From Achromobacter pestifer (GTDB lineage Bacteria; Pseudomonadota; Gammaproteobacteria; Burkholderiales; Burkholderiaceae_B), in assembly GCF_013267355.1 (NCBI RefSeq), contig NZ_CP053985.1, forward strand, positions 5,084,001-5,148,000: a stretch of 64,000 bases of DNA, read 5' to 3'. Positions 1 through 64,000 of this stretch are shown here, piece after piece; position 1 is the first letter of the stretch; each line of letters opens with the position of its first letter. Both the position numbers and the translations under genes were made by a program. The notes below the pieces were generated by a model. The model saw nothing but the letters and a program-made list of their open reading frames with translations. It did no database searches and was not told where the DNA came from.

Positions 1-57
1 TCGCGGCCGTGTCCGCCGGGCGGGGCCGGGCGCGCCGCCCGTATCGAGAGGTGAATC

Positions 58-1326
58 ATGCACACGCCCGACTGGGTGGCCCAGGGCCAGCCCCATATCT
101 GGCTACCCTATGCCCAAATGAAGACGGCGACGCCGCCGCTGCCCGTGGTGCGCAGCCACGGCAGTCGGCTCGAACTGGCCGACGGCCGCAGCCTGATCGA
201 CGGGGTGGCGTCCTGGTGGACGGCCTGCCACGGTTACAACCATCCGCACATCGCCCAGGCGGTCCGCGCGCAGCTGGACGCCATGCCGCACGTCATGTTC
301 GGCGGGCTGACCCATGAGCCGGCGCTGAACCTGGCGCGCCGCCTGGCCGCCATGCTGGGGCCGGGACTGGACCGCGTCTTCTATACGGATTCCGGCTCGG
401 TGGCGGTGGAAGTCGCCATGAAGATGGCGCTGCAGTTCTGGTTGAACCAGGGCGAGCGGGGCCGCAGCCGTTTCCTGGCGTTCCGCGGCGGCTATCACGG
501 CGACACCTTTGGCACCATGGCGGTCTGCGATCCGGACGAGGGCATGCACAGTCTGTACCGGGGCATGCTGGCCGAGCACGACATCGTCGATCTGCCGCGC
601 AGCGAGGCGGAGCTGGCCGCGCTGGAGGCGCACCTGGAAGCCCATGGCTCGCGGCTGGCTGGCATCCTGGTCGAGCCGCTGGTGCAGGGCGCGGGAGGCA
701 TGCTGCTGCACGACCCGGAAGTGCTGCGGCGCCTGCGCCGCCTGGCCGACCGGCACGGCCTGCTGCTGATATTCGACGAGATCTTCACCGGCTTCGGGCG
801 CACGGGCACGATGTTCGCGTTCGAGCAGGCCGGCATCCGCCCCGACATCGTGACCCTGTCCAAGGCGCTGACCGGCGGCACCTTGCCGCTGGCCGCCACG
901 GTGGCCAGCAGCAAGGTGTTCGAGGCCTTCTGGTCCGACGATCCCTCGCACGCGCTGATGCACGGCCCCACCTTCATGGGCAACGCGCTGGCCTGCGCCG
1001 CGGCCAACGCCTCGCTGGATCTCTTCGAGACCGAACCGCGGCTGGCGCAGGCGCAAGCGATCTCCGCGGCCCTGGCCGTGGGCCTGGAGCCGTGCCGCGA
1101 GCTGCCCTGGGTGCGCGACGTGCGCGTGCTGGGCGCGATCGGCGTGGTTGAGCTGGATGGCATCGCCGACCGCGAGGGACTGAAGCGGCGCTTGGTCGAG
1201 GCCGGCGTCTGGGTGCGGCCGTTCGGCAACGTGGTCTACCTGACCCCGGCGCTGACCATCGCCGAGGACGAACTGGCCAGCCTGATGCGGGCGGTGGTGG
1301 ACGTGCTGCGCCGTCAGCGGCCCTGA
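58..1326 (+). CDS. bioA: Adenosylmethionine-8-amino-7-oxononanoate aminotransferase
   Basis: This PLP enzyme of biotin synthesis transfers the amino group of S-adenosylmethionine to 8-amino-7-oxononanoate, giving 7,8-diaminopelargonate in the cytosol. The 422-residue length fits the family. Visible landmarks are WLPYAQM with Tyr18, SWW near 52-54, GGYHGD with Tyr146, the cofactor Asp240 in FDEIFTGFGR and the Schiff-base Lys269 in LSKALTGG. The ATG at 58 follows a GAGAGG ribosome site. The first 57 bases hold no complete gene and may be the tail of an upstream one. No other bio gene follows, so the rest of the pathway must lie upstream or elsewhere. Confidence 0.95.
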   Translation: MHTPDWVAQGQPHIWLPYAQMKTATPPLPVVRSHGSRLELADGRSLIDGVASWWTACHGYNHPHIAQAVRAQLDAMPHVMFGGLTHEPALNLARRLAAMLGPGLDRVFYTDSGSVAVEVAMKMALQFWLNQGERGRSRFLAFRGGYHGDTFGTMAVCDPDEGMHSLYRGMLAEHDIVDLPRSEAELAALEAHLEAHGSRLAGILVEPLVQGAGGMLLHDPEVLRRLRRLADRHGLLLIFDEIFTGFGRTGTMFAFEQAGIRPDIVTLSKALTGGTLPLAATVASSKVFEAFWSDDPSHALMHGPTFMGNALACAAANASLDLFETEPRLAQAQAISAALAVGLEPCRELPWVRDVRVLGAIGVVELDGIADREGLKRRLVEAGVWVRPFGNVVYLTPALTIAEDELASLMRAVVDVLRRQRP

Positions 1327-1400
1327 GTCTCGCGTCCGTGGGCCGGCCCCCTCAGCGGGTGCGGCTGAGCCCGCCCACGTTGCCGGGGCAAACCCGCCGG

Positions 1401-1428
1401 AGCCGCCTTGATCCAGATCAAGGCGGCT
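1401..1428. terminator. 12-bp perfect inverted repeat enclosing the FNR box
   Basis: Arms 1401-1412 and 1417-1428 are perfect reverse complements around a CCAG loop, and the FNR site is the centre of the stem. It lies 75 bases after the bioA stop and is followed by only a short T-rich stretch (TTTG). It could serve as a weak terminator for bioA as well as the FNR target. The terminator role is inference. Confidence 0.45.
1408..1421 (+). promoter_or_regulatory. FNR box (TTGATCCAGATCAA) with class II spacing
   Basis: The 14-mer matches the FNR/Anr consensus TTGAT-N4-ATCAA perfectly. Its centre, 1414.5, is 41.5 bases from position 1456. A candidate -10 hexamer TAACAT lies at 1444-1449. This is the classic class II FNR geometry, so the downstream gene and ccoS should be induced at low oxygen. 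The predicted transcription start coincides with the A of the ATG. Confidence 0.85.
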
Positions 1429-1455
1429 TTGTAACGCGCTGAGTAACATCGGCGC

Positions 1456-2430
1456 ATGCGAGCAAAATCGATCTTCGCCGTCCCGGCCGGCCTGTCCGCC
1501 GCCGACCGCCAGCAGCGCCGCCATGCGCTGGTGCGCCTGTCGCTGGCGTGGCTGGCGATGATGCAGGTGATGATGTTCGCCTGGCCCGGCTACCTGCGGC
1601 ATGAAAGCATGCCCGCCGATGCGTTGGAAACGCTGGACTGGGCCATCGTATTGATGAATTGGGCCAGCTTTGCGCTGACCGTGCCGGTGGTGGTGTATTC
1701 GGCCTGGCCGATCTGGCGCCACGCGGGCGACAATCTGCGCCACGGGCGCGCCGGCATGGACGTGCCGGTGGCCCTGGGCATCGTCGCCGCCTTCATCCCC
1801 AGCGTCCACGCCACCTACACGGGGCGGGGCGAGGTGTATTTCGATTCGGTCACGATGTTCGTGGCCTTCCTGCTGACCGCGCGCTATCTGGAGCTATGCG
1901 CCCGCCAGTCCTTTGGCGGCGCGGCGGGCGGATTGCGCCATGAGCGCGTGGAGGCGCAGCGCCTGGAGCTGGGCGCGCGCGCCGACCGGCTGGCCTCGCG
2001 CTTCGTCATGGCCCAAGTCGCGCTGGCGCTGGCCGCCGCGGCCGCCTGGGCCTATATCGATCCGGCGCACAGCATCCCGGTGATGGTGGCGCTGCTGGTG
2101 ATGAGCTGCCCCTGTGCCATGTCGATGGCGGTGCCCACCGCCATGGCCTCCGCCCATTCGGCGCTGGCGGCCCATCCCCACATGCCAGACGCGGCCTTGG
2201 ACGAGCTGCTGGGCGAGGCGCGGCGTCGCGCGCGCCAGAACCTGTACGGCTCGCTCATCTGGCATCTGCTGATGACGCCCCTGGCGCTGGTCGGCTGGGT
2301 CACGCCGTGGCTGGCCGCGATCACCATGCTGGTGTCCTCGCTGGCGGTCGCCTACAACTCGTGGCGCCTGTGCCGCCGCGATTGGTCCGGCGGCCTGGCT
2401 CCCGCCGCCGCGCTGGAAGCGGCGCAATGA
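1456..2430 (+). CDS. CcoI-like P1B-ATPase relative lacking A, P and N domains
   Basis: The 324 residues look like the membrane part of CcoI, the copper-exporting ATPase that supplies cbb3 oxidase. Hydrophobic segments lie near 27-45, 62-85, 102-120, 127-146, 180-200, 206-226 and across 265-302. The ion-site motif SCPC is at 217-220 and is followed by the usual MxxAxPTA-type stretch. The actuator domain (TGE), expected between about 147 and 176, and the phosphorylation and nucleotide domains (DKTGT, HP, GDGxND), expected between about 235 and 258, are absent. The N-terminal metal-binding domain is also absent. The frame is open and overlaps ccoS by ATGA. No Shine-Dalgarno precedes the ATG. It cannot hydrolyse ATP as drawn. 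It could be a remnant, a scaffold or a passive copper-binding factor. Confidence 0.75.
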   Translation: MRAKSIFAVPAGLSAADRQQRRHALVRLSLAWLAMMQVMMFAWPGYLRHESMPADALETLDWAIVLMNWASFALTVPVVVYSAWPIWRHAGDNLRHGRAGMDVPVALGIVAAFIPSVHATYTGRGEVYFDSVTMFVAFLLTARYLELCARQSFGGAAGGLRHERVEAQRLELGARADRLASRFVMAQVALALAAAAAWAYIDPAHSIPVMVALLVMSCPCAMSMAVPTAMASAHSALAAHPHMPDAALDELLGEARRRARQNLYGSLIWHLLMTPLALVGWVTPWLAAITMLVSSLAVAYNSWRLCRRDWSGGLAPAAALEAAQ

Positions 2431-2588
2431 CCATTCTCTACCTGCTCCTGCCCCTGTCCTTGCTGTTCGTGCTGGTCATCGGCGTGTCGCTGTGGTGGGC
2501 CGTCTTCAACGGCCAGTACGACGACACCGACGACGCCGGCCGCGCCATCCTGCTCGACGACGACAGCGGACCCGCCAGCCGCGGCTGA
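2427..2588 (+). CDS. ccoS: cbb3 oxidase maturation protein CcoS
   Basis: A 53-residue protein with one N-terminal membrane segment (about 3-27, LLLPLSLLFVLVIGVSLWW), followed by the FNGQYDD(T)DDAGRAIL block typical of CcoS. CcoS is needed for cofactor insertion into cbb3 oxidase. The start codon overlaps the stop of the preceding ATPase relative (ATGA at 2427), the usual ccoI-ccoS coupling, which supports the identity of both. Confidence 0.9.
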   Translation: MTILYLLLPLSLLFVLVIGVSLWWAVFNGQYDDTDDAGRAILLDDDSGPASRG

Positions 2589-2657
2589 ACGGCGCGCTTG
2601 ATTTCGCGCGTGGACCCGTTGCGCCGGCGCTGCGTTCCCCAGCGTGTAACCAGATGC

Positions 2658-2671
2658 TTGATCCAGATCAA
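2658..2671 (+). promoter_or_regulatory. FNR box upstream of ccoN
   Basis: A second copy of the same 14-mer, TTGATCCAGATCAA. With centre 2664.5 a class II start would fall near 2706, with a weak -10 (CATCAT) at 2694-2699, giving a leader of about 32 bases before the ccoN ATG. This predicts induction of ccoNOQP under low oxygen, as known for cbb3 operons. Confidence 0.88.
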
Positions 2672-2737
2672 CGCTGCCTTGAGTGACTAGTCCCATCATT
2701 GCAGCCTGGAGCTATCTGTAACTTTAGGGGAAGGGCG

Positions 2738-4225
2738 ATGAACGATTGCGCCGCAATCGCAAGCAAGGCCGACACCTTCAACTACAAGATCGTGAGGCAA
2801 TTTGCGCTCATGACGGTAGTGTGGGGCATCGTCGGCATGGCTGTGGGCGTTTTTCTGGCTGCGCAGCTTATCTGGCCGCAGCTGAACTTTGATACCGCAT
2901 GGCTGAGCTACGGCCGCCTGCGTCCGCTGCACACCAACGCGGTGATCTTCGCCTTCGGCGGCAGCGCGTTGTTCACGACGTCGTACTACGTGGTCCAGCG
3001 CACCTGTCAGGCGCGCCTGTTCTGCGGCCCGCTGGCCGCGTTCACGTTCTGGGGCTGGCAGATCGTCATCGTCGCCGCCGCCATCACCTTGCCCATGGGC
3101 TTCACCAGCAGCAAGGAATACGCCGAACTCGAATGGCCCATCGACATCCTGATCACCCTGGTCTGGGTGGCTTATGCCATCGTGTTCTTCGGCACCATCA
3201 TCAAGCGCCGGTCCAAGCACATCTACGTGGCCAACTGGTTCTTCGGCTCGTACATCCTGACCATCGCCATCCTGCACATCTTCAACAACATCGAAATGCC
3301 GGTGTCGATGTGGAAGTCCTATTCCGCCTACTCCGGCGTGCAGGACGCCATGGTGCAATGGTGGTACGGCCATAACGCCGTGGGCTTTTTCCTGACCACC
3401 AGCTTCCTGGGCATGATGTATTACTTCGTGCCCAAGCAGGCCGGCCGCCCCATCTATTCCTACCGCCTGTCCATCGTCCACTTCTGGGCGCTGGCCTTCA
3501 CGTACATGTGGGCGGGCCCGCACCACCTGCTGTACACCTCGCTGCCCGACTGGACCCAGTCGCTGGGCATGACGTTCTCGCTGATCCTGCTGGCGCCGTC
3601 CTGGGGCGGCATGATCAACGGCATCATGACCCTGCAGGGCGCCTGGTACAAGCTGCGCACCGATCCGATCCTGAAATTCATGGTGACGGCGCTGTCGTTC
3701 TACGGCATGTCGACCTTCGAAGGTTCGATGATGTCGATCCGCACGGTCAACGCGCTGTCGCACTACACGGACTGGACCATCGGCCACGTGCACTCGGGCG
3801 CGTTGGGCTGGGTCGCCATGATCTCCTTCGGCTCGCTCTACTACCTGATCCCGCGCCTGTACGGCCGCGAGAAGATGTACAGCGTCAAGGCCATCGAACT
3901 GCACTTCTGGATCGCCACCATCGGCGTGGTGCTGTACATCGCCGCCATGTGGATCGCCGGCGTGCAGCAGGGCCTGATGTGGCGCGACACCGCCAGCGAC
4001 GGCACCCTGGTCTACAGCTTCGTGGAAGAACTGAAGACGCGCGTGCCGTACTACCTGATCCGTTTGCTGGGTGGCACCTTGTTCCTGTCGGGTGTGTTCG
4101 TCATGGCCTGGAACGTGTGGATGACGGTGCGCGGCGCGCAGCCGGTCAACCCCGCCATTCCGCAAGACGATCCCCATGCCGCACGCCAGCCGGTCCCCGC
4201 GACCGCCGTGCCGGCCACTGTTTGA
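2738..4225 (+). CDS. ccoN: Cytochrome c oxidase, cbb3-type, subunit I
   Basis: Catalytic subunit of the high-affinity cbb3 terminal oxidase in the inner membrane, carrying haem b and the haem b3/CuB centre. The 495-residue product has about twelve membrane segments. Conserved histidines are seen in [41 protein letters not shown] and [12 protein letters not shown] take the ATG at 2738, preceded by AGGGGAAGG. A longer reading would begin at a TTG at 2699, upstream of the predicted transcript start. ccoO follows after 10 bases. Confidence 0.96.
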
Positions 4226-4235
4226 CGAGGACATC

Positions 4236-4967
4236 ATGGCCAACAAGAAATCTGGTTTCTTTTCCCACCAGACGCTCGAGAAGAACATCGGCTGGATGAT
4301 CATCGCCAGCATCCTGGTGGTGTCCTTCGCGGGCCTGGTCCAGATCGTGCCGCTGTTCTTCCAGCACAGCACGACCCAGCCCGTCGCAGGCGTCGAACCC
4401 TACAGCGCGCTGCGCCTGATGGGCCGCGACGTCTACATCCGCGAAGGCTGCGTCGGCTGCCACTCGCAGCAGGTGCGGGTGCTGGCCGCGGAAGTGCAGC
4501 GCTACGGCTCGTACTCGATCGCCGCGGAATCGGTGTTCGACCATCCGTTCCTGTGGGGCTCCAAGCGCACCGGTCCCGACCTGGCGCGCGTGGGCGAGCG
4601 CTACTCCGACGACTGGCACCGCATCCACCTGCGCGACCCGCGCAAGGTGGTGCCGGAGTCCAACATGCCCGCCTATCCCTGGCTGGAAAAGACGGTCATC
4701 ACCGGCGAGAACGTGAGCGACCGCATGCGCGCCCTGCGCAAGCTGGGCGTGCCCTACTCGGACGAGGAAATCGCCGGGGCGCCCAAAGCCATCGAAGGCA
4801 AGACCGAGGAAGACGCGCTGGTCGCCTACCTGCAAGGGCTGGGCGTGGGTGTGCGCAAGGCCAAGCAGGCCGAGCAGGCCAAAAAGGCGGAAGAGGCCAA
4901 GAAGGCCGTCCAATCCGCCACTCAACCGGCCGCACAATCCGCCGCGCCCGCGGCGGCGGGAGGCTGA
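4236..4967 (+). CDS. ccoO: Cytochrome c oxidase, cbb3-type, subunit II
   Basis: Membrane-anchored monohaem cytochrome c of cbb3 oxidase that passes electrons to CcoN. A single membrane anchor spans about 18-42. The haem c motif CVGCH is at Cys72-Cys75-His76, with the axial-Met region near SNMPAYPWL. The 243-residue product ends in a Lys/Ala/Gln-rich extension from about residue 208, which is not part of the usual fold. Translation starts at the ATG at 4236, 10 bases after ccoN, and ccoQ begins two bases after its stop. Confidence 0.95.
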
Positions 4968-4969
4968 TC

Positions 4970-5146
4970 ATGCTGGGCTACCTGAGCGCGATCGTCACCG
5001 CCGTCTCGATGGCAACTTTTTTCGGCATTGTCTGGTGGGCCTGCTCGCGCGGCCGCCAGAGCGCCAACCGCGAATCGGCCATGCTGCCGTTCGCACTGCC
5101 CGATGAGTTCGGGCAGGGACAACAAGATGGAGCGAATCGGTCATGA
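4970..5146 (+). CDS. ccoQ: cbb3 oxidase small subunit CcoQ
   Basis: A 58-residue protein with one membrane helix (about 3-25) and a polar tail. Its place between ccoO and ccoP and its size identify it as CcoQ, which stabilises the CcoNO-CcoP complex. Its end overlaps the ccoP start by four bases (ATGA at 5143), implying translational coupling. Confidence 0.9.
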   Translation: MLGYLSAIVTAVSMATFFGIVWWACSRGRQSANRESAMLPFALPDEFGQGQQDGANRS

Positions 5147-6123
5147 GCGATTTCGTTAATGGCTTCTGGGGATATTTCATCTCTATCGTCGCCGTGGGCG
5201 GCGTGGTCTGGTGCGTGTGGCTGCTGTACACGCAGCGCCGCTGGCTCAGCACCAAGCCGGCCAATGGCAAGGTCGAGGACACGGGCCACGTCTGGGACGG
5301 CGACCTGACCGAACTGAACAACCCGGTGCCGGGCTGGTGGACCTGGATGTACCTGCTGGCTTGCGCTTTCGCGCTGGGCTACCTGTTCTTCATGCCGGGC
5401 CTGGGCGAATTCAAGGGCCAGCTGGGCTACAGCAGCACCGAGGAAGTCGCCAAGCAGCAGGCCAAGATGGCCGAGGCCGTGCGGCCGATCTACGCGCGCT
5501 TCGAAACCATGGACATTCCGCAGATCGCCCAGGATCCGGGCGCCCGCGAAATCGGCCAGCGCCTGTTCCTGAACACCTGCGCGCAATGCCATGGCTCGGA
5601 CGCCAAGGGCGGCCCCAGCTTCCCCAACCTGGCTGATGGCGACTGGCTGCACGGCGGTTCGCCCGAAGCCATCACCCAGACCATCACGCAAGGGCGCGTT
5701 GGCGTGATGCCGCCCTGGAAGGCCGCGATCGACGCCAAGACCGCGGGCGACATCGCGCAATACGTGCGTTCGCTGTCGGGCCTGACGGCCGATCCGGTGC
5801 GCGTGTTCCGCGGCAAGCGCGAGTTCGCCAACTACTGCGTGGCCTGTCACGGTGTCGACGGCAAGGGCAACCAGGCGCTGGGCGCGCCCAACCTGACGGA
5901 CGACGTCTGGCTCTACGGCAGCTCGGAGGCCACCATCGTCAAGACCATTCTTGACGGCCGCGACAACCGCATGCCGGCGCATGGCGACATCCTGACGCCC
6001 GAGCAGATCAAGATCCTGACGGCATGGGTCTGGGGCCTGTCGAACAAGCCGGAAACGACGGCGAGCGCCGCGCCGGTGAGCACCGCGCCGGCAAGCGCCG
6101 CGCCGGCAACGGCGACGAAGTAA
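5143..6123 (+). CDS. ccoP: Cytochrome c oxidase, cbb3-type, subunit III (dihaem)
   Basis: Dihaem cytochrome c subunit that receives electrons from soluble cytochromes. Two N-terminal membrane segments (about 8-29 and 65-84) frame the FixP-N-type region with TGHVWDGDL and NNPVPGWW. Haem motifs are CAQCH at 146-150 and CVACH at 232-236. The 326-residue product ends in an Ala/Thr/Pro-rich tail of about 25 residues. It is the last gene of ccoNOQP and is separated from ccoG by 75 bases containing a strong hairpin. Confidence 0.96.
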   Translation: MSDFVNGFWGYFISIVAVGGVVWCVWLLYTQRRWLSTKPANGKVEDTGHVWDGDLTELNNPVPGWWTWMYLLACAFALGYLFFMPGLGEFKGQLGYSSTEEVAKQQAKMAEAVRPIYARFETMDIPQIAQDPGAREIGQRLFLNTCAQCHGSDAKGGPSFPNLADGDWLHGGSPEAITQTITQGRVGVMPPWKAAIDAKTAGDIAQYVRSLSGLTADPVRVFRGKREFANYCVACHGVDGKGNQALGAPNLTDDVWLYGSSEATIVKTILDGRDNRMPAHGDILTPEQIKILTAWVWGLSNKPETTASAAPVSTAPASAAPATATK

Positions 6124-6140
6124 AGCATTGCAGAGCTTGG

Positions 6141-6169
6141 ATGGGGGCCGCGCCTGGCGTGGCCCCCAT
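6141..6169 (+). terminator. Hairpin between ccoP and ccoG
   Basis: ATGGGGGCC (6141-6149) pairs perfectly with GGCCCCCAT (6161-6169) around an 11-base loop. No T-tract follows, so it is more likely an mRNA-stabilising or partial-termination element that sets the ccoNOQP to ccoGH ratio than a full terminator. Confidence 0.5.
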
Positions 6170-6198
6170 ATCACTGGACATACAGCAGGGAGCAGCAA

Positions 6199-7689
6199 AT
6201 GGAAGATGGGTCAGCCGCAAGGGTCGGCAATTCGCCTGACGGTGACCCGCCGCCCTGGCGGCCGCACGTGAGGCCTCCGCGCCCCGGGACGGAAACCCTG
6301 GAGCAGACGCTGGCGGGCGTGCGCAGCAAGATCTACCCGCGGTCCGTCAGCGGCATCTTCGCCCGCTGGCGCATCGCGTTCGTCTTTCTGACCCAGCTGG
6401 TTTTCTACGGCCTGCCGTGGCTGCAATGGAACGGCCGCCAGGCCGTGCTGTTCGACCTGGGCGCGCGCAAGTTCTATCTCTTCGGCCTGGTGCTGTGGCC
6501 GCAGGACGTGGTCTACCTGGCGGTGCTGCTGGTGATTTCGGCGCTGGCGCTGTTCCTGTTCACCGCGGTGGCGGGGCGGCTGTTCTGCGGCTATGCCTGT
6601 CCGCAGACCGTCTACACCGAAATCTTCATGTGGATCGAGCGCAAGGTTGAAGGCGACCGCGTCGCGCGCATCCGCCTGGACGAATCGCCCTGGACCTGGC
6701 GCAAGGCGCGCCTGAAGCTCACCAAGCATTTCCTGTGGATCGCGCTGGCCTGGTGGACGGGTTCCACCTTCATCGGCTATTTCGCGCCCATCCGCGAACT
6801 GGGCCATGAGCTGTTCGCGCTGCAACTCGGCCCCTGGCAGTGGTTCTGGATGCTGTTCTACGGCTTCGCCACCTGGGGCAACGCCGGCTTCATGCGCGAA
6901 TCGGTGTGCAAGTACATGTGCCCTTATGCGCGCTTCCAGAGCGTGATGGTGGACCCCGACACCTTCGTGGTCACCTACGACAAGCGCCGCGGCGATCCGC
7001 GCGGCGGCCGCTCGCGCAAGGTGGACCACAAGGCCGCCGGGCTGGGCGATTGCGTCGATTGCAGCCTGTGCGTGCAGGTCTGTCCGACCGGCATCGACAT
7101 CCGCGACGGCCTGCAGTACATGTGCATCGGCTGCGGCGCCTGTATCGACGCCTGCGAACAGGTCATGGACAAGATGCAGTACGAGCCCGGCCTGATCCGC
7201 TATACCTCGGACCGCGCCATGCAGGACGGGCTGTCCACCAAGAGCGCGCGCTCCCATCTGCTGCGCCCGCGCGTGCTGGTCTACGGCACGCTGATCCTGG
7301 CGCTGGCCATCGCCTTCGTGGTTTCGCTCGCCATCCGCAACCCCTTGCGGGTGGACGTGATCCGCGACCGCGGCGCGCTGGGACGCGAAGTGGCGGGCGG
7401 CATGATCGAAAACGTGTACCGCCTGCAGATCATCAACACGTCCGACCAGCCGATGCGCCTGCAGCTCTCGGCGGACGGCATGCCCGGCCTGCAGGTAATG
7501 ACCGGGCAGCAGGGCTCCGACACGGTCGACGTCGAAGCGGCGGCCAACAAGCTGGTGCCCATGGTCATCCGCGCGCCGGCTGGCGCCGAGCCCGGCGCCC
7601 ATGCCATCACGCTGCGCGCGCGCGGCCAGGACGGCGAGCAGCGTCAGGTCGAGACCGACGAGCCCGCCAGTTTTTACGTACCCGATTGA
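6199..7689 (+). CDS. ccoG: Cytochrome c oxidase accessory protein CcoG (RdxA/FixG), cupric reductase type
   Basis: Polyferredoxin membrane protein of cbb3 assembly. CcoG is described as reducing Cu(II) to Cu(I) before delivery to CcoN. The 496-residue product has membrane segments near 55-75, 95-120, 175-198, 208-225 and 357-378. Cys motifs are CGYACPQTVY, CKYMCPYARFQ and two ferredoxin-type clusters, CxxCxLCVQVCP and CIGCGACIDAC. A periplasmic FixG-C-terminal Ig-like domain covers about 390-496. The ATG at 6199 follows an AGCAGGGAG-type ribosome site. ccoH follows after 20 bases. Confidence 0.95.
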   Translation: MEDGSAARVGNSPDGDPPPWRPHVRPPRPGTETLEQTLAGVRSKIYPRSVSGIFARWRIAFVFLTQLVFYGLPWLQWNGRQAVLFDLGARKFYLFGLVLWPQDVVYLAVLLVISALALFLFTAVAGRLFCGYACPQTVYTEIFMWIERKVEGDRVARIRLDESPWTWRKARLKLTKHFLWIALAWWTGSTFIGYFAPIRELGHELFALQLGPWQWFWMLFYGFATWGNAGFMRESVCKYMCPYARFQSVMVDPDTFVVTYDKRRGDPRGGRSRKVDHKAAGLGDCVDCSLCVQVCPTGIDIRDGLQYMCIGCGACIDACEQVMDKMQYEPGLIRYTSDRAMQDGLSTKSARSHLLRPRVLVYGTLILALAIAFVVSLAIRNPLRVDVIRDRGALGREVAGGMIENVYRLQIINTSDQPMRLQLSADGMPGLQVMTGQQGSDTVDVEAAANKLVPMVIRAPAGAEPGAHAITLRARGQDGEQRQVETDEPASFYVPD

Positions 7690-7709
7690 GCACTGAAGAG
7701 GACACGCCC

Positions 7710-7919
7710 ATGAACCCCTCCCAATCCGCCAAAGCCGCCAAGCCCTGGTACCGCGAACCCTGGCCCTGGATCCTGATGGCCGGCCCGTTCGCGGCCATGA
7801 TAGGCTGCTTCATCACGATCTACTTCGCTTTCACCAACTTCAGCAGTCAGCCGATCCAGGAAGGCGTGGTCAAGCGCGGCCTGGTCATCGAGCAGGTTGC
7901 GCCCAGCGCCAATCCGTAA
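7710..7919 (+). CDS. ccoH: Short FixH/CcoH-like protein
   Basis: A 69-residue protein with PWYREPWPW before a single membrane helix (about 20-42). It matches the N-terminal anchor of FixH/CcoH, which helps assemble cbb3 oxidase. Classical FixH proteins are about 150-170 residues with a periplasmic domain, and here only about 25 residues follow the helix. The assignment rests on the N-terminal motif and on its position directly after ccoG. Confidence 0.7.
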   Translation: MNPSQSAKAAKPWYREPWPWILMAGPFAAMIGCFITIYFAFTNFSSQPIQEGVVKRGLVIEQVAPSANP

Positions 7920-7935
7920 CCGGGGAGTACAACAG

Positions 7936-8172
7936 ATGGGCTTGCGATCATTGATGTGGATCCTGTGGCCGTCCTTCATGGCGGCCGCGGCGGGGAGCGC
8001 GCTGATCTTCGCCTTGATCGATCCCCTGGACGTGGCGATCTTCGGCCACGTCCCGACGGGGCGGACGGGGTTCTATACCGTGTCGTTCTTTGTGCTGTGG
8101 GTGATGGCGGGACTGTCCAGCACGCTGACGGCGTATCTGATGCCCAAGCCGGAGGAAGACGAGGATCTGTAG
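7936..8172 (+). CDS. Small membrane protein, end of ccoGH operon
   Basis: A 78-residue protein with two membrane helices (about 8-28 and 45-68) and an acidic C-terminus (PKPEEDEDL). A GGGGAG ribosome site precedes the ATG at 7936, 16 bases after ccoH, so it belongs to the same transcript. I do not recognise a named family. Its place suggests a role with cbb3 oxidase or its assembly (inference). Confidence 0.7.
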   Translation: MGLRSLMWILWPSFMAAAAGSALIFALIDPLDVAIFGHVPTGRTGFYTVSFFVLWVMAGLSSTLTAYLMPKPEEDEDL

Positions 8173-8194
8173 CCGGGGCGCGGCAGCGCCCCGG
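8173..8194 (+). terminator. GC-rich hairpin after the cco block
   Basis: CCGGGGCGC (8173-8181) pairs with GCGCCCCGG (8186-8194) around GGCA, directly after the stop. No T-run follows. It sits between convergent genes and probably ends or stabilises the cco transcript. Confidence 0.45.
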
Positions 8195-8213
8195 GGGGCC
8201 GTGTGAACAGGCC

Positions 8214-8555
8214 CTAGACCTTCTTCACGAATTCCGATTTCAAGCTCATCGCCCCGAAGCCGTCGATCTTGCAATCGATGTCGTGGTCGCTGTCGACCAG
8301 GCGGATGCCCTTGACCTTGGTGCCCATCTTGACCACGCCGCCCGACCCCTTGAGCTTCAGGTCCTTGATGACGGTGACGGTGTCGCCGTCCTGCAGTACG
8401 TTGCCCGCCGAATCGCGGTAGACGCGGGCCGACTCGTCGGAAGATTCGGCCGCCTGCGACGACCATTCATGCGCGCATTCCGGACAGACGTAGAGAGCGC
8501 CGTCTTCATAGGTGTATTCGGACTGGCATTTCGGACAGGCGGGCAGTGCGCTCAC
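8214..8555 (-). CDS. Zinc-ribbon protein of the PhnA/YjdM family
   Basis: A small cytosolic protein with an N-terminal zinc ribbon (CPKCQ and CPECAHEW, about residues 6-32) and the C-terminal PhnA domain with [16 protein letters not shown] chose the GTG at 8555, read as [10 protein letters not shown] and giving 113 residues, the family length; GAGGT lies 6 bases upstream. The biological role is not settled despite the phn name. It is convergent with the cco operon. Confidence 0.85.
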
Positions 8556-8663
8556 TGGCGGACCTCGGTGTAAAAAACGCGCGATGCGCAACACGCGATT
8601 GTACTGCGCCACAAGCCGCTTTCCGCTGTACTGCGCGCCGTTTTCCCCTGCTTTTGCGCGGTC

Positions 8664-9596
8664 TCAACCCGCCGCGTCGCCATGCAGCAAACCCACGAAA
8701 TGCCGCGCCGCCGCGCTCAGCGGCCGGTCCCTCGGCACGATGCTGCCGAAGGCCGTGAGGCTCTGCCGGATCTCGTAGGGCAGGATCGCCAACAGCCCAT
8801 GCGCCGCGTAGCGGCTGGCCACCGATTCCGGAATCACGCCCAGCATCGTCGACTTCATCGCCAGGTTGGTCGTGGTCAGGATGGACGCCGATTCGATCAA
8901 GCCCTTGGGCGTGCTGGCGTTGTGCGAGCGGAACTCTTGCTCGATCACGTCGCGCATCGGGCTGCCGTGGGGTTGCAGCACCCAGGGGTAGGCCAGCATG
9001 GCGTCGAAGCTCACGCGCTTGCGGCTGGCCAGCGGATGGTCCACCGCCGCGATCACCGAGAGCGCCTCGTCGCCGATCGGGCGAAAGACGTACTGGCTGT
9101 CCGACAGGGTCAGCATGCGGCCGATCACCACGTCCAGCTTGCCCTCGTTCATGCGGCCGATCAGCAGGTCGCTGGTGCCGGTGGAGATCTCCACCGCCAG
9201 CAGCGGATAGGTTTGCTTCAGGCGCAGCAAGGCGTCGGTCAGGTGGCCGGGCGAGGCCGCCATGATGCTGCCGATGAACAGCTTGCCCGCACTGCCCAGG
9301 CGCAGTTCCTCCAGTTCGCGGGCCAGGGACGACACCGTCCCGCGCATGCCCCGGAAATATCCCATCACGCATTCACCGGCCGCGGTCAACGTCAGGCCGC
9401 GCCCGATCCGTCCGAACAGCGGCTGGCCGATGGCCAGTTCCAGTTCGTGCAGCATCTTGCTGGCCGCGGACTGGGTCATGTTGAGCTGGCTGGCGGCGGC
9501 GCGCAGCGTGCCGCGTTCCTCGATCGCCAGCAGCAGGACGATCTGCCGCATGCGCAGCCGGGCCAGCAGGGAAGGGACGTGGATGGCGCGTTCCAT
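8664..9596 (-). CDS. LysR-family regulator of the downstream catabolic cluster
   Basis: A 310-residue LysR-type regulator. The winged helix-turn-helix is near residues 14-75 (LLLAIEERGTLRAAASQLNMTQSAASKMLHELE) and the effector-binding domain covers about 100-300. It is divergent from the Bug gene at 9725, the usual LysR layout, and probably controls 9725-13891 in response to the cluster's substrate. Confidence 0.9.
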   Translation of the reverse strand: MERAIHVPSLLARLRMRQIVLLLAIEERGTLRAAASQLNMTQSAASKMLHELELAIGQPLFGRIGRGLTLTAAGECVMGYFRGMRGTVSSLARELEELRLGSAGKLFIGSIMAASPGHLTDALLRLKQTYPLLAVEISTGTSDLLIGRMNEGKLDVVIGRMLTLSDSQYVFRPIGDEALSVIAAVDHPLASRKRVSFDAMLAYPWVLQPHGSPMRDVIEQEFRSHNASTPKGLIESASILTTTNLAMKSTMLGVIPESVASRYAAHGLLAILPYEIRQSLTAFGSIVPRDRPLSAAARHFVGLLHGDAAG

Positions 9597-9630
9597 GATT
9601 GATCGCCTCAGGTGAACGGTTGGTGCAAAA

Positions 9631-9648
9631 GTTTCATTTTACGGAAAC
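9631..9648. promoter_or_regulatory. Candidate LysR operator
   Basis: GTTTC (9631-9635) and GAAAC (9644-9648) form a dyad in the divergent gap between the LysR gene and the Bug gene. It has the length of a T-N11-A LysR half-site pair. Weak on its own, supported by location. Confidence 0.35.
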
Positions 9649-9724
9649 AGAGCTTCTTTCTAAGATGGACCCACAAAAGATTGCTCATCCGAAGGGCAAA
9701 AAAACATCAACCAAGGAGACAACC

Positions 9725-10699
9725 ATGAAGACTCGGCTATTGGCCGCGATGGCGGCCGGCGCCCTGTGCCTGTCGGCCCTGGCGCCCGTCCAGGCGCAGA
9801 CCGCCGACTGGCCCAACAAGCCCCTGCGGCTGCTGGTGGGTTCCGCCCCGGGCGGCGGCACCGACGCCATGGCGCGGGCCGTGGCCGACAAGCTCGGGCC
9901 CTTGCTCAAGCAGACCGTGGTGGTCGAGAACAAGCCGGGCGCGTCCAACACGCTGGCGGCCGACCTGGCGGCCAAGTCCACGGACGGCCACACCATGGTG
10001 ATGGGCGTGTCGACCGCCCATGCCATCGCGCCGCACCTGCTGAAGCTGGGCTATGACAACGACCGCGACCTGACGCCGGTGGTGTTCGTGGGCGCGGTGC
10101 CCAACATCCTGGTGGTCAACAACGACGTGCCGGCCAGGTCGGTGCAGGAACTGGTCGCGCTGCTCAAGAGCAAGCCGGGCACCTACAACTTCGCCAGCAG
10201 CGGCTCGGGCAGCACCCAGCACATCGCCGCGGAACTGTTCAAGGACGCCACCGGCGTGCAGATGACCCACATCCCGTACCGCGGCAGCGGCCCGGCGCTG
10301 GTGGACCTGATTGGCGGCCAGGTGCAGATCGCGTTCGAGACCGCGTCTTCCGTGATTCCGCACATCAAGAGCGGCAAGGTGCGCGCGCTGGCCGTGCTGA
10401 GCGCCAAGCGCAACGCGCAATTGCCCGACGTGCCGACCATGGCCGAGGCCGGCGTGCCCGGCGTGGAAATGAGCGCCTGGTACGGCATCTACATGCCCAG
10501 CGCCACGCCCGCCGCCAACCAGAAACGCATCCATGACGCCGTCAACGGCATCCTGGCGCTGCCCGACACGCAGGCCCGCCTGCAGGCGATCGGCGCCGAC
10601 ATCAACCCGATGAGCCAGGAGCAGTTCGCGCAGTTCCACAAGGCCGAGAACCAGCGCTACGCCGGCATCATCAAGAAGAACAACATTTCCGTGGAATGA
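9725..10699 (+). CDS. Bug-family periplasmic solute-binding protein
   Basis: A 324-residue protein with a Sec signal peptide (about 1-23, ending VQA) and the Bug/TctC fold, including PLRLLVGSAPGGGTDAMAR, VVENKPGASN and VPYRGSGPAL. Such proteins bind carboxylates for uptake or sensing. No TctAB membrane genes are nearby, as is usual for Bug genes. I start at the ATG at 9725 after AAGGAG; an upstream in-frame ATG at 9599 would place about 40 residues before the signal peptide. It leads the operon with the PdxA-like gene. Confidence 0.92.
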   Translation: MKTRLLAAMAAGALCLSALAPVQAQTADWPNKPLRLLVGSAPGGGTDAMARAVADKLGPLLKQTVVVENKPGASNTLAADLAAKSTDGHTMVMGVSTAHAIAPHLLKLGYDNDRDLTPVVFVGAVPNILVVNNDVPARSVQELVALLKSKPGTYNFASSGSGSTQHIAAELFKDATGVQMTHIPYRGSGPALVDLIGGQVQIAFETASSVIPHIKSGKVRALAVLSAKRNAQLPDVPTMAEAGVPGVEMSAWYGIYMPSATPAANQKRIHDAVNGILALPDTQARLQAIGADINPMSQEQFAQFHKAENQRYAGIIKKNNISVE

Positions 10700-10706
10700 C
10701 CCTGAC

Positions 10707-11741
10707 ATGAGCACGCAGCAGAAACCCGTCATCGCCCTGACCCTGGGCGACCCCGCCGGCATCGGCGCCGAACTGATCGCCCGCCTTCTGGCCAGGCCCG
10801 AAGCCACACAGCTGGCGAATATCGTGCTGGTGGGCGACGAGTGGTTGTGGCGCGAAGGCCAGCGGGTCGCGGGCGTGCAGGTCGCCACGCAAGCCGTGGA
10901 CAGCATCGAGGCGGTGCGCGGCCGGCCGGACAGCGGCGCACCCGCCTGGCTGGGGATGCACACCATCGAACCCGGCCAGGTGCATGTCGGCCAGGCCGAG
11001 GCGGCGGGCGGCGCGTCGGTGCTGCGGGTGCTCAATGCCTGCATGGACGCGGCGCGCGATGGCCACGTCGACGCCATCTGTTTCGCGCCGCTGAACAAGT
11101 ACGCCATGAAGCTGGGCGGCCTGGGGCATGACGACGAGCTGCATCACTTCGCGCAGTACCTGGGCGTGACCGGCTACTTCTGCGAGTTCAATACGCTGGG
11201 CGACCTGTGGACTTCGCGCGTGTCCTCGCACATCCCGTTGAAGGACGCGGCGGCGGCGCTCAGCATCGACGGCATCAAGGCCGCGACGCGGCTGATCTAC
11301 CGTTCGTTGCAGGCCAACGGCATTGCCGAGCCGCGCGTGGCGGTGGCGGCCTTCAATCCGCATGGCGGCGACGGCGGCACCTGCGGCCGCGAAGAGGTGG
11401 ACATCATCGCGCCGGCCGTGCGGCAGCTGAACGAAGAGGGGCTGCCGGTGCAGGGCCCGTTCCCCGCCGACACCATCTTCCTGAAAGCGCAGGCCGGCGA
11501 GTTCCAGGCCATCGTCACCATGTACCACGACCAGGGCCAGATCGCGATCAAGCTGCTGGGCTTCTCGCGCGGCGTGACGGTGCAGGGCGGCCTGCCCATT
11601 CCCATCACCACGCCGGCCCACGGCACCGCCTACGACATCGCCGGCCAGGGCCGCGCCAATCTGGACGCCACCTGGCAGGCCTTCCTCATCGCCTGCCGCA
11701 TGGGCTTGTCGCACCGCGCTGCGCGGACGCAGGCGGGCTGA
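10707..11741 (+). CDS. PdxA-family dehydrogenase paralogue
   Basis: A 344-residue protein of the 4-hydroxythreonine-4-phosphate dehydrogenase family: metal-dependent, NAD-linked oxidation with decarboxylation. Metal ligands are kept as His175 (SSHIPL), His219 (FNPHGGDGG) and His274 (MYHDQG), with Lys282. The GHTE motif of PdxA, whose His and Thr contact the substrate, is GHDD here (140-143). The Asn and Arg of VNI and FIRTS are replaced by Thr291 and Ile. A role in vitamin B6 synthesis is therefore unlikely, and a catabolic substrate such as a sugar-acid derivative is more likely. Related PdxA2 enzymes act in threonate and erythronate degradation with a kinase partner, which is absent here. 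Confidence 0.85.
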   Translation: MSTQQKPVIALTLGDPAGIGAELIARLLARPEATQLANIVLVGDEWLWREGQRVAGVQVATQAVDSIEAVRGRPDSGAPAWLGMHTIEPGQVHVGQAEAAGGASVLRVLNACMDAARDGHVDAICFAPLNKYAMKLGGLGHDDELHHFAQYLGVTGYFCEFNTLGDLWTSRVSSHIPLKDAAAALSIDGIKAATRLIYRSLQANGIAEPRVAVAAFNPHGGDGGTCGREEVDIIAPAVRQLNEEGLPVQGPFPADTIFLKAQAGEFQAIVTMYHDQGQIAIKLLGFSRGVTVQGGLPIPITTPAHGTAYDIAGQGRANLDATWQAFLIACRMGLSHRAARTQAG

Positions 11742-11786
11742 TCCGCCGCTTTCATTCCATACCCTTATTCCAAGCAGGAAATCCTC

Positions 11787-12959
11787 ATGAAGATCAAATC
11801 CGTCCGCGCCCGCGTCTACGAGTGGACCGGCAAGACCGTGCCGCCGCAGGGCAACTTCTGCTCCAACGCCATGGACCTGCTGTATTCCAAGCAGGAAACC
11901 ATGAGCACCTTCCGCTTCCACGGCTGGACCGTGGTCGAGGTGGAGACGGACGACGGCATCGTCGGCCTGGGCAACGTGGCGCTGGCGCCGCGCGTGGCCA
12001 AGGCCATCATCGACCAGTACCTGGCCCCGCTGGTGATCGGGCAGGATCCCTGGGACTACGAATACCTGTGGCAGCGCATGTACCGCTCCACCCACGCCTG
12101 GGGCCGCAAGGGCGTGACCATGGCCGCGATTTCGGCCATCGACCTGGCCATCTGGGACATCCTGGGCAAGTCGGTGAACAAGCCCGTCTTCAAGCTGCTG
12201 GGCGGCCGCACCAAGGAAAAGATCCCGGTCTACTACTCCAAGCTCTACCGCACCGACCTGAAGGCCATGCAGGAAGAGGCCCAGACCTATCTGGACCAGG
12301 GCTTCACGGCCTTCAAGATGCGCTTCGGCCATGGCCCCGCGCACCTGCAGAAGGGCGTGTCGGAAAACCTGAAATCGGTGGCGGCCGTGCGCGAGGTGAT
12401 CGGCTACGACACCGACCTGATGCTGGAGTGCTACATGGGCTGGAACCTGGAATACGCCAAGCGCATCCTGCCCAAGCTGGAGAAGTTCGAACCGCGCTGG
12501 CTGGAAGAGCCCGTCATCGCCGACGACATTGACGGCTATGCGGAACTGAACCAGCTGACCTCGATCCCAATCTCCGGCGGCGAGCATGAATTCTCGCTGT
12601 ACGGCTTCAAGCAGCTGCTGGACCGCAAAGCGGTGTCAGTGGTGCAGTACGACACCAACCGCGTGGGCGGCATCACGGCGGCGCACAAGATCAACGCGCT
12701 GTGCGAGGCCTACAGCGTGCCGGTCGTGCCGCATGCCGGCCAGATGCACAACTACCACCTGACCATGAGCACGCTGGCCTCGCCCATGAGCGAATACTTC
12801 CCCATGTTCGACGTGGAGGTCGGCAACGAGCTGTTCTATTACATCTTCGACGGCGAGCCGGTGGCCAAGGAAGGTTTCATCGATCTGGACGACGACAAGC
12901 CTGGCCTGGGCCTGACGCTGAAGACGGAATACCTCAAAGACTTCAACATCATCGAATAA
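11787..12959 (+). CDS. Enolase-superfamily (MR/MLE) sugar-acid dehydratase
   Basis: A 390-residue mandelate racemase/muconate lactonising enzyme homologue. Probable metal ligands are Glu214 (MLECYMGW, where Asp is usual), Glu240 or Glu241 (WLEEP) and Glu266 (SGGEHEFS). A catalytic histidine is at 316 ([11 protein letters not shown]), and the KMR motif is at 177-179. The VVPHAGQ block and overall layout resemble L-rhamnonate dehydratase more than mandelate racemase. It probably dehydrates an aldonate to a 2-keto-3-deoxy acid for the lyase encoded 2 bases downstream. The exact substrate is unknown. Confidence 0.85.
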
Positions 12960-12961
12960 AC

Positions 12962-13891
12962 ATGGCTACCTATCAGAACCCGCGCTATCGCGGCATATTC
13001 CCGGTCGTGCCCACCACCTTCACTGAATCCGGCGAGCTGGACCTGCCGAGCCAGAAGCGCGCGGTGGATTTCATGATCGACTCGGGCGTCGACGGCCTCT
13101 GCATCCTGGCCAACTTTTCAGAGCAGTTCGTGCTGTCTGACGACGAGCGCGAAATCCTGACGCGGACCATCCTGGAGCACGTCGCCGGCCGCGTGCCGGT
13201 GATCGTGACCACCACGCACTTCAGCACCCAGGTCTGCGCCGCGCGCAGCCGGCGCGCGCAGGAGCAGGGCGCCGCCATGCTGATGATCATGCCGCCGTAC
13301 CATGGCGCGACCATCCGCGTGTCCGAGGAACAGGTGACGGGATTCTTCCAGCGCGTGTCCGACGCGGTGGACATCCCCATCATGATCCAGGACGCGCCGG
13401 TGGCCGGCACGCCGCTGCCGGCCGCGGCGCTGGCGCGGATGGCGCGCGAGATCGAGCACGTGGCCTACTTCAAGATCGAGACGGCGGGCGCGGCCAGCAA
13501 GCTGCGCGACCTGATCGCGCTGGGCGGCGAGGCGGTCGAGGGCCCCTGGGACGGCGAGGAAGCCATCACCCTGCTGCCCGATCTGGATGCGGGCGCGACC
13601 GGCTCCATGACCGGCGGCGGCTTCGCCGACGGCCTGCGTCCCATCATCGAGGCCCACCGCGCCGGCAGGCGGGACGAGGCTTACCGCTTGTACGAGCGCT
13701 GGCTGCCCCTGATCAACTACGAAAACCGGCAGGGCGGCATCCTCAGCGCCAAGGCCTTGATGAAGGCCGGCGGCGTGATCGCTTGCGAGGCGCCGCGCCA
13801 CCCGCTGCCAGCCATGCGAGAGGAGGTCCGCCAGGGCTTGCTTGAGACCGCAAGGCGCCTGGATCCGCTGGTCCTGCGCTGGGGGCGTTGA
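12962..13891 (+). CDS. DapA-family lyase, L-2-keto-3-deoxyarabonate dehydratase type
   Basis: A 309-residue TIM-barrel protein of the dihydrodipicolinate synthase/N-acetylneuraminate lyase family. The Schiff-base lysine is Lys171 (VAYFKIE). The segment where DapA has YNxP carries IQDAPVAG (142-149). The overall pattern (RYRGIFPVVPT, CILANFSEQF, EGPWDGEE, GSMTGGG) resembles L-2-keto-3-deoxyarabonate dehydratase of the non-phosphorylated arabinose pathway, to the extent I can recall that family. It is the last gene of the operon, with its ATG 2 bases after the enolase-type gene. Confidence 0.8.
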   Translation: MATYQNPRYRGIFPVVPTTFTESGELDLPSQKRAVDFMIDSGVDGLCILANFSEQFVLSDDEREILTRTILEHVAGRVPVIVTTTHFSTQVCAARSRRAQEQGAAMLMIMPPYHGATIRVSEEQVTGFFQRVSDAVDIPIMIQDAPVAGTPLPAAALARMAREIEHVAYFKIETAGAASKLRDLIALGGEAVEGPWDGEEAITLLPDLDAGATGSMTGGGFADGLRPIIEAHRAGRRDEAYRLYERWLPLINYENRQGGILSAKALMKAGGVIACEAPRHPLPAMREEVRQGLLETARRLDPLVLRWGR

Positions 13892-13926
13892 GCAGGGATT
13901 GATCAGCCCGCCAAACACACTGTTCC

Positions 13927-13952
13927 GTCACGCTGAACAAGCCTGTCACGCT
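13927..13952 (+). promoter_or_regulatory. Direct repeat in the ABC exporter promoter region
   Basis: GTCACGCT occurs at 13927-13934 and again at 13945-13952, 18 bases apart. An adjoining TTGACG at 13952-13957 could be a -35 element and TTAAAAT at 13959 is AT-rich. It is a possible operator or promoter for the exporter genes, low certainty. Confidence 0.25.
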
Positions 13953-13995
13953 TGACGGTTAAAATCCCTGGCTATCCATCCAGTCGGGGGCGCGT

Positions 13996-14915
<920 letters not shown>

Positions 14916-14919
<4 letters not shown>

Positions 14920-15677
14920 ACTTCTACGCCATCCGCGCTATCTACCTGTTTGAAATGGCCCGCGCGTGGCGCACGCTGATGCAAAGCGTGCTGTCGCCCG
15001 TGATCTCCACCTCGCTGTACTTCGTGGTGTTCGGTTCCGCCATCGGCTCGCACATGGTCGAGATCGACGGCGTGAGCTACGGCGCCTTCATCGTGCCCGG
15101 CATGATCATGCTGTCGTTGCTGACGCAAAGCATCGCCAACGCGTCCTTCGGCATCTACATGCCGAGGTTCTCGGGCACCATCTACGAGATCCACTCGGCG
15201 CCCATCTCCTACGTGGAGATCGTCATGGGTTATGTGGGCGCCGCCGCCAGCAAGTCCATCATCCTGGGGCTGATCATGCTGGCCACGGCGCGCCTGTTCG
15301 TATCGTTCGAGGTCGCGCATCCGTTCTGGATGCTGGGCTTCCTGGTGCTGACGGCCGTGACCTTCAGCCTGTTCGGCTTCATCATCGGCATCTGGGCCGA
15401 CGGCTTCGAGAAGTTGCAGATCATCCCGCTGATGATCATCACGCCGCTGACGTTCCTGGGCGGCACCTTCTATTCCATCAAGATGCTGCCGCCGTTCTGG
15501 CAGACCGCCACCTTGTTCAACCCGGTGGTCTACCTGGTCAGCGGATTCCGCTGGGCCTTCTACGGCGTGGCCGACGTCAGCGTCGAAGTCAGCGTGGGCA
15601 TGACGCTGGTGTTCCTGCTGGCCTGCCTGGTGGGCGTGCGCTGGATCTTCAAGACCGGCTACCGGCTGAAGACCTAG
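14916..15677 (+). CDS. ABC-2 type exporter, permease subunit
   Basis: A 253-residue membrane protein with six predicted helices and the ABC2-membrane signature (GASLL-like region, [32 protein letters not shown]). It is translationally coupled to the ATPase by a four-base overlap. It resembles the YadH/NodJ branch. Together the two proteins form a homodimeric exporter in the inner membrane. Confidence 0.93.
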
Positions 15678-15714
15678 CGCCAGCCAGCGCAGGCAGGCCG
15701 TGGACGAGGGCGTC

Positions 15715-16413
15715 TCAGGATTGCGCCATCGGCGCGCGGCGGGCCATGCCGCCGTGCGCGTCGAGCAGCCGCTCGCGCCAGGCGTGGATGGGATCGTCCC
15801 CGGCCAGCAGTTCCAGCGTGCTGGTGCAGCGCGCCCACATGAACATGCCGAACACCGCATAGTCGGCATAGGCCGGCTGCTCGCCAGCCAGGTAGGGCTG
15901 CTTGCCCAGCATCTGCCGCAAGGGCAGCAGCGCGGAACGCAATGCGGCAACCTGATCGTCATAGCCCGAGGGCAGGTCTTCCAGCCTGCCGAAGCGCTTT
16001 TCCCTCGTGGCGCGGAAATAGTCCCGGTCTTTTTCGTGGATCAGGCCGTGGATGCTGGGCAGCAGCAGCCGCGCCAGCGTGGGCACCAGGGTGGTGTCCG
16101 ACCATGAATTCACGAACAGGCTCAGCGCGCGGCCGCTGGCGCCGCCGAACAAGGAGGGCCGCTCGGGAAAAGTGTCTTCCAGGTAGCAGGCGATCTGCCA
16201 GGAATCACTGACGACATGGTCGTCGTGCACCAGCACCGGCACCAGCTTCTGGCCGGAAAAGTCTATGGCTTCCTTTTCGGTGAAGCGCCAGGGCACGGTC
16301 GTGGCGGTCAGGCCCTTGTGGGCCAGGGCCATGTGGGTCTTCCAGCAATGCGGGCTGAAGCGCAGCGAGGCGTCGGCGCCCGCCAGGTCATAGAGAGTGA
16401 GATCCGGGGTCAA
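15715..16413 (-). CDS. Glutathione S-transferase family protein
   Basis: A 232-residue soluble protein with an N-terminal thioredoxin-like domain (FSPHCWKTHMAL, LVPVLVHDDHVVSDSWQIACYLE) and a helical C-terminal domain (about 95-215). I place the start at the TTG at 16413 because AAGGAG lies 9 bases upstream and the protein then begins at the first beta strand. An ATG at 16482 would add 23 residues unlike the family. The substrate is unknown. Confidence 0.85.
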   Translation of the reverse strand: MTPDLTLYDLAGADASLRFSPHCWKTHMALAHKGLTATTVPWRFTEKEAIDFSGQKLVPVLVHDDHVVSDSWQIACYLEDTFPERPSLFGGASGRALSLFVNSWSDTTLVPTLARLLLPSIHGLIHEKDRDYFRATREKRFGRLEDLPSGYDDQVAALRSALLPLRQMLGKQPYLAGEQPAYADYAVFGMFMWARCTSTLELLAGDDPIHAWRERLLDAHGGMARRAPMAQS

Positions 16414-16503
16414 GATACTGCGCTCCTTCTGCGTGTCGGTGAGGGAAACCGGAAACAGGATAACCGGTTGCGCAAGCCGCACGGCCCAGGCTTCCCTGGC
16501 GCG

Positions 16504-17055
16504 CTACCTGTCGGCGTCGGGCCGGATCAGCGTGCGGCCCAGCAATTGGCCCGGCCAACCATTTACGTCGAAGGTCGAAATCCGTTCGTAGCCGCAGGAT
16601 TCGTAAAAGCGCGCCAGGGCGCCGTTGCCGCCGCCATAGCAGTCCACGCGCAGGCGCTCCACGCTCGCGGCGCGCGCCTGGTCATCGGCAAAGGCCAGCA
16701 AGCGCCGGCCGAGGCCGCGCGCGCGCTCGTCGCGCGAGGCGACCAGCAGTCTCACGTAGATTTCCGGCTCGGTCGCCGCAGGCACATAAGGCATGGATGA
16801 GCCCAACACCAGAGCGCCGTGGATGGCGCCTCCCGGTTCCTCGGCGACCCAGGCGCCGGGCAGCGCGCAGGCTTCGGTCACGCCCGCGATGCGCTTGGGC
16901 AGGGTGGACCAGGGCTCGCTGCCCCATTGCCCCTCGTTGCCCATGCTCACGAACCAGGCGATCACGTCGTCGAAGATCCGCAATACCGCGGGGGCATCTT
17001 CCACGCATGCGCGGCGGATCGTCAGCCGGCTTGCTTCTGTTGCCGTCAAGGTCAC
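16504..17055 (-). CDS. GNAT-family N-acetyltransferase
   Basis: A 183-residue GNAT protein. The acetyl-CoA loop is in DERARGLGRRLLAFADD, followed by LRVDCYGGGNGALARFYESCGYER, the usual beta5-alpha5 region. The start is the GTG at 17055 immediately after GGAGGAGTT. The substrate cannot be read from the sequence. Confidence 0.85.
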   Translation of the reverse strand: MTLTATEASRLTIRRACVEDAPAVLRIFDDVIAWFVSMGNEGQWGSEPWSTLPKRIAGVTEACALPGAWVAEEPGGAIHGALVLGSSMPYVPAATEPEIYVRLLVASRDERARGLGRRLLAFADDQARAASVERLRVDCYGGGNGALARFYESCGYERISTFDVNGWPGQLLGRTLIRPDADR

Positions 17056-17140
17056 AACTCCTCCAGGTTTTTATGGCTCGGGGTATTCCGAACAGACCTC
17101 ATCATAGATGCGCCGCCTGGAGCCTGGGCGCGATCCGCGG

Positions 17141-17635
17141 TCAGTTCCACACCAGCCTGAGTAGGACGGCGGACAAATAGAGACCGCAGCCGAACACCGC
17201 ATGCGTCGCCAAGCTGCGCAGGCGGTTCTTCCAGGGTGTGGGCGTGCGCGACGCGGCGATTCCCGCGCCCATGGCGGGCTGCATGACGAAAAAAGGCATG
17301 GCGACGGTCACCACGCCCACGGCCAGGGCGGGCAGCCATGTGGGATCGCGCAGCCATGCCGCGCCCTGGATGCCGACCAGCAGCGCGGCGAACGCCAAGC
17401 CGACGGCGTAGTGGATCGTCCAGCCCAGCGGCGACTCGCCCGTTATGGGCTCGGCCCGGCCGATGTTGGCGTGTGCGATTTTGCCCCGGCACAGGTGGCC
17501 GGCCCATCGGCCAACCAGCGCGTAGCCCAGCGTGGGCATGCCCAACGCTTTTTGGATCATGCCCCACAGGTCCATCACGACGGTCGCGCCGATTCCGACC
17601 AAGACCACTTTTGCCGCCACTTCCATCGATCCCAT
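17141..17635 (-). CDS. DUF2938 family membrane protein
   Basis: A 164-residue integral membrane protein with four to five hydrophobic segments (about 6-25, 72-90, 100-125, 135-162) and the ATVVMDLWGM, GRWAGH and TGESPLGWTIHYAVG motifs of DUF2938. The start at 17635 is chosen because AGGA lies six bases upstream and because the MerR-type promoter predicts transcription from about 17667, which leaves no useful leader for the longer reading from 17662. It is divergent from the MerR gene, its likely regulator. Confidence 0.82.
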   Translation of the reverse strand: MGSMEVAAKVVLVGIGATVVMDLWGMIQKALGMPTLGYALVGRWAGHLCRGKIAHANIGRAEPITGESPLGWTIHYAVGLAFAALLVGIQGAAWLRDPTWLPALAVGVVTVAMPFFVMQPAMGAGIAASRTPTPWKNRLRSLATHAVFGCGLYLSAVLLRLVWN

Positions 17636-17673
17636 GTCCTGTCCTTTCATTGATGAGCGCATCGTTTGCAGGC

Positions 17674-17704
17674 ATCATAGAAGTTAAAGTCAACTTCAAG
17701 TCAA
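17674..17704 (-). promoter_or_regulatory. MerR-type promoter with 19-bp spacer
   Basis: On the minus strand a -35 TTGACT (17704-17699) and a -10 TATGAT (17679-17674) are separated by 19 bases, the over-long spacing that MerR-family activators correct. The spacer carries the near-dyad TTAAAGT-CA-ACTTCAA, close to the SoxR-box core AAGTTAACTT. It should drive the DUF2938 gene under control of the divergent MerR protein. Confidence 0.75.
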
Positions 17705-17714
17705 GGAGGGCGCC

Positions 17715-18155
17715 ATGGATATTTCGGAAGTCGCCCGGCGCACGGGCCTGCCGGCCTCCACGCTGCGGTTCTATGAAAACAGGGGCTTGATCACGGCAGT
17801 CAGCGCCGCTGGCGAGCGCCGGAGGTTTGCGCCCGGCGTGCTGGATCAACTGGCACTGATCGCGCTGGGGCAGGCAGGCGGCCTGTCGCTGGACGAGATC
17901 CAGGCCATGCTCTCGCCCGAGGGGGCGCTGCGGGTGGACAGGCAGTTGCTGCTGGACAAGGCCGACGGCATAGACGCGACCATCAAGCGCCTGCGGGCGA
18001 TGAGCCAGGGCTTGCGCCATGCCGCGGTATGTCCCGCCGCCAACCATGCGCAATGCCCGACTTTCCAGCGCTTGCTGAAGGCGGCTGCGGGCAGGGTGAA
18101 GCAAGGCAGAACGGCGACGGCCGTCGCGAAGCAAAAAAACGCCATCCGCCCTTAA
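17715..18155 (+). CDS. MerR-family regulator
   Basis: A 146-residue MerR regulator. The winged helix-turn-helix is at 1-70 (ISEVARRTGLPASTLRFYENRGLI) and a dimerisation helix follows. The C-terminal Cys106-x7-Cys114 with His102 and His111 (HAAVCPAANHAQCPTF) could bind a metal or sense redox state. It lacks the four-Cys 2Fe-2S motif of SoxR. AAGGAGGG precedes the ATG. The last codons lie inside the terminator of the neighbouring minus-strand gene. Confidence 0.9.
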   Translation: MDISEVARRTGLPASTLRFYENRGLITAVSAAGERRRFAPGVLDQLALIALGQAGGLSLDEIQAMLSPEGALRVDRQLLLDKADGIDATIKRLRAMSQGLRHAAVCPAANHAQCPTFQRLLKAAAGRVKQGRTATAVAKQKNAIRP

Positions 18156-18170
18156 CGGGAGGATGGCGCC
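18132..18170 (-). terminator. Intrinsic terminator of the DUF4168 gene
   Basis: On the minus strand CGCCATCC (18168-18161, read as reverse complement) pairs with GGATGGCG (18147-18140) and is followed by seven T (18139-18133). The loop contains a further CCC/GGG pairing. It lies within the 3' end of the MerR coding sequence. Confidence 0.8.
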
Positions 18171-18189
18171 AACTAGCTCTCGGGGAGCC

Positions 18190-18603
18190 TTACTTCGCGG
18201 CGGGGGCGCCCTTGCCCATGCTCATCAAACGTTGCTTGAGCTGGGGGTCCTGCTGTATGGCCTGGCCGATGCCGTTGAATTCGTCGACGCTCAGGCCGTC
18301 GGCCTGCACCAGCTTGACCATCTTGGCGTCGGCTTCCTCGACGACCTTCTGCTTGGCGGCATCCGTCTTGGCGGCGTCGACCTTGGGGCGGTACTCGTCG
18401 ACGACGCCGGAAATCTTCTGCGATGCCGAAGCGAAACGCTGCAATTGCTGGTCGGTCGGCTGGATCGCGGGCGCGGGCGCCATGCGCGGTTGGGCCTGGG
18501 TCTGGCCTTGCGCCTGGCTGGCCTGTTGCGCGAGGGCGGGAGCACCGGACAGCGCCGTCGCCAGCACGGCGGCGGACAGGAATGCATAAGTGGAACGCTG
18601 CAT
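18190..18603 (-). CDS. DUF4168 domain periplasmic protein
   Basis: A 137-residue exported protein. The signal peptide (about 1-24) ends at ALA-QQ, a Gln/Ala-rich linker follows, and the DUF4168 domain runs from about 50 to 130 (FASASQKISGVV, DGLSVDEFNGIGQAIQQDPQL). A strong AGGAGG precedes the ATG at 18603. The function is unknown; family members are small exported proteins of stress or envelope context. Confidence 0.85.
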   Translation of the reverse strand: MQRSTYAFLSAAVLATALSGAPALAQQASQAQGQTQAQPRMAPAPAIQPTDQQLQRFASASQKISGVVDEYRPKVDAAKTDAAKQKVVEEADAKMVKLVQADGLSVDEFNGIGQAIQQDPQLKQRLMSMGKGAPAAK

Positions 18604-18813
18604 GAAACCTCCTTGTTCCGGTTGAATGTCGGGCCATGATGACGACACGGCCGGTGCGCGGGCAAGTTTCGCGATGTGTTTTCCTGTGTCGGCAGGACAC
18701 GGGATGCGCGCGCGCTTCGGGAGGGAGCCCCCCGGGGCGCGCCGGAAACGTTTTGCGCGGTTTCGTAGTCGCTGCTGGCCGCGATGTTTCCTTAGGTTTA
18801 AGCGGGACGGGTC

Positions 18814-19626
18814 CTAGAGCAGCAACATGCTCAGCATCACCAGCGCCAGCAGCAGCACGTAGACTCGTGCGTGCAGGCGGTCCGGGATGCGCGGGATCAG
18901 CGGCGCGGCCAGGCGGATGCCGACCAGCGAGCCCAATGCCAGCGCGGCGAAGGCCAGCAGGTCGACGTAGCCCACGATCCAGGGCGCCAAGGGGGCCGCC
19001 AGGCCGCCGGCCGCCGCCATGTAGGCGAGTGTTCCCACCACCGCCACCGGCAGCGTCAGCGGATTGGCCATCGCCGCCGCCTTGGCCATGGGCAGGCCGC
19101 GGCGGCGCAGCAGTGGCACGGTCATGACGCTGCCGCCTACGCCCAGGAAGGCCGCGACCGCGCCGATGATCACCCCGCCGCCTATCAGGGCGCCACGTTC
19201 CAGCGGCCGGGGCCGCTCGTCGCCCTGCGCCATGAAGCCCTGGCGCAGCAGGCAATCCAGGATGGTTACGCCCAGGTAGGCGATGAAGGCGTAGCGCACG
19301 AAGTCGCCGCTGGCACGGGTAGCCGCCAGCGCGCCCAGCGCCGCTCCCGCCGCGATGAAGCCGGCCAGGGGCCAGACGTAGGCGCGCAGGATATTGCCGG
19401 CGCGCTGATGCTTGCGCGTCGCCGCCAACGAATTCACGATCATGACGCAGGTGGACGTGGCCACCGCGATGTGCATGGCCGCCAGGCCGATGGCGTCTTG
19501 CGCGCCGTGCGCGGCGGTCAACACCGCGTACAGCACAGGCACCACGACAAAGCCGCCGCCAAAACCGAACAGCACGGTGGTCACGCCGCTCAAGCAGCCG
19601 AACAGGGCCAGAACCAGATAAAGCAT
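18814..19626 (-). CDS. TSUP (TauE/SafE) family sulfite or sulfonate exporter
   Basis: A 270-residue membrane protein with about eight helices and the two GxGGG-type repeats of the family (GFGGGFVVVPVL near 20 and GVGGSVMTVPLL near 165). TSUP proteins move small sulfur- or carbon-containing anions. I start at the ATG at 19626, since the upstream extension is not membrane-like. It is divergent from the AraC gene at 19751, which may regulate it. Confidence 0.88.
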   Translation of the reverse strand: MLYLVLALFGCLSGVTTVLFGFGGGFVVVPVLYAVLTAAHGAQDAIGLAAMHIAVATSTCVMIVNSLAATRKHQRAGNILRAYVWPLAGFIAAGAALGALAATRASGDFVRYAFIAYLGVTILDCLLRQGFMAQGDERPRPLERGALIGGGVIIGAVAAFLGVGGSVMTVPLLRRRGLPMAKAAAMANPLTLPVAVVGTLAYMAAAGGLAAPLAPWIVGYVDLLAFAALALGSLVGIRLAAPLIPRIPDRLHARVYVLLLALVMLSMLLL

Positions 19627-19750
19627 GCTGCGTCCTTCCAGGGAAAGCGTCACGATACGGCAGCCGGCCATGGCCCGCTTTCGAGGATGAGACAATAATG
19701 TTCGAGTTTCGGCCAATCGACATGCCGCCGCGACGGCGGCTCCCAACGCG

Positions 19751-20518
19751 ATGCGCAATACCCACATCGACCGCTATGACCGCCTGGACCGCGCCGTCGT
19801 CGCCATCGGCAACGACTATCCGCCCGGACGGCTGCTGCCCGCCCACGCGCACCGCCGCGCCCAACTGCTTTACGGCGCCACTGGCGTCATGCACGTGGTC
19901 ACGCGCGACGGCAACTGGGTGGTACCGCCGCAGCGCGCGGTGTGGATCCCGGCGGGCGTGGCGCATCAGGTCCGCATGCTGGGCGTCAGCACGCGCAGCG
20001 CCTATATCGAACCCGGAGCGGCGCGCGCGGACCGCGAGGCCTGCGAGGTGATCGAGGTGTCGCCGCTGCTACGCCAGCTGCTGCTGGACGCGGTGGACAT
20101 GCCGGCGGCCTACGATGAAGCAGGACGCGACGGCGCGCTGGCGTCCTTGCTGCTGCACGAGGTCGAGCGCGCGCCGGTGCTGCCCCTGCACATCCCGCTG
20201 CCGCGCGACAGGCGCCTGGCGCCCTTGTGCAAGGCCTTCATCGCCGCGCCGGATGCGCGCGCCGCGCCGCAGGCTTGGGCCGGGCGCCTGCACATGAGTC
20301 CGCGCACGTTCAGCCGCCATTTCCGTCAGCAGACGGGCATGGCGTTTTCGGAATGGCGCCAGCGCGCCTGCGTGGTGCTGGCCTTGTCGCGGCTGGCCTC
20401 GGGCGACTCGGTGACCGCCATCGCGCTGGATTTTGGCTACCAGAGTCCCGCGGCGTTTTCCACGATGTTCCGGCGGGTGCTGGGCCGCCCGCCCACGGGG
20501 TATCTGCGTGAAGGCTGA
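19751..20518 (+). CDS. AraC-family regulator with cupin sensor
   Basis: A 255-residue regulator. The N-terminal cupin-like domain (PAHAHRRAQLLYGATGVMHV, PPQRAVWIPAGVAHQ) precedes two AraC helix-turn-helix motifs (about 175-250, MSPRTFSRHFRQQTGMAFSEWR and IALDFGYQSPAAFSTMFRRVLGRPP). It probably controls the divergent TSUP permease. Confidence 0.9.
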   Translation: MRNTHIDRYDRLDRAVVAIGNDYPPGRLLPAHAHRRAQLLYGATGVMHVVTRDGNWVVPPQRAVWIPAGVAHQVRMLGVSTRSAYIEPGAARADREACEVIEVSPLLRQLLLDAVDMPAAYDEAGRDGALASLLLHEVERAPVLPLHIPLPRDRRLAPLCKAFIAAPDARAAPQAWAGRLHMSPRTFSRHFRQQTGMAFSEWRQRACVVLALSRLASGDSVTAIALDFGYQSPAAFSTMFRRVLGRPPTGYLREG

Positions 20519-20581
20519 GGGCGGTTGGTACTATGCCGGCTCTCGTGGCGGCTACTTCTGGCCGCCGGGCTACGCCATTCC

Positions 20582-21769
20582 ATGACCAATACGCATACGC
20601 CGCTATCCATCGGCATCGCTGGCGCGGGCAGCGCCGGATTGGCCGCCGCGCTGGCGCTGGCGCAAGCCGGCCATCAGGTGCGCGTCTTCGAAAAGCACCA
20701 GGGCTTCACCACGCTGGGCGCGGGACTGCTGCTGCAGCCGCCCGGCGTGCGCGCGCTGGCGGCGCTGGGCGTGGACGTCGCGGCGCTGAACGTGGGCGCG
20801 CCGATCGACCGCTTGCTGGGCCTGTCGCATCGCGGCTGGCGGGTCGTGGACATCGACTACGTCGGCGACGGCGCGCGGGCGGTGACGCGGGCAGCGCTGG
20901 GCGGCGTGCTGTTCGAGGCCGCGCGGCGCGCGGGCGTCGAGTTCTCGTTCGGCTGTCCGGTCACGACGCTGGCGACCCGCGAGGGCAGGGCGCACGTGAC
21001 GCATGGCGCGGGCGAGGCCCGGGCCGAGTCCAGTTTCGACGTGTTCGTGGTGGCCGATGGCGCCGCCTCCGCGCTGCGCGAGCAGGTCGGGCTGGCTGCC
21101 AGTTCGCGCGTCTATGCCTGGGGCGCGTTGTGGGGCCAGTTCTGGACGCCCGGCTGGAGCGGCGCGACGCAACTGCTGCAGCGGTTTCGCGGCACCCGCG
21201 AGATGATGGGCCTGCTGCCCACCGAGATCGGCCCGCAGGGCGTGCGCCTGTCGCTGTTCTGGAGCATCCGGCACGACGCCTTGCCGGCCTGGCGCGCCGC
21301 GCCCATCGGCGCTTGGAAGGACCGCATGCTGTCCTTGTGGCCGGAGGCCGCGCCGGTGGTCGATCAGATCTCGCGGCATGAGGACCTGGCTGTGGCCACT
21401 TACCGCCACACCTGGCCGCGCGGACTGGCTTCGGGTCCGTATTGCGCCGTGGGCGACGCGGGCCACGCGATGAGCCCGCAGCTGGGCCTGGGAACGACGC
21501 TGGCGGTGCTGGATGCGCTGGCGCTGGCGCAGGCCCTGGGGCAGCACGGCGCCGCCGCGGGACCGGCGCGCTATGCCCGCAGCCGGCTGCTGCCTTCGCG
21601 CCTGTACCAGACGCTCAGCCGCGCGCTGACGCCTTGTTTTCAGGCCTCGGGGCCGGGGCTGTGGCGCGATCTGCTGTTCGGCGGCGGGCTGCTCGTGCCC
21701 GGCGTGAAACCGCTGATGAAGCGCGGCCTGCTGGCCATGCCGCAGCCCAAGGGCCCGGGCCGCGGCTGA
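20582..21769 (+). CDS. FAD-dependent monooxygenase (PHBH/UbiH type)
   Basis: A 395-residue flavoprotein with the dinucleotide motif GIAGAGSAGLAAALALAQAG at the N-terminus, the DG motif VVADGAASALRE and the second FAD motif GDAGHAMSPQLGLG. It is of the aromatic-ring or related hydroxylase group. The ATG at 20582 starts just before the Rossmann strand; the ribosome site is weak. It lies 63 bases after the AraC gene on the same strand. The substrate is unknown. Confidence 0.87.
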   Translation: MTNTHTPLSIGIAGAGSAGLAAALALAQAGHQVRVFEKHQGFTTLGAGLLLQPPGVRALAALGVDVAALNVGAPIDRLLGLSHRGWRVVDIDYVGDGARAVTRAALGGVLFEAARRAGVEFSFGCPVTTLATREGRAHVTHGAGEARAESSFDVFVVADGAASALREQVGLAASSRVYAWGALWGQFWTPGWSGATQLLQRFRGTREMMGLLPTEIGPQGVRLSLFWSIRHDALPAWRAAPIGAWKDRMLSLWPEAAPVVDQISRHEDLAVATYRHTWPRGLASGPYCAVGDAGHAMSPQLGLGTTLAVLDALALAQALGQHGAAAGPARYARSRLLPSRLYQTLSRALTPCFQASGPGLWRDLLFGGGLLVPGVKPLMKRGLLAMPQPKGPGRG

Positions 21770-21788
21770 TCCGCCGCGCGGGCGGCCT

Positions 21789-22433
21789 TCAGGCCGCGTA
21801 CCAGAGCACGGCGAAGAAGTGGCACACCGTGCCGGCGAGCACGAACAGATGCCAGATGAAGTGGCTGTAGCGCCAGCGGTTGTCCAGCACGAAGAACACC
21901 ACGCCGCCGGTGTAGGCCAACCCGCCGGCCACCAGCCACCACAGGCCGCCGGTAGGCACGCGCTCGATCAGCGGATTGACCGCGATGATCACCAGCCAGC
22001 CCATCGCCAGGTACAGGCCCGTGGAGATGGCCGGGCGGTTCAGCCGCTTGCTGGCTTTCAGCCCCACGCCCAGCAGGGCCATGCCCCAGACCAGGCCGAA
22101 CAGGGTCCAGCCCCAGGGCCCGCGCAGGGCGCCCAGGGCGAAGGGCGTGTAGGTGCCCGCGATCAGCAGATAGATGGCGGAATGGTCCAGCACGTTGAAG
22201 AGCTGCTTGGCGCGGCTCTTGGGCAGCGCGTGATAGATGGTGGACGCCAGGTACAGCAGGCACATCGTCGCGGCGAAGACGGCGGCCCCCGCAATGAAGG
22301 CGGCGTCGCCCTGGCGCACGGCGGCCAGGATCAGGATGGGGGCGGACGCCACGGCGGCCGCGGCGCCGACGCCGTGGCTGATGGAGTTGGCGATTTCCTC
22401 GCCCAGGGTCTGGGGTCTGTCGTTGGGGAACAT
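21789..22433 (-). CDS. Hemolysin III family (TrhA/PAQR-like) membrane protein
   Basis: A 214-residue protein with seven helices. The family's metal-site pattern is seen in NSISHGVGAA, STIYHALPKSRAK, LFNVLDHSAIYLLIAGTYTPF and FIWHLFVLAGTVCHFFAV. It belongs to the bacterial PAQR-like group associated with membrane homeostasis; the hemolysin label is historical. Confidence 0.92.
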   Translation of the reverse strand: MFPNDRPQTLGEEIANSISHGVGAAAAVASAPILILAAVRQGDAAFIAGAAVFAATMCLLYLASTIYHALPKSRAKQLFNVLDHSAIYLLIAGTYTPFALGALRGPWGWTLFGLVWGMALLGVGLKASKRLNRPAISTGLYLAMGWLVIIAVNPLIERVPTGGLWWLVAGGLAYTGGVVFFVLDNRWRYSHFIWHLFVLAGTVCHFFAVLWYAA

Positions 22434-22643
22434 GAATGCGTCTTGGTTGGTTCAGGTGTACACCTTAGGCGCTTTGGCGCGGCGGCTCAAGGCGCCAAGC
22501 GGGCTGGCCGCGGCCGACGCGATGTCCGTTTGATCTACTGCAAATCGACCGGCGTGCCGGCGCCCCGAAAGCGCTGCCTGCAAGTTACTCTGTGATACAT
22601 TCAGCGCGCAAGCAAACGCAGGTTTACTGGCCGAGGCCTAGCA

Positions 22644-23726
22644 ATGGCGCGCAGTTTTACCAATTTGTTTTTCAAGGCCGCGAAGAAGATCGGCAAGCTG
22701 CAGCGCGCCGCAATGCGCATGGCCGCGCCCAAGGCTGCCAAGAAGCGTGGCGCGCCCAAGCGCCGGACGGCCAAGCCCGCCGCAGCCTCCGCGTCCCGCA
22801 GTGCCGCCGCGCCTTCGCTGGGGACGGGCCGCTGGGAAGCCTCGCGCCAGTTTTCCGACGGCCAGGGCCGCCGCCTTACCTACGCGCGCTACACGCCCGC
22901 TGCCGCGCCGCGCGCCGGCATGCCGCTGGTGGTGATGCTGCATGGCTGCAGGCAGACGGCGCTGTCGTTCGCCCGCGGTTCGCGCATGAACCAATGGGCC
23001 GACGCGGGCGGCTTCATGGTGTTGTACCCGCAGCAGTCCATGACCCGTCAGATGCAGCGCTGCTGGCGCTGGTTCCAGCCGGACGACGCGCACGGCGGGG
23101 CGGAAGCCGACCTGATCGCCGCGCTGATCCGCGCGGAATGCGCCAGGCATGCGCTGGATCCCGAACGCGTCTACATCGCGGGCCTGTCGGCCGGGGCCGG
23201 CATGGCCGCGCTGGTGGCCTTGCGCCATCCGCGCCTGATTGCCGCCGTGGCCATGCATTCCGGGCCGGTGGCGGGCGACGCCCACAGCGCCACCGGCGGC
23301 ATCGGCACGATGCGGCGCGGCGCACTCAAGCCGCTGCTGCCCTTGCTGGAAAAGGTCGCGGATCCGGCGGTCTTCCGGCTCGGCATGCCCGCCATGATTC
23401 TGCAGGGACAGCTGGATCCGACGGTGGCGCCGCGCAATGCCAAACAATTGTTCGAACAGTTCCGCGCCGTGAATGATCTGCCGCCCGAAAGCGTGCCGGT
23501 CGAGCGCGTGCTGGGCTTGGGCACGGATAAATCCTACCGCCGCGTCGACATGCTGCGAGGCAGCCGCACGGTGCTGCGGCTATGCGAAATCACGCTGCTG
23601 GAACATGCCTGGAGCGGCGGCGACGCCTCGGTGCGCTATCACGCGCGTAGCGGGCCGGACGCCTCGGCGCTGATCTGGCGTTTCTTCCAGACGCAGCGCC
23701 GCGCGGCCGGCGGGCAGGCGGAATAG
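22644..23726 (+). CDS. PHB-depolymerase-family esterase with basic N-terminal tail
   Basis: A 360-residue alpha/beta hydrolase of the PhaZ/LpqC esterase group. The oxyanion region is VVMLHGCRQTA (97-107), the nucleophile Ser182 lies in GLSAGAGM, the acid is probably the Asp of QGQLDPTVAP and the histidine is in LLEHAWSGGD. Residues 1-55 are rich in Lys, Arg and Ala (KKRGAPKRRTAKPAA) with no signal peptide, suggesting a cytosolic enzyme that may associate with polyanions or granules. Similar enzymes act on polyhydroxybutyrate or feruloyl esters. Confidence 0.87.
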   Translation: MARSFTNLFFKAAKKIGKLQRAAMRMAAPKAAKKRGAPKRRTAKPAAASASRSAAAPSLGTGRWEASRQFSDGQGRRLTYARYTPAAAPRAGMPLVVMLHGCRQTALSFARGSRMNQWADAGGFMVLYPQQSMTRQMQRCWRWFQPDDAHGGAEADLIAALIRAECARHALDPERVYIAGLSAGAGMAALVALRHPRLIAAVAMHSGPVAGDAHSATGGIGTMRRGALKPLLPLLEKVADPAVFRLGMPAMILQGQLDPTVAPRNAKQLFEQFRAVNDLPPESVPVERVLGLGTDKSYRRVDMLRGSRTVLRLCEITLLEHAWSGGDASVRYHARSGPDASALIWRFFQTQRRAAGGQAE

Positions 23727-23837
23727 GCCAGGGTCCGCCCGCGCGGCGCGCAACAGCCCCGGCAGTAAGATCAACGTATTCCCGGCGCGCCGGCGCGTTC
23801 CGCGCCAGTCGTCTCGTCCCTGTCCGGAGTCCCCGCC

Positions 23838-24359
23838 ATGTCACTTTCCATGTACCAGGCCAGCGTGCCTGCCTTCGTCCGCGGCCTGAACGTGCTGGCC
23901 GCGCTGCTGCAAAAGGCCGCCGACCACGCCGCCGCCGCCGGCATGGATCCGGCTGAACTCATCAATGCCCGCCTGGCGCCGGACATGTATCCGCTGAGCG
24001 GCCAGATCCAGCGCGCCAGCGACGCCTCCAAGTTTGCGGTGCAGCGCCTGTCGCGGGTGGAAGCGCCTAAATTTCCGGACGAGGAAACCACCTTCGAGCA
24101 ATTGCAGCAGCGCATCGCCGCCACCCTCGCGTATCTGCAGGGCGTGGCGGCGGATCGGCTGGACGGCGCCGAAGGCCGCAAGGTGTCGCTGGCGTTCGGC
24201 GACTTCAAGCAGGAATTCCGCGGCGACGACTATCTGCTGACGTTCGCGCTGCCGAACTTCTACTTCCATGTCACGACGGCGTACGCCATCCTGCGTCACG
24301 CGGGCGTGAAGATCGGCAAGCTGGATTTCCTGGGGCCGTATCCGCAGCCGGCCGCTTAA
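23838..24359 (+). CDS. DUF1993 family protein
   Basis: A 173-residue soluble protein with the DUF1993 pattern: SMYQASVPAFVRGLNVLAALLQKA at the start, LAPDMYPLSGQIQRASD, and the NFYFHVTTAYAILRHAGVKIGKLDFLG end block. The fold is DinB-like; the function is unknown. Its stop overlaps the stop of the convergent VOC gene by four bases. Confidence 0.88.
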   Translation: MSLSMYQASVPAFVRGLNVLAALLQKAADHAAAAGMDPAELINARLAPDMYPLSGQIQRASDASKFAVQRLSRVEAPKFPDEETTFEQLQQRIAATLAYLQGVAADRLDGAEGRKVSLAFGDFKQEFRGDDYLLTFALPNFYFHVTTAYAILRHAGVKIGKLDFLGPYPQPAA

Positions 24360-24859
24360 CCCTGTTTCTTTGAAGGGTCGCCGCAGCCTTCCATCGGACC
24401 CATCTTCGCCATGTTCTCCTGAACTTCCTGCGGCGTCAGGTCGAACTTGTGCGTGGCGATGGACCAGCGGTGCCCGCAAGGGTCCACCACCTGGCCGTAG
24501 CGGTCGCCCCAGAACATGTCCGCCACGGGCATGGTCACCTGGGCCCCGGCCGCCACCGCCTGTTTCATGGCGGCGTCCACGTCGGCCACGTACAGGTGCA
24601 GGGTGACGGGCGTGCCCTTGAGCGCCTTCGGGCCCAGGCTGCCCCATTCTGGGAAGTCGTCCATCAGCATCATGACCGAATCGCCGATGCGTATGGCGGC
24701 ATGCATGATCTTGCCGTTGGGGCCAGGCAGGCGCGCCAGTTCCTCGGCATTGAAGGCCTTCTTGTAGAAGTCGATGGCCTGCGCCGCGCCTTCGCACACG
24801 ATGTGCGGGGTGAGCGTGTGCATGCCTTCGGGTATGGGTTTGCTTGCAGGGTTAGCCAT
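24356..24859 (-). CDS. VOC-family protein (PhnB-like)
   Basis: A 167-residue vicinal-oxygen-chelate protein of the PhnB/glyoxalase-like group, with HTLTPHIVCEGAAQAIDFYKKAFNAEE, GDSVMMLMDDFPEWG and DMFWGDRYGQVVDPCGHRWSIATH. It lies in tandem with the DUF1428 gene. Such proteins are often annotated as glyoxalase or 3-demethylubiquinone methyltransferase-like; the function is uncertain. Confidence 0.87.
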   Translation of the reverse strand: MANPASKPIPEGMHTLTPHIVCEGAAQAIDFYKKAFNAEELARLPGPNGKIMHAAIRIGDSVMMLMDDFPEWGSLGPKALKGTPVTLHLYVADVDAAMKQAVAAGAQVTMPVADMFWGDRYGQVVDPCGHRWSIATHKFDLTPQEVQENMAKMGPMEGCGDPSKKQG

Positions 24860-24909
24860 GAGGTGTCTCCAGATTGTTCAATAAGGGGCGGGGAGGTTGC
24901 GTCGCTGTT

Positions 24910-25266
24910 TCAGTTGCCGACCAGCGTGGTGAAGCCGCCCCAGCACATGCGCTTGAAGTCGAACACGCCTTCGCAGCAGTTCTCGGCCAGGCGCGGGTCC
25001 GACATGACCTTGGCGTTGATCCGGTCGCGGTCCGCCTTGTTGGCGTAGGTGATCCAGGCGAAAACCACCGTTTCGTCCTCGCGCGCGCCGGCCGCGGCGC
25101 TGAACGCGGCGAAACCTTCCTTGTCGATCTCTTCGGCCACGCATTCGCGGTAGTCGAGGGCGCCGTGCTCCAGCCACACCGCCTGCGCCTGCTGCGCCAT
25201 CTTCCGGTAGGTTTCGAGGTTGGCCTTGGGCACGGGCAGCAGGAATCCGTCTACATACTTTTCCAT
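24910..25266 (-). CDS. DUF1428 family protein
   Basis: A 118-residue protein beginning MEKYVDGFLLPVPK, with DEKEGFAAFSA-like and CCEGVFDFKRMCWGGF motifs of DUF1428 (dimeric alpha/beta-barrel fold). AAGGAG lies upstream of the ATG at 25266. It precedes the VOC gene and is divergent from a GlxA-type regulator. The function is unknown. Confidence 0.87.
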   Translation of the reverse strand: MEKYVDGFLLPVPKANLETYRKMAQQAQAVWLEHGALDYRECVAEEIDKEGFAAFSAAAGAREDETVVFAWITYANKADRDRINAKVMSDPRLAENCCEGVFDFKRMCWGGFTTLVGN

Positions 25267-25448
25267 CAGTAACTCCTTTGATCCATGTTGTTCTGTTCCA
25301 CGCCAGGGCGCCCGCAAGCCGCCTCTGGCGCGGCCCGGATCGTATTCCGGTAAGTATCACTGTATCGGGATCGGCGGCGATTTCAGATAGGCGATTGCGA
25401 CAATCTTGAGGGTGGATTGCGACAGCCTGCGGGGGTATGCTTTGCAGG

Positions 25449-26417
25449 ATGAAAAACGTCGCCTTCCTACTGCCCCTGGGGGCGAACATCGCCTCGCTGG
25501 AAACCGCCAGGCACGGCTTTCTGGTCGCCAACGAGTACCTGGCCGCGCACGGGCGCGAACCCAGGTTCACGGTGCGCACCCTGGCCCTGACCCGCGAAGT
25601 CCGCCTGGACCAGGGCCGCATCACGGTGCAGGCCGACATGGTGCTGGCCGATGCCCACGACATCGACATCTGCATCGCGCCGCCGCTGTTGGGTTCGGTG
25701 TCCGACGCGGTGCTGTCCAACCGCGAACTGATCGAATGGCTGTCGCGCCATCATCGCGAGGGCGGCGAAGTCGCCAGCCTGTGCATGGGCGCGGCGTTGC
25801 TGGCGGCGGGCGGGGTCCTGGACGGTCAGCAGGCGGTGGTCCATTGGGTGGCGCAGAACCTCTACGCCAGCCTGTTTCCCAACGTGCAATGGGTCAGCGA
25901 CCGCGTGGTCATGGCGGACAACGGCATCTACACGAGCGGCGGCGCGTTCTCCGCCGCGCACCTGGTGCTGCACCTGATCGAAAAATACACCGACCGCGAC
26001 ACTGCCATCTGGTGCGCCAAGTATTTCCAGCTCGACTGGAGCCGCCAGAGCCAGTTGCCGTTCGCGGTGTTCGTGGGACAGAAAGCCCATGCCGACGAGG
26101 TCGTGCGCGCGGTGCAGAACTACATCGAAGGCCGCTACACGGAAAAAATCACCGTCGAGGAACTGGCCGGCCGCCATGCCATGGGACGCCGCACGCTGGA
26201 GCGGCGCTTTCGCCAGGCCACCGGCAACAGCATCGTCGAGTACGTGCAGCGGGTGCGCGTGGAAGCCGCCAAGAAGCGCCTGGAAACCTCGCGCAAGAGC
26301 GTGGCCGAAGTCATGTACGAAGTCGGCTACAACGACACCAAGGCCTTCCGCGACATCTTCAGCAAGTATTGCGGCATGTCGCCAGTGGGCTATCGGGAAC
26401 GCTACCACTTCCAGTAG
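25449..26417 (+). CDS. GlxA-type regulator (DJ-1/PfpI plus AraC)
   Basis: A 322-residue protein. An N-terminal DJ-1/PfpI domain (about 1-185) keeps the elbow cysteine in ASLCMGAALLAAGG. A C-terminal AraC DNA-binding domain (about 220-322) contains LAGRHAMGRRTLERRFRQATG and VMYEVGYNDTKAFRDIFSKYCGMSP. It may regulate the divergent DUF1428-VOC pair. Confidence 0.92.
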   Translation: MKNVAFLLPLGANIASLETARHGFLVANEYLAAHGREPRFTVRTLALTREVRLDQGRITVQADMVLADAHDIDICIAPPLLGSVSDAVLSNRELIEWLSRHHREGGEVASLCMGAALLAAGGVLDGQQAVVHWVAQNLYASLFPNVQWVSDRVVMADNGIYTSGGAFSAAHLVLHLIEKYTDRDTAIWCAKYFQLDWSRQSQLPFAVFVGQKAHADEVVRAVQNYIEGRYTEKITVEELAGRHAMGRRTLERRFRQATGNSIVEYVQRVRVEAAKKRLETSRKSVAEVMYEVGYNDTKAFRDIFSKYCGMSPVGYRERYHFQ

Positions 26418-26422
26418 CAGCT

Positions 26423-26878
26423 TCAGCCCTGGTGCCGGTACACCCGCGTATCGCGCATCACGAAGCCCGAGGATTCGTACAGGTGGTGCGCGGACAGCCG
26501 GCTCGGGTTGGAGGTCAGGTCCAGCGTCTTGGCCTTGAGTTCGCGGCTCTTGACGATGGCCGCGTGCGTCAGCGCCATGCCCACTTTCAGGCCGCGAGCC
26601 TGTTCGTCCACCACCACGTCCTCGATCCACGCCCGCATGCCCGTGGGGATGCGGAAGTGCACCAGCGTCAGCGTGCCGACGATGCGCCTGTCGCTGCCCA
26701 GGGTGGCGATGAACAGGTGGTTGCAGGGCGAGCGGATGATTTCATCCAGCGCCTCGCGCGTCAGCGGCGGGGCGGTCCTGGACAGTTGCGGCAAGAGGCG
26801 CGCGAACGCCGCGACCAGCGCGTCGCTGGCCTGGGTCGCCAGCGCGACTTCCACGTCGTTTCCTGGAGGGGGCATCAT
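26423..26878 (-). CDS. GNAT-family N-acetyltransferase
   Basis: A 151-residue acetyltransferase with IVGTLTLVHFRIPTGMRAWIEDVVVDEQARG (beta4 and the acetyl-CoA loop region, here RGLKVGMALTHAA) and a C-terminal YESSGFVMRDTRVYRH. Two consecutive ATG codons (26878, 26875) can serve as the start behind GGGAG. The substrate is unknown. Confidence 0.85.
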   Translation of the reverse strand: MMPPPGNDVEVALATQASDALVAAFARLLPQLSRTAPPLTREALDEIIRSPCNHLFIATLGSDRRIVGTLTLVHFRIPTGMRAWIEDVVVDEQARGLKVGMALTHAAIVKSRELKAKTLDLTSNPSRLSAHHLYESSGFVMRDTRVYRHQG

Positions 26879-26893
26879 GGTCTCCCGGGTGGC

Positions 26894-27448
26894 TTACCTG
26901 AGTGTTGTAGCCGACACCCTGTCTGGATACCAAGCGGTGAATTTCATCGCTCCGGCCAGCGCCGCCACCGTCACGGCGATCGCGATGGCCTGCGGCAGCT
27001 GCGGCCTGTACAGCAGTAGCGCGTCCGCCGCCACCATGGTCGCGAAGGCCAGCGCCCAGGCCACGGCGACGGCATAGTTCATGCGGGCGTAGCGGCGGTT
27101 CTTCCAGACGTATTCAGGTTCCTTTTCCCGCGCATATTCCAGCGCGAACGGCCGGCGCAGTGCCAGGGTCAGCAACACCAGGGCGAGTATGCCGGCGTCG
27201 ACCCGCAGGCGCGCCTGGGCGATCGTCCAGGAATCCCCGTCCGCCATCGGGGCATACAGGGTCAGTCCCGTGAACAGCAGCAGCGTGCCGGTCTCCAGGA
27301 TCTTGATGCGCCGCTCGGGGCTGAGCCAGTCGCGCAGCACCAGCCCGGCGGATACAAAGGTGCCGGCTGCAAGTCCTTCCAGCACGCCGACGGTCCTTTC
27401 AATGATGACAAACACGATGAACGGCGCGAACGCCAGCAGGATATTCAT
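26894..27448 (-). CDS. Septation-protein-A-like membrane protein
   Basis: A 184-residue membrane protein with five to six helices beginning MNILLAFAPFIVFVIIERTVG. It resembles the YciB/intracellular septation A group in layout (ILETGTLLLFTGLTLY, RLRVDAGILALVLLTLALRRPF, EPEYVWKNRRYARMNYAVAVAWALAF). It is a paralogue rather than the canonical ispZ. The role is unknown. Confidence 0.7.
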   Translation of the reverse strand: MNILLAFAPFIVFVIIERTVGVLEGLAAGTFVSAGLVLRDWLSPERRIKILETGTLLLFTGLTLYAPMADGDSWTIAQARLRVDAGILALVLLTLALRRPFALEYAREKEPEYVWKNRRYARMNYAVAVAWALAFATMVAADALLLYRPQLPQAIAIAVTVAALAGAMKFTAWYPDRVSATTLR

Positions 27449-27797
27449 CTTGGTTCCCCGACCTCGAGCGCGCGCCCCTGCGCGTTGTCAGCGTCGCCTT
27501 GAGAATCAAGACGCGATCTTGTCTATTTACGCCTGTCCGCCAGGGTGCGGGATATGGCGCCGTTCGCCTATCGGCAAGGTGGCGGTGCGCGTATGGACCA
27601 TATTCTTGGCGACGAGCCGCAGCCTCGTCCGTCCGGCCGGCGCCGGCTGGCGTGAGGGATTAGTGCAATGGTTGGCGTGCGGTGCGTGGGATATACGGCC
27701 TTCGGCTTGTTTTCCGCCGCGAAGACGCAGGCATTGATCCGCCTGCGGGCGTCGGCTAAGGTCATGGGCTGATTACAACCCCGCTGCCGAGGAAACC
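27449..27797. other. Intergenic region without recognisable gene
   Basis: This 349-base gap lies between a minus-strand membrane protein and the plus-strand thioesterase. Short frames here have no recognisable protein pattern. It contains the GC-rich self-complementary stretch GCCGGCGCCGGC near 27637-27648. It presumably holds the two divergent promoters. Confidence 0.5.
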
Positions 27798-28277
27798 ATG
27801 ACATCAGCCCTTCCGTCCACGACCCTGAGCGTGGATCCCGCCTGGATCGACGAGTACGGCCACATGAATGCGGCCCATTACGTGGGCATATTCGACCGCG
27901 TCGGCTTCCAGCTGCTGCGCGAGGTCGGGGTGGGGCTGGATTACACCGAAGCCACGCGCTGCGGCATCTACACGATGAATGTGCACGTGGCCTATCTGCG
28001 CGAAGTGCTGGCGGGCGATCCGCTGGCGCTGCGCATCCGCCTGCTGGAAGCGGACGACAAGCGCCTGCTGTGCCTAATGGAGCTGATGCAGACCCGCGAC
28101 GGCTATGTCGCGGCCACGATGGAGCAGCTGTCGCTGCACGTGGACCTGGAAACGCGGCGCGCCAAGCCGTTTCCGCCGGAGTTGGCGCAGCGGCTGGCGC
28201 GCACTGTCGCGGAGCACGCGGCCCAGCCGCTGCCGGCGGGCTATCGGCGGCTCTTGCCGCTGAAGCCGCCGCGTTGA
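27798..28277 (+). CDS. Thioesterase of the hot-dog fold (4HBT type)
   Basis: A 159-residue acyl-CoA thioesterase-like protein. The conserved motif WIDEYGHMNAAHYVGIFD, with Asp and His positions of the 4-hydroxybenzoyl-CoA thioesterase group, is followed by the hot-dog helix and strands (YTMNVHVAYLREVLAGDPLALR). Related proteins sit in carnitine and fatty-acid catabolic loci; no such genes adjoin it here. Confidence 0.85.
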   Translation: MTSALPSTTLSVDPAWIDEYGHMNAAHYVGIFDRVGFQLLREVGVGLDYTEATRCGIYTMNVHVAYLREVLAGDPLALRIRLLEADDKRLLCLMELMQTRDGYVAATMEQLSLHVDLETRRAKPFPPELAQRLARTVAEHAAQPLPAGYRRLLPLKPPR

Positions 28278-28304
28278 GCCATTCCGGCTGACCAGCCCGG
28301 CCGC

Positions 28305-29180
28305 TCAGCGAGCGACCGCGATCGGCCGGTCGCCGGAGATCGTGGTGCGGTGCATCTCGCGGTCGAAGCCGTCGTAGTCGTTCATGGCCAGGTGCTGGGT
28401 GCAGCGGTTGTCCCACAGCGCCAGCGAACCCGGCTCCCAGCGGAAGCGGCAGGTGAACTCCGGCCGCGCCGCGTGGCGGTACAGGAACTGCAGCAGGGGC
28501 TCGCTTTCTTCCTGGGTCATGCCGTCAAAGCGCAGCGTATAGGTGCTGTTCACATACAGCGCTTTCTTGCCGGTCGCCGGGTGCACGCGCACCACGGGAT
28601 GGATCACCTCGCTCGTGGCGCGGCCGTCGGTGCGCACGTCCATCTTGTGCGCCGGATCGCCGTTGTTCACCACCGCGCCGCCCGCGCCATAGGAGCGCAC
28701 CGCGCTGTGCACCGCGCCCAGTCCGTCCAGGATCTGCTTGAGCCGGTCCGACAGCCCGTCATAGGCCCGGTACATATTGGCCCACATGGTGTCGCCGCCA
28801 TAGGGCGGAATGACGCGGCCGTACAGCGCCGAGCCCAGCGGCGGCTCCTCGGCGTAGCTCATGTCCGTGTGCCACAGGCCGCCGAACAGGCGCCGGGTGG
28901 TTTCCGCACGGCCCTTCATCACGGGCAGGATGGTGGGGTGTCCTTCCAGCGCCCGCACGAACGGCACTTCCAGCAGTTCGCCGAAGCGCGAGCTGAAATC
29001 GATGTGCTGTTGCGGCGTCAGTTGCTGGTCGCGGAAGAAAACCACCAGATGCTCGTGCAACGCGTTGCGCACGTCGTCGAACTGATCGTCCGACAGCGGC
29101 CGCGACAGGTCGATGCCGCGGATTTCGGCGCCCAGCGCGCCGGCGATCGGCTGGGTTTCCAGATGGCGATACGTGGTCAT
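28305..29180 (-). CDS. TauD/TfdA-family 2-oxoglutarate dioxygenase
   Basis: A 291-residue Fe(II)/2-oxoglutarate-dependent dioxygenase. The iron site is His104-x-Asp106 in LWHTDMSY and the distal His263 in CTQHLAMND; Arg278 (HRTTISGDRP) should bind 2-oxoglutarate. Family substrates include taurine, alkyl sulfates and aryloxyacetates. It is co-directional with the Bug gene 14 bases upstream, which probably captures its substrate, and both lie under the divergent IclR regulator. Confidence 0.92.
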   Translation of the reverse strand: MTTYRHLETQPIAGALGAEIRGIDLSRPLSDDQFDDVRNALHEHLVVFFRDQQLTPQQHIDFSSRFGELLEVPFVRALEGHPTILPVMKGRAETTRRLFGGLWHTDMSYAEEPPLGSALYGRVIPPYGGDTMWANMYRAYDGLSDRLKQILDGLGAVHSAVRSYGAGGAVVNNGDPAHKMDVRTDGRATSEVIHPVVRVHPATGKKALYVNSTYTLRFDGMTQEESEPLLQFLYRHAARPEFTCRFRWEPGSLALWDNRCTQHLAMNDYDGFDREMHRTTISGDRPIAVAR

Positions 29181-29194
29181 GCTTGTCTCCTTGC

Positions 29195-30163
29195 CTATTG
29201 AAGCTTGATCTGCGCCTTGCTGACGAGCGCGCCCCATTTGTCGGTTTCCGCCGCTATGTAGCGGCCGAAGTCGGCCGGCCCTTCGGCTGAAATGATGCCG
29301 CCCATGGCGCCTATCTGCTCGCGCACGTCGGGCATGGCCAGCACCGCCAGCAGCTCTTTGTTCAGGCGTTCGATGATGGGTTTGGGCGTGGCCGCGGGGG
29401 CCAGCACGCCGAACCATCCGGCGATCTCGTAGCCCGGCAGGCCGGCCTCGGCCATCGTCGGCACGTCGGGCAGCTGCGGCGAACGCGCCGTGCTGGTGAT
29501 CGCCAGCGCCCGCAGCTTGCCGGCCTTCACCAGTTGCAGCGCGGAGGGCATGTTGTCGAACATCATGGGCACGTGGCCCGCCACCGTGTCGTTCAGGCCC
29601 GGCGCGCTGCCGCGGTAGGGCACGTGGGTCAGGCGCACGCCCGCCGACGCGGCGAACAGTTCGCCCGCCAGGTGCAGCGAGGTGCCCGCGCCGGGCGTGG
29701 CGTAGTCCAGCGGCGCTTTCGACTTTTTCGCGTAGGCGATCAGCTCCTGCACCGAGCGCACCGGCAGCGAGGGATTGACCACCAGCAGGTTGGGCACGCT
29801 CATCAGCATCGTGACGGGCGCCAGGTCCCGCTGCGGCTTGTAGGGCAGGTCCGGGTAGAGGGCGGGGTTGATCGAAATGGGGCCGATATTGCCCATTACG
29901 ATGGTGTAGCCGTCGGCCGGCTGCTTGACCGCGAAATCGGTGCCTATGTTGCCGCCGGCGCCAGCCTTGTTTTCGACGATGACGGGCTGGCCCAGCCGCT
30001 CGCCGAGCTTGTGGCTGACCAACCGGGCCAGCATGTCGGTCGATCCGCCCGGCGGGTACGGCACGATCCATTTGACCGGCTGAGAGGGCCAGCTTGCTTG
30101 CGCTGCGGCGGATCCCGTACAGAACACGAGACCCGCCGCCAAGGCGAGTGCGATGCGTTTCAT
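29195..30163 (-). CDS. Bug-family periplasmic solute-binding protein
   Basis: A 322-residue exported protein with a signal peptide of about 22 residues (cleaved near AAA-QA) and typical Bug motifs (PVKWIVPYPPGGSTDMLAR, IVENKAGAGGNIGTDF, THVPYRGSAPGLND). The start at 30163 is the ATG with the signal sequence; an upstream in-frame ATG at 30226 would add 21 charged residues. It is the first gene of the unit with the TauD-like dioxygenase. Confidence 0.92.
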   Translation of the reverse strand: MKRIALALAAGLVFCTGSAAAQASWPSQPVKWIVPYPPGGSTDMLARLVSHKLGERLGQPVIVENKAGAGGNIGTDFAVKQPADGYTIVMGNIGPISINPALYPDLPYKPQRDLAPVTMLMSVPNLLVVNPSLPVRSVQELIAYAKKSKAPLDYATPGAGTSLHLAGELFAASAGVRLTHVPYRGSAPGLNDTVAGHVPMMFDNMPSALQLVKAGKLRALAITSTARSPQLPDVPTMAEAGLPGYEIAGWFGVLAPAATPKPIIERLNKELLAVLAMPDVREQIGAMGGIISAEGPADFGRYIAAETDKWGALVSKAQIKLQ

Positions 30164-30220
30164 AGATATGTCTCCTTCCCGGGCTCGCCGGTCTTGCCGG
30201 GAGCGTCGTTTATGTGTATT

Positions 30221-30255
30221 GTTCACCTAGTGATCAATACGTTTATCAGGTGAAC
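30221..30255. promoter_or_regulatory. Inverted repeat in the IclR/Bug divergent promoter
   Basis: GTTCACCT (30221-30228) is repeated inverted as AGGTGAAC (30248-30255), 19 bases between. The right arm overlaps the ribosome site of the IclR gene, and TGATCA lies between the arms. This is a good candidate operator for autoregulation and control of the Bug-TauD unit. Confidence 0.5.
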
Positions 30256-30257
30256 GA

Positions 30258-30905
30258 TTGAAGAATAATAGATCGATTCAGCGGTGTCTATCCATCATGC
30301 GGGCCTTCCGCGGCAACGGCCGGCCGACGCTGGCCGAGCTGGCGCGCGCGGTCGACCTGCCGCATGCGACCGTGCTGCGGTTTTTGCAGACGCTGGAAGA
30401 AGAGGGCTACACCGCGCGCGAAGACAGCCGCTGGCGGCTCACGCCGCAGGTCTTCGAACTGGGGTTCGCCGCCATGGAAAGCCTGGGCGTGACGGATGCC
30501 GTGCAGGAGATCCTGCAGAACCTGGCCGACGCCTATTCGGGCACGTCGAACCTGGGCGAGGCCAACCCCGAGGGCGTGATCATCATCGGCCGCGCCATGG
30601 CGCCGGCCGAACGCCGCCGCCTGGTGGTGATGAACTTGCGGGTGGGCAGCGTGCTGCCGCCGGCCAGCGCGCTGGCCGGCGGCTTGCGCCTGGCGCCGGG
30701 GCAGTGGACCCGGTTCGACTATCCGGACAGCAACCAGGTGTCGGTAGCCGTGCCCGTGCCGCAGGCCGGTTCGCGCCTGTTGTCGGTGGGGATATCGGTG
30801 GCTACCCCGGAAGTGGAAGGGAACCGGCTGGAGGCCGACATGGTGCCCGCCTTGCAGCAGGCGGCGCAGACCATAGCCGGGGTGATCCGGGTCGGCGTGG
30901 TGTGA
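30258..30905 (+). CDS. IclR-family regulator with shortened effector domain
   Basis: A 215-residue protein started by TTG at 30258, with AGGTGA just upstream. The N-terminal IclR winged helix (about 5-65, RSIQRCLSIMRAF, PTLAELARAVDLPHATVLRFLQTLEEEGY) is complete. The effector domain is about 40-60 residues shorter than in the usual 250-280 residue members: the segment between LRVGSVLPPASAL and VSVAVPVPQAG is only about 30 residues. It may be ligand-insensitive or sense a different ligand. It is divergent from the Bug-TauD genes. Confidence 0.85.
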   Translation: MKNNRSIQRCLSIMRAFRGNGRPTLAELARAVDLPHATVLRFLQTLEEEGYTAREDSRWRLTPQVFELGFAAMESLGVTDAVQEILQNLADAYSGTSNLGEANPEGVIIIGRAMAPAERRRLVVMNLRVGSVLPPASALAGGLRLAPGQWTRFDYPDSNQVSVAVPVPQAGSRLLSVGISVATPEVEGNRLEADMVPALQQAAQTIAGVIRVGVV

Positions 30906-30920
30906 GCGCGGTGGCCCGGA

Positions 30921-31325
30921 TCAGCCCTGGGCTGGTTGCGGCAGTTTCGCGATCACCTTGATCTCGAAGTCGAAGCCGTAAAGCCAGGTCACGCCCACCG
31001 CGGTCAGCGTCGGATGCGGCGCCTCGCCCCAGTACTCCGGCACGACCTGCCAGATGGTCTGGAACTTGGACGCCGGATCGACCATGAACACCGTCACGTC
31101 GACCACGTCGTCGAAGCTGCAGCCGGCCGCCGCCAGTACGGCTTGCAGATTGCGGAACGCAAGCCGGACTTGTGCCTGCAGGTCCGGTTCGGGCGTGCCG
31201 TCTTCGCGGCTGCCCACCTGTCCCGAGACGAACAGGAAGCCGTTGGAGCGGATCGCGGGGGAATAGCGGTTGCGTTCATACAGGGCTTGGCGCCCGGGCG
31301 GAAAAACGACGTCGCGTTGGGTCAT
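30921..31325 (-). CDS. Rid (YjgF/YER057c/UK114) family protein
   Basis: A 134-residue trimeric Rid-fold protein with the core SPAIRSNGFLFVSGQVG, NLQAVLAAAGCSFDDVVDVTVF and PTLTAVGVTWL. RidA proper uses an Arg in the PxR.x motif to hydrolyse enamines or imines, but here the corresponding region reads GVTWLYGFDFEIKV without it. This fits a Rid2-7-type paralogue with another activity. It starts at the ATG at 31325 behind GGAG. Confidence 0.85.
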   Translation of the reverse strand: MTQRDVVFPPGRQALYERNRYSPAIRSNGFLFVSGQVGSREDGTPEPDLQAQVRLAFRNLQAVLAAAGCSFDDVVDVTVFMVDPASKFQTIWQVVPEYWGEAPHPTLTAVGVTWLYGFDFEIKVIAKLPQPAQG

Positions 31326-31465
31326 GGCTATCTCCATCTCTGGGCCGCTTGCGGCCCGGCGTTAACGATGCAGGGACTGTAGGCGGCCCGGCCGCCGCGA
31401 TAAACGGGCAAGTCCGTCCATCACTGTTTGTAAAATCCAAATAATCTGGAAGAGCGGGAGCAGAG

Positions 31466-32386
31466 ATGGACCGTTTCGACGCGATGCAGGCTTTCGCCCG
31501 CGTGGTGGAAACCGGCAGCTTCACCAAGGCGGCCGAAACCCTGCACATGAGCAAGACCAGCGTGACACAACTGGTGCAGCAGCTCGAGGCGCGGTTGCGC
31601 GTCAAGCTGCTGAACCGCACCACACGCAAGGTCAACGTGACGGCCGACGGCGCCGCCTACTATGAGCGCGTGCTGCGGCTGCTGGCGGATATGGACGATG
31701 CCGAGACCAGCCTGTCCGGCGCCTCGGCGGTGCCACGGGGGCGTTTGCGGGTGGACGTGCCCAGCCCGCTGGCGCGCATGATCCTGGTGCCGGCATTGCC
31801 GGCGTTCCATGCGCAATACCCGGACATCCAGCTGGACATGGGCGTGAGCGACCGGATCGTCGATCTGATCGGCGAGAACGTCGATTGCGTGGTGCGCGGC
31901 GGCGAACTTACCGATCAGTCGCTGATGGCGCGGCGCGTGGGCGACCTGCGGCTGGGCGTCTATGCGGCGCCTGAGTACCTGAAGCGCGCTGGCGCGCCTG
32001 TCCACCCGCGCGAACTCGAGGATACGCACCACCGCATCGTGGGTTTCCTGTGGGCGCGCAGCGGCAAGGCTCTGCCGTACGCCATGCGCCGCGGCGGCGA
32101 AAGCCTCAAGGTGCAGGGGCGTTACGTGCTGGCGGTCGACGACGGCAACGCCTATCTGGCTGCCGGCCTGGCCGGGCTGGGCGTGCTCTGGCTGCCCGAC
32201 TACATGTCCCGCGCCCACGTCGACAGCGGCGAGCTGGTGCCGCTGTTCGAGGATTGGCGCCTGGATTCCATGCCCATGTACGTGGCATTTCCGCCCAACC
32301 GGCACGTAAGCGCCAAGCTGCGCGTGTTCATCGATTGGGTCGCCGGGCTGCTGGGACAGTACACGCCGGAACCGCCGCGCGCCTGA
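31466..32386 (+). CDS. LysR-family regulator
   Basis: A 306-residue LysR protein of the PtxR/DmlR-like group. The helix-turn-helix is at about 1-60 (AFARVVETGSFTKAAETLHMSKTSVTQLVQQLEARL) and the effector domain has VDVPSPLARMILVPALPAF and the C-terminal FPPNRHVSAKLRVFIDWV. A GGGAG site precedes the ATG. It is divergent from the Rid gene and convergent with the aminoacylase gene. Confidence 0.9.
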   Translation: MDRFDAMQAFARVVETGSFTKAAETLHMSKTSVTQLVQQLEARLRVKLLNRTTRKVNVTADGAAYYERVLRLLADMDDAETSLSGASAVPRGRLRVDVPSPLARMILVPALPAFHAQYPDIQLDMGVSDRIVDLIGENVDCVVRGGELTDQSLMARRVGDLRLGVYAAPEYLKRAGAPVHPRELEDTHHRIVGFLWARSGKALPYAMRRGGESLKVQGRYVLAVDDGNAYLAAGLAGLGVLWLPDYMSRAHVDSGELVPLFEDWRLDSMPMYVAFPPNRHVSAKLRVFIDWVAGLLGQYTPEPPRA

Positions 32387-32434
32387 GACTGGCGCGCGGC
32401 GCGGGACAGGGCCGGCGGGCCCGCTCCGCGTTCT

Positions 32435-34150
32435 TCAAGCCTGTTGGCTGCGTGCACCGCGCAGCAGCTTGCCCGGCAATGCGCCGGTGGCCGCGCCGCC
32501 TTCGAAGATGGGCTGGCCGTTGACCAGCGTGGCCACATAGCCGTCGGCGCGCTGGATCAGGCGGCGGCCGCCGCCCGGCAGGTCGAACACCATCTCCGGG
32601 CAATGCACGCGCACGGCATCGGGATCGATGATGTTGACGTCGGCCTTGTAGCCTGGCTGCAGCAGGCCCCGGTCCAGCAGCCCGTACACGCGGGCGGTGT
32701 CGCGCGTCTGGCGCTTGACCACGTGTTCCAGTTCCAGCAGGGGGCCGCGGCGGCGGTCGCGAGTCCAATGGCTGAGCATGAAGGTGGGCATGCTCACGTC
32801 GCAGATGTAGCCACAATGCGCGCCGCCGTCGGACAGGCTGTTGACCGTGTAGGGGTGCTGCATCAGCTGGTGCAGGTGGTCCAGGTTCTCGTACGAATAG
32901 TTGAAGGACGGGTAGTACAGGATGGCCTGGCCCTCGTTCTCCAGCATCAGGTCGTAGACGATCTCCAGCGGCGCGCGGCCATTGCGCTGCGCCATGGCGG
33001 CCACGCTTTCCTCGGGCAGCGGCTCGTAGTCGGGATCGCTGCCCAGGCGGTAGATCTTGTGGAAGCTGCTGAACAGCGTTTCGGCTCGGCGGTCCAAGAG
33101 GCCGCGTTGTTCGTTCATGATGCGGCTGCGGATGGCCGGGTCGCGCAGGCGGGCCAGCTTTTCCGCCAGCGGCAGGGCGTGCAGCGCCTGGTAGCTGGGA
33201 TGAGCGATGAACGGATGCAGCGTGCTCTGCCACGAAAACAGGATGCCCAGCGGACGTCCGCTGATGCCGGCCAGCAGCGGCACGCCTTCGCGGTGCGCGC
33301 GCTCCAGGCTGGCCGCGATCTGCTTCCAGACGTCGGGCGCGGCGTCGGTCTGCTGCAGGTTGAACAGCACGGGCAGGCGGTTGTGGCGCGCCAACTGCTC
33401 CAGCCACGGCATTTCGCCTTCCATGGCGGGATGGTTGGCGGTCATCTGGAACACGCCATGCCCGACTTCGCCCATGACCGAGCCCAGGGCGGTGATCTCT
33501 TCGCCGGTGGCGAAGGTGCCGGGCGGATACTTGCGCTCGTCGTACTTGTGCAGGAAGGTGCGCGAGGTGGAGAACCCCACCGCGCCGGCGGCCAGCGCTG
33601 CGCGCACCACTTCGCGCATGGCGATCAGATCGGCGGGCGAGGCCTCGTCGTGGTGGATGGCGCGCTCGCCCATCACGTAGGCGCGCACGGCGCTATGCGG
33701 GATCTGCGCGCCCACGTCCAGCGCCTTGGGGCGGCGGTCCAGCGCGTCCAGGTATTCGGGAAAGGTCTCCCAGTCCCACTGGATGCCTTCGGACAGCACC
33801 GAGCCGGGGATGTCCTCGACGCCCTCCATGACCTTGATCAGCCATTCGCGCCGCTCGGGCTTGACGGGGGCGAAGCCCACGCCGCAATTGCCCATGATGG
33901 CCGTGGTGACGCCGTGCCAGGTCGACGGGCTGAGGTACGGGTCCCAGGTGGCCTGGCCGTCGTAGTGGGTGTGGATGTCGACCCAGCCCGGCGCCACCAG
34001 GCAGCCGTCGGCGCGGATCTCGCGGCGCGCCGCGCCGGCCCGTCCCTCGGCCTGAACGACGCGTCCATCTTCGATGGCCAGGTCCGCCTGGTAGCGGGGC
34101 CGGCCCGATCCATCGACGATCGTGCCGCCGCGTATGACCAGATCATGCAT
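32435..34150 (-). CDS. N-acyl-D-amino-acid deacylase family amidohydrolase
   Basis: A 571-residue metal-dependent hydrolase of the D-aminoacylase group. The N-terminal beta-sandwich leads to the metal motif His60-x-His62 ([10 protein letters not shown]) and Cys90 (GNCGVG), and further ligands lie in QMTANHP and the SDGGAHCGY region. It removes acyl groups from N-acyl-D-amino acids or related amides; the exact substrate is open. AAGGAG precedes the ATG at 34150. The Bug gene lies 27 bases upstream on the same strand. Confidence 0.9.
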
Positions 34151-34177
34151 TGCGCTCTCCTTTCGATACGCGCCGGG

Positions 34178-35188
34178 TTATTGGAGGACCAGGCCGATGC
34201 GCTTGATCACCGCGCCCCAGCGTTCGCTGTCCTGCTGGACGATCTGCGAGAATTCCTTCGGCCCCGCGCCGCTGACCTCATTGCCCTGCGACACGATGCT
34301 CTGGGTCACCTCGGGCGTGTCCAGCGCCTCGCGGAACACCTGGGCCACGCGCTCGGCCAGCGCGGGCGGCATGTCGCCCGGGCCGAAGATGCCTTGCCAG
34401 CCGACGATGTCCAGCCCGGGTATGCCTTGTTCCTTCAGGGTCGGCAGGTCCGGAAGCACGCTCAGGCGGCGGTCCGTGGCCGGACCCAGCAGCTTGACCT
34501 TGCCGGCGCGCGCGTTTTCCACGGCGGTGGCGGTGCCGTCGAAATAGACCTGGACGTCGCCCGCCAGCAGCGCGCGGCTGGCGTCGGCGGTGCCTTTGTA
34601 GGGCACGTGCACGATGTCGATGCCGGTCTGTTGCTTCAGGATTTCGCCGTTCAGATGCGAGGTGGATCCGGGGCTGTAGGAAGCGAAGTTCAGCTTGCCG
34701 GGATTGGCCCGGGCGTAGTCGATCATCTGCGCCGTGGTCGAAAAGGGCGCGTCCTTGTTGGCGACCAGCACGGTGGCGGAGCGCACCACCTGGATGACCG
34801 GAGTGAAGTCCTTCACCGGGTCGTAAGGCAGCTTTTTGTAGAGATGCGGATTCTGCGTGTGCGTGACGACGATGGTGTAGAGCAGGGTGTAGCCGTCGGG
34901 GCTGGCGCGAGCCACTTCCTGCGCGCCTATCATGGTGCCGGCGCCGGGCTTGTTGTCGACGATGACTGGCGCGCCGGTGCGTTGCGTGACCTTCATCGCC
35001 AGCATGCGCGCCAGCGCGTCCGAGCCGGACCCGGCTGGAAACGGCACCACCAGGCGGATGGGCTTGCCACCGCCCGGCCAGGGCGGCGCCTGGGTCACCG
35101 GGGCAGCCGCCGCCGAAAGACAGGCCAGGGCGCCCAGCACGGCAGCCCCGCCGCTCCCCAACAGCTTCAAGAACGACTTGCGGTTCAT
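34178..35188 (-). CDS. Bug-family periplasmic solute-binding protein
   Basis: A 336-residue Bug protein with a signal peptide containing RKSF (MNRKSFLKLLGSGGAAVLGALACLSAAAA), a possible Sec or weak Tat leader. Bug core motifs are PIRLVVPFPAGSGSDALARML, VDNKPGAGTMIG and VHVPYKGTADASRALL. AGGAGGAG precedes the ATG. It is the first gene of a two-gene unit with the aminoacylase, divergent from a LysR regulator. Confidence 0.92.
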   Translation of the reverse strand: MNRKSFLKLLGSGGAAVLGALACLSAAAAPVTQAPPWPGGGKPIRLVVPFPAGSGSDALARMLAMKVTQRTGAPVIVDNKPGAGTMIGAQEVARASPDGYTLLYTIVVTHTQNPHLYKKLPYDPVKDFTPVIQVVRSATVLVANKDAPFSTTAQMIDYARANPGKLNFASYSPGSTSHLNGEILKQQTGIDIVHVPYKGTADASRALLAGDVQVYFDGTATAVENARAGKVKLLGPATDRRLSVLPDLPTLKEQGIPGLDIVGWQGIFGPGDMPPALAERVAQVFREALDTPEVTQSIVSQGNEVSGAGPKEFSQIVQQDSERWGAVIKRIGLVLQ

Positions 35189-35310
35189 ATTGTCTCCTCC
35201 TGGGGGTAGGCAATGTCATGCATTGCTCTGGAATGAGGTTCACCACAGGGCGCCGGCACTGCAATTTTCCGTCGCGGCAAGTCTTTTGTAGTCTTGCCTT
35301 TGCGCTCAAT

Positions 35311-35324
35311 CAAATGCATATTTG
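35311..35324. promoter_or_regulatory. Candidate LysR operator
   Basis: CAAAT (35311-35315) and ATTTG (35320-35324) form a dyad around GCAT in an AT-rich stretch between the Bug and LysR genes, followed by a second partial dyad CTCAATATTG near 35326. The position fits a LysR binding region. Confidence 0.4.
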
Positions 35325-35348
35325 GCTCAATATTGATGAGAAAAATAC

Positions 35349-36305
35349 ATGAGCCTCACAATACGGTCGCTCCAGCACTACGCCGTGCTGGTTGAGGAAA
35401 AGCACTACTCCCGGGCGGCGCAGCGGCTGCATCTGACGCAGTCCGCGCTGACGCGCAGCATCCAGTCGCTGGAAGACTCGCTGGGACTGGTGCTGGTGGA
35501 CCGGGCGTCCACGGGCGTCACGCCCACGCAGGCCGGGCGCATGGTGCTGGAGCGCGCGCAGCGCATCCTGGGAGAAACCCGCGATCTGCGGCGCGAGGCC
35601 GAATTGATCCGCGGCCATGACACGGGCCGCGTGAACCTGGGCGTGGGGGCGTTTCCGGCAGCCGGATTCCTGTCGCCGCTGCTGGTGCGCATCGCGCGCG
35701 AATATCCGGGCCTGAGCGTGCACGTCGAGATCGAGAGCTGGCAGCGCCTGCTGGACAAGCTGCAGCAGGACAAGCTGGATTTCGCGGTGGCCGTGACGCA
35801 CAGCCTGCCGCCGCCCGACGATTTTTCGGTGCGGCCCTTGCCGCCGCAGCATGGCGGCTTGTTCACGCGCGCCGGCCATCCGCTGCAAGGCCTGGGCAAG
35901 CCGCGCCTGCGCGCCGCGCTGGCGCAGTACCGGCTGGCAGCCACCGATCTGCCGCTGCGGGCGCGCGAGTACCTGGCCCGGCTATACCAGGTGGCGCGGC
36001 CGGAAGACCTGCCCATCGCCTTCGAATGCGATAGCGTCGCCACGCTGCGCGAGGTGGCGCTGGGGAGCGACGTAGTGCTGTTCTGCACGCGCGAGGCCAT
36101 CGCGGCCGAACTGGCGCAGGGAGTGCTGCAGCCTCTGCCGCTCTCCTATCCCGCCGCCGGGCCGCTGACCTACAGCGTCATCCACCGCGCGCGCCGCACG
36201 CTGTCTCCGACCGCCGAACGGGTCATCGAACTGGTGCAGGACCTGCTGTCGGGCGCGCCGGCGCCCGGGGCCGCGGGCGCGAAGAAGCGCCCGTCCCGGC
36301 GCTAG
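35349..36305 (+). CDS. LysR-family regulator (CysB/OxyR-like length)
   Basis: A 318-residue LysR regulator with the helix-turn-helix at about 1-62 (LQHYAVLVEEKHYSRAAQRLHLTQSALTRSIQSLED) and an effector domain from 90. It lies divergent from the Bug-aminoacylase genes and presumably regulates them. The ATG at 35349 has no clear Shine-Dalgarno and is preceded by an A-rich stretch (GAAAAATAC). Confidence 0.9.
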   Translation: MSLTIRSLQHYAVLVEEKHYSRAAQRLHLTQSALTRSIQSLEDSLGLVLVDRASTGVTPTQAGRMVLERAQRILGETRDLRREAELIRGHDTGRVNLGVGAFPAAGFLSPLLVRIAREYPGLSVHVEIESWQRLLDKLQQDKLDFAVAVTHSLPPPDDFSVRPLPPQHGGLFTRAGHPLQGLGKPRLRAALAQYRLAATDLPLRAREYLARLYQVARPEDLPIAFECDSVATLREVALGSDVVLFCTREAIAAELAQGVLQPLPLSYPAAGPLTYSVIHRARRTLSPTAERVIELVQDLLSGAPAPGAAGAKKRPSRR

Positions 36306-36356
36306 CGTCCTGTCCGGGCGGCGGCGACTTCGGCGAAGTCCGGCCGCGTCTGGCCC

Positions 36357-36387
36357 TTGACCTCAAGTCGACTTCAAGTGAAAGACT
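36357..36387 (+). promoter_or_regulatory. SoxR-box-like MerR promoter
   Basis: TTGACC (36357-36362) is followed by a 19-base spacer with the perfect palindrome AAGTCGACTT (36366-36375), then a weak -10 (AAGACT, 36382-36387). CCTCAAGT-CG-ACTTCAAG differs from the E. coli SoxR box CCTCAAGTTAACTTGAGG at only a few positions. It aligns over its length with the site at 17674-17704. It should drive the methyltransferase gene. Confidence 0.6.
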
Positions 36388-36465
36388 AGCTGCATTCCGG
36401 CACGAGGCGGACAGGAAATATTCCCTCGCCGCGCGCCATGACTAGCAACCTGGGAGTTCAAGCCT

Positions 36466-37050
36466 ATGTGGGACGAACGTTACGCCGTTGACGAGTACGT
36501 GTATGGAACCGAGCCGAACGCCTTCCTGGCGGAAAACGCCGGCCTGCTTTCCGGGCCGGTGCTCAGCCTGGCCGAAGGGGAGGGACGCAACGCCGTCTTC
36601 CTGGCCTCGCTGGGTCTGGATGTGCTTGGCGTGGACGGCTCCGCTGTCGGACTGGCCAAGGCGCGCAGGCTGGCGGCCGCGAAGGGCGTATCGATCCGCA
36701 CCGAAACGGCGGACTTCGCCGAGTACGAACCGCCGCCGGAATCCTTCGGCGCGGTGGTGTCGATCTTTGCCCACACGCCCAGCCACGTGCGCAGGAGGCT
36801 GCACCGCCTGGCGGAACTGTCCCTCCAGCCAGGCGGCATCATCCTGTTGGAGGCATACCGGAAGGCGCAGTTCGGCCGGGGCACGGGCGGGCCTCCGGAT
36901 CCGGACATGCTCATGGCGCGCGCGGACCTGGAGCAGGACTTTCTGAATTGCCAGGTGCTGCTTTCGCGGGAAATCGAACGCGACGTGGTCGAGGGAATAT
37001 TCCACACGGGGCCGGCATGCGTGGTGCAGTTCATCGCCAGAAAGAAGTGA
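36466..37050 (+). CDS. TehB-like SAM-dependent methyltransferase
   Basis: A 194-residue class I methyltransferase beginning MWDERYAVDEYVYGTEPNAFL, a pattern of the tellurite-resistance TehB group. The SAM motif is in VLSLAEGEGRNAVFLASLGLDVLGVDGS (LAEGEGRN), with the post-motif near VVSIFAHTPSHVRRR. GGGAG lies 9 bases upstream. The MerR-type promoter suggests induction by a metal or redox stress. The substrate may be tellurite, a thiol or another small molecule. Confidence 0.87.
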   Translation: MWDERYAVDEYVYGTEPNAFLAENAGLLSGPVLSLAEGEGRNAVFLASLGLDVLGVDGSAVGLAKARRLAAAKGVSIRTETADFAEYEPPPESFGAVVSIFAHTPSHVRRRLHRLAELSLQPGGIILLEAYRKAQFGRGTGGPPDPDMLMARADLEQDFLNCQVLLSREIERDVVEGIFHTGPACVVQFIARKK

Positions 37051-37073
37051 GGGCGGGCGGCCAGGCCCGTCCC

Positions 37074-37520
37074 TCAATCGGGAATCTCCGGTTCGACCAG
37101 CCGCATCAGTTGCGCCAGCGACTCCTGCCAGCCCAGATAGCACATCTCCGGGGGTATCGCCGCCGGTATGCCTTCCTGCACGATGCTGACCTCCGTGCCG
37201 CAGGCGACCTGCCGCAGCGTAACGGTGGTCTGCATGCGGCCGGGCAGGTTCGGGTCGTCGAACTGGTCCGAGTAGCGGATCTTCTGGCCCGGCGCCAGTT
37301 CCAGGTATTCGCCGCCGAAGTTGTGGCTGTGGCCCGTGCCGAAGTTGCGGAACGACATCTTGTGCATGCCGCCGACCTTGGCGTCCAGTTGATGCACCTG
37401 GCAGGTGTAGCCGTAAGGAGGGAGCCAGCGCGCGATCGCGTCGGGCTCCAGGAAAGCCCGATAGATGCGTTCGGCCGGCGCGCGCATTACGCGGTGCAGG
37501 GTTACGGTTCCGGTAGTCAT
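37074..37520 (-). CDS. SRPBCC/AHSA1-family protein
   Basis: A 148-residue Bet v 1-fold protein of the Aha1 type with VTLHRVMRAPAERIYRAFLEPDAIARWLPPYGY and the closing GWQESLAQLMRLVEPE. A start at 37520 gives the usual first beta strand; an upstream TTG or ATG would add unrelated residues. Such proteins bind hydrophobic ligands; the role is unknown. It is convergent with the methyltransferase. Confidence 0.87.
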   Translation of the reverse strand: MTTGTVTLHRVMRAPAERIYRAFLEPDAIARWLPPYGYTCQVHQLDAKVGGMHKMSFRNFGTGHSHNFGGEYLELAPGQKIRYSDQFDDPNLPGRMQTTVTLRQVACGTEVSIVQEGIPAAIPPEMCYLGWQESLAQLMRLVEPEIPD

Positions 37521-37655
37521 GGTGAGTCCGCCTTTCAGGAAAGTTGTGCGTACTGACACGACGTACGAGTTGACCGCAAATCGACAGCCGGAATCCTGGG
37601 GGAAACCCTTAAATAGCACCTCTGGACACGATTTGGTCCGGACTGATGCGGCCCT

Positions 37656-37910
37656 TTATTCGATGGGCTCGCGCATCACCAGCACGGCGATCGTGTGGTT
37701 TTTCCAGAACACCTGGTGGATGCGGGGCGCCAGCACACGCAGTTCCTCGGGGCCCGTGTCGTCGAACGTCACCAGGACGGCCGGCCGCTCCCCCTCGCTC
37801 GGGACGCGTTGGATGCGGTCGAAGGACGGAAAGCCGTACTTCATGAGAAAACTCCGGATGTCCTCGTCGGAGGTGCTTTCTTCCACGTGGTTCATCAGCA
37901 GGGCGGCCAT
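37656..37910 (-). CDS. Small RRM-like RNA-binding protein
   Basis: An 84-residue protein with the beta-alpha-beta-beta-alpha-beta order of an RNA recognition motif: AALLMNHVEE, SDEDIRSFLMKYGF, RIQRVPSE, PAVLVTFDD, a helix, and TIAVLVMREP. The aromatic RNP residues of classical RRMs are not obvious. AAGGAG precedes the ATG. It lies 43 bases after the PPK2 gene on the same strand, probably one transcript. Confidence 0.65.
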   Translation of the reverse strand: MAALLMNHVEESTSDEDIRSFLMKYGFPSFDRIQRVPSEGERPAVLVTFDDTGPEELRVLAPRIHQVFWKNHTIAVLVMREPIE

Positions 37911-37953
37911 GATCGTTCTCCTTGGAAGTCTGCGGGCGTCAGAGGCGCGACGC

Positions 37954-38775
37954 TCAGAATTTGGCTGGGACCATGCGCAAGGGGTGTCCCGGATCGCGGT
38001 AGCCGCCGGCTTTCTGCCGCTTGGGCAGCTTCACCTTGGCCCGCGGCATGCGCTTGTACGGAATGTGGGCGAGCAGGTGGCTGATGATGTTCAGGCGCAC
38101 CTTTTTCTTGTCGTCCGACTGCGCGACGAACCAGGGCGACACGCTGGTGTCCGTTGCGGCGAACATGTCGTCGCGGGCGCGCGAGTAGTCGTACCAGCGG
38201 CTGTACGAATCCAGGTCCATCTTGGTCAGCTTCCAGATCTTGCGCTCGTCGTTGATGCGGGCCTGAAGCCGGCGGGTCTGTTCCTCTTCGCTGACTTCCA
38301 GCCAGTACTTGAGCAGGATGATGCCCGAGCCCACGATGGCCCGCTCGACCAGCGGCACGCCTTTCAGGAAGATCCTGACGTCGTCCTTGGTGCAGAACCC
38401 CATGACCCGTTCGACGCCGGCCCGGTTGTACCAGCTGCGGTCAAAGATCACGACCTCGCCTGCCGCCGGCAGGTAGGGCAGGTAGCGCTGCATGTACATC
38501 TGGGTCTTTTCGCGGTCCGAGGGGGCGGGCAGGGCGATCACGCGGAACACGCGCGGGCTGACGCGCTCGGTGATGGCCTTGATCGTTCCGCCCTTGCCGG
38601 CGCCGTCGCGTCCCTCGAAAATTATGCAGACCTTGGCCCCCGTCTGGCTGACCCATTCCTGGAGCTTGACCAGCTCTACATGCAGCCGGGCCAGTTCCTC
38701 GGCGTATTGCTTCCCCGAAAGCTTGGCTTGCGCCGGCTGCTTGTCCTCTGCTGCTGCCTTCTTCTGAGCGTTCAT
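37954..38775 (-). CDS. ppk2: Polyphosphate kinase 2
   Basis: A 273-residue class I PPK2, which uses polyphosphate to phosphorylate nucleoside diphosphates such as GDP or ADP. The Walker A loop is in IFEGRDGAGKGGTIKAI, Walker B in VIFDRSWYNRAGVERVMGFC, with the lid module following. The length and single kinase domain indicate class I or III rather than the two-domain class II. GGAG lies upstream of the ATG at 38775. Confidence 0.93.
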   Translation of the reverse strand: MNAQKKAAAEDKQPAQAKLSGKQYAEELARLHVELVKLQEWVSQTGAKVCIIFEGRDGAGKGGTIKAITERVSPRVFRVIALPAPSDREKTQMYMQRYLPYLPAAGEVVIFDRSWYNRAGVERVMGFCTKDDVRIFLKGVPLVERAIVGSGIILLKYWLEVSEEEQTRRLQARINDERKIWKLTKMDLDSYSRWYDYSRARDDMFAATDTSVSPWFVAQSDDKKKVRLNIISHLLAHIPYKRMPRAKVKLPKRQKAGGYRDPGHPLRMVPAKF

Positions 38776-38833
38776 GATGGCACTCCAGAATATGCTGCGG
38801 GGTAACGGGCGGAACGTTCGAATTTTTTACTGT

Positions 38834-38973
38834 AGCGCCGACCGTCGGCGCTTGTACACAAGCAGACCGCAGCAGTGCGTTTTATCTAGTGCTTGCTCCG
38901 CATCGAGCCTCTGGCGAGAAGCGGAAAAGACCAATAGAATCAACCGGCACACAGCGCTCCGACAGGGTCGGAG
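38834..38973. promoter_or_regulatory. PPK2/efflux divergent region with two hairpins
   Basis: AGCGCCGA-CCG-TCGGCGCT (38834-38852) and CTCCGAC-AGG-GTCGGAG (38957-38973) are perfect short inverted repeats in the 246-base gap. TAGAAT at 38935-38940 is a good -10 candidate for the efflux operon, with the second hairpin in its leader. The function of either hairpin is not clear. Confidence 0.4.
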
Positions 38974-39021
38974 TTGCGTCGTGGACCATGGCGGTTAGGC
39001 TCTAAACGGACCCGATACCCG

Positions 39022-40569
39022 ATGTCGCGGCTGACCTGTTCGAATCGGCTGTTGCTTGTCGGCATTCTGTGCCTGGGCGGCTGCATGCGTGTCGGGCCGG
39101 ATTTCGAACCCCAGCGCACCGGTTGGGCCGCGGACTGGAGCACTCCCGCGCTGCAACAGGCCAGCCTCCAGTTGCTGCAGCCGGACGCCCGGCAGTGGTG
39201 GCGGATCTTCGGCGATCCCGTCCTGGAAGCCCTGATCGTGCAGGCCGACGCGAACAACGCGGGCCTGCGCATCGCGGGCCTGCGCATCATGGAAGCCCGC
39301 GCGCAGCTTGGCATCGCTCAAAGCGGCCGCTATCCGCAAACTCAGGTGGTCGGGGCGAACGCGCTGTATCAGCACCGGTCCTCGCGCTCGGCCGAAGGCA
39401 ATCCGCGTCCCAGCAGCTTCTGGCAATACAGCGCCGGCTTCGACATAGGCTGGGAGCTGGACTTCTGGGGGCGGTTCAGCCGCGCCATCGAGTCGGCCGA
39501 TGCCCTGTACTTCGAGGCCCAGGCCAATCGCGACGATGTGCTGGTGCTGCTGCATGCGCAGGTGGCGCAGACCTATTACTCCCTGCGCACCACCGAGGCG
39601 CGGCTGCGGATCGCCCGCGACAACGCCGCCATCCAGAAACGCAGCTACGAGATCACGCAAAAGCTGTTCCGCAGCGGCGAGACCGACGAGCTGGACCTGC
39701 AGCAGGCCCGCACGCAGTACCTGAGCACCCTGGGCACCATCCCCGAATTCGAAAGCCAGATCATGCGCACCCGCAATGCCCTGGCGGTCCTGGTCGGACG
39801 TCCGCCCGGCCCCATGCCGGAGCTGGATGACAAGACGGCGGTGGTGCCGCTGATCGACCGGGCTGTGCTGCAGGACGTGCCGGCCAATCTGCTGTTGCGC
39901 CGTCCCGACATCCGTGCGGCTGAATTGCGCATCGCCGCGCAGTCGGCGCAGGTGGGCGTGGCCGCGGCTGACCTCTATCCCTCCCTGACGCTGCTGGGCA
40001 GCATCGCCTGGTCCGCCACGTCGCTGGCGGGCACGGCGGGCGGCGCGGCGTTGCTGGCGGGGCCCGCCCTCAGCTGGAACGTGTTCGACCACGGCCGCCT
40101 GCAGAACAACGTGCGGGTGCAGGACGCGCGGCTGCAGCAGTTGATCGTGGCCTACCAGGACGACGTCCGGCAGGCCGCGCGCGAGGCCGACGACGCGGCC
40201 AGCGGCCTGATCAAGGCGCTGGAGCGTGACGGCATCCTGCAGCAGTCGTCGCAGGCCGCGGGGCGTTCGCTCACGCTGGCCAACGCGCTCTACCGGGAAG
40301 GCTATACCGATTTCCAGCGGGTGCTGGACGCGCAGCAGGCGCTGGCGGTCCAGCAGGACGCCTACGTCGTGAACCGGGGCGGCGCGGTGGGCGACCTCAT
40401 CGCCTTGTACAAGGCCCTGGGCGGCGGCTGGTACAGCGCCGAGCCGGTGCTCGACCCGGCGACCCGCGAGCAGATGCGGCAGCGCACCGACTGGGGCGAT
40501 CTGCTGTCCGAGCCGGCGCCTGCTTCGGCCGCCGCCTTGTCCGCGCAAAAGGTGCGAGCCGATGAGTGA
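39022..40569 (+). CDS. Outer-membrane efflux lipoprotein (NodT/OprM family)
   Basis: A 515-residue TolC-like outer-membrane factor. The signal peptide ends in a lipobox, LGGC with Cys22, so the mature protein is lipid-anchored. Two outer-membrane efflux repeats cover about 60-270 and 285-480 (RRPDIRAAELRIAAQSAQVGVAAADLYPSLTL is the usual second-repeat start). It overlaps the adaptor gene by 8 bases and is the first gene of the operon. Confidence 0.92.
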   Translation: MSRLTCSNRLLLVGILCLGGCMRVGPDFEPQRTGWAADWSTPALQQASLQLLQPDARQWWRIFGDPVLEALIVQADANNAGLRIAGLRIMEARAQLGIAQSGRYPQTQVVGANALYQHRSSRSAEGNPRPSSFWQYSAGFDIGWELDFWGRFSRAIESADALYFEAQANRDDVLVLLHAQVAQTYYSLRTTEARLRIARDNAAIQKRSYEITQKLFRSGETDELDLQQARTQYLSTLGTIPEFESQIMRTRNALAVLVGRPPGPMPELDDKTAVVPLIDRAVLQDVPANLLLRRPDIRAAELRIAAQSAQVGVAAADLYPSLTLLGSIAWSATSLAGTAGGAALLAGPALSWNVFDHGRLQNNVRVQDARLQQLIVAYQDDVRQAAREADDAASGLIKALERDGILQQSSQAAGRSLTLANALYREGYTDFQRVLDAQQALAVQQDAYVVNRGGAVGDLIALYKALGGGWYSAEPVLDPATREQMRQRTDWGDLLSEPAPASAAALSAQKVRADE

Positions 40570-41668
40570 AACGCCGTCCCCGCCCGCCGCACCCGCGCCG
40601 GATCCCGCGAAAAAGGGTGTCCGATGGACCGTTGTGTTCATCGTGCTGAGCCTGGCCTGGTATCTGCTGGCCGACCGCTATACGCCATACACGCAACAGG
40701 CGCGGGTGCAGGCCTTTGTCGTGCCGGTGGCCTCCGAAGTTTCGGGGCGCGTGACCCGGGTGCACGTGCGCAACAACCAGGACGTAGAGGCCGGCGCGGT
40801 GCTGTTCGACGTCGACCCCGAGCAGTACCGGATCGCCGTCGACCGCGCCCGCGCCGACCTGGAGTCCACGCGCAGGCAGATCGGCGCCAGCACCGCGGGC
40901 ATCGATTCGGCGCAGGCGTCGTTGCGCGCCGCGCAGGCCAATGAGCTGAAAGCCCGCCAGGACAGCACCCGGCTCGAACGGCTGTACCGCGAAGACCAGG
41001 GCACCGTCTCGCTGCGCCGCCTGGAAATCGCGCGGGCGAATCTGACGCAGGCCATCAGCCAGGTCGCGGCCGCGCGCGCCGAGGTGCAGCGCGCGCGCGA
41101 ACAGGAGGGCGGCAGCGAGGAAGACAACGCCAAGCTGCGCAGCGCCGCCGCCGCGCTGGAGAAGGCCGAACTGGACCTGGCCAACACCCAGGTGCGGGCC
41201 CGTTCGGCGGGACTGATCACGGACCTGCGCACCGATGCCGGGCAGTTCGCCGCCGCTGGCAACCCGGTCATGACGCTGATCGCCATCCATGACGTCTGGA
41301 TCAGCGCGGAAATGACCGAGAACAACCTGGGCCACGTGGAGCCCGGTACGCCGGTGGCGATCATCCTGGACGCGCTGCCCGGGCAGATCTTCAAGGGCCG
41401 CGTGCGCAGCGTTGGCTACGGCGTCAATGTGGGGCCGGGCACGCCGCCCGGCAGCCTGCCCACGGTGCAGAACAGCCGCGACTGGCTGCGGCCCGCGCAG
41501 CGCTTTCCCGTCATCGTGGAATTCGATCCCGGTGACCTGCCGGCCTTGAGCGGCGTGCGCGTGGGCGGGCAGGCCGAGGTCATGGCGTTTCCCAGTTCCG
41601 GCAATCCGCTCAACCTGCTGGGCCGGGCGTACATGCGGCTGATGAGCTGGCTCTCCTATGCGTACTGA
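40562..41668 (+). CDS. HlyD/EmrA-family periplasmic adaptor
   Basis: A 368-residue membrane fusion protein. The N-terminal membrane segment is about 20-38, the biotinyl-lipoyl half VVPVASEVSGRVTRVHVRNNQDVEAGAVLF follows, then a coiled-coil hairpin (about 95-205), a second lipoyl half (RARSAGLITDLR) and a beta-barrel with VWISAEMTENNLGHVEPG. It resembles AaeA and EmrA. It overlaps the DUF2955 gene by 11 bases. Confidence 0.92.
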   Translation: MSETPSPPAAPAPDPAKKGVRWTVVFIVLSLAWYLLADRYTPYTQQARVQAFVVPVASEVSGRVTRVHVRNNQDVEAGAVLFDVDPEQYRIAVDRARADLESTRRQIGASTAGIDSAQASLRAAQANELKARQDSTRLERLYREDQGTVSLRRLEIARANLTQAISQVAAARAEVQRAREQEGGSEEDNAKLRSAAAALEKAELDLANTQVRARSAGLITDLRTDAGQFAAAGNPVMTLIAIHDVWISAEMTENNLGHVEPGTPVAIILDALPGQIFKGRVRSVGYGVNVGPGTPPGSLPTVQNSRDWLRPAQRFPVIVEFDPGDLPALSGVRVGGQAEVMAFPSSGNPLNLLGRAYMRLMSWLSYAY

Positions 41669-42716
41669 CCCCGATCCCCGCGGACAACGCGCCCTGCGCG
41701 TGGGCGTGGGCACCGCCCTCTGCACGGCCATCAGCTACGGCCTGGACCTGCCCATCCCCATGGTCGCGCCGGTGCTGGGCGTCATGCTGCTGGCATCGAT
41801 GAACCGGCCCCTGTCGTTCAAGAGTGGGCTGGGCCTGATGTTGATGGCGCTGCTCACTACCGCGATCGGCCTGCTGCTGAGTCCCTGGCTGCGCTATTAC
41901 CCCTTGAGCGGCGTGCTGCTCATCGCACTGTGCCTTTACTACGCCTTCCTCCACGGGCTGCGCGGCGGCAACAACCTGCTGTCGACCTTCCTCATCATCG
42001 GCTTGACCATGATTTCCGCGGCCGGCACCGTCGACTTCGCGCTGGCCGCCCTGGTGATCGAAGCGCTGGGCAAAGGGCTGCTGGTCGCGGTCCTGGCGCT
42101 GGGCGGCTGCCATCTGCTGTTCCCCGAGCCAGCGGCCGCGCCCGCGCCGCCCGCGGCGCCGGTCCTGCCGGCGGGCGAGGCCAGCCGCGTGGCCTTGCGC
42201 GCCGCGCTCGTGGTGATGCCGGCCTTCCTGCTGGCGCTGACCGACCCGCTGGGCTACATGCCCATCATCCTGAAGTCGGTCAGCCTGGGGCGGCAAAGCT
42301 GCGTCACCGCCGCCCAGGGCGCGGCGCGCGAATTGCTGGGCTCGACCTTGCTGGGGGGCGCCTTGGCCGTCGTCTTCTGGTGCGCCCTGAGCCTGTTCGT
42401 GAACCTGTGGATGTTCTTTCTCTGGACGCTGCTGTTCGCCCTCGTGGCCGCGCGCAAGCTCTACCGGCTGAGCCCGACCCGGCACCCGCCCAGCTTCTGG
42501 CTGAACACGCTGGTGACGCTCGTCATCCTGCTGGGCCAGTCGGTGCAGGACAGCGCCGCGGGCAAGGACGTCTACACCGCCTTCGCGGTGCGCATGGGCT
42601 TGTTCATCGGCGTCACGCTCTATGCCTGCCTGATGCTGCGCCTGCTCGAATCGCGGGCGCCAGGCAGCCAGGAGCGCCGACGGAATCCTTCAACCGCAGT
42701 CCCCTCAGACGCTTGA
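41658..42716 (+). CDS. DUF2955 inner-membrane transporter (FUSC/AaeB-related)
   Basis: A 352-residue protein with about ten membrane helices in two sets separated by an Ala/Pro-rich linker (near 155-172). It fits DUF2955, a family I place near the FUSC/aromatic-acid-exporter group by layout. With an adaptor and outer-membrane factor in the same operon it is the likely pump. It lacks RND, MFS and ABC motifs. Energy source and substrate are unknown. Confidence 0.8.
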   Translation: MRTDPDPRGQRALRVGVGTALCTAISYGLDLPIPMVAPVLGVMLLASMNRPLSFKSGLGLMLMALLTTAIGLLLSPWLRYYPLSGVLLIALCLYYAFLHGLRGGNNLLSTFLIIGLTMISAAGTVDFALAALVIEALGKGLLVAVLALGGCHLLFPEPAAAPAPPAAPVLPAGEASRVALRAALVVMPAFLLALTDPLGYMPIILKSVSLGRQSCVTAAQGAARELLGSTLLGGALAVVFWCALSLFVNLWMFFLWTLLFALVAARKLYRLSPTRHPPSFWLNTLVTLVILLGQSVQDSAAGKDVYTAFAVRMGLFIGVTLYACLMLRLLESRAPGSQERRRNPSTAVPSDA

Positions 42717-42730
42717 ATCAGGAGGCAACC

Positions 42731-43228
42731 ATGTCATTGCCAGACGAACCGGCCCCACCCTCGCCCTCGGCGGGGTGGCGCTTCAAATGCGGAATCGGAT
42801 TGTTCATCATTGCCTTCGCCCTGTGGTTCCTCATCCCGGTGGCGGGCTACATGGATGTGCCGGGTCCGCGCATCGCCGCGCTGACCGGCACCATCTTCAT
42901 CGCCAACAAAGTCTTGCTGTTGAGCTGCATCGCCGTCATGGGCAAGGAGGGCTTCCAGCGGCTCAAGTCCATCGTGTTCGGCCACGCCAAGAAACTCGCT
43001 CCCGTGCAGAAAGTCGGCCCCGTGCGCCATGCCATCGGCCTGGTCATGTTCTTCCTGCCCATCCTGACCTCGGTGCTGGAACCCTACATCGACGAAATGT
43101 GGCCGGGCCTGCGGCCCAACCTGTGGCAAGCGCAGCTGGCTGGGGACATCATGCTGATCGCCAGTTTCTTCGTGTTGGGCGGGGATTTCTGGAGCAAGCT
43201 GCGGGCGCTGTTCGTGCGCACGGCATAG
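42731..43228 (+). CDS. Transporter-suffix-domain membrane protein
   Basis: A 165-residue membrane protein with four helices (about 18-40, 48-72, 100-122, 136-158) and a proline-rich N-terminus. It resembles the small proteins named for a transporter suffix domain. A strong AGGAGG precedes the ATG, and it lies 14 bases after the DUF2955 gene. A subunit or accessory of the efflux system is likely (inference). Confidence 0.75.
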   Translation: MSLPDEPAPPSPSAGWRFKCGIGLFIIAFALWFLIPVAGYMDVPGPRIAALTGTIFIANKVLLLSCIAVMGKEGFQRLKSIVFGHAKKLAPVQKVGPVRHAIGLVMFFLPILTSVLEPYIDEMWPGLRPNLWQAQLAGDIMLIASFFVLGGDFWSKLRALFVRTA

Positions 43229-43249
43229 CGGGGAGGGCGTCACGATCCG

Positions 43250-43279
43250 AGCCGGCATTTTCATAGGAAAATGCCGGCT
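43250..43279 (+). terminator. Terminator-like hairpin after the efflux operon
   Basis: AGCCGGCATTTTC (43250-43262) pairs perfectly with GAAAATGCCGGCT (43267-43279) around ATAG. The stem is 13 base pairs. The T-tract is short. It lies 21 bases after the operon's last stop and is the probable transcript end. Confidence 0.7.
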
Positions 43280-43323
43280 TGCGCTTTGCGCGCGCCACCT
43301 CAGCCACCCACCAGGAACCCGCC

Positions 43324-44112
43324 ATGCAGCAACTCGATATCTATCAGGTAGACGCTTTCACCGCCGCGCCCTTCGGCGGCAATCCCGCCGCGGTGGTGCC
43401 GCTGCAGGCGTGGCTGCCGGACGCGACGCTGCAGCGCATCGCCGAAGAGAACAATCTGTCGGAGACCGCCTATTTCGTGCGCAAGGGCGATGCTTACGAA
43501 CTGCGCTGGTTCACGCCCGCGGTCGAGGTCGACCTGTGCGGCCATGCCACGTTGGCCTCGGCCTGGGTGCTGTTCGAGCAATTGGGCGCAAAGGAAGACG
43601 TGCTGCGGTTCGCCACGCGCAGCGGCGAACTGCAGGTGCGCCGCGCGGGCGACCGGCTGGCCATGGATTTCCCGGCCAAGCAGCCCGCAGCCCAGGAGAT
43701 CCCGCCGGGTCTGCTGCAGGCGCTGGGCCTGCCGGGCGCGCAGGCGCTCTACCAGACGGACGACTATCTGGTGGTGATCGATGACGAAGCGCTGATCGAT
43801 GCCCTGAAGCCGGACTTCGCCGCGCTGGCGGCCTTCGACGTGCGCGGCGTGGCGGTGACGGCGCCGTCGGCGCAATTCGATTTCGTGTCGCGCTGGTTCG
43901 GGCCGCGCGTGGGCGTGAACGAGGATCCGGTGACCGGATCGGCGCATACCTCGCTGGCGCCGTACTGGGCTCAGCGCCTGGGCAAGCGCAGCCTGAGCGC
44001 GCAGCAGGGCGGGGCGCGCAAGGGCCAGCTGCATTGCGAGGTGCTGGACAACGGCCGCGTGATCATCAGCGGCCAGGCGGCGCTGTACATGCGCGGCGCG
44101 ATCTACATCTGA
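43324..44112 (+). CDS. PhzF-family isomerase/epimerase
   Basis: A 262-residue PhzF-fold protein. It starts QLDIYQVDAFTAAPFGGNPAAVV, carries the catalytic Glu in IAEENNLSETAYF, the CGHATLASA motif and the second-half GVNEDPVTGSAHTSLAPYW. Members are isomerases of small metabolites; the specific substrate is unknown and there are no phenazine genes here. The start is the ATG at 43324. Confidence 0.9.
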   Translation: MQQLDIYQVDAFTAAPFGGNPAAVVPLQAWLPDATLQRIAEENNLSETAYFVRKGDAYELRWFTPAVEVDLCGHATLASAWVLFEQLGAKEDVLRFATRSGELQVRRAGDRLAMDFPAKQPAAQEIPPGLLQALGLPGAQALYQTDDYLVVIDDEALIDALKPDFAALAAFDVRGVAVTAPSAQFDFVSRWFGPRVGVNEDPVTGSAHTSLAPYWAQRLGKRSLSAQQGGARKGQLHCEVLDNGRVIISGQAALYMRGAIYI

Positions 44113-44161
44113 GGCCGGGCGGGCAGCCGCCCGCGCGCGCTGCGGCGTAACAAAAGAGAGA

Positions 44162-44190
44162 TTGACACGGCTTATGCTCAACACTAGCAT
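44162..44190 (+). promoter_or_regulatory. nadA promoter
   Basis: A consensus -35 TTGACA (44162-44167) and a -10 TAGCAT (44185-44190) are separated by exactly 17 bases, giving a start near 44196 and a leader of about 64 bases before the nadA ATG. Confidence 0.75.
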
Positions 44191-44192
44191 AA
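44172..44192. promoter_or_regulatory. Operator palindrome over the nadA -10
   Basis: TTATGCT (44172-44178) and AGCATAA (44186-44192) form a perfect 7-bp dyad with a 7-base spacer that covers the -10 hexamer. A bound protein would block RNA polymerase. It resembles, from memory, operators of NAD-synthesis repressors such as NadQ. Confidence 0.6.
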
Positions 44193-44217
44193 ACCGTGCT
44201 CTTTTTTTGACCAATAA

Positions 44218-44234
44218 ATGCTCATTATGAGTAT
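44218..44234. promoter_or_regulatory. Second nadA operator
   Basis: ATGCTCA (44218-44224) and TGAGTAT (44228-44234) form a near-perfect dyad around TTA in the nadA leader. It shares ATGCTCA with the site at 44172, so both probably bind the same repressor. Confidence 0.55.
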
Positions 44235-44259
44235 AAAAATTCCGCGAGGAGACGCGTCC

Positions 44260-45399
44260 ATGGACACCCCCAACCGCCGGTATGTCGAATTCGATCTGCC
44301 TGCCACGCCGAGCTGCACCAGCGCCATCGGCCAGGCCTGGGCCCGCGTGCCCGAACCCTTGCCGGCCGGCGAGCGCGCCGCCTGCGTGGCGCGCATACGC
44401 GAACTGCTGGCGCGGGAGCGCGCCGTGCTGGTCGCCCACTACTACGTGGATGCGGAATTGCAGGAACTGGCCGAGGAAACCGGCGGCTGCGTCGGCGATT
44501 CGCTGGAGATGGCGCGCTTCGGGCGCGACCACGAAGCCCGTACGCTGGTGGTGGCCGGCGTGCGCTTCATGGGCGAGACGGCCAAGATACTGAGCCCTGA
44601 CAAGCGCATCCTGATGCCGGACCTGGACGCCACCTGCTCGTTGGACCTGGGCTGTCCGGCCGCCGATTTCGCGGCCTGGTGCGATGCCCATCCGGACCGG
44701 ACGGTAGTCGTCTATGCCAACACCAGCGCCGAGGTGAAGGCGCGCGCGGACTGGGTCGTGACCTCGTCCATCGCGCTGGACGTGATCGCCGACCTGCATG
44801 CGCGCGGCGAGAAAATCCTGTGGGCGCCGGACCGCCACCTGGGCGACTACGTGCAGCGCCAGACCGGCGCCGACATGCTGCTGTGGCAGGGATCGTGTCT
44901 GGTGCACGATGAATTCAAGGGCACGGAGCTGGAACTGCTGCGCGCCGAGCATCCGCAGGCCAAGGTGCTGGCGCACCCGGAATCGCCCGCGGCGGTGCTG
45001 GCGCAGGCGGACGTGGTGGGCTCGACTACCCAGCTGATCGAGGCCGCGCGCAAGTTCGATGCCGGCCTGCTGATCGTGGCGACCGACCAGGGCATCCTGC
45101 ACAAGATGCGCGCCGCAGCGCCCGGCAAGACCTTCCTGGCCGCGCCCACCGCGGGCAACAGCGCCAGCTGCAAGAGCTGCGCGCATTGCCCCTGGATGGC
45201 CATGAACGCCTTGAGCAACCTGGCCGAGACGCTGGAGCACGGCCGCAACGAGATCAGGCTGGATCCGGCGCTGGGCCTGCGCGCCAAGGCGCCGATCGAC
45301 CGCATGCTGGACTTCGCCGACCGGCGCAAGCGCCGCGTGCAGGCCAGCGGCGATCTGGCGCGCGACACGGCCCTGTACGCCAGCGTCGGGCCGGCCTGA
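44260..45399 (+). CDS. nadA: Quinolinate synthase A
   Basis: A 379-residue iron-sulfur enzyme that condenses iminoaspartate with dihydroxyacetone phosphate to quinolinate in NAD synthesis. The three cluster cysteines lie in [23 protein letters not shown] and [27 protein letters not shown] and GDSLEMARF are family blocks. The start at 44260 follows GAGGAG; an upstream in-frame ATG at 44218 lies inside the second operator. nadB begins 20 bases after the stop. Confidence 0.96.
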
Positions 45400-45419
45400 G
45401 AACTACCGGAGGTCGGCTC

Positions 45420-46982
45420 ATGGAATTCGACGTCATCATCATCGGCAGCGGGCTGGCTGGCATGGCCGCGGCGCTGGAATTGGCTCCGCGGCGGCGCGTC
45501 GCGCTCGTCTCCAAGGGGGCGCTGCGCGACAGCGCCAGCAACCGCGCGCAAGGCGGCATCGCCGCGCCGCTGGGCGCGCAGGACAGCGTCGAGGCGCACG
45601 TCAACGACACCCTGGTCGCCGGCGCCGGCCTGTGCGACCTGCCGGCCACGCGGGGCATCATCTCCCGGGCCTGCGGCGCGATCGCCTGGCTGCAGGAGCA
45701 GGGCGTCGCGTTCACGCCGGAACGGGACGGACTGCATCTGACGCGCGAAGGCGGACACGGCCTGCGCCGCATTGCGCACGCGGCGGACGCGACCGGCAGC
45801 GCCATCATCGCGGCGCTGGAGGATCGGGTGCGGCGGCAACCCGGCATCACCTTGCTGGAAGCGCATTGCGCCGTGGACCTGATTCTGGACGGGACCGCAG
45901 GCACGGCCGGGACGCGCTGCCGCGGCGTGCGCCTGCTGGACCTGCGCCGCGGGCGGATTTTCGACGCAGCGGCCGGTCATGTCGTGCTCGCCACGGGCGG
46001 TGCGGGGCAGGCATACCAGACGACTACCGCGCCGCCGGCCGCGACCGGCGACGGCATTGCCATGGCGTGGCGCGCGGGCTGCCGGATCGCCAACATGGAG
46101 TTCACGCAGTTCCATCCCACCGGCCTGCATCATGCGCAGGCCGCCGGCTTCCTCATTTCCGAGGCCGTGCGCGGCGAGGGCGGCGTGCTGCGCCTGCCCG
46201 GCGGCGCGCGCTTCATGCCGGCGCACGATGCGCGCGCCGAGCTGGCGCCGCGCGACATCGTTGCCCGCGCTATCCAGGGCGAGATGGAACGCCATGGGCT
46301 GGCGTGCGTGCAGCTGGACATCAGCCACCAGCCGCCTGAATTTCTGCGGGAACACTTTCCCACCATCCATGCGCGCTGCCTGGCGTTGGGCATCGACATC
46401 ACAAAGGCTTCCATCCCGGTCTCGCCGTCCGCGCATTACACCTGCGGCGGCATCGTCGCCGACCTGGCGGGCCGCAGCGATCTGTCTGGCTTGTATGCGG
46501 TGGGCGAGGCCGCCTGCACCGGACTGCACGGCGCGAATCGCCTGGCCAGCAATTCGCTGCTGGAGTGCGTGGTGACGGGGCGGGCTGCGGCGCAAGACAT
46601 ACTCGAGCAGAAGCCGGAAGATGTCCCCGGTCGGAGGCGGGCCGCCGATGAAATCGCGCTGCCGGCGTCTCCCGACCTGGCCTGGCTGCGGCGCGATCTG
46701 CGCCAGCTGATGAGCCGCGACGTGGGCGTGCTGCGCAGCGACACATCGCTCGCGCGCGCAGCGGCCTTCATCGGTCCGCTGCGCGCGCAGATTGAGGCGC
46801 GGCTGTTGCGCGAGGGGCCTAGCCTGGAACTGCTGGAACTGCGCAACTTGGCCGTGGTGGCAGATCTCATCGTGCGGGCGGCAAGCGCGCGTGGTGAAAG
46901 CCGGGGGGCGCATTTCAACCGGGATCGTCCGGGCTCGGACGCCGTGGATTTGCGATTGCGCGCGCCTGCCGCGCCAGCGTAG
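45420..46982 (+). CDS. nadB: L-aspartate oxidase
   Basis: A 520-residue flavoenzyme that oxidises aspartate to iminoaspartate for NadA. FAD-binding begins at IIIGSGLAGMAAALEL; SNRAQGGIAAP, QFHPTGLHH and HGANRLASNSLLECVVTGR are conserved in the succinate dehydrogenase/fumarate reductase flavoprotein superfamily and NadB. The start is the ATG at 45420 after CGGAGG. nadC does not follow in this window. Confidence 0.95.
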   Translation: MEFDVIIIGSGLAGMAAALELAPRRRVALVSKGALRDSASNRAQGGIAAPLGAQDSVEAHVNDTLVAGAGLCDLPATRGIISRACGAIAWLQEQGVAFTPERDGLHLTREGGHGLRRIAHAADATGSAIIAALEDRVRRQPGITLLEAHCAVDLILDGTAGTAGTRCRGVRLLDLRRGRIFDAAAGHVVLATGGAGQAYQTTTAPPAATGDGIAMAWRAGCRIANMEFTQFHPTGLHHAQAAGFLISEAVRGEGGVLRLPGGARFMPAHDARAELAPRDIVARAIQGEMERHGLACVQLDISHQPPEFLREHFPTIHARCLALGIDITKASIPVSPSAHYTCGGIVADLAGRSDLSGLYAVGEAACTGLHGANRLASNSLLECVVTGRAAAQDILEQKPEDVPGRRRAADEIALPASPDLAWLRRDLRQLMSRDVGVLRSDTSLARAAAFIGPLRAQIEARLLREGPSLELLELRNLAVVADLIVRAASARGESRGAHFNRDRPGSDAVDLRLRAPAAPA

Positions 46983-47016
46983 GCGCGGGTGGGGCAGTTT
47001 CCGGCCGGCCAGCGGC

Positions 47017-47871
47017 TCAGGAAACACCGGTCAGCAGATGCTGTGCGGCGCCTGTTGCGGCGCGCCTGAAGCGCGACGGCGATACGCCCATGTGCTCGCG
47101 GAAGAAGCGCGAGAAATTGCCGGGCGTGGAGAAACCCAGGTCCAGCGCCACCGAGGTCAGCGGCTGTTCCTGCTGCACCAGCAGGCGCACCGCTTCCTCC
47201 ACGCGCACGGCGCTCCAGAATACCTGCGGCGTGGTGTTGAGCTGGTCTCGGAACAGCGCGAAGAAATGGCCGCGCGACAGGCCCACGCGGCTGGCAACTT
47301 CCTCGGCCGTGATCGGTTCGTGGGCATGTTCGCGCATATAGGCGATCGCCGCGCGTAGCCTGCGGTCCAGCGCCGGAGCGGCGGGCATGAGACTGCGCGG
47401 GCGTTCGGGTCCGGTGGACGAGTCGATCGCCGCTTGCAGCAGGGCCTCCACTTCGGCATCCAGGTCGGCGCCCGGGTGTTCGTGCGGCGCGACAATCTTG
47501 TCCAGCAGGCGCCAACAGCCCTGGCGCACTGCCGCGTCAATCGGAACGCCAGGAGCGGCGAAATGGAACGGCCGGCCGGTGGCGGCGCGCCGCTCGTCCA
47601 GCCAGGGCTTGGCGATGTAGAGCACCAGGAAGATCGCTGGGCGCGAGCGCTCCAGCAGCCGCGCGTCGTGCGATTCGTAGGTGTTGGTGCCGAGCGCCAG
47701 GTGTTCGCTATAGGGGACCGGGGTCTGGCCGACATGCCCCAGCACGCGCGCGCCGCCCAGCCACAGGGCCAACTGCACTTCCGCGTGCGCGTGCGCGATC
47801 AGGTCGTCGCGCAGTTCCAGCACGACGGCGCGGCCGAACGCGCCTTCGTGCAAGGCGTAGGTCTCCTGCAT
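47017..47871 (-). CDS. AraC-family regulator
   Basis: A 284-residue regulator with an N-terminal cupin-like domain (HAHAEVQLALWLGGARVLGHVGQTPVPYSEH) and a C-terminal AraC domain (about 185-275, VASRVGLSRGHFFALFRDQLNTTPQ and VALDLGFSTPGNFSRFFREHMGVSP). GGGAGA precedes the ATG. It is divergent from the hydrolase-amidohydrolase pair and may control it. Confidence 0.9.
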   Translation of the reverse strand: MQETYALHEGAFGRAVVLELRDDLIAHAHAEVQLALWLGGARVLGHVGQTPVPYSEHLALGTNTYESHDARLLERSRPAIFLVLYIAKPWLDERRAATGRPFHFAAPGVPIDAAVRQGCWRLLDKIVAPHEHPGADLDAEVEALLQAAIDSSTGPERPRSLMPAAPALDRRLRAAIAYMREHAHEPITAEEVASRVGLSRGHFFALFRDQLNTTPQVFWSAVRVEEAVRLLVQQEQPLTSVALDLGFSTPGNFSRFFREHMGVSPSRFRRAATGAAQHLLTGVS

Positions 47872-48015
47872 CTTTGTCTCCCGTTTTTCTCATCGCCTCG
47901 TCGCGCAAGCCTGGGCGTGCGTGTGTGCGGGCGGGTGCGGCGCTCAGGGAATTTTATGGGGGTTTGCGCGTTTGTCCGCGCTAGGTGTATTCACTAGGCA
48001 CAAAATCTGACTCTG

Positions 48016-48042
48016 CGATAAGTCCGCGTACCCGACGATAAG
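48016..48042 (+). promoter_or_regulatory. Direct repeat, candidate AraC operator
   Basis: CGATAAG is repeated at 48016-48022 and 48036-48042, 20 bases start to start, close to two helical turns as in AraC-type tandem half-sites. It lies in the divergent gap between the AraC gene and the hydrolase gene. Confidence 0.4.
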
Positions 48043-48134
48043 CGCGCCGCCGCCTGCGCCGATACAGTCATGGAAAATTGCCGGCGCCAATGCCGATGCA
48101 AGCAGCGACTGTTCAGATAAAAGGAGACGGCAGC

Positions 48135-48917
48135 ATGAGCACGCAACACGTCAACGGCATGGCCGTGGAAATCGACGGCGGGGGGCCTGCACTGCTGTGC
48201 ATACACGGCCTGGGCGGCTCCTCGAACACCTGGACGCCGGTCATGGGCGCCTTCGACGGTTTCCGCGTAATCCGTCCCGATCTGCCCGGCAGCGCACGCT
48301 CCGCTCTGGGCGAAAAGCGCCTGTCCATCGCCGCCTATGTGGACGCTTTGGCCGGACTGCTGGACGCACTGGACGTAGATGCGGCGCACATCGCCGCGCA
48401 TTCGCTGGGTACCGTCGTGGCCCAGCATCTTGCCGTGACGCATCCGGGCAGGGTCAAGTCGCTGGCCTTGTTCGGCCCGCTGGCCTCGCCGCCGGACGCG
48501 GGGCGGCCCGGCATCCGTGCGCGGGCGCAGCTGGCCCGCGGCGGCGACGCGGCCATGCAGGAGATCGCAGACGCCATCGTCAAGGCCGCGACCAGCGCTC
48601 AGACCAAGCAGGATCAACCCGCCGTGCTGGCGCTGGTGCGCGAGAGCGTGATGCGCCAACCGCCGGAAGGCTATGCGCAGAGCTGCGAGGCGCTGGCCGA
48701 TGCGCAGCCGGCCACTGTCGAGACGATAGGCGCGCCGGCCCTGCTGGTCACCGGCGACCAGGACGGCGTTGCGCCGCCGGCCAATGTCGAGACCCTGGCC
48801 GCGCGCATGCCCGGGAGCCGCCGCATCGTGCTGGACGGATGCGGCCACTGGACCACCTACGAAAAGCCCCAAGCCTGCATGCAGGCCCTGCGGGAGTTCC
48901 ACGCGGCGCTGCGCTAG
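48135..48917 (+). CDS. Alpha/beta hydrolase
   Basis: A 260-residue alpha/beta-hydrolase of the 3-oxoadipate enol-lactonase/haloperoxidase type. The oxyanion motif is LLCIHGLGGSSNTW, the nucleophile Ser is in AAHSLGTVVAQHL, the Asp in GDQDGVAPP and the His in GCGHWTTYEKP. The start is the ATG at 48135 with AAGGAG upstream. It lies 65 bases before the amidohydrolase and probably hydrolyses an ester or lactone in the same pathway. Confidence 0.9.
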   Translation: MSTQHVNGMAVEIDGGGPALLCIHGLGGSSNTWTPVMGAFDGFRVIRPDLPGSARSALGEKRLSIAAYVDALAGLLDALDVDAAHIAAHSLGTVVAQHLAVTHPGRVKSLALFGPLASPPDAGRPGIRARAQLARGGDAAMQEIADAIVKAATSAQTKQDQPAVLALVRESVMRQPPEGYAQSCEALADAQPATVETIGAPALLVTGDQDGVAPPANVETLAARMPGSRRIVLDGCGHWTTYEKPQACMQALREFHAALR

Positions 48918-48982
48918 GCCACGTTTTCCTGGCGTTTCAACATAAGAAATCGGCCCCCAACGCGGGCCGGAGGAGACCTGTC

Positions 48983-50296
48983 ATGTCCAGAATTGCCATT
49001 ACCAATGTCGCCATCTTCGATGGCAGCGGCATGGAACCTTTTCAAGGCGAAGTGTTGATCGACGGCGCGCGCATCGCGCAGGTCGCGCGCACGCCCGAGC
49101 AGGTGAGCCGGGAGGGCGCGCGCCTCATCGACGGGCGCGGCCGCTTTCTGATGCCCGGCATGACGGAAGCGCACACGCATTTCTCCTGGAATGACCAGCC
49201 TACGCTAGCCGCGATCCAGTTCATGCCGCCGGAAGAGCACATCCTCTGGTGCGTGCGCGTGGCCAAGCGCTACCTGGAAATGGGCTGGACCTCGGCCATC
49301 GGCGCGGCAGCCGCCAAGCCACGGCTGGACGTGGTGCTGCGCAACGCCATCAACGCCGGCGAATGCCCGGGGCCGCGGTATCTGGCGGGCAGCCAGGAGA
49401 TCACCACCATAGGCGCGCTGGGCGACAACTCGCTGCCGCACATGCCGTTCGACGAGCTTAGCTTCGGCAGCGTGTGCTGTGGCCCTGAAGAGATCCGGCG
49501 CTCGGCGCGTACCTTCATCAAATACGGTGTCGATCACCTGAAGATAAATCTGTCCGGCGAGTACATCGCCGGGCTGCCGGCCGAGATGTCGCCGTTTGCG
49601 GAAGACGAGATCGCCATGCTGGCCAGCGAGGCCAAGCGCTATGGCAAGCGCGTCGCGGCCCACGCGCGCTCCAGCGAGTCGGTCAAGCAATGCGTGCGTC
49701 ACGGCATCGAGATGATCTACCACGCCAGCTTCGCCGACGAAGAGGCACTCGACATGCTGGAAGCCAACAAGGACCGCCATTTCGTCGCGCCCGGCATAGG
49801 CTGGTTGATCCGTACCGCCTTCAATGCCTCTGAATACGGCATCACGCCCGCCATCGCCGAACAGATGGGCTACAAGCGCGAACTGGAAATCGCCTCGGAG
49901 TCGCTGCGCAAGATGCACAAGCGGGGCATCCGCATCCTGCCCGGAGGCGACTACGGTTTTGCCTGGATGCCGCATGGTACCAACGCCAATGATCTCCAGT
50001 ATTTCGTCGACTACATCGGTATGACCCCCACGGAGGCGCTGGTTTCCGCCACCGGCCTGGGCGGCCATATCATGCAGCGGCCGGATGAACTGGGCATGCT
50101 GCGCGCCGGCTATCTGGCGGACTTGGTCATGGTCGATGGCGATCCGCTCAAGGATCTGTCGCTGCTGGTCGATCCGGACAGGATCGTGCTGGTGATGAAG
50201 GATGGGCAGGTGTGCAAGGACACTCGTCCAGGCGGGCGCAGCGATGCCGCGGCGGTGCAGACCACGGAGGACCTCAGGGAGGCCGTGGCGCATTGA
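48983..50296 (+). CDS. Metal-dependent amidohydrolase
   Basis: A 437-residue amidohydrolase of the imidazolonepropionase-like group with the His64-x-His66 motif (TEAHTHFSWND), a bridging-Lys region HLKINLSGEY, His in AAHARSS and YHASFADEE, and the catalytic Asp in LPGGDYGFAW. Family members hydrolyse cyclic amides or dipeptides (prolidase-like Xaa-Arg or Xaa-Pro hydrolases). GGAGGAG precedes the ATG. The substrate is unknown. Confidence 0.88.
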   Translation: MSRIAITNVAIFDGSGMEPFQGEVLIDGARIAQVARTPEQVSREGARLIDGRGRFLMPGMTEAHTHFSWNDQPTLAAIQFMPPEEHILWCVRVAKRYLEMGWTSAIGAAAAKPRLDVVLRNAINAGECPGPRYLAGSQEITTIGALGDNSLPHMPFDELSFGSVCCGPEEIRRSARTFIKYGVDHLKINLSGEYIAGLPAEMSPFAEDEIAMLASEAKRYGKRVAAHARSSESVKQCVRHGIEMIYHASFADEEALDMLEANKDRHFVAPGIGWLIRTAFNASEYGITPAIAEQMGYKRELEIASESLRKMHKRGIRILPGGDYGFAWMPHGTNANDLQYFVDYIGMTPTEALVSATGLGGHIMQRPDELGMLRAGYLADLVMVDGDPLKDLSLLVDPDRIVLVMKDGQVCKDTRPGGRSDAAAVQTTEDLREAVAH

Positions 50297-50331
50297 ACCC
50301 TCGGGCGCCCGCAAGGGGGCGTCTTCTTCCG

Positions 50332-51777
50332 TCAGGCGGGGTGTGCTGTAGCCGCGCGCTGCGCAATCAGTTCTCCGATCCGGTCTATCACCGCCAGCAG
50401 CTGCGGCGTTGCCGGCAATGCCGTGTTCATTCGCAGGCAATTTGCAAACCGCTTGCCGTCCGCCGAGAACATCGCGCCAGGGCAGACGCTGAAACCTTCG
50501 GCCTGCCCCTGTCGCATCAATTCCCGCGTATCGGTTCCTGCTGCCAATTCCAGCCACAGCAGGAACCCCGCATCCGGTTGCGTGTAGCGGGTGCTTGCGG
50601 GCCAGGTAGACCGTATCCGCGCCGAGATGGCGCGCATCGAGGCCTGCGTCCTGGCTGTGAAGCGCCGCAGGTGCCGGTCGTAGTCGCCATTGAGCATCAG
50701 ATCGGCCAGCGCCGCCTCCATGACGGGCGATCCCGCCAGGCTGGCTTCGACGCGCTTTTCCGTGGCTTCGCGCACGTAGCGGCCGGCCTCCAGCCAGCCG
50801 GTGCGCCAGCCTGGGGCCAGCGTTTTCGACACCGACGAGCAATACAGCACCATGCCTGCGGTATCGAAGGTCTTGCACGAAGGTTCGCGTTGCGGCTGCA
50901 TGGTGATGTCGCCATACAGGTCGTCTTCGATCAGAGGCACACCCGCGCGCGCGATCAGCTTCACCAGCCGCTGCTTCGCTTTCGCAGGCATGGTGAAGCC
51001 GGACGGATTGTTCGCGGTCGGACACACGATCACCGCCGCGATCCGGTAGCGCTTCAAGGCGCCATCGAGCACCTCCAGGTCCATGCCCCAGTCCGCGTGC
51101 GCGGGGATCTCCAGCGCCTTCAGGCCGTGCGCCTTCAGCAGCATCAGCGTGCCGAAGTAGCAGGGCGATTCCACCGCGACCGTATCGCCGGGCTTCGTCA
51201 CCACGCCCAGGGCGATTTGCATGGCCTGCGTGGCGCCAGCAGTGATGATGAGCTTGTCGGGATCCAGGTTTCCATCCCAGCGCAGCGCCCGCTTGGCGAT
51301 TTGGCGGCGCAGGTCCGCGCGGCCGGGCGGCACGCTGTACAGCACGCCCTGTGCGCCCAGGCGGCGATGCGCGGCAGCGACGCTGCGGGCCAGTTCGCGG
51401 TTGGGCAGCCAGTCGGGGCAAGGCGTGGCCGCGCCCAGCATGACCAGGTCGGGCGAGCGGGCCTGGGCGAACAGGTCGTGGACCTGCCCGGTCAGCGTGA
51501 CGGGGCGCGGCAGCGCGGACGGACGCTGGGGCGCCGGACGCGCAACGGGCGCTTGGTGGCGCGGCGCCACGTAGTAGCCGGAGCGGGGGCGGGCGACGAC
51601 CAGGCCCTGCGATTCCAGCTCACGCAAGGCGCGTTCGGCGGTGGGCGCGCTGACCTTGTTGGCCAACGCCAGTTGCCGCACTGACGGCAGCTTGTCTCCC
51701 GGCGCGAGCTGGCCGCGTGCGATCACGGCGCCCAACCGCGAGGCAATGCGGCCATATGTGGTGGCGGAAGCGGCCAT
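50332..51777 (-). CDS. MocR-type regulator (GntR plus aminotransferase)
   Basis: A 481-residue protein. A GntR winged helix covers about 5-72 (IASRLGAVIARGQLAPGDKLPSVRQLALANKVSAPTAERALRELE). A fold-type I aminotransferase domain follows, with the PLP lysine in CSSVSKTLAPGWRTGW. MocR proteins sense PLP or amino acids and regulate neighbours. The adjacent divergent DJ-1-like gene is the probable target. Confidence 0.93.
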   Translation of the reverse strand: MAASATTYGRIASRLGAVIARGQLAPGDKLPSVRQLALANKVSAPTAERALRELESQGLVVARPRSGYYVAPRHQAPVARPAPQRPSALPRPVTLTGQVHDLFAQARSPDLVMLGAATPCPDWLPNRELARSVAAAHRRLGAQGVLYSVPPGRADLRRQIAKRALRWDGNLDPDKLIITAGATQAMQIALGVVTKPGDTVAVESPCYFGTLMLLKAHGLKALEIPAHADWGMDLEVLDGALKRYRIAAVIVCPTANNPSGFTMPAKAKQRLVKLIARAGVPLIEDDLYGDITMQPQREPSCKTFDTAGMVLYCSSVSKTLAPGWRTGWLEAGRYVREATEKRVEASLAGSPVMEAALADLMLNGDYDRHLRRFTARTQASMRAISARIRSTWPASTRYTQPDAGFLLWLELAAGTDTRELMRQGQAEGFSVCPGAMFSADGKRFANCLRMNTALPATPQLLAVIDRIGELIAQRAATAHPA

Positions 51778-51871
51778 TGAATTCTGTATAGGTGGTTTTG
51801 TTGGATATCTGACTATACAGATAGGCTGGCGGCGACACTAGCATCACGTCTTGTCTAGACTGGAGAGACTG

Positions 51872-52438
51872 ATGAAAGTCGCAATGCTTGCCTACGACGG
51901 GTTTACCGATGTGGACCTGTTCCTGCCCTGGGACCTGTTCAACCGCGTGCAGGATCCGGACTATGTGAACTACCAAGGGCCCTGGTCGGTCCGCATCTGT
52001 TCCGATGGCGAAGAGGTCAGGTCCAACACCGGCATCAGCTTCCGGCCGCACGGCAAGCTGGAAGAGCTGCGCGAGGCCGACGCCGTGTTCATCGTCAGCG
52101 GTCCGGGTTCGCGCGCCAAGCTGGCGGACGCGGACTTCATGGCCCGCCTGCAACTGGATCCGGACCGCCAGGTGATCGGCGCCATCGATTCGGGGGTGCT
52201 GTTCCTGGCCAAGCTGGGCTTGCTGGAAGGCAAGACGGCCACGACCTATCCCGGCGTGTTCGCCGAACTGGAGTCGATGGGAATCAGCACCGTGCACGAA
52301 GCGCTGGTCGTGCACGGCAATGTGGCATCGGCGGGCGGCTGCTTGTCCACCCAGGATCTCGCGGGCTGGATCGTCGAGCGCTTGCTGGGCAAGGAAAAGT
52401 CCGAGGCGATGCTGGGGATGATCGCCAAGGTGGAGTGA
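51872..52438 (+). CDS. DJ-1/PfpI-like protein without the elbow cysteine
   Basis: A 188-residue DJ-1/PfpI-fold protein (MKVAMLAYDGFTDVDLFLPWDLFNRV, EADAVFIVSGPGS, TATTYPGVFAEL). The position of the nucleophilic Cys is Asp106 in GAIDSGVLFLAKLGLLEG. Isonitrile hydratase, peptidase or glyoxalase chemistry is therefore doubtful. It starts at the ATG at 51872 behind GGAGAG and is divergent from MocR. Confidence 0.87.
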   Translation: MKVAMLAYDGFTDVDLFLPWDLFNRVQDPDYVNYQGPWSVRICSDGEEVRSNTGISFRPHGKLEELREADAVFIVSGPGSRAKLADADFMARLQLDPDRQVIGAIDSGVLFLAKLGLLEGKTATTYPGVFAELESMGISTVHEALVVHGNVASAGGCLSTQDLAGWIVERLLGKEKSEAMLGMIAKVE

Positions 52439-52464
52439 GCGCGCGGTGGCGCTGTTCTACGTTC

Positions 52465-53694
52465 TCAAACCTCGCCCACCCCCTCCCGCACGCTCGCCGC
52501 CAGCATCTGCGCGGTCGCCGCCGACAAGGTCCAGCCCAGATGCCCATGCCCCGTGTTGTAGAACACGCCCGGCCGCCTGCCGGGGCCGACGCGGGGCATC
52601 ATGCTGGGGGTCATGGGGCGCAATCCGCACCAGGGCACCACGCGCGAGGTGCGGATGCCGGGGAAGTGCTTGCGGGTCCAGTCCACCAGCGGTTGCACGC
52701 GTTCGGCGCGGATGTCCATGTTGAAGCCGTTGAATTCGGCCGTGCCGGCCACGCGGAAGCGGTCGCCGAGGCGGCTGGTGACGATCTTGGCGGCTTCGTC
52801 GAGCAGGCTGACATGCGGCGCGGCGGCCTGGCTGGCGGCGTCGTCCAGGTGCACGCTGATGGAGTAGCCCTTGACCGGGTAGATGTTGAGCGTGTCGCCC
52901 AGCTGCCTGGCGAACTGCCGGCTGACCGCGCCGGCGCAGACGACGATGGCGTCGGCCTCGTGCTGTTCGTGGCGCGTGCCGCCCTCGCGCGCGACGTCGA
53001 GCACGTACGGCGCGCCGTCCACGCTGATGTTGCGGATGTCGGCGTCCTGCGCGAAGCGCACGCCGCGGCGCTCGCAGGCGCGGGCCAGGCCGCTGGTGAA
53101 TTTGTGGATGTCGCCGGTGGCGTCCGAGGGCGTGTAGAAGCCGCCGTAGCAGGGGGTTTGCAGCGTGGGCTCGATGCCGCGCGCTTCCTCGGGCGATACC
53201 GCGTAGCGTTCCAGCCCGCCTTCCTGCAGCAGGGCATTGGCGCGTCGCGCGGTCTCGAAGCTGGCGGCGTCGTGGTAGATGTGCAGGATGCCGCGGCGTT
53301 CCAGATCGAAATCTATGCCTTCTTCCTCGGCCATGGCGTACAGATGCTGGCGCGCGGCGATGGCGAGCCGCGTGGTCTCGATGGTGTTGCGGCGATAGTT
53401 GCGGATCTGCCCGACGAACTGCGCCAGCCATGAATACTTGTGCCAGCTGAACCGGGGGTTGAGCAGCAGCGGCGCGTTGCGGCGGCCGAGCCAGCGCAGG
53501 CCTTTCATGACGGTGGCGGCGCTGTTCCAGACCTCGGCGTTGCTGGCCGACAGTTGGCCGCCATTGGCGTAGGAGGTTTCCATGGCGGGATAGCGCTGGC
53601 GGTCATAGACGGTGACCTGGTATCCCAGTTTGCTCAGGGCATAGGCGGACGTGACGCCGGTGATACCGGCGCCAATGATGGCGATGCGGGGCAT
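52465..53694 (-). CDS. dadA: D-amino acid dehydrogenase small subunit-like FAD oxidoreductase
   Basis: A 409-residue flavoprotein of the DadA/glycine oxidase family. It starts with RIAIIGAGITGVTSAYALSKLGYQVTVYD, carries SYANGGQLSASNAEVWN, GLRPMTPSMMPRVG and the C-terminal GWTLSAATAQMLA typical of DadA. It oxidatively deaminates amino acids, passing electrons to the quinone pool. The tandem glycine riboswitch upstream points to glycine or a glycine derivative as substrate or signal. The ATG at 53694 follows GGAG by six bases. Confidence 0.88.
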   Translation of the reverse strand: MPRIAIIGAGITGVTSAYALSKLGYQVTVYDRQRYPAMETSYANGGQLSASNAEVWNSAATVMKGLRWLGRRNAPLLLNPRFSWHKYSWLAQFVGQIRNYRRNTIETTRLAIAARQHLYAMAEEEGIDFDLERRGILHIYHDAASFETARRANALLQEGGLERYAVSPEEARGIEPTLQTPCYGGFYTPSDATGDIHKFTSGLARACERRGVRFAQDADIRNISVDGAPYVLDVAREGGTRHEQHEADAIVVCAGAVSRQFARQLGDTLNIYPVKGYSISVHLDDAASQAAAPHVSLLDEAAKIVTSRLGDRFRVAGTAEFNGFNMDIRAERVQPLVDWTRKHFPGIRTSRVVPWCGLRPMTPSMMPRVGPGRRPGVFYNTGHGHLGWTLSAATAQMLAASVREGVGEV

Positions 53695-53710
53695 GATGGC
53701 TCCAGATTGA

Positions 53711-53724
53711 GTGGCCGCGGCCAC
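53711..53724 (-). promoter_or_regulatory. Palindrome in the riboswitch expression platform
   Basis: GTGGCCGCGGCCAC is a perfect 14-base palindrome located between the second glycine aptamer and the dadA ribosome site (GGAG, 53702-53699). It can fold into a hairpin next to the Shine-Dalgarno and is a candidate for the switching element. Confidence 0.45.
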
Positions 53725-53735
53725 CCGGCCGCAGC

Positions 53736-53917
53736 ACCCCATCTGTCTCTGTACCTGAGAGCTTCACCCGCGGCGCAAGCGGCGGCGGGATCCCCTTCGG
53801 TGGGCGCGCTTGGCGCCTCTCTCCAGATTGTCTAGACCGCGCAGTCCTGTTTGCCTGAGAGTTTCCGGGGCGGTTGCTCCGTCGGCGCCTGCCGCTGGGA
53901 CAGGTCTCTTCTGCGGG
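53736..53917 (-). ncRNA. Tandem glycine riboswitch
   Basis: On the minus strand two glycine aptamers lie in series. The first runs about 53917-53840, with AGAGACC, GCCGACGGAGCAA and AAACTCTCAGGCAAA. The second runs about 53825-53736, with GGAGAG, CACCGAAGGGGA, GCTCTCAGGTAC and GACAGATGGGG. These are the conserved elements of glycine aptamers 1 and 2. The RNA leads directly into dadA. Confidence 0.9.
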
Positions 53918-53934
53918 GTTTTGGATCGACGAGG

Positions 53935-53955
53935 CGAGAATAGCCAAAATTCTCG
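53935..53955. promoter_or_regulatory. Dyad at the dadA promoter
   Basis: CGAGAAT (53935-53941) and ATTCTCG (53949-53955) form a perfect 7-bp dyad with a 7-base spacer. On the minus strand it contains TATTCT (53942-53937), a fair -10 for a transcript starting near 53930, just before the riboswitch. It may be an operator. Confidence 0.4.
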
Positions 53956-54062
53956 GAAATGAGGCTAAGGGTTAGTACCAATGGAGCGCCGCGCCGCGTT
54001 ACGATGCATGCGCGCCGTTCGCCGCGGCGCCACGGGACTCAATACGAAAAGGGATGACGGGT

Positions 54063-55214
54063 ATGCGCCTGAGCAGAATGCTGCGCACGGGGTTGTTTGC
54101 ACTGATGGCTGGGGGCTGCGCCCTGGCGCAAGCCGGTCAGGCCGAGACCGACCGCGCGATCGACGAAGCGGCGCAGGCCGTCATGCGCGAACACGGCATC
54201 GCGGGCCTGTCGATCGCCGTCACCCGCAACGGCGCGCAGCGCTTCTACAACTACGGCGTGGCGTCCAGGGAAACGGGCAAGCCGGCCGGCAGCGACACGC
54301 TCTACGAGATCGGATCCATCAGCAAGACTTACACCGCGACCCTGGCGGCCTACGCGCAGGCGCGCGGCCGCCTGGTCCTGGCCGACAGCCCGGCCAAGAC
54401 CCTGCCGGAGCTCGCCGGCAGCGACTTTGCCAAACTGAGCCTGATCAACCTGGGCACGCACACGACCGGCGGCTTTCCCCTGCAGGTGCCCGACGGGATC
54501 AAGAACCAGGCGCAGCTGATGGCTTACCTCAAGGCCTGGAAGCCCGAGCATGCCGCCGGCACGTACCGTACCTACGCCAACCCCAGCATCGGCATGCTGG
54601 GCGTGGTCGCGGCCAAGAGCCTGAACCGGCCGTTCAAGGCGGCCATGGAGCGGGACCTGTTTCCCAAGCTGGGCCTGACCAGCACCTACATCGACGTGCC
54701 CGCCGCCAGGATGGCGGACTACGCGCAGGGCTACAACAAGCAGGACGCGCCCGTGCGCGTGAATCCGGGCGTGCTGGCGGACGAGGCCTACGGCGTGAAG
54801 ACCAGCGCGCGCGACCTGATCCGCTTCGTCGACGCGAACATGGGTTTGAACCTCGCCGATGCCGAACTGCGCGATGCGATCGCGCAGACGCACGTCGGCT
54901 ATTACCAGCTGGGCGATATGACCCAGGACCTGGCCTGGGAGCAACTGCGCTATCCGGCGACGCTGGACGCGTTGCTGACGGCCAACGCCGGCAACTACAA
55001 CAGCCAGAGCCAGCCGGTGGCCGCGCTGAACCCGCCGCTGCCGCCGCAGGAGGCCGTGTGGATCAACAAGACGGGTTCGACCAATGGCTTCGGCGGCTAC
55101 GTGGCGTTCGTGCCGTCGAAGCGGTTGGGCATCGTGATACTGGCCAACCGCAACTATCCGAACGAGGCCAGGGTCCGGCTGGCGTACCGGATCCTGGACG
55201 AATGGGATAAATAG
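54063..55214 (+). CDS. ampC: Class C beta-lactamase
   Basis: A 383-residue serine beta-lactamase of class C (AmpC). After a signal peptide (about 1-25) the active-site motifs are Ser85-x-x-Lys88 (GSISKTY), Tyr171-Ala-Asn173 (TYANPSIG) and Lys336-Thr-Gly (KTGSTNGFGGYV). The C-terminal LGIVILANRNYPNEARV is characteristic of class C. It hydrolyses penicillins and cephalosporins in the periplasm. No ampR lies beside it. I start at the ATG at 54063, with AAAAGGGA upstream; an ATG at 54054 is also possible. Confidence 0.92.
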   Translation: MRLSRMLRTGLFALMAGGCALAQAGQAETDRAIDEAAQAVMREHGIAGLSIAVTRNGAQRFYNYGVASRETGKPAGSDTLYEIGSISKTYTATLAAYAQARGRLVLADSPAKTLPELAGSDFAKLSLINLGTHTTGGFPLQVPDGIKNQAQLMAYLKAWKPEHAAGTYRTYANPSIGMLGVVAAKSLNRPFKAAMERDLFPKLGLTSTYIDVPAARMADYAQGYNKQDAPVRVNPGVLADEAYGVKTSARDLIRFVDANMGLNLADAELRDAIAQTHVGYYQLGDMTQDLAWEQLRYPATLDALLTANAGNYNSQSQPVAALNPPLPPQEAVWINKTGSTNGFGGYVAFVPSKRLGIVILANRNYPNEARVRLAYRILDEWDK

Positions 55215-55229
55215 GCGCGCAGGCCCGGG

Positions 55230-56225
55230 CTAGCGCGCAGGCGGCTGGCGCGCCGCGTCGTAGCGGGGCAGCAGCTCCATCACTTCCAGCCGCTTGCACA
55301 ACTGCGCCAACCGCTCCATCTTGTAGGCGTTCAGGTCCACGCCGGCGTAGTCATAGAAGCCCTGGCCGTCGCGCAGCCCGTTGCGCCCTTGTTCCATGTT
55401 GCGGGCGATGAGGGCGGGCGAGGCGAAGCGCGGATCGATGGCGTCGGCGAGATAGCGCGAGGCGTAGTAGAGGATGTCGCCGCCGCCCCAGTCTATGAAT
55501 TCCAACAGCCCTAGAACCGAGAAGCGCAAGCCGAAGCCCAGGCGCACGGCCGTGTCGATGTCTTCGGCGCTGGCCACGCCTTCCTCCACCATGCGAGCCG
55601 CTTCGTTCATGGCCAGGGCCTGGATGCGGGGCACGATGTAGCCGGCGGCGGGGGCGCATTGCACCGGCTTCTTGCCCGCCAGGCGCAGCGTTTCCAGCAG
55701 GCCCTGCGTCGCGGCCTCGCTGGTCTGGGGGCCGCGGCTCACTTCCACCAACGGAATGAGGTAAGCGGGATTGAGCCAATGCGCGTTCAGGAAACGTTGC
55801 GGGCCCAGCACCAATTCCGCCAGTTCGGTGACGAGAAAGGTGGAGGTGGTCGACGCGATGATGCTGTCCGGCGCGCAGGCCGCGCCCAGCCATAGAAAGG
55901 CGTCGCGCTTGGCGTCCAGGCGTTCGGGCACGGCTTCGAACACCACGCGCGCCTGCCGCAGGTCTGCTTCGGCATCCTCGCGCGCGCACAAGCGCACGCG
56001 CGCCAGCGCAATCTCCGCCTGCGAGGCATCGAGCAAGCCCAGCCTGGACAGGATGCCGAGTTCGCGGCGCAGATCGTCCCGCACGCGTGCAAAGTACTCG
56101 GCCTGCTCAGCGGGCGTGCGCGGCTTGATGTCTATCAGCGTGACGTCCAGTCCGGCATGGATGTATGACAGCGTGATGCCCACGCCCATGCGGCCGGCGC
56201 CGATCACGCACAGTTTTTCGTTCAT
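55230..56225 (-). CDS. 3-hydroxyacyl-CoA dehydrogenase family protein
   Basis: A 331-residue NAD-dependent dehydrogenase with VIGAGRMGVGITLSYIHAGLDVTLID (Rossmann), STTSTFLVTELA and the catalytic HWLNPAYLIPLVEV region, followed by the C-terminal helical domain. It may act on hydroxyacyl-CoA, carnitine, gulonate or similar 3-hydroxy acids. The start may be 56225 or an upstream in-frame ATG at 56234. It is co-directional with the opine-dehydrogenase-like gene 16 bases before it. Confidence 0.85.
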   Translation of the reverse strand: MNEKLCVIGAGRMGVGITLSYIHAGLDVTLIDIKPRTPAEQAEYFARVRDDLRRELGILSRLGLLDASQAEIALARVRLCAREDAEADLRQARVVFEAVPERLDAKRDAFLWLGAACAPDSIIASTTSTFLVTELAELVLGPQRFLNAHWLNPAYLIPLVEVSRGPQTSEAATQGLLETLRLAGKKPVQCAPAAGYIVPRIQALAMNEAARMVEEGVASAEDIDTAVRLGFGLRFSVLGLLEFIDWGGGDILYYASRYLADAIDPRFASPALIARNMEQGRNGLRDGQGFYDYAGVDLNAYKMERLAQLCKRLEVMELLPRYDAARQPPAR

Positions 56226-56241
56226 GGCATGCATCCTCGTG

Positions 56242-57339
56242 TCAGCAGCCTTCAGCCAGCAGTTCGCGCATGCCGTCGCGCGACAGGCGGTCCAGGCCCA
56301 GGCGCTCCAGCGTGCGTCCTTCGGCGTAGAGATCGCGGCCGGTCACCGCGCTGGCCAGGCTCAGCAAGCCTTGCGCCACAGGCGTCGGCACGCCCGCCCA
56401 GCGGCCGGCGGATACCAGGAATGACAGGCCGAGCCGCGTGTCCTCGAGCATGTAGCGGTGCGTGTGCAGGTCTATGTCCTCGCGCCAGTCGCCGCTGTCG
56501 GTGAGCCGGCCGTGGGCGCCGCGGCCGTACATCCATTCGTCGCCTTCGGCGGCATAGTGGTCGGCCAGCGGGAAGTGCGGCGCGGCATAGCCCAGGGCCG
56601 CGCGGATGGCGATGCGCTCCGCGTCCAGCGCGTCGGTCACGCGCCGGATGGAGGCCTGGGTGCCTTCGTTGTGGATGTCCCAATTGTCGAAGTGTTCCAG
56701 CGGCCCCGCGTTCATCATGATGAGCGGCGGGTGGATGATGGGGCCGGCATTCATCAGCGCGCCGGAAAGCCCGTCCTCTACCGGTTCGATGCTGGGGTAG
56801 GCGCGCTGGACCACGGCCAGCGCATGCTCCGACAGCCGGCGCGGGAAGACGCCCGTGGGCAGGCGGGTGGCATAGCCGCTGACGACGACTCTTTCGCCAT
56901 GCTTGCGGGCCAGATAGGGCAGGGTGCCGGTCTCGGCGAAGGCCGTATCGGCGGAATTGCCGGCGTCTTTCATGGCGCGGGCGAAGACGTAGCAGCCGAA
57001 GGTGCCAGGCGGCAGGAACACGACCTGGCCGTCGCGCAGCAGCGGCGCCAATGCCTGGGCCAGCGCTTCGTGGGTGGTGGACGGCAGGGGTATGACCAGC
57101 AGCTCGGCATCCGCGACGGCCGCGGCCAGGTCGCGCACCAGCTGCAATTGCCGCGGTCCGTCGCCCAGCGGGAGCTGGCGCGTGCCGCGATAATCGGTGA
57201 CCGTCAACGCGCCCGCGTCCCGCAATCCCTGGAAGGCTGCCCAGTCCCGCCGCCACCAGCGCACCTCATGGCCTTTTTCAAACAAGTCGGCCGCCGCCGC
57301 GTAGCAGCCGTGGCCGCCGCCTATGACGCTGATTCTCAT
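56242..57339 (-). CDS. Octopine/nopaline dehydrogenase family protein
   Basis: A 365-residue NAD(P)-dependent opine dehydrogenase homologue. The Rossmann motif is in MRISVIGGGHGCYAAAADL and the C-terminal catalytic domain contains GALMNAGPIIHPPLIMMNAG and the GxxHNE-type HNEGTQASIRR. Opine dehydrogenases join or cleave an amino acid and a keto acid. It starts at the ATG at 57339 after GGAG. Together with the next gene it suggests catabolism of an N-carboxyalkyl amino acid or hydroxy acid. Confidence 0.85.
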   Translation of the reverse strand: MRISVIGGGHGCYAAAADLFEKGHEVRWWRRDWAAFQGLRDAGALTVTDYRGTRQLPLGDGPRQLQLVRDLAAAVADAELLVIPLPSTTHEALAQALAPLLRDGQVVFLPPGTFGCYVFARAMKDAGNSADTAFAETGTLPYLARKHGERVVVSGYATRLPTGVFPRRLSEHALAVVQRAYPSIEPVEDGLSGALMNAGPIIHPPLIMMNAGPLEHFDNWDIHNEGTQASIRRVTDALDAERIAIRAALGYAAPHFPLADHYAAEGDEWMYGRGAHGRLTDSGDWREDIDLHTHRYMLEDTRLGLSFLVSAGRWAGVPTPVAQGLLSLASAVTGRDLYAEGRTLERLGLDRLSRDGMRELLAEGC

Positions 57340-57456
57340 GGTCAAGCTCCGTCTGTTGGAGCCTTGATCCTAGCGGCGGCGCGCAGGCCAGGCTGCGCCG
57401 AACGCGCAAGCGGCGTTCCGATCCGGCAAGCGAATCCACGCGCCGCCCGGCGGCGC

Positions 57457-58440
57457 CTAATGCCTGCCCTGGCGCAGGGTGTCCGACGGCAGGCAGCCGT
57501 AGCGCTTGCGGTAGTGGGTGGCGAAATGTCCGAAGCTGGAAATGCCGTGCCGCAGCAGGATGTCGGTGACGCTGTCGCCTTCACCGGCCTGCGCAAGCGC
57601 CGCGTGCACCTGCGCCAGCCGCTGGTTGCGCACGTAGTCGCTGGGACTCTGCTTCAGGAACTGCGAGAAGCCGTTTTGCAGCGTGCGCACGGAGACGCCG
57701 CAGTGGGCCGCCAGGTCCATCAGCGAGAGCGGTTGGTCCAGATGGCTTTCTATGTAATCGCGCGCGCGCCGCACGTGCAGCGGCAGCGGCTGGCGGCGGT
57801 CCGCCTGCAGGGCCTCGGAGTAGTTATGCGGCAGCTGGGTCAGCAGCAGCGTCAGCAGGTAGTCGGAAAAACCGGCGGCCAGGGTCTGCGTGACGCCTTC
57901 GATGGCGGGGTGGCGGTACAGCCGGCAGAGATAGTCCAGCGTTTCGCGCACCGCCACCGGTCCGGGAGCGTCGGCATCCATTTGCAGGTCGAACACCAGC
58001 GCCTGTTTGACGGGGCGCTCGAGCAGCCGCTGCAACTGGCGTTCCAGCGCCTCGCGCTCGACGCGCAGGATCAGGTTGCGGCAGTCGCGGCCGATGCGGA
58101 TCACGCTGCGCTCGGAGGGCGAGGAGATCGTCAGGCTGCCCGCGTTCATGGAGGCGCTGCGCTTGCCCAGCGTGATCAGCCCGGAGCCTTGCAGCGTGAT
58201 GCGGATCAGGTAGTAGCTGGCGATGTCGCCGGCGTCGATCTCGACCTCGGCGCCGTAATGCAGATCGAACAGCGCCGCATTGCCGAAGAAGACGCCGTAC
58301 AGGCGGGATTGCAGGGATTTTCCCGGAGGGACGCACATGCGGTGCGACCATAGGTGTTGGCTGACCTGATCCTTGATCTCGGCGATGTTGCCCGAGTCCA
58401 GCAAGCAATGGCGGTCCAGCGGATTGGTGTCGTTGAACAT
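57457..58440 (-). CDS. AraC-family regulator (OruR/FeaR-like)
   Basis: A 327-residue regulator with an N-terminal AraC-binding-like domain (about 20-190) and a C-terminal helix-turn-helix pair (about 225-320, LAAHCGVSVRTLQNGFSQFLKQSP and ILLRHGISSFGHFATHYRKRYGCLP). I use the ATG at 58440 behind AGGA; earlier in-frame starts (58467, 58593) lack a ribosome site. It precedes the two dehydrogenases and is divergent from the MFS gene, so it probably controls both. Confidence 0.88.
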   Translation of the reverse strand: MFNDTNPLDRHCLLDSGNIAEIKDQVSQHLWSHRMCVPPGKSLQSRLYGVFFGNAALFDLHYGAEVEIDAGDIASYYLIRITLQGSGLITLGKRSASMNAGSLTISSPSERSVIRIGRDCRNLILRVEREALERQLQRLLERPVKQALVFDLQMDADAPGPVAVRETLDYLCRLYRHPAIEGVTQTLAAGFSDYLLTLLLTQLPHNYSEALQADRRQPLPLHVRRARDYIESHLDQPLSLMDLAAHCGVSVRTLQNGFSQFLKQSPSDYVRNQRLAQVHAALAQAGEGDSVTDILLRHGISSFGHFATHYRKRYGCLPSDTLRQGRH

Positions 58441-58591
58441 GCTTTCCTGCGCAGCGGGAACAGTCATTGCGTCAGGCGTATAGAGGCTGGCCGCGCAAAG
58501 ACCTACAAAAGATGGGCCTGCAAGCAAGTGAGGCGCAACCCGGCCCGTTGGGCGATGGGCAGATCTCACCACCATACAAGGGAAACAAACC

Positions 58592-59968
58592 ATGACTGAC
58601 GGCAGCCCGCGGCACGGATCAAAACCTAGCTACGCCTACGAGTGGTACGTCGTGGTGATATGCATGCTAGCGTACATATTTTCCTTCGTCGACAGGCAGA
58701 TCCTGGCGCTGATGATCGAACCCATCAAGCACGATCTGCAGCTGTCCGACACGCAATTCAGCTTGTTGCACGGGCTGGCGTTTTCCTTGTTCTACGCCTT
58801 CATGGGCATTCCGATCGCCTTGCTGGCGGATCGCTATTCCCGGCCGAAGATCATCGCGATCGGCGTGGCCTTCTGGAGCCTGGCGACCGCGGCCTGTGGC
58901 CTGTCGCGCAATTTCGCGCAGATGTTCCTCGCGCGCATCGGCGTGGGCGTGGGCGAGGCGGCGCTGTCGCCCGCCACATACTCCATGCTCAGCGACATGT
59001 TTCCGCGCGAAAAATTGGGACGCGCCGTCGGGATCTATTCGATCGGCTCGTTCATAGGCGGCGGCATGGCCTTTCTGATCGGCGGCTATGTCATCGACCT
59101 GCTCAAGAGCGTGGACACCGTTACCTTGCCCTGGATAGGCGCAATACGGCCGTGGCAGGTGACCTTCTTCATCGTGGGGTTGCCCGGCCTGCTGATCGCG
59201 CTGCTGATCCTGCTGACCGTGCGCGATCCCCAGCGGCTGGGCTTGCGGCGCAATGCCGCGGGGCAGGTGCAGAAGCCCGCCATGAAGGACACCTTCCGCT
59301 TCCTGGGCCGCCATCGCGGCACTTTTTTCTGCCACTATCTGGGCTTCTCGTTCTATGCGATGGTGCTGTTCGCGCTGCTGGGCTGGACGCCGGCGTTCTA
59401 CATGCGCAAGTTCGGCATGTCGCCCGTGGAAGCGGGCTACATGCTGGGCGTGGTGGTGCTGGTCGCCAACACCGCCGGGGTGTTCTGCGGCGGCTGGTTG
59501 ATGGACTGGCTGGCCAAGCGCGGCTACAGCGATGCGCCGCTGCGCGCCGGCGTGATCGGCGCGGCGGGCATGGCCTTGCCCGCGGTGATCTTCACCCAGG
59601 TCGATTCCCTGTGGCTGTCGGTGGGCTTGCTGCTGCCCGCCATGTTCTTCGCCTCGTTTCCCATGCCGACCTCGACGGCCGCGATGCAGATACTTCCGCC
59701 CAATCAGCTGCGCGCCCAGGTGTCGGCGCTGTTCCTGCTGATCTCGAACCTGATCGGGCTGGGTCTGGGCACCACCGCGGTGGCCATGCTGACGGACCGG
59801 CTGTTCAAGAACCCGGCGGCGGTCGGGCAGTCCATGTCGGTCCTGGTCGGCGTGGCCACGGTGCTGTGCATTGGCCTGCTGGCCGCGGGCTGCAAGCACT
59901 ATCGGCGCAGCCTGAACCTGGAAGCGCAAGAGGCGCCACCGCTTGCGCCCGCGCGCGTGTCTTCCTGA
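58592..59968 (+). CDS. MFS transporter
   Basis: A 458-residue major facilitator with 12 predicted helices. The loop 2-3 motif region is LLADRYSRPKIIAIGVAFWS, with FVDRQILALMIEPIKHDLQLSD at the start and NLIGLGLGTTAVAMLTD late, a pattern of the Spinster/ACS-like carboxylate transporters. It probably imports the substrate of the divergent dehydrogenase cluster. A clear terminator follows. Confidence 0.9.
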   Translation: MTDGSPRHGSKPSYAYEWYVVVICMLAYIFSFVDRQILALMIEPIKHDLQLSDTQFSLLHGLAFSLFYAFMGIPIALLADRYSRPKIIAIGVAFWSLATAACGLSRNFAQMFLARIGVGVGEAALSPATYSMLSDMFPREKLGRAVGIYSIGSFIGGGMAFLIGGYVIDLLKSVDTVTLPWIGAIRPWQVTFFIVGLPGLLIALLILLTVRDPQRLGLRRNAAGQVQKPAMKDTFRFLGRHRGTFFCHYLGFSFYAMVLFALLGWTPAFYMRKFGMSPVEAGYMLGVVVLVANTAGVFCGGWLMDWLAKRGYSDAPLRAGVIGAAGMALPAVIFTQVDSLWLSVGLLLPAMFFASFPMPTSTAAMQILPPNQLRAQVSALFLLISNLIGLGLGTTAVAMLTDRLFKNPAAVGQSMSVLVGVATVLCIGLLAAGCKHYRRSLNLEAQEAPPLAPARVSS

Positions 59969-59990
59969 AAGCGGCTGCCAGGGCTGCCCG

Positions 59991-60013
59991 GGGCCGCGAT
60001 GCGGCCCTTTTTT
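59991..60013 (+). terminator. Intrinsic terminator of the MFS gene
   Basis: GGGCCGC (59991-59997), loop GAT, GCGGCCC (60001-60007), then six T (60008-60013). A textbook rho-independent terminator 23 bases after the stop. Confidence 0.9.
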
Positions 60014-60115
60014 GAACTCTGTTACCTCTTCGTTGAACTGCACATTCCTCGTAAAAGAAATGGTGCCGGGGATGCGCTATAACGGACGCTTGACGCATTA
60101 CTGTTCCCCTAATTC

Positions 60116-60991
60116 ATGCCCCGTTTTCCCCGCAGTTCGTCGCTGGCCCTGTCCGTTGCCCTGGTGGGCGTCCTGGCGGGATGCTCATCCCCCAAGCCAG
60201 AGTTCGAAAAAGAAGACTTCACCCAGAACAACACCTACTCGCGCACCGTCGCCGCGAGCAACGTCGCCGCCTGCGACGCGGGCCGTCGCGCCTTGCTGAG
60301 CCAGGGCTACAACATCGACAAGTTCGAGGGCTCGCGGGTCACCGGGCACAAGAATTTCCAGGACGAAAACGGGCAGCACACGCAGATCGCCTTCAACATC
60401 GAATGCGCCTCCGACGGCAGTGCGAACGAACGCGCCACGGTGTTCGCCAACGCGGTGCAGGACCGCTATTCGATCAAGCGCACCAACAGCTCGGCCAGCG
60501 TGGGCGTGAGCGTGCTGGGCCAGGTGTCCATGCCATTCGGCTCCAGCGACGATTCGTTGGTGAAGACGGGCAGCCAGACGGTTGCGCGGCCCAAGTTCTA
60601 TGAAGGGTTCTTCCAGCTGCTGCAGCGCTTCCTGCCGGATGCGCAGGCCGCCGCCGCGCCGCAAGCGCCCGCGGGCGGCCGTGGCAAGCCGCAACCCAAG
60701 GCCGCGCCGCCCGAGCCGGCGGAATCTCCGGACAAGCCGGCCGATACGCTGAATCCGGCGGCGGCCAATGATGCCAGTGAATCGCCGAAAGCACCGTCGG
60801 CAGGAGGTTCCAGTTCACCGGCCGCGCCTGCATCCGCCGCGCCCGCCGCCGTGGCCCCTGCGCCGACGGCTCCGACGCCCGCGGCGTCCGCGCCTGCGTC
60901 TGTTGCTCCTGCGTCTGCTGTCCCTGCATCCAGCGCACCCGCATCGACTCCCACGCCCGCCGCGCCGGCCAGCTCCGAGGCTGCCAAGTAG
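60116..60991 (+). CDS. DUF2242 lipoprotein with proline/alanine-rich tail
   Basis: A 291-residue exported lipoprotein. The signal peptide ends LAGC with Cys23 as the lipobox. The DUF2242 domain covers about 30-175 (NTYSRTVAASNVAACDAGRRALLSQGY, GHKNFQDENGQHTQIAFNIEC, FYEGFFQLLQRFL). From about 180 the protein is a low-complexity Ala/Pro/Ser tail of more than 100 residues, likely to be extended in the periplasm. The function is unknown. Confidence 0.87.
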   Translation: MPRFPRSSSLALSVALVGVLAGCSSPKPEFEKEDFTQNNTYSRTVAASNVAACDAGRRALLSQGYNIDKFEGSRVTGHKNFQDENGQHTQIAFNIECASDGSANERATVFANAVQDRYSIKRTNSSASVGVSVLGQVSMPFGSSDDSLVKTGSQTVARPKFYEGFFQLLQRFLPDAQAAAAPQAPAGGRGKPQPKAAPPEPAESPDKPADTLNPAAANDASESPKAPSAGGSSSPAAPASAAPAAVAPAPTAPTPAASAPASVAPASAVPASSAPASTPTPAAPASSEAAK

Positions 60992-61083
60992 GGCAGCGAC
61001 GCCGCGTCGGTTTGCCCTGGCGCAAACCGATGCGCCGCGCCGATTCGCGGCGCGGCCCGCATCCGGCGATAATCCCGGGCACC

Positions 61084-61509
61084 ATGACCTATCAACTCCT
61101 GAAAATGCTCCACGTGGCGGCCGTGGTCGCCTGGCTGGGCGGATCGCTGTTCGTGTCCTTGTTCCTGCTGTCCTCGCAGCCGCAGGACAGTGAGGAAGCC
61201 CCCAAGGAACGCAAGATGCTGGGCGCGCTGCGCCGCTGGACGCTGTACGTGACCACGCCGGCCATGGTGTTGACCTGGCTGGTCGGCCTGCATCTGGCCA
61301 TGACCTTCGGCTGGTTCGCCATGACTTGGATCTGGGTCAAGGTGGGCTTCGCGTTGGCGCTGTCGGCGCTGCTCGGCATCCAGAGCGCGGCGCTGCGCCG
61401 CATGGCCAACGGCAGCGCCAGGCGTCCGCCGCTGGTGGATCTGTACGCGCCGTTCACCGTCGTCGCCTCCGCCGCCATCGTGACGCTGGTGGTCGTCAAG
61501 CCCTTCTGA
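61084..61509 (+). CDS. Small CopD-like membrane protein
   Basis: A 141-residue protein with four membrane helices, starting MTYQLLKMLHVAAVVAWLGGSLFVSLFLL. It has LHVAAVVAWLGG and a later TWLVGLHLAMTFGWF, a layout shared by CopD and HemJ-like proteins. It is too short to be full CopD. The role is unknown; it could bind haem or copper through His10. Confidence 0.75.
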   Translation: MTYQLLKMLHVAAVVAWLGGSLFVSLFLLSSQPQDSEEAPKERKMLGALRRWTLYVTTPAMVLTWLVGLHLAMTFGWFAMTWIWVKVGFALALSALLGIQSAALRRMANGSARRPPLVDLYAPFTVVASAAIVTLVVVKPF

Positions 61510-61583
61510 TCCGCGCGGCTGGGCATGTGCCGGGACCATATGCCCAACCGCCATAACCAAACGCCCCTGTAATAAGGACTCAA

Positions 61584-61598
61584 CGAACTATTCGTTCG
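61584..61598. promoter_or_regulatory. Dyad in the metQ promoter region
   Basis: CGAAC (61584-61588) and GTTCG (61594-61598) flank TATTC. A good -10 candidate, TAGAAT, lies at 61618-61623, so the dyad overlaps the -35 zone. It is a candidate operator for the met transporter operon. I see no SAM riboswitch in this leader. Confidence 0.4.
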
Positions 61599-61664
61599 CG
61601 CGGTCCGTCCCCCTCCCTAGAATCGTTTCTCTCATAACCGCATAGCCTGAGAGGCGATTCCAAT

Positions 61665-62480
61665 ATGACTTCCCGTTTCTTCAAGCGCCTGCTGGGCGCG
61701 GTGCTCGCTTCGGCGGCAATGTTCCATGGCCCGGCTTTCTCGGCCGATCCCAAGCCCTTGAAGGTGGGCGTGCGCGGCGGCGTCGACGAGCAGATCTGGG
61801 AGGTGGTGGCCCAGGTCGCCAAGAAGAACGGCCTGGCCGTGGAGCCCGTGGTGATCACCGGCACCGCCAGCCCGAACGAGGCGCTCAACAACGGCGACCT
61901 CAACGCCAACGCCTTCCAGCACATCCCTTTCCTGAACGACCAGATCAAGCAGCGCGGCTACAAGCTCGTGTCCGTGGCCAACACGCTGATCTCGCCCATC
62001 GCGTTCTACTCGAAGAAGTACAAGTCGCTGAAAGAGCTGCCCGACGGCGCCCGTGTCGGCATCCCCAACGATCCCAGCAACCAGACGCGCGCGCTGGTCA
62101 TCCTGCGCGACCAGGGCCTGATCACGCTGAGGGATGGATTCGATCCGGCCACAGGCACGGCCACGCTGGCGGACGTGACCTCCAACCCCAAGAAGCTCAA
62201 TTTCGTGGAGAGCGCCTCGGTGGTGCTGGCGCGCTCGCTGCCGGACGTGGATACCGCGGCCATCGTCAACAGCTTCGCCTATCAGGCCGGGTTGATCGCC
62301 ACGCGCGACGGCATCGCGGTGGAGAAGAAGGAAAACAACCCCTACGTGAACATCATCGCGGTGCGTGAACAGGACAAGAACGCGCCCTGGGTGCCCGAGC
62401 TGGTCAAGGCCTACCACTCCGAGGAAGTGCGGCAGTTCATCCTGAGCAAGTACGAAGGTTCGGTGATTCCGGTTTTCTGA
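61665..62480 (+). CDS. metQ: Methionine ABC transporter substrate-binding protein (NlpA/MetQ family)
   Basis: A 271-residue periplasmic binding protein with a cleavable signal peptide (about 1-26, ending FSA) and MetQ motifs LKVGVRGGVDEQIWE, NEALNNGDLNANAFQHIPFLND, GARVGIPNDPSNQTRAL and NNPYVNIIAVR. Classical MetQ is a lipoprotein; this one lacks a lipobox Cys. It probably delivers methionine or a related sulfur compound. metN follows after 15 bases. Confidence 0.9.
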   Translation: MTSRFFKRLLGAVLASAAMFHGPAFSADPKPLKVGVRGGVDEQIWEVVAQVAKKNGLAVEPVVITGTASPNEALNNGDLNANAFQHIPFLNDQIKQRGYKLVSVANTLISPIAFYSKKYKSLKELPDGARVGIPNDPSNQTRALVILRDQGLITLRDGFDPATGTATLADVTSNPKKLNFVESASVVLARSLPDVDTAAIVNSFAYQAGLIATRDGIAVEKKENNPYVNIIAVREQDKNAPWVPELVKAYHSEEVRQFILSKYEGSVIPVF

Positions 62481-62495
62481 GGCGGGAATCGGGCA

Positions 62496-63602
62496 ATGAT
62501 GCAACACGAATTCTCCACGGCCGGGCTGGCAAGCGCCACGCTGCAGGCCCAGGTCCTTGATGCGCACATCGTGTTCGAGGGCCTGCAAAAACGCTACGAA
62601 GGCGTGCAGGGGCAGGTGGCCGCGCTGTCCGACGTGTCGTTCTCCATTGCCCGCGGCGAGGTGTTCGGCATCATCGGACGCAGCGGCGCGGGCAAGTCCA
62701 CCTTGCTGCGTTCCATCAACATGCTGGAACGGCCCAGTGCCGGCCGGGTGCGGGTGGACGGCGTGGACGTGGGCGGGCTGGACGAAAACGCGCTGGTGGG
62801 GCTGCGCCGCCGCATCGGGATGATCTTCCAGCACTTCAACCTGCTGTCCGCCAAGACGGTGGCCGAGAATGTGGCCTTGCCCTTGCGCGTGGCCGGCGTC
62901 AAGCCCGCCGCGGCGCGTGCCCGGGTGGAGGAACTGCTGGAACTGGTGGGGCTGCGCGACAAGGCCGACGTCTACCCGGCCAAGCTGTCCGGCGGCCAGA
63001 AGCAGCGCGTGGGCATCGCCCGCGCGCTGGTGCACGAGCCGGAGATCCTGCTGTGCGACGAAGCCACCTCGGCGCTGGACCCCGAGACCACGCAGTCCAT
63101 CCTGGCCCTGCTGCTGGACATCAACCGCAAGCTGGGCCTGACGGTGGTGCTGATCACGCACGACATGTCGGTGATCCGCGAGGTCTGCCACAAGGTGCTG
63201 GTGCTGGACGGCGGCCGCAAGGTCGAGGAGGGCGAGGTCTGGCGCGTGTTCGGCAACCCCCAGGCCGATGCCACGCGGGCTTTGTTGCGGCCCTTGCAGC
63301 ACGACCTGCCGGCGGACTTGGCGGCGAGGCTCGTGCCCGACCTGCAGGGCCGCGAGGGCGTGGCCGTGCTGCGATTGCGCTTTACGGGGCAAGGGCGTCC
63401 GGATGGCGTGTCCTTGCAGGCGCTGGCCGCGCTCGGCCCCGGCGCGACGCTGCTGCATGGCGGGCTGGACCGCCTGCGCGGCCATGCCCAGGGCAGCCTG
63501 CTGGTGTCGGTGCCGGCGGGCGCATTACAGGAAGAGGCCGCGCGCGCCGCGCTGGTGGCCGATCAGATCAAGGTGCTGGGTTATGTCGCTGCCGATGCTT
63601 GA
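62496..63602 (+). CDS. metN: Methionine ABC transporter ATP-binding protein
   Basis: A 368-residue ABC ATPase. An N-terminal extension of about 25 residues precedes the fold. Walker A is in [20 protein letters not shown], signature [15 protein letters not shown], Walker [14 protein letters not shown]. The C-terminal NIL/ACT domain (about 275-360) carries the methionine-binding inhibitory fold of MetN. The start at 62496 is an ATG adjoining a second ATG at 62499. It overlaps metI. Confidence 0.93.
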
Positions 63603-64000
63603 TAAATACCTGCAGGCTTTCCTGCAGACCCTGGCGATGGTGAGCGTATCCGCCGTCATCGCCATCGTTCTCGGCCTCTCGCTGGCCGTGGTGCTGACTG
63701 TCACCGCGCCAGGCAATCTGTATCCCAGGCCGCGCTTCAACAAGGTCCTGTCGGTGACGGTAAACACCTTCCGCGCCATTCCCTTCATCATCCTGCTGGT
63801 GGCGATGCTGCCGTTCACGCGCTTTCTGGTGGGCACCACGCTGGGTACCTGGGCCGCCATCGTGCCGCTGTCGGCCAACCTGGTGCCGTTTTTCGCGCGC
63901 ATCGCCCAGGTCAGCCTGAACGACGTGGACCACGGCCTGGTGGAAGCGGCCAGGGCCATGGGCTGCCGCCGCTGGCACATCGTGCGCCATGTGCTGCTGC
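63583..64000 (+). CDS. metI: Methionine ABC transporter permease (partial)
   Basis: The first 139 codons of a permease with helices near 15-42 and 60-105, and the start of the EAA loop at [39 protein letters not shown] is typical of MetI. The start is either the ATG at 63583 ([11 protein letters not shown]) or the one at 63595; both lie inside the 3' end of metN. The reading frame is cut by the window end. Confidence 0.9.

Follow-up and report, generated by a model that had tools for sequence, protein, structure and literature searches.

We have analyzed a gene adjoining the cbb3 oxidase genes of Achromobacter pestifer, in a window (the whole stretch of DNA under analysis) of 64,000 nucleotides taken from a genome of 7.18 Mb in two contigs. 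The gene is an uninterrupted frame with an ATG start, encoding a protein of 324 aa that resembles the membrane domain of the copper ATPase CcoI, and we refer to it as the short form. It is followed by the cbb3 genes listed in Table 1, and beyond the probable ccoH there is an unnamed frame of 78 aa for a small membrane protein at positions 7936-8172.

Table 1. Features of the short-form locus, in window positions
Feature	Position	Strand	Basis
FNR-type box TTGATCCAGATCAA	1408..1421		exact match, 48 bp upstream of the short-gene start
Short CcoI, 324 aa, derived from the membrane domain of the CcoI copper ATPase	1456..2430	+	open ATG frame
SCPC motif, residues 217-220, M4 copper site	2104..2115	+	invariant in 79/79 alignment rows
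His270 codon, M5 (Asn in full CcoI)	2263..2265	+	His in all 129 short loci
Met291 to Ser295, M6 copper site	2326..2340	+	conservation in short loci and full CcoI
ccoS, overlaps the short gene by ATGA	2427..2588	+	PF03597 FixS, 62 bits; TIGR00847
Second FNR-type box, upstream of ccoN	2658..2671		exact match
ccoN	2738..4225	+	COX1 match; frame checked
ccoO	4236..4967	+	frame checked; name from gene order and sequence; served as search query
ccoQ	4970..5146	+	frame checked; sits between ccoO and ccoP
ccoP	5143..6123	+	frame checked; two CxxCH motifs
ccoG	6199..7689	+	frame checked; same order in relatives
Probable ccoH	7710..7919	+	frame checked; name from position only

The stop of the short gene overlaps the start of ccoS in the sequence ATGA (2426-2429), and the gene has its own upstream box of the form TTGA-N6-TCAA, which from its motif we take to be of FNR type. 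Of 118 loci, 100 have such a box in the 200 bp preceding the short gene, placed in 98 of them at -48 to -52; its frequency across all loci is 0.034 per 200 bp. It is absent upstream in 18 of the 118, including L037-L043 (Taylorella, L040, and Pelistega among them), where the regulation of the short gene may have changed. The A. pestifer box is set within a longer perfect palindrome at 1401-1428, which extends 7 bp further on each side and is followed by TTT; this could also serve as a hairpin resembling a terminator behind the preceding gene. The palindrome arms reach at least 4 bp beyond the box in 18 loci.

The extent of the missing sequence was deduced by alignment with one full CcoI from the same family (L057, 844 aa). 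At the N terminus, residues 1-179 of L057 are absent from the short form. Residues 332-394 and 399-439 (104 aa) of the actuator region are missing after short-form residues 156-160, and residues 525-782 (258 aa) of the phosphorylation and nucleotide domains after residue 245. The initial annotation had placed these last two gaps at about residues 147-176 and 235-258, with some 130 and 300 aa removed, which is roughly right; the SCPC motif lies exactly where it was said to be, and the open frame, upstream box and ATGA coupling that it described are all present. Loss of the N-terminal metal-binding part and an Asn-to-His change in helix M5 can be added to that description. Pfam finds solely E1-E2_ATPase (PF00122), with positions 102-180 of the 181 in the profile matching residues 163-239 (E = 9.8e-11). 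The TGE of the P-type ATPase actuator is missing together with the 104 aa, leaving this partial match, and the DKTGT that contains the phosphorylated Asp is missing with the 258-aa region. With its catalytic domains absent, the sequence predicts a protein incapable of ATP hydrolysis and of ATP-dependent Cu(I) translocation. Helices are predicted at residues 15-41, 54-82/84-95, 102-122, 129-153, 160-201, 203-216/220-239, 245-278 and 284-307.

The frame is not a chance one: 906 of 7998 scored candidates in a database search matched the short form at E ≤ 0.001, the majority of the 120 matches listed being of about its length. The closest named relatives among the matches listed are from Achromobacter, with identity of up to 97%. 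Database entries are called variously hypothetical protein, membrane protein, P-type ATPase, cation transport ATPase or copper transporting ATPase. In the VIA-align listing no other family ranks above the P-type ATPases, a result that excludes nothing. Text searches of the literature, from whose coverage most subscription journals are missing, returned no description of the short form. The accessible part of PMC10903467 contains nothing on the short gene, and PMC6769254 states that respiratory ATPases are left out of its treatment.

The short form is present in 102 of the 151 family genomes sampled, spanning 31 of 43 genera, as open frames of 309-390 aa with no internal stop in any of the 102 listed matches. 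Named records come from Achromobacter, Bordetella, Alcaligenes, Pusillimonas, Pollutimonas, Paenalcaligenes, Advenella, Pelistega, Castellaniella and Candidimonas; a protein search adds Taylorella, Oligella and Brackiella, and a few metagenome bins are labelled merely Burkholderiaceae or beta proteobacterium. We take the genera carrying it to be Alcaligenaceae. Wider surveys took in 250 genomes from the order, labelled as 51 families, and 398 from the phylum, with the best 8 or 5 candidates scored per genome. Among the matches listed from outside the family, only about the first half of the model is covered, in frames that are nearly all of at least 730 aa, indicating that these are full ATPases; the few shorter frames likewise match the first half only. 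No intermediate that had lost a single domain is found among the matches listed from these 250 and 398 genomes.

Occurrence of the short form is closely associated with that of the oxidase. CcoO (E below 1e-48) is present in 118 of the 151 genomes, 101 of which have the short form (Fisher P = 3e-19 for the association, relatedness being ignored). Full CcoI occupies the same place in 12 of the 118, as one frame beside the oxidase genes (G011, G012, G026, G030, G051, G063, G065, G073, G131, G135 and G147) or split across two contigs (G079). Four others have CcoO at a locus cut by contig ends or truncated there (G021, G069, G106 and G142). In G098 alone is the short form found without CcoO, and there a contig end is 602 bp away; 32 genomes have neither. 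The linkage to the cbb3 genes is constant, with the order short-ccoS-ccoNOQP in 18 of the 19 loci fetched with flanks. In L048 (G077) the cluster is rearranged, and short-ccoS is divergent from ccoNOQPG. Comparison of short-form with full-CcoI loci also picks out nine positions in CcoN (2738-4225) and five in CcoG (6199-7689) that are nearly fixed in the former and different in the latter, with relatedness ignored, and no co-changing position in CcoS. These changes are either co-adaptation or merely shared ancestry.

G092 also has CcoO, and here about 1.1 kb (L056, 5440-6580) interrupts the short gene, carrying a 332-aa transposase-like frame that is presumably IS481-like. Its ccoN and ccoP are broken too, each matching in two pieces, so the decay of the short gene follows the loss of the oxidase; where cbb3 has been lost, the short form is lost along with it. 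The broken ccoN fits B. pertussis, for which PMC11257404 and PMC13038864 describe a broken ccoN.

Could the short gene be no more than a decaying relic of ccoI carried by the operon? It has lost all its catalytic domains, and the G092 copy is interrupted, as would be expected for a relic. Yet the same length recurs without stops in 102 genomes, the metal-site residues are invariant, and decay in G092 came after the loss of cbb3. Moreover, the median dN/dS for the short gene is 0.146 and the maximum 0.278 (simple Nei-Gojobori method; 120 pairs from 16 Achromobacter sequences). Control medians, which are rough in being derived from 9 to 16 sequences in stop-to-stop frames, are 0.133 for bioA, 0.122 for ccoO, 0.059 for ccoN and 0.283 for ccoS. 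Thus the gene has neither the frame breaks nor the neutral dN/dS of a pseudogene, and it is under purifying selection. A relic, refuted in the main by selection and conservation, has a probability close to negligible. The initial annotation had named three findings that would refute its reading, namely a frame unique to this strain, neutral decay, and an assembly gap that removed the cytoplasmic domains, and none of these refuted it. The frame is shared across the family, selection has been purifying, and recurrence of equal length in many separately assembled genomes argues against a gap.

The origin of the short form was examined in two trees, the second of which, built from the membrane columns, includes 11 CopA, CopB-like and ZntA-like proteins. 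In it the short form joins CcoI with 100/100 support, CopA (the P1B-1 copper exporter, 3rfu/4bbj), which keeps all its cytosolic domains, forming a separate branch (100/100). The short form is a single clade (100/100), grouping with seven full CcoI (six from its own family and one from another) at 97/92. Its stem is long, 0.89 in the first tree and 0.45 in the second, so the loss of domains went with much change. The second tree omits L067, a far relative included among our 30 full CcoI. At the L067 locus (G113), which may represent another type of oxidase cluster, a P1B ATPase of 777 aa adjoins a gene distantly resembling ccoN (29% identity). The full CcoI of G026 (L059) is on a long branch, and G086, G108, G127 and G144, the other sampled members of its genus with an intact locus, have the short form; a full CcoI copy has likely replaced the short form later in G026.

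By these comparisons the short form is a CcoI by descent, and as an enzyme it is no P-type ATPase. It shares with CcoI/FixI (the CopA2-type P1B-1 ATPase studied in R. capsulatus, PMC8475189) its place beside ccoS and the cbb3 genes, the membrane helices, CPC and Met-x3-Ser, but is without the N-terminal metal-binding part and the actuator, phosphorylation and nucleotide domains, and has His for the Asn of M5. The sequences show a ccoI descendant of single origin, stripped of all its cytosolic domains and probably retained by the family in the role of CcoI. To our knowledge, it would be the first conserved descendant of a P-type ATPase that is without any catalytic domain.

Is there a complete CcoI elsewhere in these genomes? 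As a detector we used a profile made from 20 full CcoI, scoring the six best candidates per genome. Nine genomes scored 835-1085 bits, and the next score listed was 613. The profile can miss some, since G030, G063 and G079 have lower-scoring or split CcoI below 613 bits; below this value we assigned matches to CopA-type proteins or to fragments of split CcoI from their score and location, not case by case. Using this 20-row profile and the six best candidates, no CcoI-grade match was found in the 102 short-form genomes, the highest score among them being 596 bits (G133); in A. pestifer the best match is CopA, at 559 bits. PF12156 was too insensitive as a detector of full CcoI, finding 3 of the 151 genomes against the 12 with full CcoI. 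We read the P-type ATPases of A. pestifer from their sequences as CopA (L001), ZntA-like (L002), CopB-like (L003), MgtA-like (L004) and KdpB-like (L005). The six PF00122 matches in the genome are these five full genes and the short gene, and all five DKTGT motifs fall within the five full ATPases. We therefore reject a split gene, as the A. pestifer genome has no separate DKTGT motif. The proposal in the initial annotation that the gene is retained for a use without ATP hydrolysis is thus well supported by sequence, since the protein is devoid of A, P and N domains and the A. pestifer genome gave no CcoI-grade match.

ATP might nevertheless drive the short form in trans, through pairing with the cytosolic domains of CopA or another P-type ATPase. 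The copper-ATPase family is over its cut-off in 140 of the 151 genomes, and seven have no match, so that at most four short-form genomes could be without one. When short-form genomes were taken singly, 9 of 11 had a copper-type ATPase above the cut-off; G119 and G146 are drafts, 91% and 84% complete, with copper-type ATPase frames below it. Taylorella also retains a full copper ATPase (L069, a 719-aa frame). The suggestion in the initial annotation that another ATPase does the pumping would have candidates in these copper-type ATPases, but extra CopA does not replace CcoI in Rhodobacter (PMC8475189). As for pairing in trans, P-type ATPases are coupled by covalent linkers to M2-M4 that the short form has lost, and the partner would have to be CopA, since the A. 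pestifer genome has no separate P domain. We know of no P-type ATPase driven in trans by the domains of another, and consider this arrangement very unlikely.

Residues of the copper path were compared in 129 short loci, the 30 full CcoI (selected by DKTGT and CPC) and 199 database proteins of 300-345 aa. A filter requiring CPC and an M-x-Q-x-M motif passed 119 of the short loci, in which invariance of these motifs is by construction; they represent 102 distinct proteins, because some genomes were met twice. The unfiltered sets bear out CPC (the 79 alignment rows and 199 of 199 database proteins), and the ten loci that failed the filter all have CPC, His270, Met291 and Ser295. All 119 filtered short loci, and the ten others, have His at position 270 in M5; the 30 full CcoI all have Asn there. 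By alignment this residue is His in 198 of the database proteins and Leu in one; matching by regular expression overlooked the M5 His in 25 of the 199, and alignment was used instead. The adjacent position 269 is Trp in 113 and Phe in 6 of the 119 short loci, and Tyr in 29 of the 30 full CcoI. The short form does not have the Tyr-Asn of the P1B-1 membrane site in M5. It does have the CPC in M4 and the Met-x3-Ser in M6 of that site, with Met291 in 119 of 119 short loci, 198 of 199 database proteins and 30 of 30 full CcoI, and Ser295 in 116 (Thr in 3), 197 and 30, respectively. M101, D/E130, E146 and D177, placed by alignment, are presumably the equivalents of the copper entry and exit residues of LpCopA. 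M101 is found in all 119 loci, as is D or E at 130; the entry position 146 is Glu in 107, Ala in 10 and Asp in 2, and position 177 is Asp in 87 and Asn in 32. From these residues the copper path appears largely whole, with its M5 ligand changed and the motor gone.

The clade-wide His270 might instead indicate a different ligand, such as haem or another metal, with the His as a new ligand and the short form inserting a cofactor other than CuB. CcoS, encoded next door, may aid cofactor insertion, which we count in favor of this reading. The Cu(I) elements CPC and Met-x3-Ser are unchanged, however, and such a switch is scarcely to be expected.

Does the oxidase work with the short form? G023 (L040) is T. 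equigenitalis by a 100% protein match. It has one COX1-family protein, the CcoN of the short-form cluster, and no bd oxidase was found in it by our COX1 and bd searches of 20 genomes. The published account of its genome (PMC3250509) names one terminal oxidase, cbb3, and cites the organism as dependent on oxidative phosphorylation and the TCA cycle. G058 gives the same COX1 and bd counts. In G014 and G085, CcoN is accompanied by a second COX1 protein, in a frame of 754-755 aa, which looks like a nitric oxide reductase, and there is no bd oxidase; the remaining genomes of the 20 have bd or additional COX1 proteins. Since cbb3 is the sole terminal oxidase found in T. equigenitalis, which has the short form and no CcoI, the short form very probably supports a working cbb3 oxidase.

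The properties of CcoI itself come from R. capsulatus, as described in PMC8475189. A CPC mutant keeps its ATPase activity and has no cbb3 oxidase, and a ccoI deletion is rescued neither by added copper nor by extra CopA. CcoI thus cannot do without its copper site in the membrane, for which bulk export is no substitute. The short form keeps the essential membrane site and discards the motor, which favors a dedicated Cu(I) relay. On balance we think it probable that the short form acts as a dedicated, ATP-free relay of Cu(I) for cbb3 assembly, and not as a pump.

PMC8475189 also describes R. capsulatus CcoI as a hub, and a CcoI-SenC fusion as functional. These results would also fit an assembly scaffold that joins CcoS, CcoN and a periplasmic chaperone, in which copper is structural or sensed and none is passed on. 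A ccoS match is the constant neighbor in 119 of 119 short loci, and surface or helix residues (W32, N68, W87, P115, Q187 and A137) are newly fixed, in the 119 short loci and not in full CcoI. Yet besides CPC, the putative entry M101 and exit D/E130 are fixed, and a pure scaffold needs neither. The choice between scaffold and conduit, argued solely from conserved residues, leans towards a conduit, and we regard a scaffold as unlikely.

In the relay that we propose, the short form would fold like the membrane domain of CopA and coordinate Cu(I) through the CPC cysteines, Met291 and probably His270, a putative new ligand. From there the ion would be passed on in the direction of CuB in CcoN, either directly or with SenC-type chaperones as intermediaries. 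The direction would be set by the affinities of donor and acceptor (chaperone) and not by ATP, with no partner ATPase taking part, and CopA would be left with bulk export, supplying the periplasm. A fuller version falls a little short of an even chance. Here the membrane domain of a P-type ATPase would have become an ATP-free Cu(I) conduit, its entry-exit path kept and its central site re-tuned from Asn to His, replacing CcoI on its own, and Taylorella would build its only terminal oxidase without a CcoI pump.

Some observations count against the relay. R. capsulatus CcoI moves copper only with ATP, according to PMC8475189, and E146 and D177 are substituted in some short loci. In addition, PMC11257404 reports that B. 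bronchiseptica could not be left with cco only, even though ccoN transcripts were the most abundant, which its authors ascribe to translation, assembly or cofactors.

CcoA, an importer of the MFS type, and Ctr1 carry copper without ATP and do not have the P-type ATPase fold; if the relay reading holds, the short form would likewise move copper without ATP. CcoI has been studied as an ATP-driven pump, and the failure of rescue in R. capsulatus (PMC8475189) leaves room for a role beyond export. A family that builds cbb3 with the membrane domain of CcoI only is a natural separation of the two roles of CcoI, and the conservation of a motorless CcoI suggests that it guides copper without pumping. 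If this is true, it would offer a new view of the route of copper to the buried CuB site, and ATP-free transfer of copper by such a protein would be a new mechanism.
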